From positions 15,969,186 through 16,033,185 of the forward strand of contig CM020620.1 in NCBI GenBank assembly GCA_009829735.1: DNA of 64,000 bases. Reading direction: 5' to 3'. Below, one piece after another: positions 1 to 64,000 of this stretch. The stretch is from Pyropia yezoensis (Eukaryota; Rhodophyta; Bangiophyceae; Bangiales; Bangiaceae). The number at the start of each line of letters is the position of its first letter. Positions within the stretch are counted from its first letter, which is position 1. The notes beneath the pieces were generated by a model. It worked only from the letters and a program-made list of their open reading frames with translations. It was not told the origin of the DNA and searched no databases. The position numbers and the translations under genes were made by a program.

Positions 1-2
1 CC

Positions 3-716
3 GAGTGGTGGCCTCAAGTTGAGGTCCCCTACGTGTTCCCGGCGTTGTTGCCACGGTTGCTTGACCACTTCGGCGCCGTCATGTTGACGGCTGGTCCTGA
101 TCACCTGGTGTGGGCCATGTTGGCCACCCAGTGGCTCCTCGAGGTCATGTCGACCTGGGTGTCCTGTGTTCAGCGGCGGTGGATGCTCTGGCATCTCCCC
201 CTCCGGCTCCTCCAAGGTTTGGAACAGCTCACCCCTCAGCTAGTTGCTGAGGGGTGCTCATCAGGACAACTCACTCTACTTGAGGAGATGCTCCGGCTCC
301 ATAAGTTTATCGAGTGGGAGAGCATTGAGCACAAGTTGCGCCGCCCCACTCGTGGGCCCAAGGATGATGGCGCACTTCGCCAGTTCGTGTGGGTCGCTCG
401 TGAACTTCACAACGGCCGTGTGGTCCTACGAGAGGGGTTGGGCATCGGGGACTACCCGTATGCCCCGGGGGTGGATCGCCACACTGCGCCACCCCCGGAC
501 AAGGCCATAGTTATGGCCGTGCCCTCATATGATGACCATATGACTCAACCCACTGCGGGGGCCCCAAGTCGGGGTCGCAGTTACACCCGGGTACCGCTAC
601 CTCGGCGGGCCCCTCCGCTTCCTCCTGTTCCTTTCCAACCTCACGGGAACAACCCGATCAGCGTGGCCGTGGAGTCTTCCTCCCCGGTGTCCCCCAACTT
701 GGGGCCACCCTCCTGA
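3..716 (+). mobile_element. Antisense open frame 1 of the gypsy element (open at left edge)
   Basis: An open frame on the strand opposite gag and pol, between the pol end and the out-of-view LTR. It is open to the left edge, so it belongs to a longer frame. The product is not recognised: a hydrophobic and helical N-terminal half, then a Pro-rich tail. Some Ty3/gypsy lineages (for example Tat/Ogre and Grande-type plant elements) are known to carry extra antisense frames at this place. Whether this one is expressed cannot be seen. It carries the element's characteristic stem-loops (12-24, 230-256, 368-382, 562-574, 692-704), which ties it to the element rather than to flanking DNA. Confidence 0.5.
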
Positions 717-730
717 CGGTATACCCCAAG

Positions 731-1312
731 TTGGTGTTGCCGCCCACGCCTCTAACCTCAGAGATGATGATCACCACGTTGGTGCGCACCATTTCCTGGT
801 TGGCCGCGTCGACCGCAACCCTACAGAGTTCCGAGACTCCTCAACCTGAGGAGCGCATTCGTACTGCAGTGGCGACCGCGAGTTGCGAGTCGTTGGCGGA
901 GTTTATGACAGCCGAGTTGGCTCGCATTGGGGCTATTATGCCCCAGCCAGCCCCACTTGGGCGTGGCAAACGTCGCGCGAGCCGGGCATACTCGCCTCCT
1001 CGCCGTCGTCGCCGACACTCGCGGCGCTCTCCTTCCGTATCCGAAGACGAGTTGTCTTACTCCGTTTCGGAGTCCTCTACCCCGTCGGAGACGGAGTCTG
1101 TCCAGCGTCTGCGTCGCAAACTTGCGCGCAAGACCAGGCAGAAGAGTGGCCACGGTCGGTGCCACTTGCGCGACCGTGAGGGGCGCGACGGTTCCGACTT
1201 GGAGCCGCCGCCCCCTCCCACAAGTGGAGACCGTTATCGGCGTGGGTCTCGCCGCTCGCCTCCACGTGAGGGCGAGGGCCGTGGAGTGGGAGAGTCTAGC
1301 ATGCGTGCCTAG
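731..1312 (+). mobile_element. Antisense open frame 2 of the gypsy element, Arg/Ser-rich
   Basis: A second open frame on the same strand as the previous one, a few bases downstream. The first ATG codons lie near 764, after a hydrophobic start. The middle of the product is strongly basic and serine-rich: a run of arginines, then Ser-Pro, Ser-Glu and Arg-Ser dipeptides, resembling the RS-type low-complexity tails of RNA-binding or nuclear proteins. No catalytic domain is visible. It contains element-type stem-loops at 877-887, 911-921, 950-962, 1044-1058 and 1193-1203. Function unknown; a chance frame in GC-rich DNA is possible, although the composition is unusual for that. Confidence 0.4.
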
Positions 1313-1423
1313 TTGGTAGCTGCCTTTGTTGTGAGAGTATGAGGGTTAGGGCTGTAGTTAAAAGCCACTCTGCGTACCACTTCGACTTGAAGCACTCTCT
1401 TGGCACTGTTGTTCGGCCTTCCC

Positions 1424-3544
1424 TCACGTTGAGGGAGGGCTGTTAGGGTCTATCTCATTCCGGGCACAGTAAGCCCGGACCTTCTCAGCGGGAAGGTCCT
1501 CCACATACTCCCACGTATCATCCTTGGCTTTGTAGCCAAACCATCGCACCCTCAACATGAGGCGGTCAGTGTCCTCATCCCATCCGTGGTCGATGAACTT
1601 ATCGAACACGTACTCCTGCGGGCCCTGTTTGGCCGCAGGCAGTGAGGGGAGGCGCCACGCTTCCAAAGCACGCGCCCAAGCTGGGTCGCCTGCAGGCGGT
1701 GGTGCAACTTTGACCACGTCCTGTCCGTTCACTGTGCGGACCCCATCGTCACTTTCGATGGCGAAGCGCCGCCCATCAGTACGAAGGACCTGGTACGGCC
1801 CCTTCGTCTGGAATACCAACTTACCCCCAGTTGGGGTGTGTGAGTGTACCAGCACCCAGTCACCCTGCTCGGGGACATGCTTAGCATTGCGCACCTTTTT
1901 GTCAAAGGTACGCTTGTAGCACTTTTGTGCTTTGTCCATCTCAGCCCTGACTTTAGGGATGAGGTTTTCAAGCCTAGCGGCGAACTCCGCCTTACTCTCA
2001 GTAGAAGTAGGCGTACTGCCACCATCCTCTCTAGCTGGGAGCGACCGCCGCACGGCAATAGACCGCACGCGACGGGGGGTCACAAAAGCGAGGGGTACTT
2101 CCCCTGTAGATGAGTGAACCTGCGAATTGTAGGCAGTGGTAAGAATAGAAATGTATTGGTCCCACGTTTTCACATGCTCACTCACATAGTGGCGCAGCTG
2201 CCTAACAATAGTTTTTTTGAAGCGCTCCACCTGCCCATTAGTTTGTGGGTGGTAGGGGGTGGCATAGTTTGCCTTAACCCCCAACATATCCAGCACTCCC
2301 TGAAACAGTACAGACGCAAATTGCGGTCCATTGTCCGATAGTGTACTATCTGGGATGCCATACGCGGCAACCCAGTGATCTAGGAAGGCTGACACGACCG
2401 ACATGGCCGTGATCTCTGCCAGTGGGATCGCTCGCGTAAGTTTCGTGAAGCGGTCACAGATGACCAGGAGGTACTGGTTGCCCTCCTCGGTCACGGGCAG
2501 TGGCCCAAGGATGTCCATCGCCAACGCGGCGAAGGGCTCCTTGGCCGGGAACAATAGCATAGCCGTAGTAGGCCGCCGTTCCATCAGACGATTCTGTGCA
2601 CAACTTGTGCAGGCAGCCACCCAACTGTAGATGTCCACCACCATGGACGGCCAGTAGTACCTGGTCCTCAGGGTCTGGTACAGTTTACTAGACCCCAGGT
2701 GTCCACCCGTGGGAGCGTTGTGCTCCCTCTCAAGGATACTGTCCTTGAGGGATGCGGGGACGACAAGTTGTTCGGTCCCCTGGAATACCCCCCTCCTCAT
2801 GAGGAGGCCATCGTCTCCCAGAAAGAAACGCGTCTCTACCACTGTATCCAGTATATCCCTCTGCGACTTGCAGAAGGGATCCTCGGCCTGGGCCTTCACC
2901 ACCTCGTCCAGGGACAGGGGCAAGTACTTCTTGTTCCCTGGCGCCTCGGGGTTCAACGCCTGACCCGAGCGCGTGACTACCCCCACGATGGGGATGTCCT
3001 CATCGACTGGGTTAGTGTCCAGCCCCTCGGTAGGTACCCGAGAGAGGCCGTCGGCAAGGGCATGTTGCCTGCCAGGTCGGTATTCAATGTCAAAGTTGAA
3101 GGGTGCCAGTCGCACCCTCCACCGGTTGAGACGAGTGTTCGTACAGTCCGTCTTAAAGATGAACTGCAACGCGCGGTGGTCACAGCGGATGAGGAACTTC
3201 TCACCCTCCAGGTAGTGACGAAGTGACGTCACCGCCCACACCACTGCGAGTCCTTCCAACTCGGTGACTCCGTAGTTCTTCTCGGCCGAGTTCAGCCCCT
3301 TACTAAAGTATCCCACCGGCAAGTACTCCTTGTCCGGCTGCTGCTGAAGCAACACACAACCAAGTTGGTCGTAGCTAGCGTCCACATCCAGGATGTAGTG
3401 GCCTCCCAACCTGGGAATAGCCAAGATGGGGGGCTTCAGCAGAAGGTCCCGAAGAGTCTCAAAGGATTCCTGCTCCACCCGACTTGGGGGAGGCAGGTTC
3501 TTCGCTAGCGTTGAGCTCACTAGCTCATTCAACGGCTTCGCCAC
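1424..3544 (-). mobile_element. Gypsy pol part: RNase H, integrase, chromodomain
   Basis: This stretch codes for the C-terminal part of a Ty3/gypsy polyprotein. In order it shows RNase H (DASYDQLG near residue 54, and a DHRAL/FIFKTD block), the integrase zinc-binding HHCC segment (near 275-320), the integrase catalytic core with its DDE pattern (MDILGPLP, LSDNGPQF, and the acidic residue in NGQVERF), and a C-terminal chromodomain-like segment (YVFDKFIDHGWDEDTDRLMLRVRWFG). The chromodomain of chromoviruses is known to steer integration toward particular chromatin. The end of the frame overlaps the stem-loop at 1420-1436. Part of a fossil element, described here only as a component. Confidence 0.92.
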
Positions 3545-3568
3545 CTTGGCGAAGCCCTTGGTGAAACG

Positions 3569-5407
3569 TCAGTACACGTTACACATCCCGAGGAAGCTCC
3601 TCATCTGGGTCTGGGTCCGGGGGTACTGAGCCCTACGAATGGCCCTCAAGTTCTTCTCGTTAACACTGAGACGCCCCGGATGGACAACATGTCCCAAGTA
3701 CTCCACCTCTTGAGTAAAGAGGTGGCACTTGCTCGCCTTCAGTGACACACCGGCGTCTGCAAGTAGCTTGAACACCTGGCCAAGATGGCCAATGTGTTCC
3801 TCCGGACTTCGGGAGAACACAATGATATCGTCTAGGTACACAAGACAGATCTGCCACCGTAATCCGGCCAGAATCATGTCCATAGCGCGCTGGAAAGTTG
3901 CCGGCACGTTACACAGACCAAACGGTAGACGCTTGCACTGGTAGGTACCACAGTGACAGGTAAAGGTAGTTTTATGCCTGTCCTCCGGGGCAATGAGAAT
4001 TTGCCAGTACCCCGCGTTACAGTCCAGGGTGGAGAACACGTTTGCCTCCCCCAGAGAGTCCAGACAGTCATCCATCCTAGGTAGGGGATAACTGTCCTTC
4101 ACCGTGCTCTCGTTGAGCTTACGGTAGTCGATACAAAACCGGGGGGTCCCATCAACTTTGGGGACGATAACCACCGGACTCGCCCACTCGGCGTTGCTGG
4201 CCTCGATCACATCGAGGGCCTCCATGCGAGCAACTTGCTCCTTAACGAGGGCCCTTGAACGAGGTCCTCCCCTATACGGTTGTTGGCGTATAGGGGGTGC
4301 ACCGGGTCTCAACTCGATCCGGTGTTGGGTGGCTCTCATGAGTCCCAATCGACCATCCCACAACTTGTGATATTGGTCCAAGAGGCGTTCAACTTGAACC
4401 CTCAACCTGGGGGGGACACCCTCCATGTTCACATGGGGTCGAGGAGAGGCGGCCGATTTGGCTTGATGCTTCTCCTTTCCGGACTTCGGGTCGCTACTTG
4501 CGCCCGCGTTGAGGGTGACCGCTACTACCGGTCCCTCGTGTTGGTCGATATAGCCGAACTTGGCTCCCGACTTGAAGTACTTGGGCGTCGGGCTCAGGTT
4601 CATCACCTGGATCCTCCTCGGGACTCCGGCTTTGGAGTCCATCGTGCCAAGGGCAACATGCACTTGGTGCTTGCGAGCAAGACGGGGGTGAGGGTGCGCC
4701 AACCCGTTCCCCGTAAAATCAGTTACAACATCAACGTGCGCCACCGAGTTGGGGGGCAACGTGACTTTGCGGGCTAAACGCAGGGTAGCAGTAAACCCTT
4801 CCCTCACCGAACAAACCGGCTTCGACTGTGAGACTGTCACAGGAGCCACAGACTTTCCCTTACCAAGGATGGGGATAGTCTCCCCATTCATCAACTTGAC
4901 CCAGTACTCAGGGCCACAAATCAAAGGCACTTGTGTAACAACATAAGGGGTACCCAGAAGCAGGGGTACCGATATATTCTCAACTACGCCATAGGTCACG
5001 TCGACCTCATGGGTCCCCAACCTAGTTGGTAGGGTCACGGCACCAACGATGGGAAGTACCCCACCATTGATGTCAATCATATGGTCAGCTTTGGACCTCC
5101 AGCGTTCGAGCTTCACCTCCTTTGGTAATAGCGACTTGCGTATCAAGGAGGCTCCTGACCCGGTATCAAGTACGATACGGGTACAGCATGCACGGCCGGG
5201 GGCAAGTTGCACCCGTCCAGCCACCTGGAAGTTCTCACCCGTCAGCACCGCGATGACCCGACGTGGGTTTACATTCTTGGGGAGTCCTACCCGAGGTGGG
5301 CGGACTCCCTTAGGTCGCCGCAGTATCCGGCACGGTTGGTTCGTCCTCCTGGCCCACTTGGCCGAGGCTGCCGTTGTGAGCTTCGGACGACCAGCCCCAA
5401 CGGTCAT
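3569..5407 (-). mobile_element. Gypsy pol part: aspartic protease and reverse transcriptase
   Basis: This stretch codes for the protease and reverse transcriptase of the element. The retropepsin active site appears as LDTGSGASLI near residue 80. The RT follows with the family landmarks FCIDYRKLN, the PLPRMDD block, and the catalytic YLDD box (LVYLDDIIVFS). The primer-grip side region ends with EYLGHVV, typical of Ty3/gypsy. The start of this frame overlaps the end of gag by four bases (an ATGA start-stop overlap), an arrangement that would suit coupled re-initiation rather than frameshifting; that is inference. Part of the same fossil element. Confidence 0.92.
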
Positions 5408-7374
5408 TTGTTTCCCGCCGACTTGGCGTCCGAATCTGAGGGCGGGGAGGAAGACGACGAGTCCGAGGACGACGTGTCCGCCTCCTCCGCCGAGGGTGTG
5501 GCGACCGCAACGACCGGTCGAGACCCACCCTCGCGGCGTGAACGTACTTCGTTCGTAGCCGACTTTTTACTCGCATTCCTAACAAGTTGTTGGATGCGCT
5601 TACTCAACTTGGGGCAATCATATGCCCAGTGACCATCGGAGTTGCAGTTCCAACACCGATGGTCCGTTCCGGGAGGGGTCTTCCCAACTGGGGAGGACGA
5701 AGGGATACCCTGGGAAGTTCCCACGGCAGCTACCACCCTCTCCTTGCGGATTCGGCGTGCCTCTCTCAACTCTCTGGCCTGGCGCGCCTCCTCCCGTTCC
5801 TTGGCCAACTCGGCCTGACGCTCCTGGCGTTGTTCCTCCCGCAACTTGCGGTAGGCCTCGCCTCTGCGATAGGCGAACCTGGCCAACTCGGCTAGGGTCG
5901 CCCGGGCAGTGTTATGCTCCCGGGTCTCCATCCGGACTGACCAATGGAGTCCCTCCACAAACCGACTCTTCACCACAGCTTGTGGATGAAGAAACCCACA
6001 AAGATTGTTGAGCTTACGGACTCGCTCCGCAAAGGACAACTCGTCCTCCGCCTCTTCCTGATGGGCTTGCGTAAACTCCTCGACTTGAGAAGCCAACGCT
6101 GCCTCATCAACCATGGCTCTCAACAACCAGTTGACGAGCTCCAAATAGGACGTCACCTCCCCAGCGCCTCCACTTGAGGAGCTGGGCATGACGGACATAA
6201 GATCTGTCCGTAGGTCGCCCTTCGTAAACTCCTGTAGCATGTAAAAAGCCATGCCTTCACTTATGGCATTGTCGTCACAGGCTTTTGTGAAACGACGTAG
6301 GAACTCAAAGACACGGAGGGGGGGAGTTCCGTCCCACTCCGCTTTGTGCCCAAAAGAATGAAGTGCATTCTTCTTGGCACGGCCCATGGCTCGGGCCTGG
6401 TCAGGACCATACGCCACCGACTTGTTGTGGAGGGCGTAGGTCTCACAGTCAAAGATCCTCTGGTAGACCGGGTTGGCTACCTGGATCTTGGGCGGCACCT
6501 CACGTTGAGGGAACAGCCGCTGTGGCACTGGGGTAAGTTCACTCTCAGTGCCTGTAGTCCGGCGCGGCGCGCTTGGTGTAGCCGCCGGCGTTTCCGGGGG
6601 GAACTCCCCCGTGAAGGGCGTACGCCCCACCGAGTATGGTGTGGCTCCCTCGTCGGGAGTCACAGGTGTCGCCCCCAGCTCGGGGCGACCAGAGATAGGC
6701 GTAAGGGTGGATTCCCCCTGCGCCTGCGGGCTCGAAAGCCCCAATCCGGTTTGGACATTAAGGCCATCTGGCAAACTCGCCACAATCTGATTCAGAATAG
6801 TATTCGTCATCGTGACCACCAGGTCCGGCAAAGTCTGCCGCAACACATTGGTCGCCTCCCGACGGACAGTTTCCGCGAGGAGTGGATTGACGACTCCAGT
6901 TGAGTCTCGGTCCGCCTCCGGGAGTCCACCTGAGGGGTAACCACGTTCCTCAGGGGTCTCAACCGGGGGCATGGGCGCGAGCCCATCGCCGACCAACGGA
7001 GGTCCACCGTCCTCCGAAAGCCTAGTTGGCGACGACTCCAAGCCAAAGTTGGCTCCAACCCGAGTGGAACCCGCGGGGACAGTCCTCACCCCTTGGGACG
7101 TTCCCGTTGAGTATACCACACGGTGGCCAGACTTCGGCCCACCCACATCAGAAGTGTCACCCGAGTGAACTCCCGACTGAGTCGGGGTGGCCTGTTGCCC
7201 GCCCGTACTTCCAGTCCTGCTGGCTTGAGGGACCTCTAGTCCCTCTGCGACCCCAGGTAAACCCACCTGTGTCTCACCAGTATTCAAAGGCACTGAAGTA
7301 CGTGCGTCACCCGTGTACTCCCCGGACGACGGGGGGTCCGAGCTAGCCATGTTGGCTGACGATCCGTATGACAC
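5404..7374 (-). mobile_element. Gypsy gag
   Basis: A 656-residue gag-like product. The N-terminal third is low complexity (Gly, Pro, Thr, Ser). A capsid-like helical core follows in the middle, with the sequence around WDGTPPLRVFEFLRRF and YLELVNWLLRAMVDEA. Then comes a long Arg/Glu/Ala-rich stretch likely to form a coiled coil (REEQRQERQAELAKEREEA). Near the C-terminus is one CCHC zinc knuckle (CWNCNSDGHWAYDC, spacing C-x2-C-x4-H-x4-C), the RNA-binding mark of nucleocapsid. The last 30 residues are Ser/Asp-rich. Gag would package the element's RNA in cytoplasmic particles. It is read leftward and begins about 70 bases after the primer-binding site. Confidence 0.9.
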
Positions 7375-7447
7375 GGTCCAAGACCACCGTTCCTCTGAGA
7401 CAGAGGGCCCCCTACACCCGGGTGCACCCGGAGGTAAAGTTTACCTC

Positions 7448-7467
7448 TGTCCCCTGCTGCTCCACCA
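7448..7467 (-). promoter_or_regulatory. Primer-binding site of the gypsy element
   Basis: Directly inside the LTR, after a two-base spacer, the minus strand reads TGGTGGAGCAGCAGGGGACA. This begins with TGG, the complement of a mature tRNA CCA end, and matches the expected position of minus-strand primer binding in LTR elements. The implied tRNA has a 3' end reading CTGCTCCACCA. The tRNA species cannot be named without a tRNA set from this genome. Confidence 0.8.
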
Positions 7468-7469
7468 AA

Positions 7470-7938
7470 TGTGGCAAAAACCACTAGCACACACGGCACC
7501 CAAGTTGGGGCGGTGTGCTAGGGCTGCCTCCCGTGTCGGGGGAACCGGAAGAAGTGCAAGTCGCACACACTCTGTCCCTGTTGTGGGGCAAACCCCCCAC
7601 GGACAAACAAGAGGATGGTGTGTGGTCCAACAGTTTCTTGGTCGGGACGGGGACGCAGGGCCAAGCCCCGCTGTCCCTCCCCTTATCCCCCCAGGGTCCA
7701 CTCAGAATCTCGCCACTCAGAATCTCCCACCCCAGCACCTGCCCACCGGGCCACACGAAAATTCAAGACGATAAATGCAGAAAACCCTCAAATCCAAGTT
7801 GGATTTACTACTAAGCTAACTATCCCAAACTTAGGGAATATGGACCCAAATGCAGGGGGAGGAACGGATCAGGCTAGTGGCCTGCCGCCCCTTGCATGGC
7901 ACGTGTTGCCCCCCTACCTGGGGGTCAATACTGCCACA
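7470..7938 (-). repeat. 5' LTR of the gypsy element (469 bp)
   Basis: Bounded by TGTGGCA at 7470 and TGCCACA ending at 7938, a perfect 7-bp terminal inverted repeat of the TG...CA form. The inner end abuts the primer-binding site. It would hold the promoter and polyadenylation signals of the element, but no clear TATA box was identified by eye. It carries stem-loops at 7499-7509, 7790-7806 and 7910-7924 of the same style as the coding part. Boundaries rest on the terminal repeats and the primer site, because the partner LTR lies outside the window. Confidence 0.85.
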
Positions 7939-9480
7939 GCCTCCCTTCTTAAACGGACTTACTGCTGCAGCTGGCCCTTCCATCACGGCTCCTGTTGACG
8001 AGGATCTCCGCTTCTGCCGGCGCTTTAATCAGCTTCCCCCTTGTCGGAGCGTCCGCTGTCGTCCGCGGCCTCCATTCTTCCCTGTTGGTGATGGTTCCTC
8101 TGACGCCCGTGGCGCCGCTCCTCCCCGACCTTTGGGCCACTCTTTTGCCACCGGCTTGTGTACTTGTCGCCTCTTTCGTCGCGGCGCTCAGATGCGCCAC
8201 TTACTCACCTCTCCGTTCCCTCCCCTCCGCCTCATAGAAACTATGAATGTTGCTGGAGTGTCTCCGTTCTCGTTGAGGAACTGTTCGCTGTTGCAAGGGC
8301 CCTCACGCCGACCTTTCGCGCTGCCTTCCTCTTTCTGCCGGCGCACATTTTTCTCAGTCCTCTATCGGGGCTTCAGCGTCCTGTCCCCACCCGTGGATGT
8401 CGCACTCGGCCGCCCAATGCCGAGTTCCCCATCTTCAATGTGGTGTCTCGCTGCCGGTGGCGTATGCTTTTCTCGCCTCGGCGGGAGCTACCAGGTGGCG
8501 CTGGGGCCCGCCCCCTAAACGCCCCGAGAGAGGTGGTCCTCCGCCGCAACGTGCCTTTCTTCCAATCCCTCAGAGGGGCCTTGCCCTGGCACTTGCTTAT
8601 TTTTTTCACCGGTCTCTAACTGGTTTTTTATTGCCTTCACTATTGTCGCTGCACCCCCCACTTCTGGACGCGTCACTACGATGCGCCTACTTGCCCCACC
8701 TCCCCACCGTCTGACGGTGTGTTGCGCTTCAAAAAGGGCACGTATTTCTCTTCCTACGAGGCCTCCGGTGCCGCCGGCGCTCACCTCCCTAGAACCACAA
8801 AAGGTCACGCCCCCCTGCCGCCTGTCGCACCGCCCCCCTCCCCTCCGACATTTGTTTCATCCTCCGTCTACGGTTCCGGTGCTGGCGGTGCCCCCCCCCT
8901 CAATTCTGCAAGTTGCATGCCGCTGGCGTCCGTCGTCCCGCCCCGTCTCCTCCGGCAAAAGTACTTCCATCATCGCTTTTCTTGTTTCTCCCCCTTCTAG
9001 GCTTTCCGGTGCCATAGATGCTCCCCCCTTGAGTTTTTGCAAGTTTCCGCTGCTGCCGGGTGCTCGCGCCCCGCCCCTTCGACAAGGCTCGGCGCTACCG
9101 CTGGCGTGATGCTTATTCCTACTCAATCTGGGCTCTCTCGTGTCGTCGGTACTCCCCCCCCTCAACCTCCACTTGCCGCATTTCGCTGCCCAAGGTCGCC
9201 GCGCACCCCCCGACATCCAACAATGCTTGGTGCTGCCGCCGGCGTGTACTATCTCATGTATTTCTCGGGACTTTCCTGAGCCGCAGGCGCCTTCCCATGT
9301 CACCATGTGACTGCAGCCTCTCCGTCCCCCCGGTCGCCCCGTTGCCTTCTGTCAATCAGTACATTTCCCTCAGTATAATTATCTCATGCGCTGCCTGCCG
9401 TTGCCCATATTTGCCGCGCTCTCCCCCCCCTTTCTGGAGGGGGGGCACGGAGTGCCAGGGCAGCCACCTTCCTTGTGCTT
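7939..9480. repeat. Pyrimidine-rich, degenerate tandem-repeat region
   Basis: This is GC-rich DNA with long C/T stretches on the plus strand and no convincing gene. A recurring block can be aligned by eye: a CCGGTGC-like motif, then a variable stretch, a run of seven to nine C, a TCAA/TGAG step and a TGCAAGTT-like motif. It starts near 8764 (weak), 8874, 9003 and 9143, a spacing of about 110 to 140 bases. Other stretches (around 8085, 8450 and 8650) look like more decayed relatives. Open frames here are low-complexity products of biased composition and are not annotated. The gypsy element inserted at the left edge of this region. Confidence 0.5.
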
Positions 9481-9506
9481 GTAACGCACGCAGACGGGGG
9501 GGGGGG
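9423..9506. repeat. Paired C-run and G-runs
   Basis: Eight C (9423-9430) are followed after eight bases by seven G (9439-9445), so they can fold back. A separate run of eleven G lies at 9496-9506. Such runs slip easily in replication and sequencing, so their exact lengths are uncertain. Confidence 0.7.
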
Positions 9507-9943
9507 AGAAGGGGCAGGCAGCGAAGGAACAAGAAAGAGTAAAGAAATAAACAAATATGACATGGTCTGTCAGCATTCGAGGTTGAGTGGTGCACCATAC
9601 AGAATCAGTGCTACTGGGTCAGACTCTTTTTCATCCTGTACGTCATCGAAACCGTGTTGCTCTAGTCCTTCGCTGGAAGCTTCTGTTTTCCCTCGGGGCT
9701 GGGTCTCCGCGTATTTTTCATGCTGATACATCGCAATTAAGAAGATCTTGTTTCGGTCGGATGCCCACTGACACGTGTGCTCCGCATCACAGCCATGGTC
9801 ATACGTGGTCCATCCTTGTCGGCGCGAAGTCGCCTGTCACCAGACTTGACTGCCCGGAGCGCTCTCGCAGAGGCGGCCTTCCGGTGCTGGCCGTTATCGA
9901 GACCCAGTTCGGCACTGAGATGACAACCAAAGGCTGCGTGTTG
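9507..9943. other. No gene seen
   Basis: Mixed-composition DNA between the G-run and the CACTA-bounded element. Open frames in it are short, lack a recognisable domain and overlap one another. No RNA gene or repeat was recognised. Confidence 0.5.
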
Positions 9944-9976
9944 CACTAAAGGTGTATTCCATATAGCTAGGCCGGT
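9944..9976 (+). repeat. Left terminal inverted repeat (CACTA-type)
   Basis: It pairs with 11337-11369 over 33 bases with three mismatches. The inner 21 bases (9956-9976) match perfectly. Confidence 0.85.
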
Positions 9977-10593
9977 TTGCACGTCCCATGTTTGACCCGC
10001 TATAGCTCCGAAGCGACTTCTTTTTCTTACTCTGCTCTTCTTTCAATGGGAAGCACAAGTCACAGGCTTTCCAATTCTGCGCCGAGCTGGTGCATTCGCT
10101 GTATAAGTAAAGTGTGAGAAATATTTCTGCGCTACGGGCCTCACAAAAGCGGGGTATCTTTTGCACTGAAAGAGCCCGTGACAGTACACAAGCAACTCTC
10201 GACGAGTGGCGTCTTTGCAAAACGTGTTAGGACGCGACTGGTCGCAAATTTTTGGCACCAGTGGGTCGTCTCCCCAGTTCTGCGCTGCAGGAGAGGGCGA
10301 GGAAGAAGCGCCGTTAGATCAGGCAGATGAGAGGCTTCTGACCCGATTGCAACATCAAATCTGGTCCATGCAAAACATGACGGGGGCTGCCTTACGTCCA
10401 AGTCCAACTTGAGCCTGCTCGCTCAGTGCAGAGATCCCACCTTGATCCACCCGCAGAGTGCCCGCCTTTTTCGATCCTTCAGCATCTCTGACCAGGTGCC
10501 CCACAGTGGGTCCCAGAGGCGCCTCGTCACGCACCCCGCACCCGATTCCCGAGCACTGCGCACCCTTGCCGCGGGCACGCGAGCCTCGGCACT

Positions 10594-11133
10594 ATGCCTT
10601 CCCATCGGCGTGTGGCTGCGGCCGCGCGCACGAGGGACCGCGCGGTGGGGCGCCTGACCAAGGAGTTGGAGGGGCGCGATCAGGAGATGGAGTGTGTGGA
10701 GGAGGATGAGGTGAATGCCGACGATGAGGGTTCGGAGAGCGAAGAGGATGAGCGTACAGATGGGGGCTCAGAGGGTATGGACGATGAGGAGGAGGGCCGA
10801 GGGAGCCATCAGCCATTTGTTTGTCTCTCTGTTGTCGTTGCATACAATGGCCGAAAGTCCCTGATAGACCACCTCCTGCCACCCGCCCTCCGCCACGCTG
10901 TTGCAGGTAGCGACCTCCTGCCTCTGTCGTGCCATAGGGAGCCGCAGGCAATCCCCCCCCCTGCGCCACAGATTGATGCATGTACACTGCCACCGCCCAC
11001 CCGCGCCCCCGCCGGGAGCCGCAATCGTCGCAAGATCCGACCCCGGCCCATCCCCTCCCCATCGAAGGACACAAGTCGTACAAGCCATTTATTTAGTAGC
11101 CCCCCTGAAGAGATCTTGACCATTCCCATGTGA
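10594..11133 (+). CDS. Hypothetical protein inside the CACTA-bounded element
   Basis: A 179-residue frame starting with ATG at 10594. Residues 1-25 are basic (MPSHRRVAAAARTRDRAVGR). Residues 26-70 are strongly acidic, with runs of Glu and Asp. The remainder is Pro-, Arg- and Ser-rich with no domain that I recognise. A basic start followed by an acidic stretch can belong to nuclear proteins or to the first exon of a captured host gene. If the gene is spliced, the tail given here would be read-through into an intron. No function is proposed, and a non-coding explanation remains quite possible. Confidence 0.3.
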   Translation: MPSHRRVAAAARTRDRAVGRLTKELEGRDQEMECVEEDEVNADDEGSESEEDERTDGGSEGMDDEEEGRGSHQPFVCLSVVVAYNGRKSLIDHLLPPALRHAVAGSDLLPLSCHREPQAIPPPAPQIDACTLPPPTRAPAGSRNRRKIRPRPIPSPSKDTSRTSHLFSSPPEEILTIPM

Positions 11134-11336
11134 TGCGACAAAAATCCGGAACATCGCATCGCGAGCCGCTGCAAGAAGAATAAAAGGACACAAGCGCAAT
11201 ATGACTGCCATACGGACGCTTCACAGTGCTTTTGAGTGCTTTCTTCGAGAGCACAGTACTGAGGCACATCAAAGAGCAATGTAGAACAGTTTCAGCTTGA
11301 AGCGATCATTAACGCCGTTGTTATGCCTTATTCTTG

Positions 11337-11369
11337 ACCGGCCTAGCTATATGGAATGTACCTGTAGTG
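11337..11369 (-). repeat. Right terminal inverted repeat (CACTA-type)
   Basis: Inverted partner of 9944-9976, ending in TAGTG at 11369. The perfect core occupies 11337-11357. Confidence 0.85.
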
Positions 11370-12628
11370 AGAAGCACCTCTTGACAAAGCAGTCGGCTAT
11401 CAACTTCTCGCCAGCGTGAATAAAGTAACCATGTCAGGCTTCCAGAGCCTGCTGCCCACACACTCTCTGCATTCCATACTAACGGAGAATTGTCGAAGCG
11501 TGGTGGGTGAGTTTGTGTAGTCTCGCGGTGACGCTCACCTATGAGAAGGTCTCAAGTAGATGAGGTACAAAGCTGGTCGCCGCGCTGGCAAGCGCAGTGA
11601 TGCCCGCGAGGATGATCCCCTTAGCTCGGTTGAGCACACGTATCATAGAAGCCCAGCTGGGTCACACCTCCCTGAGAGCCCATAGGCTCACGGCGGACAC
11701 ATGGGGGGTCAACTGTCGCAGACGATGGTGTCCCTCTCGGCAATCTGATGGCACGACAGACCCTCGAAGCCGCCGCTACGGTAGGGAACCGGACGCACCC
11801 AGACGTCATCGAGCAGGGCTGATCCCACGCTGCGGCCTCTCCCGGCCTCCCCACCAATCGCCATTGGGGCAGTAATCCCCAGGCTGCGGAAGCATTGACT
11901 TTACCCCAGCTGTAATGTGGAGGGGAATAGGAACAATGGCATCTGAGTCAATGTTAAAATTCGGGCGCCGCTTGTGGAATAACGAACAAGTAGATATCGG
12001 AGAGTCGGAATTGAGTCCGGGCCCTTGAGAAGTAAGCGAAATGGCGCGTTCAAACTACTAGGCAGCTAGGCGATAGCCCTGGCATCCCCGGCCAGATTTT
12101 GGATTTTGTCCCCATCTCATGATGAGTACCAACATTATAGGTAAGCCGATCGGTGATTATGTATTATGCTACGCCGCTCAGTAGAGAAGTGGCTGTCAAG
12201 GCCGTTCGGCACAGGAAGGGTGTCATTTTCACCCTTTGCGTAGTCAGCCATCATCTGAACGAGGTGTGCCACTTCCGCAGCTTCTGCTGCAGCATATCCG
12301 CCGCCCGTATCGAATATAGGTATTCACAGGCTTTAGCCCCCCTGACTCGTGGCCCCAACCTCGTTGGTTTGGGACCGCCTGTGGCTCGCCCTTTGGGGGA
12401 CTACTTTTGTTTTGTAATGTTTATCTGTCCATGCTTTGGAGGGATTCCTCTTATTGTTTGCCATGCTTGTAGCGATCGGCCGTCTGGCCTTCTCTTGGTC
12501 GACAGACCAGCGTGGTGTCTCGTCCTTGCCTTTGACGTGGGGCACGCCGCCGCCGTCTGGCTGGCTTGCTCCTAATCGTACGTCTGGGCGATTAAGGACT
12601 GTATTCTTTGCCTGAACGGCATTAGCTG
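11370..12628. other. No gene seen
   Basis: About 1.25 kb without a convincing gene. Short frames on both strands (for example 12153-12575 plus) show no domain, and their composition gives no coding bias visible by eye. No inverted terminal repeats or RNA genes were recognised. Confidence 0.45.
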
Positions 12629-12675
12629 TTGCTTTCCACTCTTGCGGCCGCTCGGTCCCATTTCCTCATCATGGA

Positions 12676-12975
12676 TCAACACTTCTTCCACATCCGCGGC
12701 TTCTCCAACATGAGCTGCATGCTTCCGTATAGGGCTGCCTCAGCGCTGCTGGTGGTAGATGGGCGGCCGACCACGAGGCACAAGAAGCAGCTCATGCGAC
12801 AGATAGCCCCCTTGTAACCACGAAAAAACGTGGTCAAAACAGCGGAGTCCCCATTAAACAATAGGCCGACCGCCCGTTTGCGACCATTCATGGTCACCCC
12901 ATTTTCAATCAGCTCCGTTAGGTCCTCCGCCCAAGGCCCAATCATGGAAGCAACTTCACTTGGCCCGTCCTTCAT
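12676..12975 (-). pseudogene. Unrecognised protein fragment with a GD...KG...CxxC pattern
   Basis: A 99-residue frame beginning with ATG at 12975 on the minus strand. Its middle reads like a conserved protein: NGD at residues 41-43, then GYKG at 53-56, then M-x-C-x-x-C-L (Cys63 and Cys66). A Gly-Asp pair followed by a Gly-rich step and a Cys pair recalls a family of large, often transposon-associated proteins in protists and algae, but I cannot name it. Flanking sequence on the same strand stays open a short way upstream without adding a domain, so this is probably a fragment or an exon. The opposite strand also has a 62-residue frame, which looks weaker. Confidence 0.35.
12817..12834. repeat. 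Perfect stem-loop, ACCACG with an A6 loop
   Basis: Six-base arms ACCACG and CGTGGT surround six A. On the minus strand the loop is T6. It lies near the middle of the protein fragment above. A transcription-termination role cannot be argued in a eukaryotic context, so it is listed only as structure. Confidence 0.6.
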
Positions 12976-14390
12976 GCACGGGTACGTAGCCAGTAGGATA
13001 GAATTCTACAGGCTTTGAGGGATAGGTTGGTTGGCTTCAGTCATGACCAGCACACACGAGCTTGTCGTGGCCCACATAAATACGGTTGCACTCCCCCAGA
13101 CCACCCCGATTGAGTGAGTGGTGTGGTAAAGCTTGTTGGTTCTCTTCGCCCAAGGTGAACAGCTGGGTGCTCTCAACGGCTCTCTTGTGGCCAGTCAGCT
13201 CCCAAAACTTCCGAAAAGAACGATATTGCCCTTTACTCATTTCGTCCTTTCTCGAATTCTTGTGACTGTCCTTAACTGGGCGTGCCCACCTGCCCCTCCA
13301 GGGGCCCTGAGTGAGGCCCCGAGAGGGTGCCCCCAGCTGGCCAAGTCCCAGCAGGGCACAGGCACTCACCAAGACAACAGGGCGCCGGGGGCCACCAATC
13401 AACTCCCTTTCGCCAAATCCATATCAAAAAGCAAGTAAGAATCCCCTCCACACACTGTTTCGCATCCCTGAAAAGAACAAGTACGAAACAGGGGAAGAAA
13501 GCAATTGTACGCAATTGAAACAATACGATAATCAAACAAATCATGAAAGGGATCAGCACGGCCACAATCCTGGTTAGGACCACAAAAAACAATACACAAA
13601 ACGAATTCAACTAATCGTGGGCTATCGCTGTGTTACTCAATTGCCGCTGTCTTGTTTTTAGTACATAATTTCTGGAATTGATGGATTAGGCTCCCCGCCC
13701 CCCCCTCCTTGTCACCACTGCCCCTTGTTTTGTTCGTTATCCAAGCATTCATCCTCTCCACGTCTCCGAGCAGACAAAGCAGGACTGGCGCTGCGTGACG
13801 GTCCGTCGCTCTGGCGGACGCTGCCACTTCTGCCTTGACTGCTGTCGCTGAAAGCGCAGTTCCTCGCCGCCGCTCTTGCTGCCGACCGTCACACTCTCAT
13901 GCTAGCACGCGCCAATCACTGTGGGGGGTCGGTGCGGCGCTGAATAATATTACTGTCGAGACCGGTACGGCAACTGGCTCTGTCGCCTTAGCCGCCATGC
14001 CGAGGGTTCCAGCCGACCGATCGCCGCCTTCTGCACCGTCCTGGGCGGCAAGGAGGCCAGCAACGAGGATGCGAGGAGCGAGCACTTGTAGAGCGGAGCG
14101 CCTGGGTGACGAAGTGAGAGGCGCGCTCTACGGCGTCGCGGCAGCGCGGCCACGCCAAGTCCAGAAGAAACAATAGATTGATTGTAAAGAATCAAGATTG
14201 AATATATTCATATATTTTCTCAAGCTCTCTGCGGTGTAAAACCTCCAGTCTTTTCATCCATGCCCACAACCATTTACCAGTCGATCTCCGAAAACACCGT
14301 CATGTTTCAGGAAATGTTCAGGATGAGACTCCACACTTCCACGTCCCATTCACGCAAGGATTGTTGGGAACAAGCAGCTGTTGATCATTT
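12976..14390. other. No gene seen; GC-rich short inverted repeats near 13290
   Basis: The stretch holds no convincing gene. Around 13287-13345 it has clustered short GC-rich inverted repeats, such as CCCCTCCAGGGG and a GGCC pair twelve bases apart... these are ordinary at this composition. From 13430 to 13620 the DNA is A-rich. Frames on both strands are short and domain-free. Confidence 0.45.
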
Positions 14391-14423
14391 AGGGTACCCC
14401 TACACCCGGGGGTTTCGGGCCGA
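14391..14423 (+). repeat. Left terminal inverted repeat (hAT-like)
   Basis: It pairs with 15959-15992 apart from two substitutions and one single-base gap. Confidence 0.8.
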
Positions 14424-15958
14424 TCGTCCGAACGCTGAGCTGAGGAAGCGTTTTGATTGGCTGTTCTTGCCACCCTTCTCACGTGTCGCTTTCGGTGTTC
14501 GGGCAGCGACCGGGATCCGTGAGGCAGCGCAGCACAGCTTATCGCCTGTCAAAAGTAGCTTGCCATTTTCGGAAATTCTCGAGCAAAAACCTGCATAAAA
14601 CCTGCATCGACCTAGGCATCATAGACACCGCTTTTCCGCCCGTTTCTGGCTTTCTGCCTACATCAGCTCGGGCGATTGGTGGTCGCCACCTCCCTTGGTA
14701 TGACCGGAAGCGCACGGGGCGGGAGAGCACTCTCGTGAAGCGCAAAGAAGCGGCCGACCATCGCTACGCTTGGGAGCAAAGTTTATACAACCGCGTTTAA
14801 AATCCGCGCAATCTCTCGCACTGGTTGCGCAAAAACCTGCGCGAAGACAGCTTTCGAGGGTCTGCACGGAAAAATCTCTCCGCCTGGCTCGACATCTACG
14901 ACGTGAATTCTGACCAATGGAACGCTCCATCCAGCAAACAGCAGCGCCACCGCTGTTGTCATAGGTAGACAGAACACCGACAGCGGCAGTCGTGTCCGTC
15001 ATGCTGGGGGAGATTACTTGTCCTCAGCCTTGCCCCTCGATCAGAAAAGGAAAGTTCTGCTCGAGCCGTTCATTTTCGTGCTCGAGCAGGGCAAGGGTTT
15101 GCACAATGAAGCAAGAGATCTGGCCAAAGTCGGGCTTGTATCTTGACAGGGGTTGAGCAGTGCTGCGCAGTCCGAGCACCGCCGAACGCAATGAGGTGCC
15201 TTACTGCGAAAAATTACTTCCCGAATAACTTCTTCTTGAACTTGTATCGCCAGACAAACTAGTTAGAGGAAGACATTTCCGCCTCGTCCTCGTGCGGTAA
15301 ACCAGAGCGACGTTGTTGACACGGCTCCAACGGGCATCTTGACCCCAGAGAGCTCCCCATTTAGCAAGCCCCGCCCTTAGCGAGAGAGGCGCAAGCATTG
15401 TAGGGGCGCGTCCGGGTGGTGAGACTTGATTGCCGATTGCGTGGAGAACGCTCGACGCCTGTCCATGCTAAGGGAGACGGCGGAGCCGCGGAAAAGGGTG
15501 GGTGCCGGGTGAGGCGTGCGTAAGGAGCGTAAGTGGCGCGAAGTGCGACGAAGCGGGTCTCCTTCCGGCGGGTGCGAGGCCAAGAAGATGGCATGTAATG
15601 CCACAGCGCGACGTGCGCACAATCGGTGGCCCTCGCAGCTATTCGAAGCCTTTCCTCGGCACCACACGCGGCAGCGGTGCCTCCCGCTCACACCCACAGC
15701 CTTGACCCGATACGTCTGACCCGCCTTTACGGCTGGTATGCAGGTCTAATCGTGAGGCAGTGGCGCGGCTAGAGCCGGTGACCAACATCACCATGTGTGT
15801 GTTTATTTATCAACCCCGTTCGCTTGTAAAATTTAGAGCTTGCAACTTCCAGAGAAAGTATTCAACGCGAGGACTGCGCACGGCGCCGTTCGGCAATCTG
15901 CCTGGGTGCAGTACCGACGACTCCACCGACGGGCAGCCGAACGTTCGGCATTCGGCGT

Positions 15959-15992
15959 TCGGCCCGAAACCCCCCTGGTGTAGGGGCACCCT
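15959..15992 (-). repeat. Right terminal inverted repeat (hAT-like)
   Basis: Inverted partner of 14391-14423. The neighbouring 15886-15960 carries at least five TTCGG or CCGAA motifs. Confidence 0.8.
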
Positions 15993-16787
15993 CAAACGTG
16001 GCCATCGGGCAAGCAGAAAATTCACGACAATGTTGGAGCTCTCCCGTGAGAGCAGGCGTCGCTCAAAGGCACTCACGAGAGTACTGGAAGCAGTTTCTGG
16101 TTCGTGAAGAGCCCTGCAGGGCTCTTCAGCTGCAGGGTGGCCCAGCTAGGTTTCTCAAGCTGGTATTGATTGATGATACTCTCAGGACTTGGGTGACGCC
16201 GTACCAAGATGTCTGGGCATTTTATAGGGAAGCACATACATTCACCATGCACAGCAAGCTCTACTGCGAAGACGGGTCCAGTCGAACGGACCCAGGTCCT
16301 GTCGCAAAAAAGATACCTGTCTTTCCCAAGCTACGATTGGTTGATCACAACCTCGCGACTCAATGGTCCTCCTCCCATGTGGGAGACCGTCGTCCTCTGC
16401 GAGGTGCACTGCCTTGGAACGCGTGGTAGAGAAGGGAACGAGGCCCACGGGTGCGCTACCGTAGCAAGCTGACTAGCTATGGGACGCGACAGATGACTAC
16501 GCTGACGGTGCGACCCGACTCGGTACGTACCGTATATGAGTGTAGTGGCCGCACGTTGTCATCACGGTGGTCACGCTTGTGACCTCGCATCCACCGAGAA
16601 CTACTCCGGGGTTGATCGCACTCACGAGATTGCGTGCATATCGGGCTTTTTTCACAATGAGCAATCTTGCTTGTCGCCTGCCTCGCTTGGGTGCCGGACT
16701 TTAGTGGGGAGTCAGTGCTTGGTAGTGCAGCTCTGTCCCATGCCGCACGCCACCTCGGTGCCGGATCGACACGGCGTGCGCGCGTAG
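15993..16787. other. Upstream region of the monooxygenase gene
   Basis: No gene recognised. Two overlapping plus-strand frames (15998-16429, with no ATG at its start, and 16209-16472) show no domain. The region holds a perfect 24-bp palindrome (16105-16128). The promoter of the gene at 16788 should lie here, but I see no TATA box that I would defend. Confidence 0.45.
16105..16128. repeat. Perfect 24-bp palindrome
   Basis: TGAAGAGCCCTG is followed directly by its reverse complement. The centre (CTGCAG) has no spacer. Chance occurrence of a perfect 24-bp palindrome is very unlikely in a window of this size. It lies 660 bases before the monooxygenase gene. Confidence 0.9.
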
Positions 16788-18407
16788 ATGCGAGCGCCAC
16801 AGCTTTCACGCCTTCTACTCATCCCTTCGTCGCGCACTCCCCAGCGTACCTCGGCACTGCCACAACCTCCGAAAACTAGCACCATGTCTCCGCACTCGGC
16901 CGTGAGCTCTCAAGTCCTCATCGTCGGAGCCGGCCCCACCGGCTACACCACCGCAGCCGCTTTGGCAGAAGCTGGCTTCCAAAATGTGACGATCCTGGAT
17001 GCACGCCCTGACGCCACCATGTTCGAATGGGAGCGAGCCTACAGCTTGGTGCTCACGAGGACAGGACAGCGACTGCTGGAGTCGCTGCCCAAGCTGGGCG
17101 AGCTTGTGAAGCGCGAGGCCATTTGCCAGCATGTGCGAGTGGACGCTGTGCTTGAGCCCGATGGTGGCGTGTCCATGAGCTCCCGCCGCCCTCCGGCAGG
17201 GCCTATGTATTGGCTGCTCAAGACGCGACTGCTCGAAATCATGGACGAGCATGTTCGCAGCCGCTACCCAAGAGTGCGCTTCATCACAGGTGCGTCTGTG
17301 AAAGATGTCGTCCTGCCGAACGCGCCGCCTGCTGGCATCGCTCCAGCCGCCCCCGCACAGGTGAAGGTGACCCACGCTGCTGACGGACGGGAAGAGCTAC
17401 TGGAAGCCGACCTATTGGTTGCATGCGATGGCTCCAATTCTGTTCTGCGAACCCTGTTCTCTACGCAGGGGACTCGGGTGGACAGCACGTACGGCACGGG
17501 CATCTACTCCCGGCCAAGCCCAGCAACGGGCATGTGCCACAAGGGAGTGGTGTTGGAAGCGCGACCAATAATCTCCGCCCCAGGTGTGCCTGTGCAGTAC
17601 GCGCAGCCTTCTGTGGTATATACGCTGCGCGGGGCCCGCGGCGCGCGCGATGCGCGCACCGTCTTCGACATGCTGCTGCTTCCTGTCGACGTCGGTGCCC
17701 GCACAGGCCGGCGAGGTGCCATTACAGTACCAGCTGGACACGCTTTGATGGAAGCCAAGGACGCGGACGAAGCGCTTCAGCTGCTTCGAGACAACTTCCC
17801 GCAGCTACGAGTGGATGAATGCGTATCTCAAGCCGAATTGCAGAAGTTTGTGACGACCACTGCGGCTGTGTTCCCTCCTGTTGTTCGCCCACACTCGCTT
17901 GTCGCCCGCTTTCGCGACGTCCCCCGGCAAGGGGGCGTGATGTTCATCGGAGATGCCGCCCACAGCTTCCCGCCAGACTCGTCGCAAGGGGTGAACAGCG
18001 CGCTGCAAGACGTTGACGTCCTACTGCGCTTGGCGCGGTCAGCCGTTGGGTCCGGCGCGTCGCTGCACGACCTGCTGTCCGCGTATGAGGCGGCGCGGCA
18101 CGCTGAGACGTGGGCGTTGATGGAGCTTGTGGCGATAGCCGCGCCGTATCAGTACGGTCAGAACCGCGTAGGTTCCGCGCGAGCGGCAATCTCACGGCGC
18201 GTGCGCTCCGTGATGGCGGTGGTTGCGCCCGGCGTGTGCTCGCCGCACGTGGACACGCTTATCCGCCAAGGCCTGACGTACCGAGACGTCCGTCGTCGCG
18301 ACCGCCGGTCGGTGGCGGTCCTGTGGGTGCTGGCGGGGGCTCTGCTTACCGCACCACTGGCGGTGGCGGCAGCTGCCAGTCGCGGCAGCGAAGATCTGGC
18401 AGTGTGA
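16788..18407 (+). CDS. FAD-dependent monooxygenase, kynurenine 3-monooxygenase-like
   Basis: A 539-residue flavoprotein of the group A aromatic hydroxylase family, which uses NAD(P)H and O2 to hydroxylate an aromatic substrate. Landmarks: the FAD-binding GxGxxG as GAGPTG (47-52), the DG motif in ACDGSNSVLR (212-221), and the GD motif GDAAHSFPPDSSQG (388-401). RAYSLVLTRTGQRLLESL (83-100) resembles the RSINLALSHRG segment of kynurenine 3-monooxygenase. A hydrophobic helix near 508-530, close to the C-terminus, fits the tail anchoring known for that enzyme on the mitochondrial outer membrane. The frame starts right after an in-frame stop. A second ATG at 16884 (residue 33) has the better context (gcaccATGt). 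The 32 residues between the two starts hold Arg, Ser and Leu and no acidic residue, like a mitochondrial presequence. There is no intron. Substrate is not proven; other aromatic hydroxylases are possible. Confidence 0.88.
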   Translation: MRAPQLSRLLLIPSSRTPQRTSALPQPPKTSTMSPHSAVSSQVLIVGAGPTGYTTAAALAEAGFQNVTILDARPDATMFEWERAYSLVLTRTGQRLLESLPKLGELVKREAICQHVRVDAVLEPDGGVSMSSRRPPAGPMYWLLKTRLLEIMDEHVRSRYPRVRFITGASVKDVVLPNAPPAGIAPAAPAQVKVTHAADGREELLEADLLVACDGSNSVLRTLFSTQGTRVDSTYGTGIYSRPSPATGMCHKGVVLEARPIISAPGVPVQYAQPSVVYTLRGARGARDARTVFDMLLLPVDVGARTGRRGAITVPAGHALMEAKDADEALQLLRDNFPQLRVDECVSQAELQKFVTTTAAVFPPVVRPHSLVARFRDVPRQGGVMFIGDAAHSFPPDSSQGVNSALQDVDVLLRLARSAVGSGASLHDLLSAYEAARHAETWALMELVAIAAPYQYGQNRVGSARAAISRRVRSVMAVVAPGVCSPHVDTLIRQGLTYRDVRRRDRRSVAVLWVLAGALLTAPLAVAAAASRGSEDLAV

Positions 18408-19469
18408 GAAGGGCGGCGCGCACGCGCCGGGGATGGGCGGCAGCGGGCTCCACCATCAAAGCTGCGTCTCATGGCGGGGCACACGGCGTCATGCGACATG
18501 TAGAGCACTTCCCCACGGTAGAGCGCGGGAACCGTCCCGCGACGACGATTCGCAATAGGCCACGGTTACAGACGCACGCCGCGCGGACGGCCGGACGAAT
18601 GTGAGCACGTGCAGCTCGCCGCTCGAAGCATAGTAAAACTCTATTGACACCACGTGCCCATCTCAAAGATCGCCCCCTTCTGTCGCGTCTGCCCGCGTGC
18701 GGACCTTCCCTTCCCCCAACGCACCGTCCCTCTTCCCCTGCCCGAGCAGACACGGCAGCGAACTAGCTGCCGAGTCACCTGTCCGTGCCGCACCTGCGGC
18801 AGGACTGCAGCCGACCCGAGGCGCCGTCAGTAGGGGTCCGCCCCGCTGAGGTGGGTGTGCCTGTTCGGGTGTGCTGCGACGGGCAGGCAGGGAACAAGGG
18901 GGTGGCAGTAGAGGAAGGGCTGGGAGAAGGGGAAGGGGAAAGACACGTCGCCCAGCCCGGAGGAGAGAGCACATGGGCGCAAAAATGCGCAGCGTGCCGC
19001 ACGGATACATTGATGGACGTGGAGAGCTAGCATGGCTATCAGCCACCCGCGTGATCAACTACCAAGCACGAATTGCAGTTCCCCAAATTTTGTCTCATGG
19101 AGACAAGAGCAACAGAGTGACAACAAACCCATGAGCCAACCGCGTGCTGGGAGCTCGCAGCGGACCAATTGCGTGCTGTGGGGCCTTCCTCTTGATCAGG
19201 CGATGATTGGCTGCAGTCGCGGCGGATCTGGTACCGAATGATGGTTGGTCAGATAGTTGTCGTTTTCTCTCACGATCTCGGCGGATTTCCCTATATCTCG
19301 CCACGATCCATTCAAGAGCACTGGGAGAGGTCGCAGCTGGTTCCTGGGATGCCTGTTACCTATTCGATGTGGGCAGAAACTTCAAAAAGGTCCCATACCG
19401 CACTGATTCCACACTAACGCGGAGAACTCATTGGCCAGTGGTGCGCAATCTGAGACATGCAATTGGCCA
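18408..19469. other. Intergenic DNA between the monooxygenase gene and the satellite
   Basis: No convincing gene. GC-rich up to about 19000, then closer to even composition. Frames on both strands overlap each other and show no domain. A purine-rich patch lies at 18895-18960. No clear polyadenylation hexamer follows the monooxygenase stop. Confidence 0.5.
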
Positions 19470-19745
19470 GCCCACCCCCCGTTCCGCACGATGGTATCGA
19501 CCCCCGAGCAAAGCTACACCCTGGCACCGCGAGATATGGTTTGAGATCTTGTCCGAATCAACGGCTCTCAGTAGGACTGAGTGACATCAACCTGCAGTCC
19601 CAATTGATGACCGTTTGGGGCCGCATCGTTTCAGGTCCGCAAAGCAACACTCTGGCATTTCAAGACCTGGTTTGAGATACTGACAGCATGAACGGCTCAG
19701 TATGACATCGAGTGACACGAATCTGCAGTCCGTATTGATGACAGC
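19470..19745 (+). repeat. First, partial and degenerate satellite unit
   Basis: The array begins inside a unit, at its GCCCACC motif. Compared with later units it lacks about 35 bases between CCGCACG and ATGGTATC. The missing piece is bounded by the trinucleotide ACG in intact units, as expected for a microhomology deletion. After that it matches the consensus. Confidence 0.85.
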
Positions 19746-20247
19746 TTGAAAGCGCGTCTCGTAGGGGCCAGCGGGACAGCCCCTTTCTACATACGATTGG
19801 CGTGCCAGTCACGCATGACCTCAATAGACTGTTGCACCAAAAGTATTACTTCCGCTCAGAACACAATGCGCATGATACGTAATTTTGATTATTACAGGGT
19901 ACGCAATTTTGATTCTCACCAAAAGCTACTTGTAGCGTCCTGCCCACCACCCATTCCGCACGAGTCTTGGACATGCGAAAGAAAAACAGACGATGGTATC
20001 GACCCCCGAGCAAAGCTACACCCTGGCACCGCGAGAAATGGTTTGAGATCTTGTCCGAATCAACGGCTCTCAGTAGGACTGAGTGACATCAACCTGCAGT
20101 CCCAATTGATGACCGTTTGGGGCCGCATCGTTTCAGGTCCGCAAAGCAACACTCTGGCATTTCAAGACCTGGTTTGAGATACTGACAGCATGAACGGCTC
20201 AGTATGACATCGAGTGACACGAATCTGCAGTCCGTATTGATGACAGC
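19746..20247 (+). repeat. Reference satellite unit (502 bp)
   Basis: The first complete unit. Its last part holds an old tandem duplication: 19998-20126 and 20127-20256 align, sharing GGTTTGAGAT (20040 and 20171), ACGGCTC, TGACATC/G and CTGCAGTCC. The middle has a 15-base direct repeat with one mismatch, TACGTAATTTTGATT at 19876 and TACGCAATTTTGATT at 19900, 24 bases apart. A perfect 6-bp stem (CTCAGT/ACTGAG) lies at 20069-20083. Confidence 0.9.
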
Positions 20248-23200
20248 TTGAAAGCGCGTCTCGTAGGGGCCAGCGGGACAGCCCCTTTCTACATACGATT
20301 GGCGTGCCAGTCACGCATGACCTCAATAGACTGTTGCACCAAAAGTATTACTTCCGCTCAGAACACAATGCGCATGATACGTAATTTTGATTATTACAGG
20401 GTACGCAATTTTGATTCTCACCAAAAGCTACTTGTAGCGTCCTGCCCACCACCCATTCCGCACGAGTCTTGGACATGCGAAAGAAAAACAGACGATGGTA
20501 TCGACCCCCGAGCAAAGCTACACCCTGGCACCGCGAGAAATGGTTTGAGATCTTGTCCGAATCAACGGCTCTCAGTAGGACTGAGTGACATCAACCTGCA
20601 GTCCCAATTGAGGGCCGTTTGGGGCCGCATCGTTTCAGGTCCGCAAAGCAACACTCTGGCATTTCAAGACCTGGTTTGAGATACTGACAGCATGAACGGC
20701 TCAGTATGACATCGAGTGACACGAATCTGCAGTCCGTATTGATGACAGCTTGAAAGCGCGTCTCGTAGGGGCCAGCGGGACAGCCCCTTTCTACATACGA
20801 TTGGCGTGCCAGTCACGCATGACCTCAATAGACTGTTGCACCAAAAGTATTACTTCCGCTCAGAACACAATGCGCATGATACGTAATTTTGATTATTACA
20901 GGGTACGCAATTTTGATTCTCACCAAAAGCTACTTGTAGCGTCCTGCCCACCACCCATTCCGCACGAGTCTTGGACATGCGAAAGAAAAACAGACGATGG
21001 TATCGACCCCCGAGCAAAGCTACACCCTGGCACCGCGAGAAATGGTTTGAGATCTTGTCCGAATCAACGGCTCTCAGTAGGACTGAGTGACATCAACCTG
21101 CAGTCCCAATTGATGACCGTTTGGGGCCGCATCGTTTCAGGTCCGCAAAGCAACACTCTGGCATTTCAAGACCTGGTTTGAGATACTGACAGCATGAACG
21201 GCTCAGTATGACATCGAGTGACACGAATCTGCAGTCCGTATTGATGACAGCTTGAAAGCGCGTCTCGTAGGGGCCAGCGGGACAGCCCCTTTCTACATAC
21301 GATTGGCGTGCCAGTCACGCATGACCTCAATAGACTGTTGCACCAAAAGTATTACTTCCGCTAAAAACACAATGCGCATGATACGTAATTTTGATTATTA
21401 CAGGGTACGCAATTTTGATTCTCACCAAAAGCTACTTGTAGCGTCCTGCCCACCACCCATTCCGCACGAGTCTTGGACATGCGAAAGAAAAACAGACGAT
21501 GGTATCGACCCCCGAGCAAAGCTACACCCTGGCACCGCGAGAAATGGTTTGAGATCTTGTCCGAATCAACGGCTCTCAGTAGGACTGAGTGACATCAACC
21601 TGCAGTCCCAATTGATGACCGTTTGGGGCCGCATCGTTTCAGGTCCGCAAAGCAACACTCTGGCATTTCAAGACCTGGTTTGAGATACTGACAGCATGAA
21701 CGGCTCAGTATGACATCGAGTGACACGAATCTGCAGTCCGTATTGATGACAGCTTGAAAGCGCGTCTCGTAGGGGCCAGCGGGACAGCCCCTTTCTACAT
21801 ACGATTGGCGTGCCAGTCACGCATGACCTCAATAGACTGTTGCACCAAAAGTATTACTTCCGCTCAGAACACAATGCGCATGATACGTAATTTTGATTAT
21901 TACAGGGTACGCAATTTTGATTCTCACCAAAAGCTACTTGTAGCGTCCTGCCCACCACCCATTCCGCACGAGTCTTGGACATGCGAAAGAAAAACAGACG
22001 ATGGTATCGACCCGAGAGCAAAGCTACACCCTGGCACCGCGAGAAATGGTTTGAGATCTTGTCCGAGTCAACGGCTCTCAGTAGGACTGAGTGACATCAA
22101 CCTGCAGTCCCAATTGATGATCGTTTGGGGCCGCATCGTTTCAGGTCCGCAAAGCAACACTCTGGCATTTCAAGACCTGGTTTGAGATACTGACAGCATG
22201 AACGGCTCAGTATGACATCGAGTGACACGAATCTGCAGTCCGTATTGATGACAGCTTGAAAGCGCGTCTCGTAGGGGCCAGCGGGACAGCCCCTTTCTAC
22301 ATACGATTGGCGTGCCAGTCACGCATGACCTCAATAGACTGTTGCACCAAAAGTATTACTTCCGCTCAGAACACAATGCGCATGATACGTAATTTTGATT
22401 ATTACAGGGTACGCAATTTTGATTCTCACCAAAAGCTACTTGTAGCGTCCTGCCCACCACCCATTCCGCACGAGTCTTGGACATGCGAAAGAAAAACAGA
22501 CGATGGTATCGACCCCCGAGCAAAGCTACACCCTGGCACCGCGAGAAATGGTTTGAGATCTTGTCCGAATCAACGGCTCTCAGTAGGACTGAGTGACATC
22601 AACCTGCAGTCCCAATTGATGACCGTTTGGGGCCGCATCGTTTCAGGTCCGCAAAGCAACACTCTGGCATTTCAAGACCTGGTTTGAGATACTGACAGCA
22701 TGAACGGCTCAGTATGACATCGAGTGACACGAATCTGCAGTCCGTATTGATGACAGCTTGAAAGCGCGTCTCGTAGGGGCCAGCGGGACAGCCCCTTTCT
22801 ACATACGATTGGCGTGCCAGTCACGCATGACCTCAATAGACTGTTGCACCAAAAGTATTACTTCCGCTCAGAACACAATGCGCATGATACGTAATTTTGA
22901 TTATTACAGGGTACGCAATTTTGATTCTCACCAAAAGCTACTTGTAGCGTCCTGCCCACCACCCATTCCGCACGAGTCTTGGACATGCGAAAGAAAAACA
23001 GACGATGGTATCGACCCCCGAGCAAAGCTACACCCTGGCACCGCGAGAAATGGTTTGAGATCTTGTCCGAATCAACGGCTCTCAGTAGGACTGAGTGACA
23101 TCAACCTGCAGTCCCAATTGATGACCGTTTGGGGCCGCATCGTTTCAGGTCCGCAAAGCAACACTCTGGCATTTCAAGACCTGGTTTGAGATACTGACAG

Positions 23201-26200
23201 CATGAACGGCTCAGTATGACATCGAGTGACACGAATCTGCAGTCCGTATTGATGACAGCTTGAAAGCGCGTCTCGTAGGGGCCAGCGGGACAGCCCCTTT
23301 CTACATACGATTGGCGTGCCAGTCACGCATGACCTCAATAGACTGTTGCACCAAAAGTATTACTTCCGCTCAGAACACAATGCGCATGATACGTAATTTT
23401 GATTATTACAGGGTACGCAATTTTGATTCTCACCAAAAGCTACTTGTAGCGTCCTGCCCACCACCCATTCCGCACGAGTCTTGGACATGCGAAAGAAAAA
23501 CAGACGATGGTATCTACCCCCGAGCAAAGCTACACCCTGGCACCGCGAGAAATGGTTTGAGATCTTGTCCGAATCAACGGCTCTCAGTAGGACTGAGTGA
23601 CATCAACCTGCAGTCCCAATTGAGGACCGTTTGGGGCCGCATCGTTTCAGGTCCGCAAAGCAACACTCTGGCATTTCAAGACCTGGTTTGAGATACTGAC
23701 AGCATGAACGGCTCAGTATGACATCGAGTGACACGAATCTGCAGTCCGTATTGATGACAGCTTGAAAGCGCGTCTCGTAGGGGCCAGCGGGACAGCCCCT
23801 TTCTACATACGATTGGCGTGCCAGTCACGCATGACCTCAATAGACTGTTGCACCAAAAGTATTACTTCCGCTCAGAACACAATGCGCATGATACGTAATT
23901 TTGATTATTACAGGGTACGCAATTTTGATTCTCACCAAAAGCTACTTGTAGCGTCCTGCCCACCACCCATTCCGCACGAGTCTTGGACATGCGAAAGAAA
24001 AACAGACGATGGTATCGACCCCCGAGCAAAGCTACACCCTGGCACCGCGAGAAATGGTTTGAGATCTTGTCCGAATCAACGGCTCTCAGTAGGACTGAGT
24101 GACATCAACCTGCAGTCCCAATTGATGACCGTTTGGGGCCGCATCGTTTCAGGTCCGCAAAGCAACACTCTGGCATTTCAAGACCTGGTTTGAGATACTG
24201 ACAGCATGAACGGCTCAGTATGACATCGAGTGACACGAATCTGCAGTCCGTATTGATGACAGCTTGAAAGCGCGTCTCGTAGGGGCCAGCGGGACAGCCC
24301 CTTTCTACATACGATTGGCGTGCCAGTCACGCATGACCTCAATAGACTGTTGCACCAAAAGTATTACTTCCGCTCAGAACACAATGCGCATGATACGTAA
24401 TTTTGATTATTACAGGGTACGCAATTTTGATTCTCACCAAAAGCTACTTGTAGCGTCCTGCCCACCACCCATTCCGCACGAGTCTTGGACATGCGAAAGA
24501 AAAACAGACGATGGTATCGACCCCCGAGCAAAGCTACACCCTGGCACCGCGAGAAATGGTTTGAGATCTTGTCCGAATCAACGGCTCTCAGTAGGACTGA
24601 GTGACATCAACCTGCAGTCCCAATTGATGACCGTTTGGGGCCGCATCGTTTCAGGTCCGCAAAGCAACACTCTGGCATTTCAAGACCTGGTTTGAGATAC
24701 TGACAGCATGAACGGCTCAGTATGACATCGAGTGACACGAATCTGCAGTCCGTATTGATGACAGCTTGAAAGCGCGTCTCGTAGGGGCCAGCGGGACAGC
24801 CCCTTTCTACATACGATTGGCGTGCCAGTCACGCATGACCTCAATAGACTGTTGCACCAAAAGTATTACTTCCGCTCAGAACACAATGCGCATGATACGT
24901 AATTTTGATTATTACAGGGTACGCAATTTTGATTCTCACCAAAAGCTACTTGTAGCGTCCTGCCCACCACCCATTCCGCACGAGTCTTGGACATGCGAAA
25001 GAAAAACAGACGATGGTATCGACCCCGAGCAAAGCTACACCCTGGCACCGCGAGAAATGGTTTGAGATCTTGTCCGAATCAACGGCTCTCAGTAGGACTG
25101 AGTGACATCAACCTGCAGTCCCAATTGATGACCGTTTGGGGCCGCATCGTTTCAGGTCCGCAAAGCAACACTCTGGCATTTCAAGACCTGGTTTGAGATA
25201 CTGACAGCATGAACGGCTCAGTATGACATCGAGTGACACGAATCTGCAGTCCGTATTGATGACAGCTTGAAAGCGCGTCTCGTAGGGGCCAGCGGGACAG
25301 CCCCTTTCTACATACGATTGGCGTGCCAGTCACGCATGACCTCAATAGACTGTTGCACCAAAAGTATTACTTCCGCTCAGAACACAATGCGCATGATACG
25401 TAATTTTGATTATTACAGGGTACGCAATTTTGATTCTCACCAAAAGCTACTTGTAGCGTCCTGCCCACCACCCATTCCGCACGAGTCTTGGACATGCGAA
25501 AGAAAAACAGACGATGGTATCGACCCCCGAGCAAAGCTACACCCTGGCACCGCGAGAAATGGTTTGAGATCTTGTCCGAATCAACGGCTCTCAGTAGGAC
25601 TGAGTGACATCAACCTGCAGTCCCAATTGATGACCGTTTGGGGCCGCATCGTTTCAGGTCCGCAAAGCAACACTCTGGCATTTCAAGACCTGGTTTGAGA
25701 TACTGACAGCATGAACGGCTCAGTATGACATCGAGTGACACGAATCTGCAGTCCGTATTGATGACAGCTTGAAAGCGCGTCTCGTAGGGGCCAGCGGGAC
25801 AGCCCCTTTCTACATACGATTGGCGTGCCAGTCACGCATGACCTCAATAGACTGTTGCACCAAAAGTATTACTTCCGCTCAGAACACAATGCGCATGATA
25901 CGTAATTTTGATTATTACAGGGTACGCAATTTTGATTCTCACCAAAAGCTACTTGTAGCGTCCTGCCCACCACCCATTCCGCACGAGTCTTGGACATGCG
26001 AAAGAAAAACAGACGATGGTATCGACCCCCGAGCAAAGCTACACCCTGGCACCGCGAGAAATGGTTTGAGATCTTGTCCGAATCAACGGCTCTCAGTAGG
26101 ACTGAGTGACATCAACCTGCAGTCCCAATTGAGACCGTTTGGGGCCGCATCGTTTCAGGTCCGCAAAGCAACACTCTGGCATTTCAAGACCTGGTTTGAG

Positions 26201-29200
26201 ATACTGACAGCATGAACGGCTCAGTATGACATCGAGTGACACGAATCTGCAGTCCGTATTGATGACAGCTTGAAAGCGCGTCTCGTAGGGGCCAGCGGGA
26301 CAGCCCCTTTCTACATACGATTGGCGTGCCAGTCACGCATGACCTCAATAGACTGTTGCACCAAAAGTATTACTTCCGCTCAGAACACAATGCGCATGAT
26401 ACGTAATTTTGATTATTACAGGGTACGCAATTTTGATTCTCACCAAAAGCTACTTGTAGCGTCCTGCCCACCACCCATTCCGCACGAGTCTTGGACATGC
26501 GAAAGAAAAACAGACGATGGTATCGACCCCCGAGCAAAGCTACACCCTGGCACCGCGAGAAATGGTTTGAGATCTTGTCCGAATCAACGGCTCTCAGTAG
26601 GACTGAGTGACATCAACCTGCAGTCCCAATTGATGACCGTTTGGGGCCGCATCGTTTCAGGTCCGCAAAGCAACACTCTGGCATTTCAAGACCTGGTTTG
26701 AGATACTGACAGCATGAACGGCTCAGTATGACATCGAGTGACACGAATCTGCAGTCCGTATTGATGACAGCTTGAAAGCGCGTCTCGTAGGGGCCAGCGG
26801 GACAGCCCCTTTCTACATACGATTGGCGTGCCAGTCACGCATGACCTCAATAGACTGTTGCACCAAAAGTATTACTTCCGCTCAGAACACAATGCGCATG
26901 ATACGTAATTTTGATTATTACAGGGTACGCAATTTTGATTCTCACCAAAAGCTACTTGTAGCGTCCTGCCCACCACCCATTCCGCACGAGTCTTGGACAT
27001 GCGAAAGAAAAACAGACGATGGTATCTACCCCCGAGCAAAGCTACACCCTGGCACCGCGAGAAATGGTTTGAGATCTTGTCCGAATCAACGGCTCTCAGT
27101 AGGACTGAGTGACATCAACCTGCAGTCCCAATTGATGACCGTTTGGGGCCGCATCGTTTCAGGTCCGCAAAGCAACACTCTGGCATTTCAAGACCTGGTT
27201 TGAGATACTGACAGCATGAACGGCTCAGTATGACATCGAGTGACACGAATCTGCAGTCCGTATTGATGACAGCTTGAAAGCGCGTCTCGTAGGGGCCAGC
27301 GGGACAGCCCCTTTCTACATACGATTGGCGTGCCAGTCACGCATGACCTCAATAGACTGTTGCACCAAAAGTATTACTTCCGCTCAGAACACAATGCGCA
27401 TGATACGTAATTTTGATTATTACAGGGTACGCAATTTTGATTCTCACCAAAAGCTACTTGTAGCGTCCTGCCCACCACCCATTCCGCACGAGTCTTGGAC
27501 ATGCGAAAGAAAAACAGACGATGGTATCGACCCCCGAGCAAAGCTACACCCTGGCACCGCGAGAAATGGTTTGAGATCTTGTCCGAATCAACGGCTCTCA
27601 GTAGGACTGAGTGACATCAACCTGCAGTCCCAATTGATGACCGTTTGGGGCCGCATCGTTTCAGGTCCGCAAAGCAACACTCTGGCATTTCAAGACCTGG
27701 TTTGAGATACTGACAGCATGAACGGCTCAGTATGACATCGAGTGACACGAATCTGCAGTCCGTATTGATGACAGCTTGAAAGCGCGTCTCGTAGGGGCCA
27801 GCGGGACAGCCCCTTTCTACATACGATTGGCGTGCCAGTCACGCATGACCTCAATAGACTGTTGCACCAAAAGTATTACTTCCGCTCAGAACACAATGCG
27901 CATGATACGTAATTTTGATTATTACAGGGTACGCAATTTTGATTCTCACCAAAAGCTACTTGTAGCGTCCTGCCCACCACCCATTCCGCACGAGTCTTGG
28001 ACATGCGAAAGAAAAACAGACGATGGTATCGACCCCCGAGCAAAGCTACACCCTGGCACCGCGAGAAATGGTTTGAGATCTTGTCCGAATCAACGGCTCT
28101 CAGTAGGACTGAGTGACATCAACCTGCAGTCCCAATTGATGACCGTTTGGGGCCGCATCGTTTCAGGTCCGCAAAGCAACACTCTGGCATTTCAAGACCT
28201 GGTTTGAGATACTGACAGCATGAACGGCTCAGTATGACATCGAGTGACACGAATCTGCAGTCCGTATTGATGACAGCTTGAAAGCGCGTCTCGTAGGGGC
28301 CAGCGGGACAGCCCCTTTCTACATACGATTGGCGTGCCAGTCACGCATGACCTCAATAGACTGTTGCACCAAAAGTATTACTTCCGCTCAGAACACAATG
28401 CGCATGATACGTAATTTTGATTATTACAGGGTACGCAATTTTGATTCTCACCAAAAGCTACTTGTAGCGTCCTGCCCACCACCCATTCCGCACGAGTCTT
28501 GGACATGCGAAAGAAAAACAGACGATGGTATCGACCCCCGAGCAAAGCTACACCCTGGCACCGCGAGAAATGGTTTGAGATCTTGTCCGAATCAACGGCT
28601 CTCAGTAGGACTGAGTGACATCAACCTGCAGTCCCAATTGATGACCGTTTGGGGCCGCATCGTTTCAGGTCCGCAAAGCAACACTCTGGCATTTCAAGAC
28701 CTGGTTTGAGATACTGACAGCATGAACGGCTCAGTATGACATCGAGTGACACGAATCTGCAGTCCGTATTGATGACAGCTTGAAAGCGCGTCTCGTAGGG
28801 GCCAGCGGGACAGCCCCTTTCTACATACGATTGGCGTGCCAGTCACGCATGACCTCAATAGACTGTTGCACCAAAAGTATTACTTCCGCTCAGAACACAA
28901 TGCGCATGATACGTAATTTTGATTATTACAGGGTACGCAATTTTGATTCTCACCAAAAGCTACTTGTAGCGTCCTGCCCACCACCCATTCCGCACGAGTC
29001 TTGGACATGCGAAAGAAAAACAGACGATGGTATCGACCCCGAGCAAAGCTACACCCTGGCACCGCGAGAAATGGTTTGAGATCTTGTCCGAATCAACGGC
29101 TCTCAGTAGGACTGAGTGACATCAACCTGCCAGTCCCAATTGATGACCGTTTGGGGCCGCATCGTTTCAGGTCCGCAAAGCAACACTCTGGCATTTCAAG

Positions 29201-29639
29201 ACCTGGTTTGAGATACTGACAGCATGAACGGCTCAGTATGACATCGAGTGACACGAATCTGCAGTCCGTATTGATGACAGCTTGAAAGCGCGTCTCGTAG
29301 GGGCCAGCGGGACAGCCCCTTTCTACATACGATTGGCGTGCCAGTCACGCATGACCTCAATAGACTGTTGCACCAAAAGTATTACTTCCGCTCAGAACAC
29401 AATGCGCATGATACGTAATTTTGATTATTACAGGGTACGCAATTTTGATTCTCACCAAAAGCTACTTGTAGCGTCCTGCCCACCACCCATTCCGCACGAG
29501 TCTTGGACATGCGAAAGAAAAACAGACGATGGTATCGACCCCCGAGCAAAGCTACACCCTGGCACCGCGAGAAATGGTTTGAGATCTTGTCCGAATCAAC
29601 GGCTCTCAGTAGGACTGAGTGACATCAACCTGCAGTCCC

Positions 29640-32600
29640 AATTGATGACCGTTTGGGGCCGCATCGTTTCAGGTCCGCAAGCAACACTCTGGCATTTCAA
29701 GACCTGGTTTGAGATACTGACAGCATGAACGGCTCAGTATGACATCGAGTGACACGAATCTGCAGTCCGTATTGATGACAGCTTGAAAGCGCGTCTCGTA
29801 GGGGCCAGCGGGACAGCCCCTTTCTACATACGATTGGCGTGCCAGTCACGCATGACCTCAATAGACTGTTGCACCAAAAGTATTACTTCCGCTCAGAACA
29901 CAATGCGCATGATACGTAATTTTGATTATTACAGGGTACGCAATTTTGATTCTCACCAAAAGCTACTTGTAGCGTCCTGCCACCACCCATTCCGCACGAG
30001 TCTTGGACATGCGAAAGAAAAACAGACGATGGTATCGACCCCGAGCAAAGCTACACCCTGGCACCGCGAGAAATGGTTTGAGATCTTGTCCGAATCAACG
30101 GCTCTCAGTAGGACTGGAGTGACATCAACCTGCAGTCCCAATTGATGACCGTTTGGGGCCGCATCGTTTCAGGTCCGCAAAGCAACACTCTGGCATTTCA
30201 AGACCTGGTTTGAGATACTGACAGCATGAACGGCTCAGTATGACATCGAGTGACACGAATCTGCAGTCCGTATTGATGACAGCTTGAAAGCGCGTCTCGT
30301 AGGGCCAGCGGGACAGCCCCTTTCTACATACGATTGGCGTGCCAGTCACGCATGACCTCAATAGACTGTTGCACCAAAAGTATTACTTCCGCTCAGAACA
30401 CAATGCGCATGATACGTAATTTTGATTATTACAGGGTACGCAATTTTGATTCTCACCAAAAAGCTACTTTGTAGCGTCCTGCCACCACCCATTCCGCAAC
30501 GAGTCTTGGACATGCGAAAGAAAAACAGACGATGGTATCGACCCCCGAGCAAAGCTACACCCTGGCACGCGAGAAATGGTTTGAGATCTTGTCCGAATCA
30601 ACGGCTCTCAGTAGGACTGAGTGACATCAACCTGCAGTCCCAATTGATGACCGTTTGGGGCCGCATCGTTTCAGGTCCGCAAAGCAACACTCTGGCATTT
30701 CAAGACCTGGTTTGAGATACTGACAGCATGAACGGCTCAGTATGACATCGAGTGACACGAATCTGCAGTCCGTATTGATGACAGCTTGAAAGCGCGTCTC
30801 GTAGGGGCCAGCGGGACAGCCCCTTTCTACATACGATTGGCGTGCCAGTCACGCATGACCTCAATAGACTGTTGCACCAAAAGTATTACTTCCGCTCAGA
30901 ACACAATGCGCATGATACGTAATTTTGATTATTACAGGGTACGCAATTTTGATTCTCACCAAAAGCTACTTGTAGCGTCCTGCCCACCACCCATTCCGCA
31001 CGAGTCTTGGACATGCGAAAGAAAAACAGACGATGGTATCGACCCCCGAGCAAAGCTACACCCTGGCACCGCGAGAAATGGTTTGAGATCTTGTCCGAAT
31101 CAACGGCTCTCAGTAGGACTGAGTGACATCAACCTGCAGTCCCAATTGATGACCGTTTGGGGCCGCATCGTTTCAGGTCCGCAAAGCAACACTCTGGCAT
31201 TTCAAGACCTGGTTTGAGATACTGACAGCATGAACGGCTCAGTATGACATCGAGTGACACGAATCTGCAGTCCGTATTGATGACAGCTTGAAAGCGCGTC
31301 TCGTAGGGGCCAGCGGACGACGCCCCTTTCTACATACGATTGGCGTGCCAGTCACGCATGACCTCAATAGACTGTTGCACCAAAAGTATTACTTCCGCTC
31401 AGAACACAATGCGCATGATACGTAATTTTTGATTATTACAGGGTACGCAATTTTGATTCTCACCAAAAGCTACTTGTAGCGTCCTGCCCACCACCCATTC
31501 CGCACGAGTCTTGGACATGCGAAAGAAAAACAGACGATGGTATCGACCCCGAGCAAAGCTACACCCTGGCACCGCGAGAAATGGTTTGAGATCTTGTCCG
31601 ATCAACGGCTCTCCAGTAGGACTGAGTGACATCAACCTGCGTCCCAATTGATGACCGTTTGGGGCCGCATCGTTTCAGGTCCGCAAAGCAACACTCTGGC
31701 ATTTCAAGACCTGGTTTGAGATACTGACAGCATGAACGGCTCAGTATGACATCGAGTGACACGAATCTGCAGTCCGTATTGATGACAGCTTGAAAGCGCG
31801 TCTCGTAGGGGCCAGCGGGACAGCCCTTTCTACATACGATTGGCGTGCCAGTCACGCATGACCTCAATAGACTGTTGCACCAAAAGTATTACTTCGCTCA
31901 GAACACAATGCGCATGATACGTAATTTTGATTATTACAGGGTACGCAATTTTGATTCTCACCAAAAGCTACTTGTAGCGTCCTGCCACACCCATTCCGCA
32001 CGAGTCTTGGACATGCGAAAGAAAAACAGACGATGGTATCGACCCCCGAGCAAAGCTACCCCTGGCACCGCGAGAAATGGTTTGAGATCTTGTCCGAATC
32101 CAACGGCTCTCAGTAGGACTGAGTGACATCAACCTGCAGTCCCAATTGATGACCGTTTGGGGCCGCATCGTTTCAGGTCCGCAAAGCAACACTCTGGCAT
32201 TTCAAGACCTGGTTTGAGATACTGACAGCATGAACGGCTCAGTATGACATCGAGTGACACGAATCTGCAGTCCGTATTGATGACAGCTTGAAGCGCGTCT
32301 CGTAGGGGCCAGCGGGACAGCCCCTTTCTACATACGATTGGCGTGCCAGTCACGCATGACCTCAATAGACTGTTGCACCAAAAGTATTACTTCCGCTCAG
32401 AACACAATGCGCATGATACGTAATTTTGATTATTACAGGGTACGCAATTTTGATTCTCACCAAAAGCTACTTGTAGCGTCCTGCCCACCACCCATTCCGC
32501 ACGAGTCTTGGACATGCGAAAGAAAAACAGACGATGGTATCGACCCCCGAGCAAAGCTACACCCTGGCACCGCGAGAAATGGTTTGAGATCTTGTCCGAA

Positions 32601-34800
32601 TCAACGGCTCTCAGTAGGACTGAGTGACATCAACCTGCAGTCCCAATTGATGACCGTTTGGGGCCGCATCGTTTCAGGTCCGCAAAGCAACACTCTGGCA
32701 TTTCAAGACCTGGTTTGAGATACTGACAGCATGAACGGCTCAGTATGACATCGAGTGACACGAATCTGCAGTCCGTATTGATGACAGCTTGAAAGCGCGT
32801 CTCGTAGGGGCCAGCGGGACAGCCCCTTTCTACATACGATTGGCGTGCCAGTCACGCATGACCTCAATAGACTGTTGCACCAAAAGTATTACTTCCGCTC
32901 AGAACACAATGCGCATGATACGTAATTTTGATTATTACAGGGTACGCAATTTTGATTCTCACCAAAAGCTACTTGTAGCGTCCTGCCCACCACCCATTCC
33001 GCACGAGTCTTGGACATGCGAAAGAAAAACAGACGATGGTATCTGACCCCCGAGCAAAGCTACACCCTGGCACCGCGAGAAATGGTTTGAGATCTTGTCC
33101 GAATCAACGGCTCTCAGTAGGACTGAGTGACATCAACCTGCAGTCCCAATTGATGGACCGTTTGGGGCCGCATCGTTTCAGGTCCGCAAAGCAACACTCT
33201 GGCATTTCAAGACCTGGTTTGAGATACTGACAGCATGAACGGCTCAGTATGACATCGAGTGACACGAATCTGCAGTCCGTATGATGACAGCTTGAAAGCG
33301 CGTCTCGTAGGGGCCAGCGGGACAGCCCCTTTCTACATACGATTGGCGTGCCAGTCACGCATGACCTCAATAGACTGTTGCACCAAAAGTATTACTTCCG
33401 CTCAGAACACAATGCGCATGATACGTAATTTTGATTATTACAGGGTACGCAATTTTGATTCTCACCAAAAGCTACTTGTAGCGTCCTGCCACCACCCATT
33501 CCGCACGAGTCTTGGACATGCGAAAGAAAAACAGACGATGGTATCGACCCCCGAGCCAAAGCTACACCCTGGCACCGCGAGAAATGGTTTGAGATCTTGT
33601 CCGAATCAACGGCTCTCAGTAGGACTGAGTGACATCAACCTGCAGTCCCAATTGATGACCGTTTGGGGGCCGCATCGTTTCAGGTCCGCAAAGCAACACT
33701 CTGGCATTTCAAGACCTGGTTTGAGATACTGACAGCATGAACGGCTCAGTATGACATCGAGTGACACGAATCTGCAGTCCCGTATTGATGACAGCTTGAA
33801 AGCGCGTCTCGTAGGGGCCAGCGGGACAGCCCCTTTCTACATACGATTGGCGTGCCAGTCACGCATGACCTCAATAGACTGTTGCACCAAAAGTATTACT
33901 TCCGCTCAGAACACAATGCGCATGATACGTAATTTTGATTATTACAGGGTACGCAATTTTGATTCTCACCAAAAGCTACTTGTAGCGTCCTGCCCACCAC
34001 CCATCCGCACGAGTCTTGGACATGCCGAAAGAAAAACAGACGATGGTATCGACCCCCGAGCAAAGCTACACCCTGGCACCGCGGAGAAATGGTTTGAGAT
34101 CTTGTCCGAATCAACGGCTCTCAGTAGGACTGAGTGACATCAACCTGCAGTCCAATTGATGACCGTTTGGGGCCGCATCGTTTCAGGTCCGCCAAAGCAA
34201 CACTCTGGCATTTCAGACCTGGTTTGAGATACTGACAGCATGAACGGCTCAGTATGACATCGAGTGACACGATCTGCAGTCCGTATTGATGACAGCTTGA
34301 AAGCGCGTCTCGTAGGGGCCAGCGGGACAGCCCCTTTCTACATACGATTGGCGTGCCAGTCACGCATGACCTCAATAGACTGTTGCACCAAAAGTATTAC
34401 TTCCGCTCAGAACACAATGCGCATGATACGTAATTTGATTATTACAGGGTACGCAATTTTGATTCTCACCAAAAGCTACTTGTAGCGTCCTGCCCACCAC
34501 CCATTCCGCACGAGTCTTGGACAGCGAAAGAAAAACAGACCGATGGTATCTACCCCCGAGCAAAGCTACACCCTGGCACCGCGAGAATGGTTTGAGATCT
34601 TGTCCGAATCAACGGCTGCTCCAGTAGGACTGAGTGACATCAACCTGCCAGTCCCAATTGATGACCGTTTGGGGCCGCATCGTTTCAGGTCCGCAAAGCA
34701 ACACTCTGGCATTTCAAGACCTGGTTTTGAGATACTGACAGCATGAACGGCTCAGTATGACATCGAGTGACACGAATCTGCAGTCCGTATTGATGACAGC
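29640..34800 (+). repeat. Indel-rich stretch of the satellite array
   Basis: Units in this stretch keep the 502-bp ground plan but carry dozens of single-base insertions and deletions, mostly in short homopolymers (for example CCCACC to CCACC, GGGG to GGG, TTTT to TTTTT). Base substitutions are rare. A bias toward indels over substitutions fits long-read consensus error in a repeat that could not be polished better than it fits natural decay. A second, smaller stretch of the same kind lies at 37980-38910. Confidence 0.75.
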
Positions 34801-37800
34801 TTGAAAGCGCGTCTCGTAGGGGCCAGCGGGACAGCCCCTTTCTACATACGATTGGCGTGCCAGTCACGCATGACCTCAATAGACTGTTGCACCAAAAGTA
34901 TTACTTCCGCTCAGAACACAATGCGCATGATACGTAATTTTGATTATTACAGGGTACGCAATTTTGATTCTCACCAAAAGCTACTTGTAGCGTCCTGCCC
35001 ACCACCCATTCCGCACGAGTCTTGGACATGCGAAAGAAAAACAGACGATGGTATCGACCCCCGAGCAAAGCTACACCCTGGCACCGCGAGAAATGGTTTG
35101 AGATCTTGTCCGAATCAACGGCTCTCAGTAGGACTGAGTGACATCAACCTGCAGTCCCAATTGATGACCGTTTGGGGCCGCATCGTTTCAGGTCCGCAAA
35201 GCAACACTCTGGCATTTCAAGACCTGGTTTGAGATACTGACAGCATGAACGGCTCAGTATGACATCGAGTGACACGAATCTGCAGTCCGTATTGATGACA
35301 GCTTGAAAGCGCGTCTCGTAGGGGCCAGCGGGACAGCCCCTTTCTACATACGATTGGCGTGCCAGTCACGCATGACCTCAATAGACTGTTGCACCAAAAG
35401 TATTACTTCCGCTCAGAACACAATGCGCATGATACGTAATTTTGATTATTACAGGGTACGCAATTTTGATTCTCACCAAAAGCTACTTGTAGCGTCCTGC
35501 CCACCACCCATTCCGCACGAGTCTTGGACATGCGAAAGAAAAACAGACGATGGTATCGACCCCCGAGCAAAGCTACACCCTGGCACCGCGAGAAATGGTT
35601 TGAGATCTTGTCCGAATCAACGGCTCTCAGTAGGACTGAGTGACATCAACCTGCAGTCCCAATTGATGACCGTTTGGGGCCGCATCGTTTCAGGTCCGCA
35701 AAGCAACACTCTGGCATTTCAAGACCTGGTTTGAGATACTGACAGCATGAACGGCTCAGTATGACATCGAGTGACACGAATCTGCAGTCCGTATTGATGA
35801 CAGCTTGAAAGCGCGTCTCGTAGGGGCCAGCGGGACAGCCCCTTTCTACATACGATTGGCGTGCCAGTCACGCATGACCTCAATAGACTGTTGCACCAAA
35901 AGTATTACTTCCGCTCAGAACACAATGCGCATGATACGTAATTTTGATTATTACAGGGTACGCAATTTTGATTCTCACCAAAAGCTACTTGTAGCGTCCT
36001 GCCCACCACCCATTCCGCACGAGTCTTGGACATGCGAAAGAAAAACAGACGATGGTATCGACCCCCGAGCAAAGCTACACCCTGGCACCGCGAGAAATGG
36101 TTTGAGATCTTGTCCGAATCAACGGCTCTCAGTAGGACTGAGTGACATCAACCTGCAGTCCCAATTGATGACCGTTTGGGGCCGCATCGTTTCAGGTCCG
36201 CAAAGCAACACTCTGGCATTTCAAGACCTGGTTTGAGATACTGACAGCATGAACGGCTCAGTATGACATCGAGTGACACGAATCTGCAGTCCGTATTGAT
36301 GACAGCTTGAAAGCGCGTCTCGTAGGGGCCAGCGGGACAGCCCCTTTCTACATACGATTGGCGTGCCAGTCACGCATGACCTCAATAGACTGTTGCACCA
36401 AAAGTATTACTTCCGCTCAGAACACAATGCGCATGATACGTAATTTTGATTATTACAGGGTACGCAATTTTGATTCTCACCAAAAGCTACTTGTAGCGTC
36501 CTGCCCACCACCCATTCCGCACGAGTCTTGGACATGCGAAAGAAAAACAGACGATGGTATCGACCCCCGAGCAAAGCTACACCCTGGCACCGCGAGAAAT
36601 GGTTTGAGATCTTGTCCGAATCAACGGCTCTCAGTAGGACTGAGTGACATCAACCTGCAGTCCCAATTGATGACCGTTTGGGGCCGCATCGTTTCAGGTC
36701 CGCAAAGCAACACTCTGGCATTTCAAGACCTGGTTTGAGATACTGACAGCATGAACGGCTCAGTATGACATCGAGTGACACGAATCTGCAGTCCGTATTG
36801 ATGACAGCTTGAAAGCGCGTCTCGTAGGGGCCAGCGGGACAGCCCCTTTCTACATACGATTGGCGTGCCAGTCACGCATGACCTCAATAGACTGTTGCAC
36901 CAAAAGTATTACTTCCGCTCAGAACACAATGCGCATGATACGTAATTTTGATTATTACAGGGTACGCAATTTTGATTCTCACCAAAAGCTACTTGTAGCG
37001 TCCTGCCCACCACCCATTCCGCACGAGTCTTGGACATGCGAAAGAAAAACAGACGATGGTATCGACCCCCGAGCAAAGCTACACCCTGGCACCGCGAGAA
37101 ATGGTTTGAGATCTTGTCCGAATCAACGGCTCTCAGTAGGACTGAGTGACATCAACCTGCAGTCCCAATTGATGACCGTTTGGGGCCGCATCGTTTCAGG
37201 TCCGCAAAGCAACACTCTGGCATTTCAAGACCTGGTTTGAGATACTGACAGCATGAACGGCTCAGTATGACATCGGGTGACACGAATCTGCAGTCCGTAT
37301 TGATGACAGCTTGAAAGCGCGTCTCGTAGGGGCCAGCGGGACAGCCCCTTTCTACATACGATTGGCGTGCCAGTCACGCATGACCTCAATAGACTGTTGC
37401 ACCAAAAGTATTACTTCCGCTCAGAACACAATGCGCATGATACGTAATTTTGATTATTACAGGGTACGCAATTTTGATTCTCACCAAAAGCTACTTGTAG
37501 CGTCCTGCCCACCACCCATTCCGCACGAGTCTTGGACATGCGAAAGAAAAACAGACGATGGTATCGACCCCCGAGCAAAGCTACACCCTGGCACCGCGAG
37601 AAATGGTTTGAGATCTTGTCCGAATCAACGGCTCTCAGTAGGACTGAGTGACATCAACCTGCAGTCCCAATTGATGACCGTTTGGGGCCGCATCGTTTCA
37701 GGTCCGCAAAGCAACACTCTGGCATTTCAAGACCTGGTTTGAGATACTGACAGCATGAACGGCTCAGTATGACATCGAGTGACACGAATCTGCAGTCCGT

Positions 37801-37979
37801 ATTGATGACAGCTTGAAAGCGCGTCTCGTAGGGGCCAGCGGGACAGCCCCTTTCTACATACGATTGGCGTGCCAGTCACGCATGACCTCAATAGACTGTT
37901 GCACCAAAAGTATTACTTCCGCTCAGAACACAATGCGCATGATACGTAATTTTGATTATTACAGGGTACGCAATTTTGA

Positions 37980-38910
37980 TTCTCACCAAAAGCTACTTGT
38001 AGCGTCCCTGCCCACCACCCATTCCGCACGAGTCTTGGACATGCGAAAGAAAAACAGACGATGGTATCGACCCCCGAGCAAAGCTACACCCTGGCACCGC
38101 GAGAAATGGTTTGAGATCTTGTCCGAATCAACGGCTCTCAGTAGGACTGAGTGACATCAACCTGCAGTCCCAATTGATGACCGTTTGGGGCCGCATCGTT
38201 TCAGGTCCGCAAAGCAACACTCTGGCATTTCAAGACCTGGTTTGAGATACTGACAGCTGAACGGCTCAGTATGACATCGAGTGACACGAATCTGCAGTCC
38301 GTATTGATGACAGCTTGAAAGCGCGTCTCGTAGGGGCCAGCGGGACAGCCCCTTTCTACATACGATTGGCGTGCCAGTCACGCATGACCTCAATAGACTG
38401 TTGCCAAAAGTATTACTTCCGCTCAGAAACATGCGCATGATACGTAATTTTGATTATTACAGGGTACGCAATTTTGATTCTCACAAAAGCTACTTGTAGC
38501 GTCCTGCCCACCACCCATTCCGCACGAGTCTTGGACATGCGAAAGAAAAACAGACGACGATGGTATCGACCCCGAGCAAAGCTACACCCGGCACCGCGAG
38601 AAATGGTTTGAGATCTTGTCCGAATCAACGGCTCTCAGTAGGACTGAGTGACATCAACCTGCAGTCCCAATTGATGACCGTTTGGGGCCGCATCGTTTCA
38701 GGTCCGCAAAGCAACACTCTGGCATTTCAAGACCTGGTTTGAGATACTGACAGCATGAACGGCTCAGTATGACATCGAGTGACACGAATCTGCAGTCCGT
38801 ATTGATGACAGCTTGAAAGCGCGTCTCGTAGGGCCAGCGGGACAGCCCCTTTCTACATACGATTGGCGTGCCAGTCACGCATGACCTCAATAGACTGTTG
38901 CACCAAAAAG
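37980..38910 (+). repeat. Second indel-rich stretch of the array
   Basis: Two units with clustered one- to three-base indels, for instance near 38404, 38430 and 38555, set between units that are perfect. Confidence 0.7.
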
Positions 38911-39596
38911 TATTACTTCCGCTCAGAACACAATGCGCATGATACGTAATTTTGATTATTACAGGGTACGCAATTTTGATTCTCACCAAAAGCTACTTGT
39001 AGCGTCCTGCCCACCACCCATTCCGCACGAGTCTTGGACATGCGAAAGAAAAACAGACGATGGTATCGACCCCCGAGCAAAGCTACACCCTGGCACCGCG
39101 AGAAATGGTTTGAGATCTTGTCCGAATCAACGGCTCTCAGTAGGACTGAGTGACATCAACCTGCAGTCCCAATTGATGACCGTTTGGGGCCGCATCGTTT
39201 CAGGTCCGCAAAGCAACACTCTGGCATTTCAAGACCTGGTTTGAGATACTGACAGCATGAACGGCTCAGTATGACATCGAGTGACACGAATCTGCAGTCC
39301 GTATTGATGACAGCTTGAAAGCGCGTCTCGTAGGGGCCAGCGGGACAGCCCCTTTCTACATACGATTGGCGTGCCAGTCACGCATGACCTCAATAGACTG
39401 TTGCACCAAAAGTATTACTTCCGCTCAGAACACAATGCGCATGATACGTAATTTTGATTATTACAGGGTACGCAATTTTGATTCTCACCAAAAGCTACTT
39501 GTAGCGTCCTGCCCACCACCCATTCCGCACGAGTCTTGGACATGCGAAAGAAAAACAGACGATGGTATCGACCCCGAGCAAAGCTACACCCTGGCA

Positions 39597-39704
39597 CCGC
39601 GAGAAATGGTTTGAGATCTTGTCCGAATCAACGGCTCTCAGTAGGACTGACCGCGAGAAATGGTTTGAGATCTTGTCCGAATCAACGGCTCTCAGTAGGA
39701 CTGA
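39597..39704 (+). repeat. 54-bp tandem duplication inside one satellite unit
   Basis: The segment from CCGCGAGAAATGG to TAGGACTGA occurs twice in a row (39597-39650 and 39651-39704) in this unit only, making the unit 555 bases long instead of 502 (it also lacks one C near 39571). Confidence 0.95.
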
Positions 39705-42700
39705 GTGACATCAACCTGCAGTCCCAATTGATGACCGTTTGGGGCCGCATCGTTTCAGGTCCGCAAAGCAACACTCTGGCATTTCAAGACCTGGTTTGAG
39801 ATACTGACAGCATGAACGGCTCAGTATGACATCGAGTGACACGAATCTGCAGTCCGTATTGATGACAGCTTGAAAGCGCGTCTCGTAGGGGCCAGCGGGA
39901 CAGCCCCTTTCTACATACGATTGGCGTGCCAGTCACGCATGACCTCAATAGACTGTTGCACCAAAAGTATTACTTCCGCTAAAAACACAATGCGCATGAT
40001 ACGTAATTTTGATTATTACAGGGTACGCAATTTTGATTCTCACCAAAAGCTACTTGTAGCGTCCTGCCCACCACCCATTCCGCACGAGTCTTGGACATGC
40101 GAAAGAAAAACAGACGATGGTATCGACCCCCGAGCAAAGCTACACCCTGGCACCGCGAGAAATGGTTTGAGATCTTGTCCGAATCAACGGCTCTCAGTAG
40201 GACTGAGTGACATCAACCTGCAGTCCCAATTGATGACCGTTTGGGGCCGCATCGTTTCAGGTCCGCAAAGCAACACTCTGGCATTTCAAGACCTGGTTTG
40301 AGATACTGACAGCATGAACGGCTCAGTATGACATCGAGTGACACGAATCTGCAGTCCGTATTGATGACAGCTTGAAAGCGCGTCTCGTAGGGGCCAGCGG
40401 GACAGCCCCTTTCTACATACGATTGGCGTGCCAGTCACGCATGACCTCAATAGACTGTTGCACCAAAAGTATTACTTCCGCTCAGAACACAATGCGCATG
40501 ATACGTAATTTTGATTATTTACAGGGTACGCAATTTTGATTCTCACCAAAAGCTACTTGTAGCGTCCTGCCCACCACCCATTCCGCACGAGTCTTGGACA
40601 TGCGAAAGAAAAACAGACGATGGTATCGACCCCCGAGCAAAGCTACACCCTGGCACCGCGAGAAATGGTTTGAGATCTTGTCCGAATCAACGGCTCTCAG
40701 TAGGACTGAGTGACATCAACCTGCAGTCCCAATTGATGACCGTTTGGGGCCGCATCGTTTCAGGTCCGCAAAGCAACACTCTGGCATTTCAAGACCTGGT
40801 TTGAGATACTGACAGCATGAACGGCTCAGTATGACATCGAGTGACACGAATCTGCAGTCCGTATTGATGACAGCTTGAAAGCGCGTCTCGTAGGGGCCAG
40901 CGGGACAGCCCCTTTCTACATACGATTGGCGTGCCAGTCACGCATGACCTCAATAGACTGTTGCACCAAAAGTATTACTTCCGCTCAGAACACAATGCGC
41001 ATGATACGTAATTTTGATTATTACAGGGTACGCAATTTTGATTCTCACCAAAAGCTACTTGTAGCGTCCTGCCCACCACCCATTCCGCACGAGTCTTGGA
41101 CATGCGAAAGAAAAACAGACGATGGTATCGACCCCCGAGCAAAGCTACACCCTGGCACCGCGAGAAATGGTTTGAGATCTTGTCCGAATCAACGGCTCTC
41201 AGTAGGACTGAGTGACATCAACCTGCAGTCCCAATTGATGACCGTTTGGGGCCGCATCGTTTCAGGTCCGCAAAGCAACACTCTGGCATTTCAAGACCTG
41301 GTTTGAGATACTGACAGCATGAACGGCTCAGTATGACATCGAGTGACACGAATCTGCAGTCCGTATTGATGACAGCTTGAAAGCGCGTCTCGTAGGGGCC
41401 AGCGGGACAGCCCCTTTCTACATACGATTGGCGTGCCAGTCACGCATGACCTCAATAGACTGTTGCACCAAAAGTATTACTTCCGCTCAGAACACAATGC
41501 GCATGATACGTAATTTTGATTATTACAGGGTACGCAATTTTGATTCTCACCAAAAGCTACTTGTAGCGTCCTGCCCACCACCCATTCCGCACGAGTCTTG
41601 GACATGCGAAAGAAAAACAGACGATGGTATCGACCCCCGAGCAAAGCTACACCCTGGCACCGCGAGAAATGGTTTGAGATCTTGTCCGAATCAACGGCTC
41701 TCAGTAGGACTGAGTGACATCAACCTGCAGTCCCAATTGATGACCGTTTGGGGCCGCATCGTTTCAGGTCCGCAAAGCAACACTCTGGCATTTCAAGACC
41801 TGGTTTGAGATACTGACAGCATGAACGGCTCAGTATGACATCGAGTGACACGAATCTGCAGTCCGTATTGATGACAGCTTGAAAGCGCGTCTCGTAGGGG
41901 CCAGCGGGACAGCCCCTTTCTACATACGATTGGCGTGCCAGTCACGCATGACCTCAATAGACTGTTGCACCAAAAGTATTACTTCCGCTCAGAACACAAT
42001 GCGCATGATACGTAATTTTGATTATTACAGGGTACGCAATTTTGATTCTCACCAAAAGCTACTTGTAGCGTCCTGCCCACCACCCATTCCGCACGAGTCT
42101 TGGACATGCGAAAGAAAAACAGACGATGGTATCGACCCCCGAGCAAAGCTACACCCTGGCACCGCGAGAAATGGTTTGAGATCTTGTCCGAATCAACGGC
42201 TCTCAGTAGGACTGAGTGACATCAACCTGCAGTCCCAATTGATGACCGTTTGGGGCCGCATCGTTTTCAGGTCCGCAAAGCAACACTCTGGCATTTCAAG
42301 ACCTGGTTTGAGATACTGACAGCATGAACGGCTCAGTATGACATCGAGTGACACGAATCTGCAGTCCGTATTGATGACAGCTTGAAAGCGCGTCTCGTAG
42401 GGGCCAGCGGGACAGCCCCTTTCTACATACGATTGGCGTGCCAGTCACGCATGACCTCAATAGACTGTTGCACCAAAAGTATTACTTCCGCTCAGAACAC
42501 AATGCGCATGATACGTAATTTTGATTATTACAGGGTACGCAATTTTGATTCTCACCAAAAGCTACTTGTAGCGTCCTGCCCACCACCCATTCCGCACGAG
42601 TCTTGGACATGCGAAAGAAAAACAGACGATGGTATCGACCCCCGAGCAAAGCTACACCCTGGCACCGCGAGAAATGGTTTGAGATCTTGTCCGAATCAAC

Positions 42701-45700
42701 GGCTCTCAGTAGGACTGAGTGACATCAACCTGCAGTCCCAATTGATGACCGTTTGGGGCCGCATCGTTTCAGGTCCGCAAAGCAACACTCTGGCATTTCA
42801 AGACCTGGTTTGAGATACTGACAGCATGAACGGCTCAGTATGACATCGAGTGACACGAATCTGCAGTCCGTATTGATGACAGCTTGAAAGCGCGTCTCGT
42901 AGGGGCCAGCGGGACAGCCCCTTTCTACATACGATTGGCGTGCCAGTCACGCATGACCTCAATAGACTGTTGCACCAAAAGTATTACTTCCGCTCAGAAC
43001 ACAATGCGCATGATACGTAATTTTGATTATTACAGGGTACGCAATTTTGATTCTCACCAAAAGCTACTTGTAGCGTCCTGCCCACCACCCATTCCGCACG
43101 AGTCTTGGACATGCGAAAGAAAAACAGACGATGGTATCGACCCCCGAGCAAAGCTACACCCTGGCACCGCGAGAAATGGTTTGAGATCTTGTCCGAATCA
43201 ACGGCTCTCAGTAGGACTGAGTGACATCAACCTGCAGTCCCAATTGATGACCGTTTGGGGCCGCATCGTTTCAGGTCCGCAAAGCAACACTCTGGCATTT
43301 CAAGACCTGGTTTGAGATACTGACAGCATGAACGGCTCAGTATGACATCGAGTGACACGAATCTGCAGTCCGTATTGATGACAGCTTGAAAGCGCGTCTC
43401 GTAGGGGCCAGCGGGACAGCCCCTTTCTACATACGATTGGCGTGCCAGTCACGCATGACCTCAATAGACTGTTGCACCAAAAGTATTACTTCCGCTCAGA
43501 ACACAATGCGCATGATACGTAATTTTGATTATTACAGGGTACGCAATTTTGATTCTCACCAAAAGCTACTTGTAGCGTCCTGCCCACCACCCATTCCGCA
43601 CGAGTCTTGGACATGCGAAAGAAAAACAGACGATGGTATCGACCCCCGAGCAAAGCTACACCCTGGCACCGCGAGAAATGGTTTGAGATCTTGTCCGAAT
43701 CAACGGCTCTCAGTAGGACTGAGTGACATCAACCTGCAGTCCCAATTGATGACCGTTTGGGGCCGCATCGTTTCAGGTCCGCAAAGCAACACTCTGGCAT
43801 TTCAAGACCTGGTTTGAGATACTGACAGCATGAACGGCTCAGTATGACATCGAGTGACACGAATCTGCAGTCCGTATTGATGACAGCTTGAAAGCGCGTC
43901 TCGTAGGGGCCAGCGGGACAGCCCCTTTCTACATACGATTGGCGTGCCAGTCACGCATGACCTCAATAGACTGTTGCACCAAAAGTATTACTTCCGCTCA
44001 GAACACAATGCGCATGATACGTAATTTTGATTATTACAGGGTACGCAATTTTGATTCTCACCAAAAGCTACTTGTAGCGTCCTGCCCACCACCCATTCCG
44101 CACGAGTCTTGGACATGCGAAAGAAAAACAGACGATGGTATCGACCCCCGAGCAAAGCTACACCCTGGCACCGCGAGAAATGGTTTGAGATCTTGTCCGA
44201 ATCAACGGCTCTCAGTAGGACTGAGTGACATCAACCTGCAGTCCCAATTGATGACCGTTTGGGGCCGCATCGTTTCAGGTCCGCAAAGCAACACTCTGGC
44301 ATTTCAAGACCTGGTTTGAGATACTGACAGCATGAACGGCTCAGTATGACATCGAGTGACACGAATCTGCAGTCCGTATTGATGACAGCTTGAAAGCGCG
44401 TCTCGTAGGGGCCAGCGGGACAGCCCCTTTCTACATACGATTGGCGTGCCAGTCACGCATGACCTCAATAGACTGTTGCACCAAAAGTATTACTTCCGCT
44501 CAGAACACAATGCGCATGATACGTAATTTTGATTATTACAGGGTACGCAATTTTGATTCTCACCAAAAGCTACTTGTAGCGTCCTGCCCACCACCCATTC
44601 CGCACGAGTCTTGGACATGCGAAAGAAAAACAGACGATGGTATCGACCCCCGAGCAAAGCTACACCCTGGCACCGCGAGAAATGGTTTGAGATCTTGTCC
44701 GAATCAACGGCTCTCAGTAGGACTGAGTGACATCAACCTGCAGTCCCAATTGATGACCGTTTGGGGCCGCATCGTTTCAGGTCCGCAAAGCAACACTCTG
44801 GCATTTCAAGACCTGGTTTGAGATACTGACAGCATGAACGGCTCAGTATGACATCGAGTGACACGAATCTGCAGTCCGTATTGATGACAGCTTGAAAGCG
44901 CGTCTCGTAGGGGCCAGCGGGACAGCCCCTTTCTACATACGATTGGCGTGCCAGTCACGCATGACCTCAATAGACTGTTGCACCAAAAGTATTACTTCCG
45001 CTCAGAACACAATGCGCATGATACGTAATTTTGATTATTACAGGGTACGCAATTTTGATTCTCACCAAAAGCTACTTGTAGCGTCCTGCCCACCACCCAT
45101 TCCGCACGAGTCTTGGACATGCGAAAGAAAAACAGACGATGGTATCGACCCCCGAGCAAAGCTACACCCTGGCACCGCGAGAAATGGTTTGAGATCTTGT
45201 CCGAATCAACGGCTCTCAGTAGGACTGAGTGACATCAACCTGCAGTCCCAATTGATGACCGTTTGGGGCCGCATCGTTTCAGGTCCGCAAAGCAACACTC
45301 TGGCATTTCAAGACCTGGTTTGAGATACTGACAGCATGAACGGCTCAGTATGACATCGAGTGACACGAATCTGCAGTCCGTATTGATGACAGCTTGAAAG
45401 CGCGTCTCGTAGGGGCCAGCGGGACAGCCCCTTTCTACATACGATTGGCGTGCCAGTCACGCATGACCTCAATAGACTGTTGCACCAAAAGTATTACTTC
45501 CGCTCAGAACACAATGCGCATGATACGTAATTTTGATTATTACAGGGTACGCAATTTTGATTCTCACCAAAAGCTACTTGTAGCGTCCTGCCCACCACCC
45601 ATTCCGCACGAGTCTTGGACATGCGAAAGAAAAACAGACGATGGTATCGACCCCCGAGCAAAGCTACACCCTGGCACCGCGAGAAATGGTTTGAGATCTT

Positions 45701-48700
45701 GTCCGAATCAACGGCTCTCAGTAGGACTGAGTGACATCAACCTGCAGTCCCAATTGATGACCGTTTGGGGCCGCATCGTTTCAGGTCCGCAAAGCAACAC
45801 TCTGGCATTTCAAGACCTGGTTTGAGATACTGACAGCATGAACGGCTCAGTATGACATCGAGTGACACGAATCTGCAGTCCGTATTGATGACAGCTTGAA
45901 AGCGCGTCTCGTAGGGGCCAGCGGGACAGCCCCTTTCTACATACGATTGGCGTGCCAGTCACGCATGACCTCAATAGACTGTTGCACCAAAAGTATTACT
46001 TCCGCTCAGAACACAATGCGCATGATACGTAATTTTGATTATTACAGGGTACGCAATTTTGATTCTCACCAAAAGCTACTTGTAGCGTCCTGCCCACCAC
46101 CCATTCCGCACGAGTCTTGGACATGCGAAAGAAAAACAGACGATGGTATCGACCCCCGAGCAAAGCTACACCCTGGCACCGCGAGAAATGGTTTGAGATC
46201 TTGTCCGAATCAACGGCTCTCAGTAGGACTGAGTGACATCAACCTGCAGTCCCAATTGATGACCGTTTGGGGCCGCATCGTTTCAGGTCCGCAAAGCAAC
46301 ACTCTGGCATTTCAAGACCTGGTTTGAGATACTGACAGCATGAACGGCTCAGTATGACATCGAGTGACACGAATCTGCAGTCCGTATTGATGACAGCTTG
46401 AAAGCGCGTCTCGTAGGGGCCAGCGGGACAGCCCCTTTCTACATACGATTGGCGTGCCAGTCACGCATGACCTCAATAGACTGTTGCACCAAAAGTATTA
46501 CTTCCGCTCAGAACACAATGCGCATGATACGTAATTTTGATTATTACAGGGTACGCAATTTTGATTCTCACCAAAAGCTACTTGTAGCGTCCTGCCCACC
46601 ACCCATTCCGCACGAGTCTTGGACATGCGAAAGAAAAACAGACGATGGTATCGACCCCCGAGCAAAGCTACACCCTGGCACCGCGAGAAATGGTTTGAGA
46701 TCTTGTCCGAATCAACGGCTCTCAGTAGGACTGAGTGACATCAACCTGCAGTCCCAATTGATGACCGTTTGGGGCCGCATCGTTTCAGGTCCGCAAAGCA
46801 ACACTCTGGCATTTCAAGACCTGGTTTGAGATACTGACAGCATGAACGGCTCAGTATGACATCGAGTGACACGAATCTGCAGTCCGTATTGATGACAGCT
46901 TGAAAGCGCGTCTCGTAGGGGCCAGCGGGACAGCCCCTTTCTACATACGATTGGCGTGCCAGTCACGCATGACCTCAATAGACTGTTGCACCAAAAGTAT
47001 TACTTCCGCTCAGAACACAATGCGCATGATACGTAATTTTGATTATTACAGGGTACGCAATTTTGATTCTCACCAAAAGCTACTTGTAGCGTCCTGCCCA
47101 CCACCCATTCCGCACGAGTCTTGGACATGCGAAAGAAAAACAGACGATGGTATCGACCCCCGAGCAAAGCTACACCCTGGCACCGCGAGAAATGGTTTGA
47201 GATCTTGTCCGAATCAACGGCTCTCAGTAGGACTGAGTGACATCAACCTGCAGTCCCAATTGATGACCGTTTGGGGCCGCATCGTTTCAGGTCCGCAAAG
47301 CAACACTCTGGCATTTCAAGACCTGGTTTGAGATACTGACAGCATGAACGGCTCAGTATGACATCGAGTGACACGAATCTGCAGTCCGTATTGATGACAG
47401 CTTGAAAGCGCGTCTCGTAGGGGCCAGCGGGACAGCCCCTTTCTACATACGATTGGCGTGCCAGTCACGCATGACCTCAATAGACTGTTGCACCAAAAGT
47501 ATTACTTCCGCTCAGAACACAATGCGCATGATACGTAATTTTGATTATTACAGGGTACGCAATTTTGATTCTCACCAAAAGCTACTTGTAGCGTCCTGCC
47601 CACCACCCATTCCGCACGAGTCTTGGACATGCGAAAGAAAAACAGACGATGGTATCGACCCCCGAGCAAAGCTACACCCTGGCACCGCGAGAAATGGTTT
47701 GAGATCTTGTCCGAATCAACGGCTCTCAGTAGGACTGAGTGACATCAACCTGCAGTCCCAATTGATGACCGTTTGGGGCCGCATCGTTTCAGGTCCGCAA
47801 AGCAACACTCTGGCATTTCAAGACCTGGTTTGAGATACTGACAGCATGAACGGCTCAGTATGACATCGAGTGACACGAATCTGCAGTCCGTATTGATGAC
47901 AGCTTGAAAGCGCGTCTCGTAGGGGCCAGCGGGACAGCCCCTTTCTACATACGATTGGCGTGCCAGTCACGCATGACCTCAATAGACTGTTGCACCAAAA
48001 GTATTACTTCCGCTCAGAACACAATGCGCATGATACGTAATTTTGATTATTACAGGGTACGCAATTTTGATTCTCACCAAAAGCTACTTGTAGCGTCCTG
48101 CCCACCACCCATTCCGCACGAGTCTTGGACATGCGAAAGAAAAACAGACGATGGTATCGACCCCCGAGCAAAGCTACACCCTGGCACCGCGAGAAATGGT
48201 TTGAGATCTTGTCCGAATCAACGGCTCTCAGTAGGACTGAGTGACATCAACCTGCAGTCCCAATTGATGACCGTTTGGGGCCGCATCGTTTCAGGTCCGC
48301 AAAGCAACACTCTGGCATTTCAAGACCTGGTTTGAGATACTGACAGCATGAACGGCTCAGTATGACATCGAGTGACACGAATCTGCAGTCCGTATTGATG
48401 ACAGCTTGAAAGCGCGTCTCGTAGGGGCCAGCGGGACAGCCCCTTTCTACATACGATTGGCGTGCCAGTCACGCATGACCTCAATAGACTGTTGCACCAA
48501 AAGTATTACTTCCGCTCAGAACACAATGCGCATGATACGTAATTTTGATTATTACAGGGTACGCAATTTTGATTCTCACCAAAAGCTACTTGTAGCGTCC
48601 TGCCCACCACCCATTCCGCACGAGTCTTGGACATGCGAAAGAAAAACAGACGATGGTATCGACCCCCGAGCAAAGCTACACCCTGGCACCGCGAGAAATG

Positions 48701-51700
48701 GTTTGAGATCTTGTCCGAATCAACGGCTCTCAGTAGGACTGAGTGACATCAACCTGCAGTCCCAATTGATGACCGTTTGGGGCCGCATCGTTTCAGGTCC
48801 GCAAAGCAACACTCTGGCATTTCAAGACCTGGTTTGAGATACTGACAGCATGAACGGCTCAGTATGACATCGAGTGACACGAATCTGCAGTCCGTATTGA
48901 TGACAGCTTGAAAGCGCGTCTCGTAGGGGCCAGCGGGACAGCCCCTTTCTACATACGATTGGCGTGCCAGTCACGCATGACCTCAATAGACTGTTGCACC
49001 AAAAGTATTACTTCCGCTCAAAACACAATGCGCATGATACGTAATTTTGATTATTACAGGGTACGCAATTTTGATTCTCACCAAAAGCTACTTGTAGCGT
49101 CCTGCCCACCACCCATTCCGCACGAGTCTTGGACATGCGAAAGAAAAACAGACGATGGTATCGACCCCCGAGCAAAGCTACACCCTGGCACCGCGAGAAA
49201 TGGTTTGAGATCTTGTCCGAATCAACGGCTCTCAGTAGGACTGAGTGACATCAACCTGCAGTCCCAATTGATGACCGTTTGGGGCCGCATCGTTTCAGGT
49301 CCGCAAAGCAACACTCTGGCATTTCAAGACCTGGTTTGAGATACTGACAGCATGAACGGCTCAGTATGACATCGAGTGACACGAATCTGCAGTCCGTATT
49401 GATGACAGCTTGAAAGCGCGTCTCGTAGGGGCCAGCGGGACAGCCCCTTTCTACATACGATTGGCGTGCCAGTCACGCATGACCTCAATAGACTGTTGCA
49501 CCAAAAGTATTACTTCCGCTCAGAACACAATGCGCATGATACGTAATTTTGATTATTACAGGGTACGCAATTTTGATTCTCACCAAAAGCTACTTGTAGC
49601 GTCCTGCCCACCACCCATTCCGCACGAGTCTTGGACATGCGAAAGAAAAACAGACGATGGTATCGACCCCCGAGCAAAGCTACACCCTGGCACCGCGAGA
49701 AATGGTTTGAGATCTTGTCCGAATCAACGGCTCTCAGTAGGACTGAGTGACATCAACCTGCAGTCCCAATTGATGACCGTTTGGGGCCGCATCGTTTCAG
49801 GTCCGCAAAGCAACACTCTGGCATTTCAAGACCTGGTTTGAGATACTGACAGCATGAACGGCTCAGTATGACATCGAGTGACACGAATCTGCAGTCCGTA
49901 TTGATGACAGCTTGAAAGCGCGTCTCGTAGGGGCCAGCGGGACAGCCCCTTTCTACATACGATTGGCGTGCCAGTCACGCATGACCTCAATAGACTGTTG
50001 CACCAAAAGTATTACTTCCGCTCAGAACACAATGCGCATGATACGTAATTTTGATTATTACAGGGTACGCAATTTTGATTCTCACCAAAAGCTACTTGTA
50101 GCGTCCTGCCCACCACCCATTCCGCACGAGTCTTGGACATGCGAAAGAAAAACAGACGATGGTATCGACCCCCGAGCAAAGCTACACCCTGGCACCGCGA
50201 GAAATGGTTTGAGATCTTGTCCGAATCAACGGCTCTCAGTAGGACTGAGTGACATCAACCTGCAGTCCCAATTGATGACCGTTTGGGGCCGCATCGTTTC
50301 AGGTCCGCAAAGCAACACTCTGGCATTTCAAGACCTGGTTTGAGATACTGACAGCATGAACGGCTCAGTATGACATCGAGTGACACGAATCTGCAGTCCG
50401 TATTGATGACAGCTTGAAAGCGCGTCTCGTAGGGGCCAGCGGGACAGCCCCTTTCTACATACGATTGGCGTGCCAGTCACGCATGACCTCAATAGACTGT
50501 TGCACCAAAAGTATTACTTCCGCTCAGAACACAATGCGCATGATACGTAATTTTGATTATTACAGGGTACGCAATTTTGATTCTCACCAAAAGCTACTTG
50601 TAGCGTCCTGCCCACCACCCATTCCGCACGAGTCTTGGACATGCGAAAGAAAAACAGACGATGGTATCTACCCCCGAGCAAAGCTACACCCTGGCACCGC
50701 GAGAAATGGTTTGAGATCTTGTCCGAATCAACGGCTCTCAGTAGGACTGAGTGACATCAACCTGCAGTCCCAATTGATGACCGTTTGGGGCCGCATCGTT
50801 TCAGGTCCGCAAAGCAACACTCTGGCATTTCAAGACCTGGTTTGAGATACTGACAGCATGAACGGCTCAGTATGACATCGAGTGACACGAATCTGCAGTC
50901 CGTATTGATGACAGCTTGAAAGCGCGTCTCGTAGGGGCCAGCGGGACAGCCCCTTTCTACATACGATTGGCGTGCCAGTCACGCATGACCTCAATAGACT
51001 GTTGCACCAAAAGTATTACTTCCGCTCAGAACACAATGCGCATGATACGTAATTTTGATTATTACAGGGTACGCAATTTTGATTCTCACCAAAAGCTACT
51101 TGTAGCGTCCTGCCCACCACCCATTCCGCACGAGTCTTGGACATGCGAAAGAAAAACAGACGATGGTATCGACCCCCGAGCAAAGCTACACCCTGGCACC
51201 GCGAGAAATGGTTTGAGATCTTGTCCGAATCAACGGCTCTCAGTAGGACTGAGTGACATCAACCTGCAGTCCCAATTGATGACCGTTTGGGGCCGCATCG
51301 TTTCAGGTCCGCAAAGCAACACTCTGGCATTTCAAGACCTGGTTTGAGATACTGACAGCATGAACGGCTCAGTATGACATCGAGTGACACGAATCTGCAG
51401 TCCGTATTGATGACAGCTTGAAAGCGCGTCTCGTAGGGGCCAGCGGGACAGCCCCTTTCTACATACGATTGGCGTGCCAGTCACGCATGACCTCAATAGA
51501 CTGTTGCACCAAAAGTATTACTTCCGCTCAGAACACAATGCGCATGATACGTAATTTTGATTATTACAGGGTACGCAATTTTGATTCTCACCAAAAGCTA
51601 CTTGTAGCGTCCTGCCCACCACCCATTCCGCACGAGTCTTGGACATGCGAAAGAAAAACAGACGATGGTATCGACCCCCGAGCAAAGCTACACCCTGGCA

Positions 51701-54700
51701 CCGCGAGAAATGGTTTGAGATCTTGTCCGAATCAACGGCTCTCAGTAGGACTGAGTGACATCAACCTGCAGTCCCAATTGATGACCGTTTGGGGCCGCAT
51801 CGTTTCAGGTCCGCAAAGCAACACTCTGGCATTTCAAGACCTGGTTTGAGATACTGACAGCATGAACGGCTCAGTATGACATCGAGTGACACGAATCTGC
51901 AGTCCGTATTGATGACAGCTTGAAAGCGCGTCTCGTAGGGGCCAGCGGGACAGCCCCTTTCTACATACGATTGGCGTGCCAGTCACGCATGACCTCAATA
52001 GACTGTTGCACCAAAAGTATTACTTCCGCTCAGAACACAATGCGCATGATACGTAATTTTGATTATTACAGGGTACGCAATTTTGATTCTCACCAAAAGC
52101 TACTTGTAGCGTCCTGCCCACCACCCATTCCGCACGAGTCTTGGACATGCGAAAGAAAAACAGACGATGGTATCGACCCCCGAGCAAAGCTACACCCTGG
52201 CACCGCGAGAAATGGTTTGAGATCTTGTCCGAATCAACGGCTCTCAGTAGGACTGAGTGACATCAACCTGCAGTCCCAATTGATGACCGTTTGGGGCCGC
52301 ATCGTTTCAGGTCCGCAAAGCAACACTCTGGCATTTCAAGACCTGGTTTGAGATACTGACAGCATGAACGGCTCAGTATGACATCGAGTGACACGAATCT
52401 GCAGTCCGTATTGATGACAGCTTGAAAGCGCGTCTCGTAGGGGCCAGCGGGACAGCCCCTTTCTACATACGATTGGCGTGCCAGTCACGCATGACCTCAA
52501 TAGACTGTTGCACCAAAAGTATTACTTCCGCTCAGAACACAATGCGCATGATACGTAATTTTGATTATTACAGGGTACGCAATTTTGATTCTCACCAAAA
52601 GCTACTTGTAGCGTCCTGCCCACCACCCATTCCGCACGAGTCTTGGACATGCGAAAGAAAAACAGACGATGGTATCGACCCCGAGCAAAGCTACACCCTG
52701 GCACCGCGAGAAATGGTTTGAGATCTTGTCCGAATCAACGGCTCTCAGTAGGACTGAGTGACATCAACCTGCAGTCCCAATTGATGACCGTTTGGGGCCG
52801 CATCGTTTCAGGTCCGCAAAGCAACACTCTGGCATTTCAAGACCTGGTTTGAGATACTGACAGCATGAACGGCTCAGTATGACATCGAGTGACACGAATC
52901 TGCAGTCCGTATTGATGACAGCTTGAAAGCGCGTCTCGTAGGGGCCAGCGGGACAGCCCCTTTCTACATACGATTGGCGTGCCAGTCACGCATGACCTCA
53001 ATAGACTGTTGCACCAAAAGTATTACTTCCGCTCAGAACACAATGCGCATGATACGTAATTTTGATTATTACAGGGTACGCAATTTTGATTCTCACCAAA
53101 AGCTACTTGTAGCGTCCTGCCCACCACCCATTCCGCACGAGTCTTGGACATGCGAAAGAAAAACAGACGATGGTATCGACCCCCGAGCAAAGCTACACCC
53201 TGGCACCGCGAGAAATGGTTTGAGATCTTGTCCGAATCAACGGCTCTCAGTAGGACTGAGTGACATCAACCTGCAGTCCCAATTGATGACCGTTTGGGGC
53301 CGCATCGTTTCAGGTCCGCAAAGCAACACTCTGGCATTTCAAGACCTGGTTTGAGATACTGACAGCATGAACGGCTCAGTATGACATCGAGTGACACGAA
53401 TCTGCAGTCCGTATTGATGACAGCTTGAAAGCGCGTCTCGTAGGGGCCAGCGGGACAGCCCCTTTCTACATACGATTGGCGTGCCAGTCACGCATGACCT
53501 CAATAGACTGTTGCACCAAAAGTATTACTTCCGCTCAGAACACAATGCGCATGATACGTAATTTTGATTATTACAGGGTACGCAATTTTGATTCTCACCA
53601 AAAGCTACTTGTAGCGTCCTGCCCACCACCCATTCCGCACGAGTCTTGGACATGCGAAAGAAAAACAGACGATGGTATCTACCCCCGAGCAAAGCTACAC
53701 CCTGGCACCGCGAGAAATGGTTTGAGATCTTGTCCGAATCAACGGCTCTCAGTAGGACTGAGTGACATCAACCTGCAGTCCCAATTGATGACCGTTTGGG
53801 GCCGCATCGTTTCAGGTCCGCAAAGCAACACTCTGGCATTTCAAGACCTGGTTTGAGATACTGACAGCATGAACGGCTCAGTATGACATCGAGTGACACG
53901 AATCTGCAGTCCGTATTGATGACAGCTTGAAAGCGCGTCTCGTAGGGGCCAGCGGGACAGCCCCTTTCTACATACGATTGGCGTGCCAGTCACGCATGAC
54001 CTCAATAGACTGTTGCACCAAAAGTATTACTTCCGCTCAGAACACAATGCGCATGATACGTAATTTTGATTATTACAGGGTACGCAATTTTGATTCTCAC
54101 CAAAAGCTACTTGTAGCGTCCTGCCCACCACCCATTCCGCACGAGTCTTGGACATGCGAAAGAAAAACAGACGATGGTATCGACCCCGAGCAAAGCTACA
54201 CCCTGGCACCGCGAGAAATGGTTTGAGATCTTGTCCGAATCAACGGCTCTCAGTAGGACTGAGTGACATCAACCTGCAGTCCCAATTGATGACCGTTTGG
54301 GGCCGCATCGTTTCAGGTCCGCAAAGCAACACTCTGGCATTTCAAGACCTGGTTTGAGATACTGACAGCATGAACGGCTCAGTATGACATCGAGTGACAC
54401 GAATCTGCAGTCCGTATTGATGACAGCTTGAAAGCGCGTCTCGTAGGGGCCAGCGGGACAGCCCCTTTCTACATACGATTGGCGTGCCAGTCACGCATGA
54501 CCTCAATAGACTGTTGCACCAAAAGTATTACTTCCGCTCAGAACACAATGCGCATGATACGTAATTTTGATTATTACAGGGTACGCAATTTTGATTCTCA
54601 CCAAAAGCTACTTGTAGCGTCCTGCCCACCACCCATTCCGCACGAGTCTTGGACATGCGAAAGAAAAACAGACGATGGTATTGACCCCCGAGCAAAGCTA

Positions 54701-55430
54701 CACCCTGGCACCGCGAGAAATGGTTTGAGATCTTGTCCGAATCAACGGCTCTCAGTAGGACTGAGTGACATCAACCTGCAGTCCCAATTGATGACCGTTT
54801 GGGGCCGCATCGTTTCAGGTCCGCAAAGCAACACTCTGGCATTTCAAGACCTGGTTTGAGATACTGACAGCATGAACGGCTCAGTATGACATCGAGTGAC
54901 ACGAATCTGCAGTCCGTATTGATGACAGCTTGAAAGCGCGTCTCGTAGGGGCCAGCGGGACAGCCCCTTTCTACATACGATTGGCGTGCCAGTCACGCAT
55001 GACCTCAATAGACTGTTGCACCAAAAGTATTACTTCCGCTCAGAACACAATGCGCATGATACGTAATTTTGATTATTACAGGGTACGCAATTTTGATTCT
55101 CACCAAAAGCTACTTGTAGCGTCCTGCCCACCACCCATTCCGCACGAGTCTTGGACATGCGAAAGAAAAACAGACGATGGTATTGACCCCGAGCAAAGCT
55201 ACACCCTGGCACCGCGAGAAATGGTTTGAGATCTTGTCCGAATCAACGGCTCTCAGTAGGACTGAGTGACATCAACCTGCAGTCCCAATTGATGACCGTT
55301 TGGGGCCGCATCGTTTCAGGTCCGCAAAGCAACACTCTGGCATTTCAAGACCTGGTTTGAGATACTGACAGCATGAACGGCTCAGTATGACATCGAGTGA
55401 CACGAATCTGCAGTCCGTATTGATGACAGC

Positions 55431-58400
55431 TTGAAAGCGCGTCTCGTAGGGGCCAGCGGGACAGCCCCTTTCTACATACGATTGGCGTGCCAGTCACGCA
55501 TGACCTCAATAGACTGTTGCACCAAAAGTATTACTTCCGCTCAGAACACAATGCGCATGATACGTAATTTTGATTATTACAGGGTACGCAATTTTGATTC
55601 TCACCAAAAGCTACTTGTAGCGTCCTGCCCACCACCCATTCCGCACGAGTCTTGGACATGCGAAAGAAAAACAGACGATGGTATCGACCCCCGAGCAAAG
55701 CTACACCCTGGCACCGCGAGAAATGGTTTGAGATCTTGTCCGAATCAACGGCTCTCAGTAGGACTGAGTGACATCAACCTGCAGTCCCAATTGGTGACCG
55801 TTTGGGGCCGCATCGTTTCAGGTCCGCAAAGCAACACTCTGGCATTTCAAGACCTGGTTTGAGATACTGACAGCATGAACGGCTCAGTATGACATCGAGT
55901 GACACGAATCTGCAGTCCGTATTGATGACAGCTTGAAAGCGCGTCTCGTAGGGGCCAGCGGGACAGCCCCTTTCTACATACGATTGACGTGCCAGTCACG
56001 CATGACCTCAATAGACTGTTGCACCAAAAGTATTACTTCCGCTCAGAACACAATGCGCATGATACGTAATTTTGATTATTACAGGGTACGCAATTTTGAT
56101 TCTCACCAAAAGCTACTTGTAGCGTCCTGCCCACCACCCATTCCGCACGAGTCTTGGACATGCGAAAGAAAAACAGACGATGGTATCTACCCCCGAGCAA
56201 AGCTACACCCTGGCACCGCGAGAAATGGTTTGAGATCTTGTCCGAATCAACGGCTCTCAGTAGGACTGAGTGACATCAACCTGCAGTCCCAATTGATGAC
56301 CGTTTGGGGCCGCATCGTTTCAGGTCCGCAAAGCAACACTCTGGCATTTCAAGACCTGGTTTGAGATACTGACAGCATGAACGGCTCAGTATGACATCGA
56401 GTGACACGAATCTGCAGTCCGTATTGATGACAGCTTGAAAGCGCGTCTCGTAGGGGCCAGCGGGACAGCCCCTTTCTACATACGATTGGCGTGCCAGTCA
56501 CGCATGACCTCAATAGACTGTTGCACCAAAAGTATAACCTCCGCTAAAAACACAATGCGCATGATACGTAATTTTGATTATTACAGGGTACGCAATTTTG
56601 GTTCTCACCAAAAGCTACTTGTAGCGTCCTGCCCACCACCCATTCCGCACGAGTCTTGGACATGCGAAAGAAAAACAGACGATGGTATCTACCCCCGAGC
56701 AAAGCTACACCCTGGCACCGCGAGAAATGGTTTGAGATCTTGTCCGAATCAACGGCTCTCAGTAGGACTGAGTGACATCAACCTGCAGTCCCAATTGATG
56801 ACCGTTTGGGGCCGCATCGTTTCAGGTCCGCAAAGCAACACTCTGGCATTTCAAGACCTGGTTTGAGATACTGACAGCATGAACGGCTCAGTATGACATC
56901 GAGTGACACGAATCTGCAGTCCGTATTGATGACAGCTTGAAAGCGCGTCTCGTAGGGGCCAGCGGGACAGCCCCTTTCTACATACGATTGGCGTGCCAGT
57001 CACGCATGACCTCAATAGACTGTTGCACCAAAAGTATTACTTCCGCTCAGAACACAATGCGCATGATACGTAATTTTGATTATTACAGGGTACGCAATTT
57101 TGATTCTCACCAAAAGCTACTTGTAGCGTCCTGCCCACCACCCATTCCGCACGAGTCTTGGACATGCGAAAGAAAAACAGACGATGGTATCGACCCCCGA
57201 GCAAAGCTACACCCTGGCACCGCGAGAAATGGTTTGAGATCTTGTCCGAATCAACGGCTCTCAGTAGGACTGAGTGACATCAACCTGCAGTCCCAATTGA
57301 TGACCGTTTGGGGCCGCATCGTTTCAGGTCCGCAAAGCAACACTCTGGCATTTCAAGACCTGGTTTGAGATACTGACAGCATGAACGGCTCAGTATGACA
57401 TCGAGTGACACGAATCTGCAGTCCGTATTGATGACAGCTTGAAAGCGCGTCTCGTAGGGGCCAGCGGGACAGCCCCTTTCTACATACGATTGGCGTGCCA
57501 GTCACGCATGACCTCAATAGACTGTTGCACCAAAAGTATTACTTCCGCTCAGAACACAATGCGCATGATACGTAATTTTGATTATTACAGGGTACGCAAT
57601 TTTGATTCTCACCAAAAGCTACTTGTAGCGTCCTGCCCACCACCCATTCCGCACGAGTCTTGGACATGCGAAAGAAAAACAGACGATGGTATCTACCCCC
57701 GAGCAAAGCTACACCCTGGCACCGCGAGAAATGGTTTGAGATCTTGTCCGAATCAACGGCTCTCAGTAGGACTGAGTGACATCAACCTGCAGTCCCAATT
57801 GATGACCGTTTGGGGCCGCATCGTTTCAGGTCCGCAAAGCAACACTCTGGCATTTCAAGACCTGGTTTGAGATACTGACAGCATGAACGGCTCAGTATGA
57901 CATCGAGTGACACGAATCTGCAGTCCGTATTGATGACAGCTTGAAAGCGCGTCTCGTAGGGGCCAGCGGGACAGCCCCTTTCTACATACGATTGGCGTGC
58001 CAGTCACGCATGACCTCAATAGACTGTTGCACCAAAAGTATAACCTCCGCTAAAAACACAATGCGCAGGATACGTAATTTTGATTATTACAGGGTACGCA
58101 ATTTTGATTCTCACCAAAAGCTACTTGTAGCGTCCTGCCCACCACCCATTCCGCACGAGTCTTGGACATGCGAAAGAAAAACAGACGATGGTATCTACCC
58201 CCGAGCAAAGCTACACCCTGGCACCGCGAGAAATGGTTTGAGATCTTGTCCGAATCAACGGCTCTCAGTAGGACTGAGTGACATCAACCTGCAGTCCCAA
58301 TTGATGACCGTTTGGGGCCGCATCGTTTCAGGTCCGCAAAGCAACACTCTGGCATTTCAAGACCTGGTTTGAGATACTGACAGCATGAACGGCTCAGTAT

Positions 58401-61400
58401 GACATCGAGTGACACGAATCTGCAGTCCGTATTGATGACAGCTTGAAAGCGCGTCTCGTAGGGGCCAGCGGGACAGCCCCTTTCTACATACGATTGGCGT
58501 GCCAGTCACGCATGACCTCAATAGACTGTTGCACCAAAAGTATAACCTCCGCTAAAAACACAATGCGCAGGATACGTAATTTTGATTATTACAGGGTACG
58601 CAATTTTGATTCTCACCAAAAGCTACTTGTAGCGTCCTGCCCACCACCCATTCCGCACGAGTCTTGGACATGCGAAAGAAAAACAGACGATGGTATCTAC
58701 CCCCGAGCAAAGCTACACCCTGGCACCGCGAGAAATGGTTTGAGATCTTGTCCGAATCAACGGCTCTCAGTAGGACTGAGTGACATCAACCTGCAGTCCC
58801 AATTGATGACCGTTTGGGGCCGCATCGTTTCAGGTCCGCAAAGCAACACTCTGGCATTTCAAGACCTGGTTTGAGATACTGACAGCATGAACGGCTCAGT
58901 ATGACATCGAGTGACACGAATCTGCAGTCCGTATTGATGACAGCTTGAAAGCGCGTCTCGTAGGGGCCAGCGGGACAGCCCCTTTCTACATACGATTGGC
59001 GTGCCAGTCACGCATGACCTCAATAGACTGTTGCACCAAAAGTATTACTTCCGCTCAGAACACAATGCGCATGATACGTAATTTTGATTATTACAGGGTA
59101 CGCAATTTTGATTCTCACCAAAAGCTACTTGTAGCGTCCTGCCCACCACCCATTCCGCACGAGTCTTGGACATGCGAAAGAAAAACAGACGATGGTATCG
59201 ACCCCCGAGCAAAGCTACACCCTGGCACCGCGAGAAATGGTTTGAGATCTTGTCCGAATCAACGGCTCTCAGTAGGACTGAGTGACATCAACCTGCAGTC
59301 CCAATTGATGACCGTTTGGGGCCGCATCGTTTCAGGTCCGCAAAGCAACACTCTGGCATTTCAAGACCTGGTTTGAGATACTGACAGCATGAACGGCTCA
59401 GTATGACATCGAGTGACACGAATCTGCAGTCCGTATTGATGACAGCTTGAAAGCGCGTCTCGTAGGGGCCAGCGGGACAGCCCCTTTCTACATACGATTG
59501 GCGTGCCAGTCACGCATGACCTCAATAGACTGTTGCACCAAAAGTATTACTTCCGCTCAGAACACAATGCGCATGATACGTAATTTTGATTATTACAGGG
59601 TACGCAATTTTGATTCTCACCAAAAGCTACTTGTAGCGTCCTGCCCACCACCCATTCCGCACGAGTCTTGGACATGCGAAAGAAAAACAGACGATGGTAT
59701 CTACCCCCGAGCAAAGCTACACCCTGGCACCGCGAGAAATGGTTTGAGATCTTGTCCGAATCAACGGCTCTCAGTAGGACTGAGTGACATCAACCTGCAG
59801 TCCCAATTGATGACCGTTTGGGGCCGCATCGTTTCAGGTCCGCAAAGCAACACTCTGGCATTTCAAGACCTGGTTTGAGATACTGACAGCATGAACGGCT
59901 CAGTATGACATCGAGTGACACGAATCTGCAGTCCGTATTGATGACAGCTTGAAAGCGCGTCTCGTAGGGGCCAGCGGGACAGCCCCTTTCTACATACGAT
60001 TGGCGTGCCAGTCACGCATGACCTCAATAGACTGTTGCACCAAAAGTATAACCTCCGCTAAAAACACAATGCGCAGGATACGTAATTTTGATTATTACAG
60101 GGTACGCAATTTTGATTCTCACCAAAAGCTACTTGTAGCGTCCTGCCCACCACCCATTCCGCACGAGTCTTGGACATGCGAAAGAAAAACAGACGATGGT
60201 ATCTACCCCCGAGCAAAGCTACACCCTGGCACCGCGAGAAATGGTTTGAGATCTTGTCCGAATCAACGGCTCTCAGTAGGACTGAGTGACATCAACCTGC
60301 AGTCCCAATTGATGACCGTTTGGGGCCGCATCGTTTCAGGTCCGCAAAGCAACACTCTGGCATTTCAAGACCTGGTTTGAGATACTGACAGCATGAACGG
60401 CTCAGTATGACATCGAGTGACACGAATCTGCAGTCCGTATTGATGACAGCTTGAAAGCGCGTCTCGTAGGGGCCAGCGGGACAGCCCCTTTCTACATACG
60501 ATTGGCGTGCCAGTCACGCATGACCTCAATAGACTGTTGCACCAAAAGTATTACTTCCGCTCAGAACACAATGCGCATGATACGTAATTTTGATTATTAC
60601 AGGGTACGCAATTTTGATTCTCACCAAAAGCTACTTGTAGCGTCCTGCCCACCACCCATTCCGCACGAGTCTTGGACATGCGAAAGAAAAACAGACGATG
60701 GTATCGACCCCCGAGCAAAGCTACACCCTGGCACCGCGAGAAATGGTTTGAGATCTTGTCCGAATCAACGGCTCTCAGTAGGACTGAGTGACATCAACCT
60801 GCAGTCCCAATTGATGACCGTTTGGGGCCGCATCGTTTCAGGTCCGCAAAGCAACACTCTGGCATTTCAAGACCTGGTTTGAGATACTGACAGCATGAAC
60901 GGCTCAGTATGACATCGAGTGACACGAATCTGCAGTCCGTATTGATGACAGCTTGAAAGCGCGTCTCGTAGGGGCCAGCGGGACAGCCCCTTTCTACATA
61001 CGATTGGCGTGCCAGTCACGCATGACCTCAATAGACTGTTGCACCAAAAGTATTACTTCCGCTCAGAACACAATGCGCATGATACGTAATTCTGATTATT
61101 ACAGGGTACGCAATTTTGATTCTCACCAAAAGCTACTTGTAGCGTCCTGCCCACCACCCATTCCGCACGAGTCTTGGACATGCGAAAGAAAAACAGACGA
61201 TGGTATCTACCCCCGAGCAAAGCTACACCCTGGCACCGCGAGAAATGGTTTGAGATCTTGTCCGAATCAACGGCTCTCAGTAGGACTGAGTGACATCAAC
61301 CTGCAGTCCCAATTGATGACCGTTTGGGGCCGCATCGTTTCAGGTCCGCAAAGCAACACTCTGGCATTTCAAGACCTGGTTTGAGATACTGACAGCATGA

Positions 61401-61956
61401 ACGGCTCAGTATGACATCGAGTGACACGAATCTGCAGTCCGTATTGATGACAGCTTGAAAGCGCGTCTCGTAGGGGCCAGCGGGACAGCCCCTTTCTACA
61501 TACGATTGGCGTGCCAGTCACGCATGACCTCAATAGACTGTTGCACCAAAAGTATAACCTCCGCTAAAAACACAATGCGCAGGATACGTAATTTTGATTA
61601 TTACAGGGTACGCAATTTTGATTCTCACCAAAAGCTACTTGTAGCGTCCTGCCCACCACCCATTCCGCACGAGTCTTGGACATGCGAAAGAAAAACAGAC
61701 GATGGTATCTACCCCCGAGCAAAGCTACACCCTGGCACCGCGAGAAATGGTTTGAGATCTTGTCCGAATCAACGGCTCTCAGTAGGACTGAGTGACATCA
61801 ACCTGCAGTCCCAATTGATGACCGTTTGGGGCCGCATCGTTTCAGGTCCGCAAAGCAACACTCTGGCATTTCAAGACCTGGTTTGAGATACTGACAGCAT
61901 GAACGGCTCAGTATGACATCGAGTGACACGAATCTGCAGTCCGTATTGATGACAGC
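55431..61956 (+). repeat. Three-unit higher-order repeat at the right end of the array
   Basis: Unit types recur as a-b-c with a period of 1,506 bases. Type a has TATCGAC and CTCAGAAC. Type b has TATCTAC. Type c has TATCTAC together with TATAACCT, CTAAAAAC and (except at 56435) GCGCAGGAT. Starts: a 55431, b 55933, c 56435; a 56937, b 57439, c 57941 with an extra c at 58443; a 58945, b 59447, c 59949; a 60451, b 60953, c 61455. The pattern is absent from the bulk of the array, where type a dominates. Confidence 0.88.
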
Positions 61957-62395
61957 TTGAAAGCGCGTCTCGTAGGGGCCAGCGGGACAGCCCCTTTCTA
62001 CATACGATTGGCGTGCCAGTCACGCATGACCTCAATAGACTGTTGCACCAAAAGTATTACTTCGGCTCAAAACACATTGCGCAGGATACGCTATTTTGAT
62101 TATTACAGGGTACGCAATTTTGATTCTCACCAAAAGCTACTTGTAGCGTCCTGCCCACCACCCATTCCGCACGAGTCTTGGGCATGCGAAGGAAAAACAG
62201 ACGATGGTATCTACCCCCGAGCAAAGCTACACCCTGGCACCGCGAAAAATGGTTTGAGATCTTGTCCGGATCAACGGCTCTCAGTAGGACTGAGTGACAT
62301 CAACCTGCAGTCCCAATTGATGACCGTTTGGGGCCGCATCGTTTCAGGTCCGCAAAGCAGCACTCTGGCGTTTCAAGACGCGGTTTGAGATACTG
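61957..62395 (+). repeat. Terminal, most divergent satellite unit
   Basis: The last unit differs from the consensus at more than ten bases (for example TTCGGCTC, ACACATTGC, ACGCTATT, GGGCATGCG), more than any interior unit, and stops at GGTTTGAGATACTG. Divergent edge units are expected when arrays are homogenised by unequal exchange that seldom reaches the ends. Confidence 0.88.
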
Positions 62396-63331
62396 CGGGG
62401 GCAAGAATTTCGAGAGCTGACGCTGAAGAATCTCGGGGTCTTTGAGGCAAAGCCAAGAGAGTGGGACTGCTGGGACTTTGTCGGCGTCACCATTGAGACT
62501 GTATCATGCTCACCACGCTCCTTTACCCTGAACTAGGAGAGTTACGTGGACACCTCCATCACCCAATCTCCGGACATCGACTGCGAGAGATTTGTCTCAC
62601 TGTCTGGCTTTGTTTGTTCATCACATAGCCGGTCGGACTTCTGTTGCTCCATTAATCGCCCGGCGCAGGTGACCGCTACGTCTTTTGGCACTCGCCAAAT
62701 GCAGGAGCTGAAAAGGGCTATAAACCACGCCAAGGAGACAACGAGCCCAAGCCTGCCGTACACCCCTCTTGATCGGGAGACGCTGAATCTGTGCGCTTAC
62801 GCCAACGCCTCAATTGCCAACAAAGACGACCATGTGTCGCAGATTGGCTACGTAGTGCTGCTGTGCGACAGCACGGACAACTGCCCCGTGCTGGCCTACT
62901 GGAGCAAGAGAGCTCATCGGGTGGTCTGGAGCATCATGGCGGAGAACGCGAATGCTCTTGCCGACGCCTTTGACGCGGCGTGCATCATCAAGAACGACTT
63001 GGCGCGCATCTACCGCCAGCACCGGCCACTTCTCATGCTCACTGAGTTGAAGCAGATGTTTGAAGTCGTCACCAAAGCGTCACACACAGCTGGGAAGAGG
63101 CTTAGGATCGATGTGGCGGCTGCGCCCGAGGCCTACAAGCGGGACGAGATCTACAGCGTGAGCTTTCTCAAGGCGGAGCACCAGATGGCGGACGGGCTCA
63201 CGAACCCTGGGCCGTGGGCGGCCTTGAATGCGGTCGTGCGTAAGAACGAGGACACTCACCCCTTGCGGCACTGGATCGTCCGGTCCCCCGTATTGAATGA
63301 GCGCTCACCTGGGGGAGGGCAGCGAGGGTGA
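62396..63331 (+). mobile_element. Ty1/copia retrotransposon remnant (end of RT and RNase H)
   Basis: The 3' part of a copia-type pol, adjoining the satellite directly at its left end. The first about 150 bases resemble the end of the reverse transcriptase (AKPREWD...FVGVTIET). The rest is the RNase H: YANASIANKDDHVSQIGYVVLL, YWSKRAHRVVWSIMAENANALADAFDAA, and the C-terminal block AEHQMADGLTNPG, which matches the copia pattern of ADALTK-type ends. It is a fossil: only a C-terminal portion is present, with about one to two breaks and substitutions at places usually conserved. No LTR was recognised after it. Age looks older than the gypsy element. Confidence 0.82.
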
Positions 63332-64000
63332 GTCTCCGCCTTGGCTGGGGTGCGCACCCTCGCGTTCAGCCGATTTCGCGAAGGGGGGCCATATTTCATC
63401 GAGGACCAACTGCGTGATGTTTATCTGCAACGTTCGACGACCCAAGGGCACCAATCGCACCCGGGAAAGCGTCCAGGTCACAACGAAAGCCCCAGAAGCG
63501 AAGGCGCGCGCCTCCACTCCCGCGGCGCGCCACGCAGTTGCTTTCTCTCCGGGCCTCATACACCCCGAGGTGTGCGCAGAGCGCACACGAAGAGAGTGCA
63601 GGGGCGTTGACAGCGCGGCGTTGTGGTATCCGCTGGCTGGCAGCCGCGCTGGAGACTGTTGTGTACGTCACACACGTATACTTCAGCACCTGCTGGAAGC
63701 GATAGCAAATATCTCCCAGGGACTAGGGGGGCGCGGATGACCATGCTGGGCCACGCGCCACCAATGGCAGGCCTTGGCATGTCGCCTTTCGCGGAGCTTT
63801 GGATTCACACGCACACCAACATAGGGACGTGGCCCGCCACGGTTGCGTCGTGGCACGCCAAGGGCTCCGTTTACGAACATTGGCGCACGACGACCGCTTC
63901 TCGATCGCCCATGATCGCCCATGACAGTCCAGGATCGCGCGAGATCACTGACATGTCACGCGCTACAGCCAAGCACCGAGTGGCACTTGTGCTTCGAATG
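63332..64000. other. No gene seen; short direct repeat near 63903
   Basis: GC-rich DNA after the copia remnant. Frames on both strands overlap and show no domain. A GATCGCCCAT decamer is repeated twice in a row at 63903-63922. No copia LTR, tRNA or other RNA gene was recognised. Confidence 0.45.

What the first reader, a model, noticed from the sequence alone, without database searches (positions are those of the whole stretch)
12..7924. A gypsy element carrying a family of stem-loops with a shared five-base loop
Seen directly: at least sixteen perfect hairpins with arms of 4-11 bp and the plus-strand loop N-A-G/C-T-T (positions listed in the feature), plus about ten with 3-bp arms and the same loop, and several with long arms and other five-base loops. 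For random, even-composition DNA of 7.9 kb, 4-bp arms around a five-base gap should occur about 31 times, and with this loop about 0.25 times. The loops AACTT and AAGTT are each other's complement, so both orientations occur. They lie in LTR, gag, pol and antisense frames, so protein coding alone does not explain them. Possible causes: RNA structures bound by gag or RT, hairpin-directed template switching during reverse transcription, or small inserted palindromes. I know of no described element with this trait.
Basis: partly seen in the sequence, partly recalled or inferred. Interest (0 to 1): 0.9.

Follow-up and report, generated by a model that had tools for sequence, protein, structure and literature searches.

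The report
Hairpin-studded retrotransposon with shared loop
A jumping element in a nori-type red alga is packed with small hairpins that share one five-base loop rule, and relatives with the same type of shell protein are hairpin-rich too, which suggests that the element's RNA carries many copies of a recognition signal.

Summary
The window lies in Pyropia yezoensis (contig sizes match the published scaffolds). The element is a Ty3/gypsy retrotransposon on the minus strand. It holds 111 five-base-loop hairpins with arms of 4 bp or more, against 36 +/- 6 in shuffles. Of these, 35 have NASTT/AASTN loops, 26 of them NASTT on the plus strand. The excess survives synonymous-codon shuffling. Pentamers within one change of AASTT are flanked by perfect arms in 50 of 205 places, all other pentamers in 61 of 7708. 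The loop rule is absent from the flanking DNA, from two closely related gypsy families with an unrelated Gag and from one copia element. Three families with a homologous Gag (B, C, D) are hairpin-rich; the nearest (B) shares the loop rule at different places. A noncoding derivative about 80% identical keeps its hairpin density. I read the hairpins as position-free, degenerate recognition sites in the genomic RNA, most likely for the element's own Gag, like the dispersed packaging signals of RNA phages (confidence 0.4). Binding was not tested. General RNA compaction, template switching and DNA-level hairpins remain open. Evidence for stem selection among copies is weak.

The parts
7470..7938 (-). 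5' LTR, 469 bp, TGTGGC...GCCACA; element is on the minus strand
   Evidence: 40 of 40 scored LTR matches in the genome at 99-100%
5404..7374 (-). gag frame, 656 aa, CCHC zinc knuckle
3569..5407 (-). pol frame, first part: RT (RVT_1)
1424..3544 (-). pol frame, second part: RNase H, integrase, weak chromodomain match; in this copy separated from the RT part, while many other copies have one 1380-aa frame
33..716 (+). antisense open frame, no Pfam match
731..1312 (+). antisense open frame (Arg/Ser-rich), no Pfam match
12..24 (.). hairpin cctc-AAGTT-gagg
230..256 (.). hairpin, 11-bp arms, loop TAGTT
368..382 (.). hairpin, loop CACTT
562..574 (.). hairpin, loop AAGTC
692..704 (.). hairpin, loop AACTT
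910..922 (.). hairpin, loop GAGTT
950..962 (.). hairpin, loop CACTT
1044..1058 (.). hairpin, loop GAGTT
1380..1392 (.). hairpin, loop GACTT
1823..1837 (.). hairpin, loop CAGTT
1979..1991 (.). hairpin, loop AACTC
2091..2105 (.). hairpin, loop TACTT
2261..2273 (.). hairpin, loop TAGTT
2597..2611 (.). hairpin, loop AACTT
2860..2874 (.). hairpin, loop GACTT
2921..2933 (.). hairpin, loop TACTT
4228..4240 (.). hairpin, loop AACTT
4387..4399 (.). hairpin, loop AACTT
5351..5363 (.). hairpin, loop CACTT
5416..5428 (.). hairpin, loop GACTT
5540..5554 (.). hairpin, loop TACTT
5682..5694 (.). hairpin, loop AACTG
5711..5723 (.). hairpin, loop AAGTT
5803..5815 (.). hairpin, loop AACTC
5839..5851 (.). hairpin, loop AACTT
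6033..6047 (.). hairpin, loop AACTC
6167..6179 (.). hairpin, loop CACTT
6354..6372 (.). hairpin, loop AAGTG
6598..6610 (.). hairpin, loop AACTC
6826..6840 (.). hairpin, loop AAGTC
6863..6875 (.). hairpin, loop CAGTT
6892..6906 (.). hairpin, loop CAGTT
7431..7447 (.). hairpin, loop AAGTT, in the leader
7554..7566 (.). hairpin, loop AAGTC, in the LTR
7790..7806 (.). hairpin, loop AAGTT, in the LTR

Best explanation
The hairpins are a dispersed, position-free and degenerate cis-acting signal in the element's genomic RNA: short stems of free sequence showing a five-base loop close to 5'-AASUU (most often AASUN on the sense strand). Most likely the element's own Gag recognises them many times per RNA during selection and packing of the genome into the particle. 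Shown here: the excess, the loop rule, its presence in a sister family at other places, its association with one Gag lineage in the few families sampled, and its persistence in a noncoding derivative. Inferred: that the RNA strand is what matters, that there is selection, and that Gag is the partner.
For: Excess beyond synonymous-codon shuffles in the three frames: AASTT-like loops 16, 6 and 9 against 0.8, 0.6 and 0.4, 0 of 150 shuffles reach any (where the narrower loop class in the RT part is reached). AASTT-like loops exceed in both antisense frames. Loop rule with free arm sequence: 50 of 205 pentamers at Hamming 0-1 from AASTT carry arms of 4 or more, 61 of 7708 others do; flanking DNA 2 of 194. 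Family B (gag 48% identical over 378 aa) has the same rule: 7-10 motif loops per 4.7-kb locus in 12 of 12 loci, means of 0.05-0.4 in shuffles, at different places (3 of 21 coincide, chance 4.0). Gag homologues A, B, C, D are all hairpin-rich (0 of 150 synonymous shuffles reach the totals); E1 and E2 (Gag similar only at the zinc-knuckle end) and copia are not (50, 45 and 12 of 150). The loop leans to the genomic-RNA sense (AASTV:BASTT, arms of 3 or more, 28:11 in A, 9:2 in B copy L051; pooled binomial p 0.0009), also where the open frames are antisense (9:1). Noncoding derivative L017, about 80% identical over 483 nt: 12 hairpins against 2.3 in shuffles (max 8), some of them new; two stem pairs changed on both sides and still pair. 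Sense RNA of A folds more stably than synonymous shuffles (z -7.5 to -8.2, 20 shuffles per frame).
Against: No binding data. Loop orientation is not one-sided within gag (7:7); with arms of at least 4 the bias in A alone is 17:9 (p 0.17); family D has 0:3. G.U pairs are not preferred over A.C in A (1.42x and 1.86x over shuffles, loops 3-7) or B (2.4x, 2.7x), a little in C (2.0x, 1.1x), hardly in D (1.4x, 1.3x), while Watson-Crick-only stems are up 5-8x; the rRNA control does show G.U (2.1x vs 1.3x) but phage MS2 does not (2.4x vs 2.9x), so the test does not decide. Antisense RNA of A also folds well (z -4.1 to -9.4). Stem conservation among copies is weak: informative sites pooled p 0.065, with family B going the other way (8 of 556 in stems, 38 of 3226 outside); stems against all other sites p 0.29 or 0.75, significant only against chance hairpins selected alike, p 0.001 or 0.012. 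In L017 against A, one-sided changes in stems (7 of 37 or 6 of 49 pairs) outnumber two-sided ones (1 or 2). Families C and D are hairpin-rich with no (C) or few (D) AASTT-like loops beyond chance. The Gag correlation rests on few, related families (E1 and E2 are 88% identical in pol), and their pol genes differ too. Host DNA has mild excesses of its own: the FAD ORF (2 of 150 shuffles reach it) and 6-bp stems in the flank (30 vs 17.2).
Confidence: 0.4

Rival explanations
1. General RNA compaction: selection for a locally folded genomic RNA (stability, packing density, hiding from small-RNA or double-strand sensors), without a specific loop-binding partner; the AASTT loop would be a preferred stable loop in A and B.
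For: Families C and D are hairpin-rich with few or no AASTT-like loops and with other loop sizes. Both strands of A fold better than synonymous shuffles.
Against: A stable-loop preference alone does not readily explain a roughly 30-fold jump in arm rate for one loop family or its absence in family C.
Confidence: 0.25
2. Mutational origin: template switching by this lineage's reverse transcriptase at short quasi-palindromes keeps making perfect hairpins, without function.
For: Stems are enriched mainly as perfect Watson-Crick, less so with a G.U. Hairpin places turn over between families and new ones arise in a noncoding derivative. Template switching can create and maintain hairpins (PMC8794818, passages seen).
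Against: Does not predict a loop sequence or a strand bias. 0 loop inversions at 87 sites in 30 copies; 4 clustered change pairs in 900 hairpin columns against 137 in 3936 others. Limits: the copies are very close, and 60-column stretches with more than 15% mismatch had been masked.
Confidence: 0.2
3. DNA-level function: hairpins in single-stranded cDNA or cruciforms on either strand, used during reverse transcription or integration or by a chromatin protein.
For: Both loop orientations are enriched, equally in gag (7:7), and G.U is not favoured in A and B.
Against: Sense-strand loop bias overall 37:13. The 5-bp flanks of family A insertions do not look like the loop, so the hairpins are not its integration sites.
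Confidence: 0.1
4. Chance, base composition or codon usage.
For: None beyond the mild excesses in host DNA.
Confidence: 0.01

Closest known systems
Dispersed packaging signals of ssRNA viruses (phage MS2 and others)
   Same: Many stem-loops spread through coding RNA and a short degenerate loop motif: in MS2 (x)xYA in the loop plus a 5' bulged A (PMC6281560, passages seen). MS2 itself shows Watson-Crick hairpin enrichment in my scan (3.8x).
   Different: Here a Ty3/gypsy retrotransposon, loop AASUN, bulges not examined, partner unknown, nothing tested at the bench.
Ty3 and Ty1 genomic RNA of yeast
   Same: LTR retrotransposon RNA packaged into particles; structured regions dispersed along the genome; both UTRs and POL needed for Ty3 localisation and packaging (PMC11381356, passages seen).
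   Different: The passages seen mention no repeated hairpin with a shared loop; Ty3 packaging sequences are described there as not precisely defined.
Genome-scale ordered RNA structure (GORS)
   Same: Coding RNA folds more stably than shuffles along its length.
   Different: GORS has, as far as I recall, no loop sequence rule.

Membership tests
Ty3/gypsy LTR retrotransposon | domain order RT - RNase H - integrase, Gag with zinc knuckle | tested here: met
Ty3/gypsy LTR retrotransposon | LTRs with TG...CA ends and a short target-site duplication | tested here: met
   (LTR 469 bp; 5-bp duplication GTCCC at one nested insertion seen in L032 and L033; of the other insertions only one side was held)
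chromovirus | chromodomain at the integrase C-terminus | tested here: inconclusive
   PF00385 E 5e-4, 20.4 bits, under the curated 25.1
dispersed packaging signals | multiple stem-loops with a shared loop motif along the RNA | tested here: met
dispersed packaging signals | specific binding by the capsid/Gag protein | not testable with these tools
   needs binding assays
dispersed packaging signals | required for genome packaging | not testable with these tools
   needs particle RNA analysis
genome-scale ordered RNA structure | native coding RNA more stable than codon-shuffled | tested here: met
   A gag/RT/RH-IN sense z -7.7/-7.5/-8.2 (20 shuffles each)
template-switch hairpins | loop inversions or clustered stem-perfecting changes between close copies | tested here: not met
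   0 inversions at 87 sites in 30 pol-centred copies; 4 vs 137 clustered pairs; low power, not an exclusion
inserted small palindromic elements | conserved arm sequence or insertions breaking homology | tested here: not met
   arms vary, frames run through; A and B gag align across A hairpins that B lacks

The most novel reading that the evidence does not exclude
One Gag lineage of LTR retrotransposons writes a dispersed packaging code into its whole genomic RNA: dozens of hairpins with free stems and a lineage-specific loop rule that co-evolves with Gag (AASUN in A and B; other loop sizes and sequences in C and D), moving about the genome over time and kept by noncoding derivatives that borrow the same Gag.
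Probability: 0.33. Interest if true: 0.85.

Novelty: new variant of a known kind. Interest (0 to 1): 0.7.

Why it matters
How LTR retrotransposons pick their own RNA is poorly defined. A statistically very strong loop rule, repeated 35 times or more in one element, gives a directly testable ligand for Gag and a way to look for packaging signals from sequence alone. If the cause were mutational instead, it would be an unusually strong footprint of reverse-transcriptase template switching in a natural genome. Either outcome is informative.

Tried and rejected
Integration-site idea (loop of 5 = target-site duplication of 5): of 20 LTR loci, 3 (L003, L015, L017) are preceded by the element's own 3' end; by eye none of the other 17 five-base flanks is within one change of AASTT; rejected.

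G.U test for RNA pairing: not decisive, because the MS2 control behaves like families A and B.

Conserved individual hairpins between families A and B: not found.

Covariation inside family A: most copies found are 95-99% identical (median 98.8% over 60 aligned pieces); only the L017/L019 stretch is more diverged, so there is too little variation for a strong test.

Relatives in other organisms' DNA: none in viral contigs or genome contigs. Protein relatives exist (24, one named Pyropia vietnamensis), but I had no DNA for them. Rfam: no match in the window at gathering thresholds. Antisense frames: no Pfam match.

Literature: ten searches in one open-access library. I saw no description of shared-loop hairpins along an LTR retrotransposon in the titles and abstract starts listed, or in the passages seen of PMC6281560, PMC8794818, PMC11381356 and PMC7423979. 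Subscription papers were not searched.
Full report
WHAT IT IS. The window is G000:C3:15969186-16033185 of a 107.5-Mb genome with three large contigs of 43.59, 34.33 and 29.39 Mb. These match the three scaffolds published for Pyropia yezoensis (43.6, 34.3, 29.4 Mbp; PMC7423979, passages seen), and a gag relative is named Pyropia vietnamensis. The element is a Ty3/gypsy LTR retrotransposon on the minus strand: LTR 7470-7938, gag 7374-5404, pol with RT, RNase H and integrase down to 1424, then two antisense frames toward the left edge. The chromodomain match is below its curated cut-off. In this copy the RT and RNase H parts are in separate frames; many other copies have one 1380-aa frame. The family (called A here) is young and abundant: 40 of 40 scored LTR matches at 99-100% and 72 of 72 scored RT matches at 97-100% (only the best candidates are scored, so both are lower bounds).

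OBSERVATION. There are 111 five-base-gap hairpins with arms of 4 or more against 36.3 +/- 6.4 in 100 dinucleotide shuffles (maximum 52); for arms of 6 or more, 19 against 2.8. Loops NASTT or AASTN: 35. Against 300 synonymous-codon shuffles: gag 13 vs 0.47, RT 3 vs 0.40 (maximum 3, so reached), RNase H-integrase 7 vs 0.38; against dinucleotide shuffles: left region 9 vs 0.05, LTR/leader 3 vs 0.02. A second, uniform test (loops 3-8, arms of 5 or more, 150 synonymous shuffles) gave 28 vs 12.0, 19 vs 9.3 and 28 vs 11.4 for gag, RT part and RH-IN part, and 16, 6 and 9 AASTT-like loops (arms of 4 or more) against 0.8, 0.6 and 0.4; 0 of 150 shuffles reach any of these. Antisense frames: hairpins 14 vs 3.5 (maximum 12) and 9 vs 4.3 (maximum 10), AASTT-like loops 7 vs 0.24 and 5 vs 0.38 (maxima 2 and 3).

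LOOP RULE. Over all positions of the element, pentamers at Hamming distance 0 or 1 from AASTT are flanked by arms of 4 or more in 9 of 36 and 41 of 169 places; at distance 2 in 22 of 813; at 3 to 5 in 39 of 6895. A mismatch at loop position 1, 2, 4 or 5 is tolerated about equally (9/38, 6/33, 9/29, 17/66; the row printed for position 3 mixes in AAGTT/AACTT themselves). In the flanking 11.6 kb it is 0 of 14 and 2 of 180. Arms have no fixed sequence apart from a lean to C-G as the closing pair (C on the 5' side in 23 of 35). Orientation on the genomic-RNA strand, arms of 3 or more: AASTV 28, BASTT 11, AASTT 14; by part AASTV:BASTT is 7:7 in gag, 12:2 in pol, 9:1 in the antisense region, 0:1 in LTR/leader. 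Family B: 9:2 (L051), 9:3 (L062), 8:2 (L054, turned to sense); D: 0:3; C: 1:0. A plus L051 37:13, p 0.0009; with arms of 4 or more in A alone 17:9, p 0.17.

OTHER FAMILIES IN THE SAME GENOME. Family B (gag 48% identical over 378 aa, L051-L062): motif loops 7-10 per 4.7-kb locus in 12 of 12 loci, shuffle means 0.05-0.4; arms of 6 or more 8-12 against 0.9-1.8. L072 and L073, two more B-type copies, have 5 and 4 motif loops against 0.11 and 0.04. Families C (L065) and D (L066), whose Gags match A at 25% and 28% identity (and each other at 41%): pol hairpins 46 vs 23.9 and 44 vs 16.9, 0 of 150 shuffles reach either; AASTT-like loops 1 vs 0.45 in C (60 of 150 reach) and 4 vs 0.42 in D (0 of 150); tetraloops with arms of 4 or more in D 48 vs 14. 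Families E1 and E2 (L063, L064; 88% identical to each other in pol), whose Gag matches the others only at the zinc-knuckle end: 14 vs 12.5 and 18 vs 14.9 (50 and 45 of 150 reach), AASTT-like loops 0 and 0. Copia L074: 28 vs 21.7 (12 of 150), AASTT-like 0. Host ORF 16788-18407 (FAD monooxygenase-like): 19 vs 11.2 (2 of 150), a mild excess that I cannot explain; its folding energy is ordinary (z 0.6). The flank also has a mild excess of perfect 6-bp stems at loops 3-7 (30 vs 17.2 +/- 4.5; E1+E2 11 vs 10.8). So the strong excess goes with one Gag lineage and the AASTT rule with A and B, with a few cases in D. One locus each of C, D, E1, E2 and copia was examined, out of lists of 150 RVT_1 and 144 RVT_2 matches; the gypsy four were picked by the length of their open frame before their hairpins were counted, the copia one is the top match.

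CHANGE OVER TIME. Between A and B gag, 3 of 21 alignable A hairpins coincide with a B hairpin (chance 4.0), so places turn over while the rule stays. A noncoding derivative (L017, L019) differs by about 20% from A over sense positions 481-965; there A has 9 hairpins, L017 12 and L019 10, against 2.3-2.6 in shuffles (maxima 8, 8, 9), and AASTT-like loops 2, 3 and 3 against 0.04-0.06. Two pairs, in two stems, changed on both sides and still pair, one of them beside a one-base gap; one-sided changes are commoner (7 of 37 pairs with A as reference, 6 of 49 with L017). Among close copies, stems vary less than chance hairpins with loops of 10-15 picked in the same way (32 of 1034 vs 62 of 992 over five overlapping comparisons, p 0.001; 25 of 587 vs 43 of 548 over three, p 0.012), but not less than all other sites (p 0.29 and 0.75). 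Shared variants in 30 pol-centred copies: stems 10 of 564, outside 134 of 3936, p 0.04; against chance hairpins p 0.13 or 0.045 depending on the copy threshold; pooled over three sets 19 of 1378 vs 189 of 8725, p 0.065, with family B going the other way (8 of 556 vs 38 of 3226). Selection on stems is thus suggested, not shown. No loop inversion was seen at 87 sites, and clustered changes are fewer in hairpins (4 in 900 columns vs 137 in 3936, after masking of badly matching stretches).

STRAND AND PAIRING. Sense RNA of A folds better than synonymous shuffles (z -7.5 to -8.2), and so does the antisense (z -4.1 to -9.4). In A at loop 5, stems are enriched as Watson-Crick-only (8.1x), and those with one inner G.U (2.6x) are hardly commoner than with A.C (2.2x); at loops 3-7 the order is reversed (1.4x, 1.9x). 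E. coli rRNA gives 2.3x, 2.1x, 1.3x for Watson-Crick, G.U, A.C; phage MS2 3.8x, 2.4x, 2.9x. Since an RNA phage with known packaging hairpins shows the same G.U/A.C balance, this neither supports nor refutes RNA function.

MECHANISM. Best reading: dispersed, degenerate recognition hairpins in genomic RNA, bound by Gag during genome selection and packing. For it: a loop rule with free stems, the sense lean even under antisense frames, the tie to Gag lineage, and persistence in a noncoding passenger that needs only cis signals. Published analogy: dispersed packaging signals in MS2 and other viruses with a shared recognition motif (PMC6281560, passages). [quoted passage not shown] Against it: no binding data, both loop orientations in gag, hairpin-rich C and D with few or no AASTT-like loops, and the weak conservation statistics above. 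The other readings are weighed under the rivals.

NOVELTY. Dispersed packaging signals are known in RNA viruses; a statistically explicit loop rule along an LTR retrotransposon was not seen in the ten literature searches made (listed under Tried and rejected). I call it a new variant of a known kind.

Noticed in passing
window, about 19400-62000: Long tandem array with a 502-bp period, GC 0.50 against about 0.58 around it; probably a satellite, perhaps centromeric.
   Followed up: partly
L017, L019 and 40 scored places: Abundant noncoding derivative of the element: keeps the LTR, leader, start of gag and scattered pieces; its gag start differs by about 20% from the window copy and still carries many hairpins.
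   Followed up: partly
L003, L015, L017: One LTR preceded by the element's 3' end and followed by its putative primer-binding site: neighbouring copies seem to share an LTR in tandem.
   Followed up: no
L032, L033: Copy of the family inserted into another copy of the family, flanked by the 5-bp duplication GTCCC.
   Followed up: no
window 33-1312, plus strand: Antisense open frames between integrase and the 3' LTR, no Pfam match, the second rich in Arg and Ser.
   Followed up: partly
L066: Family D: strong excess of hairpins with 3- and 4-base loops of no fixed sequence; family C (L065) favours 5- and 6-base loops with long arms.
   Followed up: partly
L063: Family E1 lacks the hairpin excess, yet its sense RNA folds better than codon shuffles (z -5.3) while its antisense does not (z -1.4).
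   Followed up: no
window 16788-18407: 539-aa open frame without a break, FAD monooxygenase-like, with a mild excess of short hairpins (19 vs 11.2) but ordinary folding energy.
   Followed up: no
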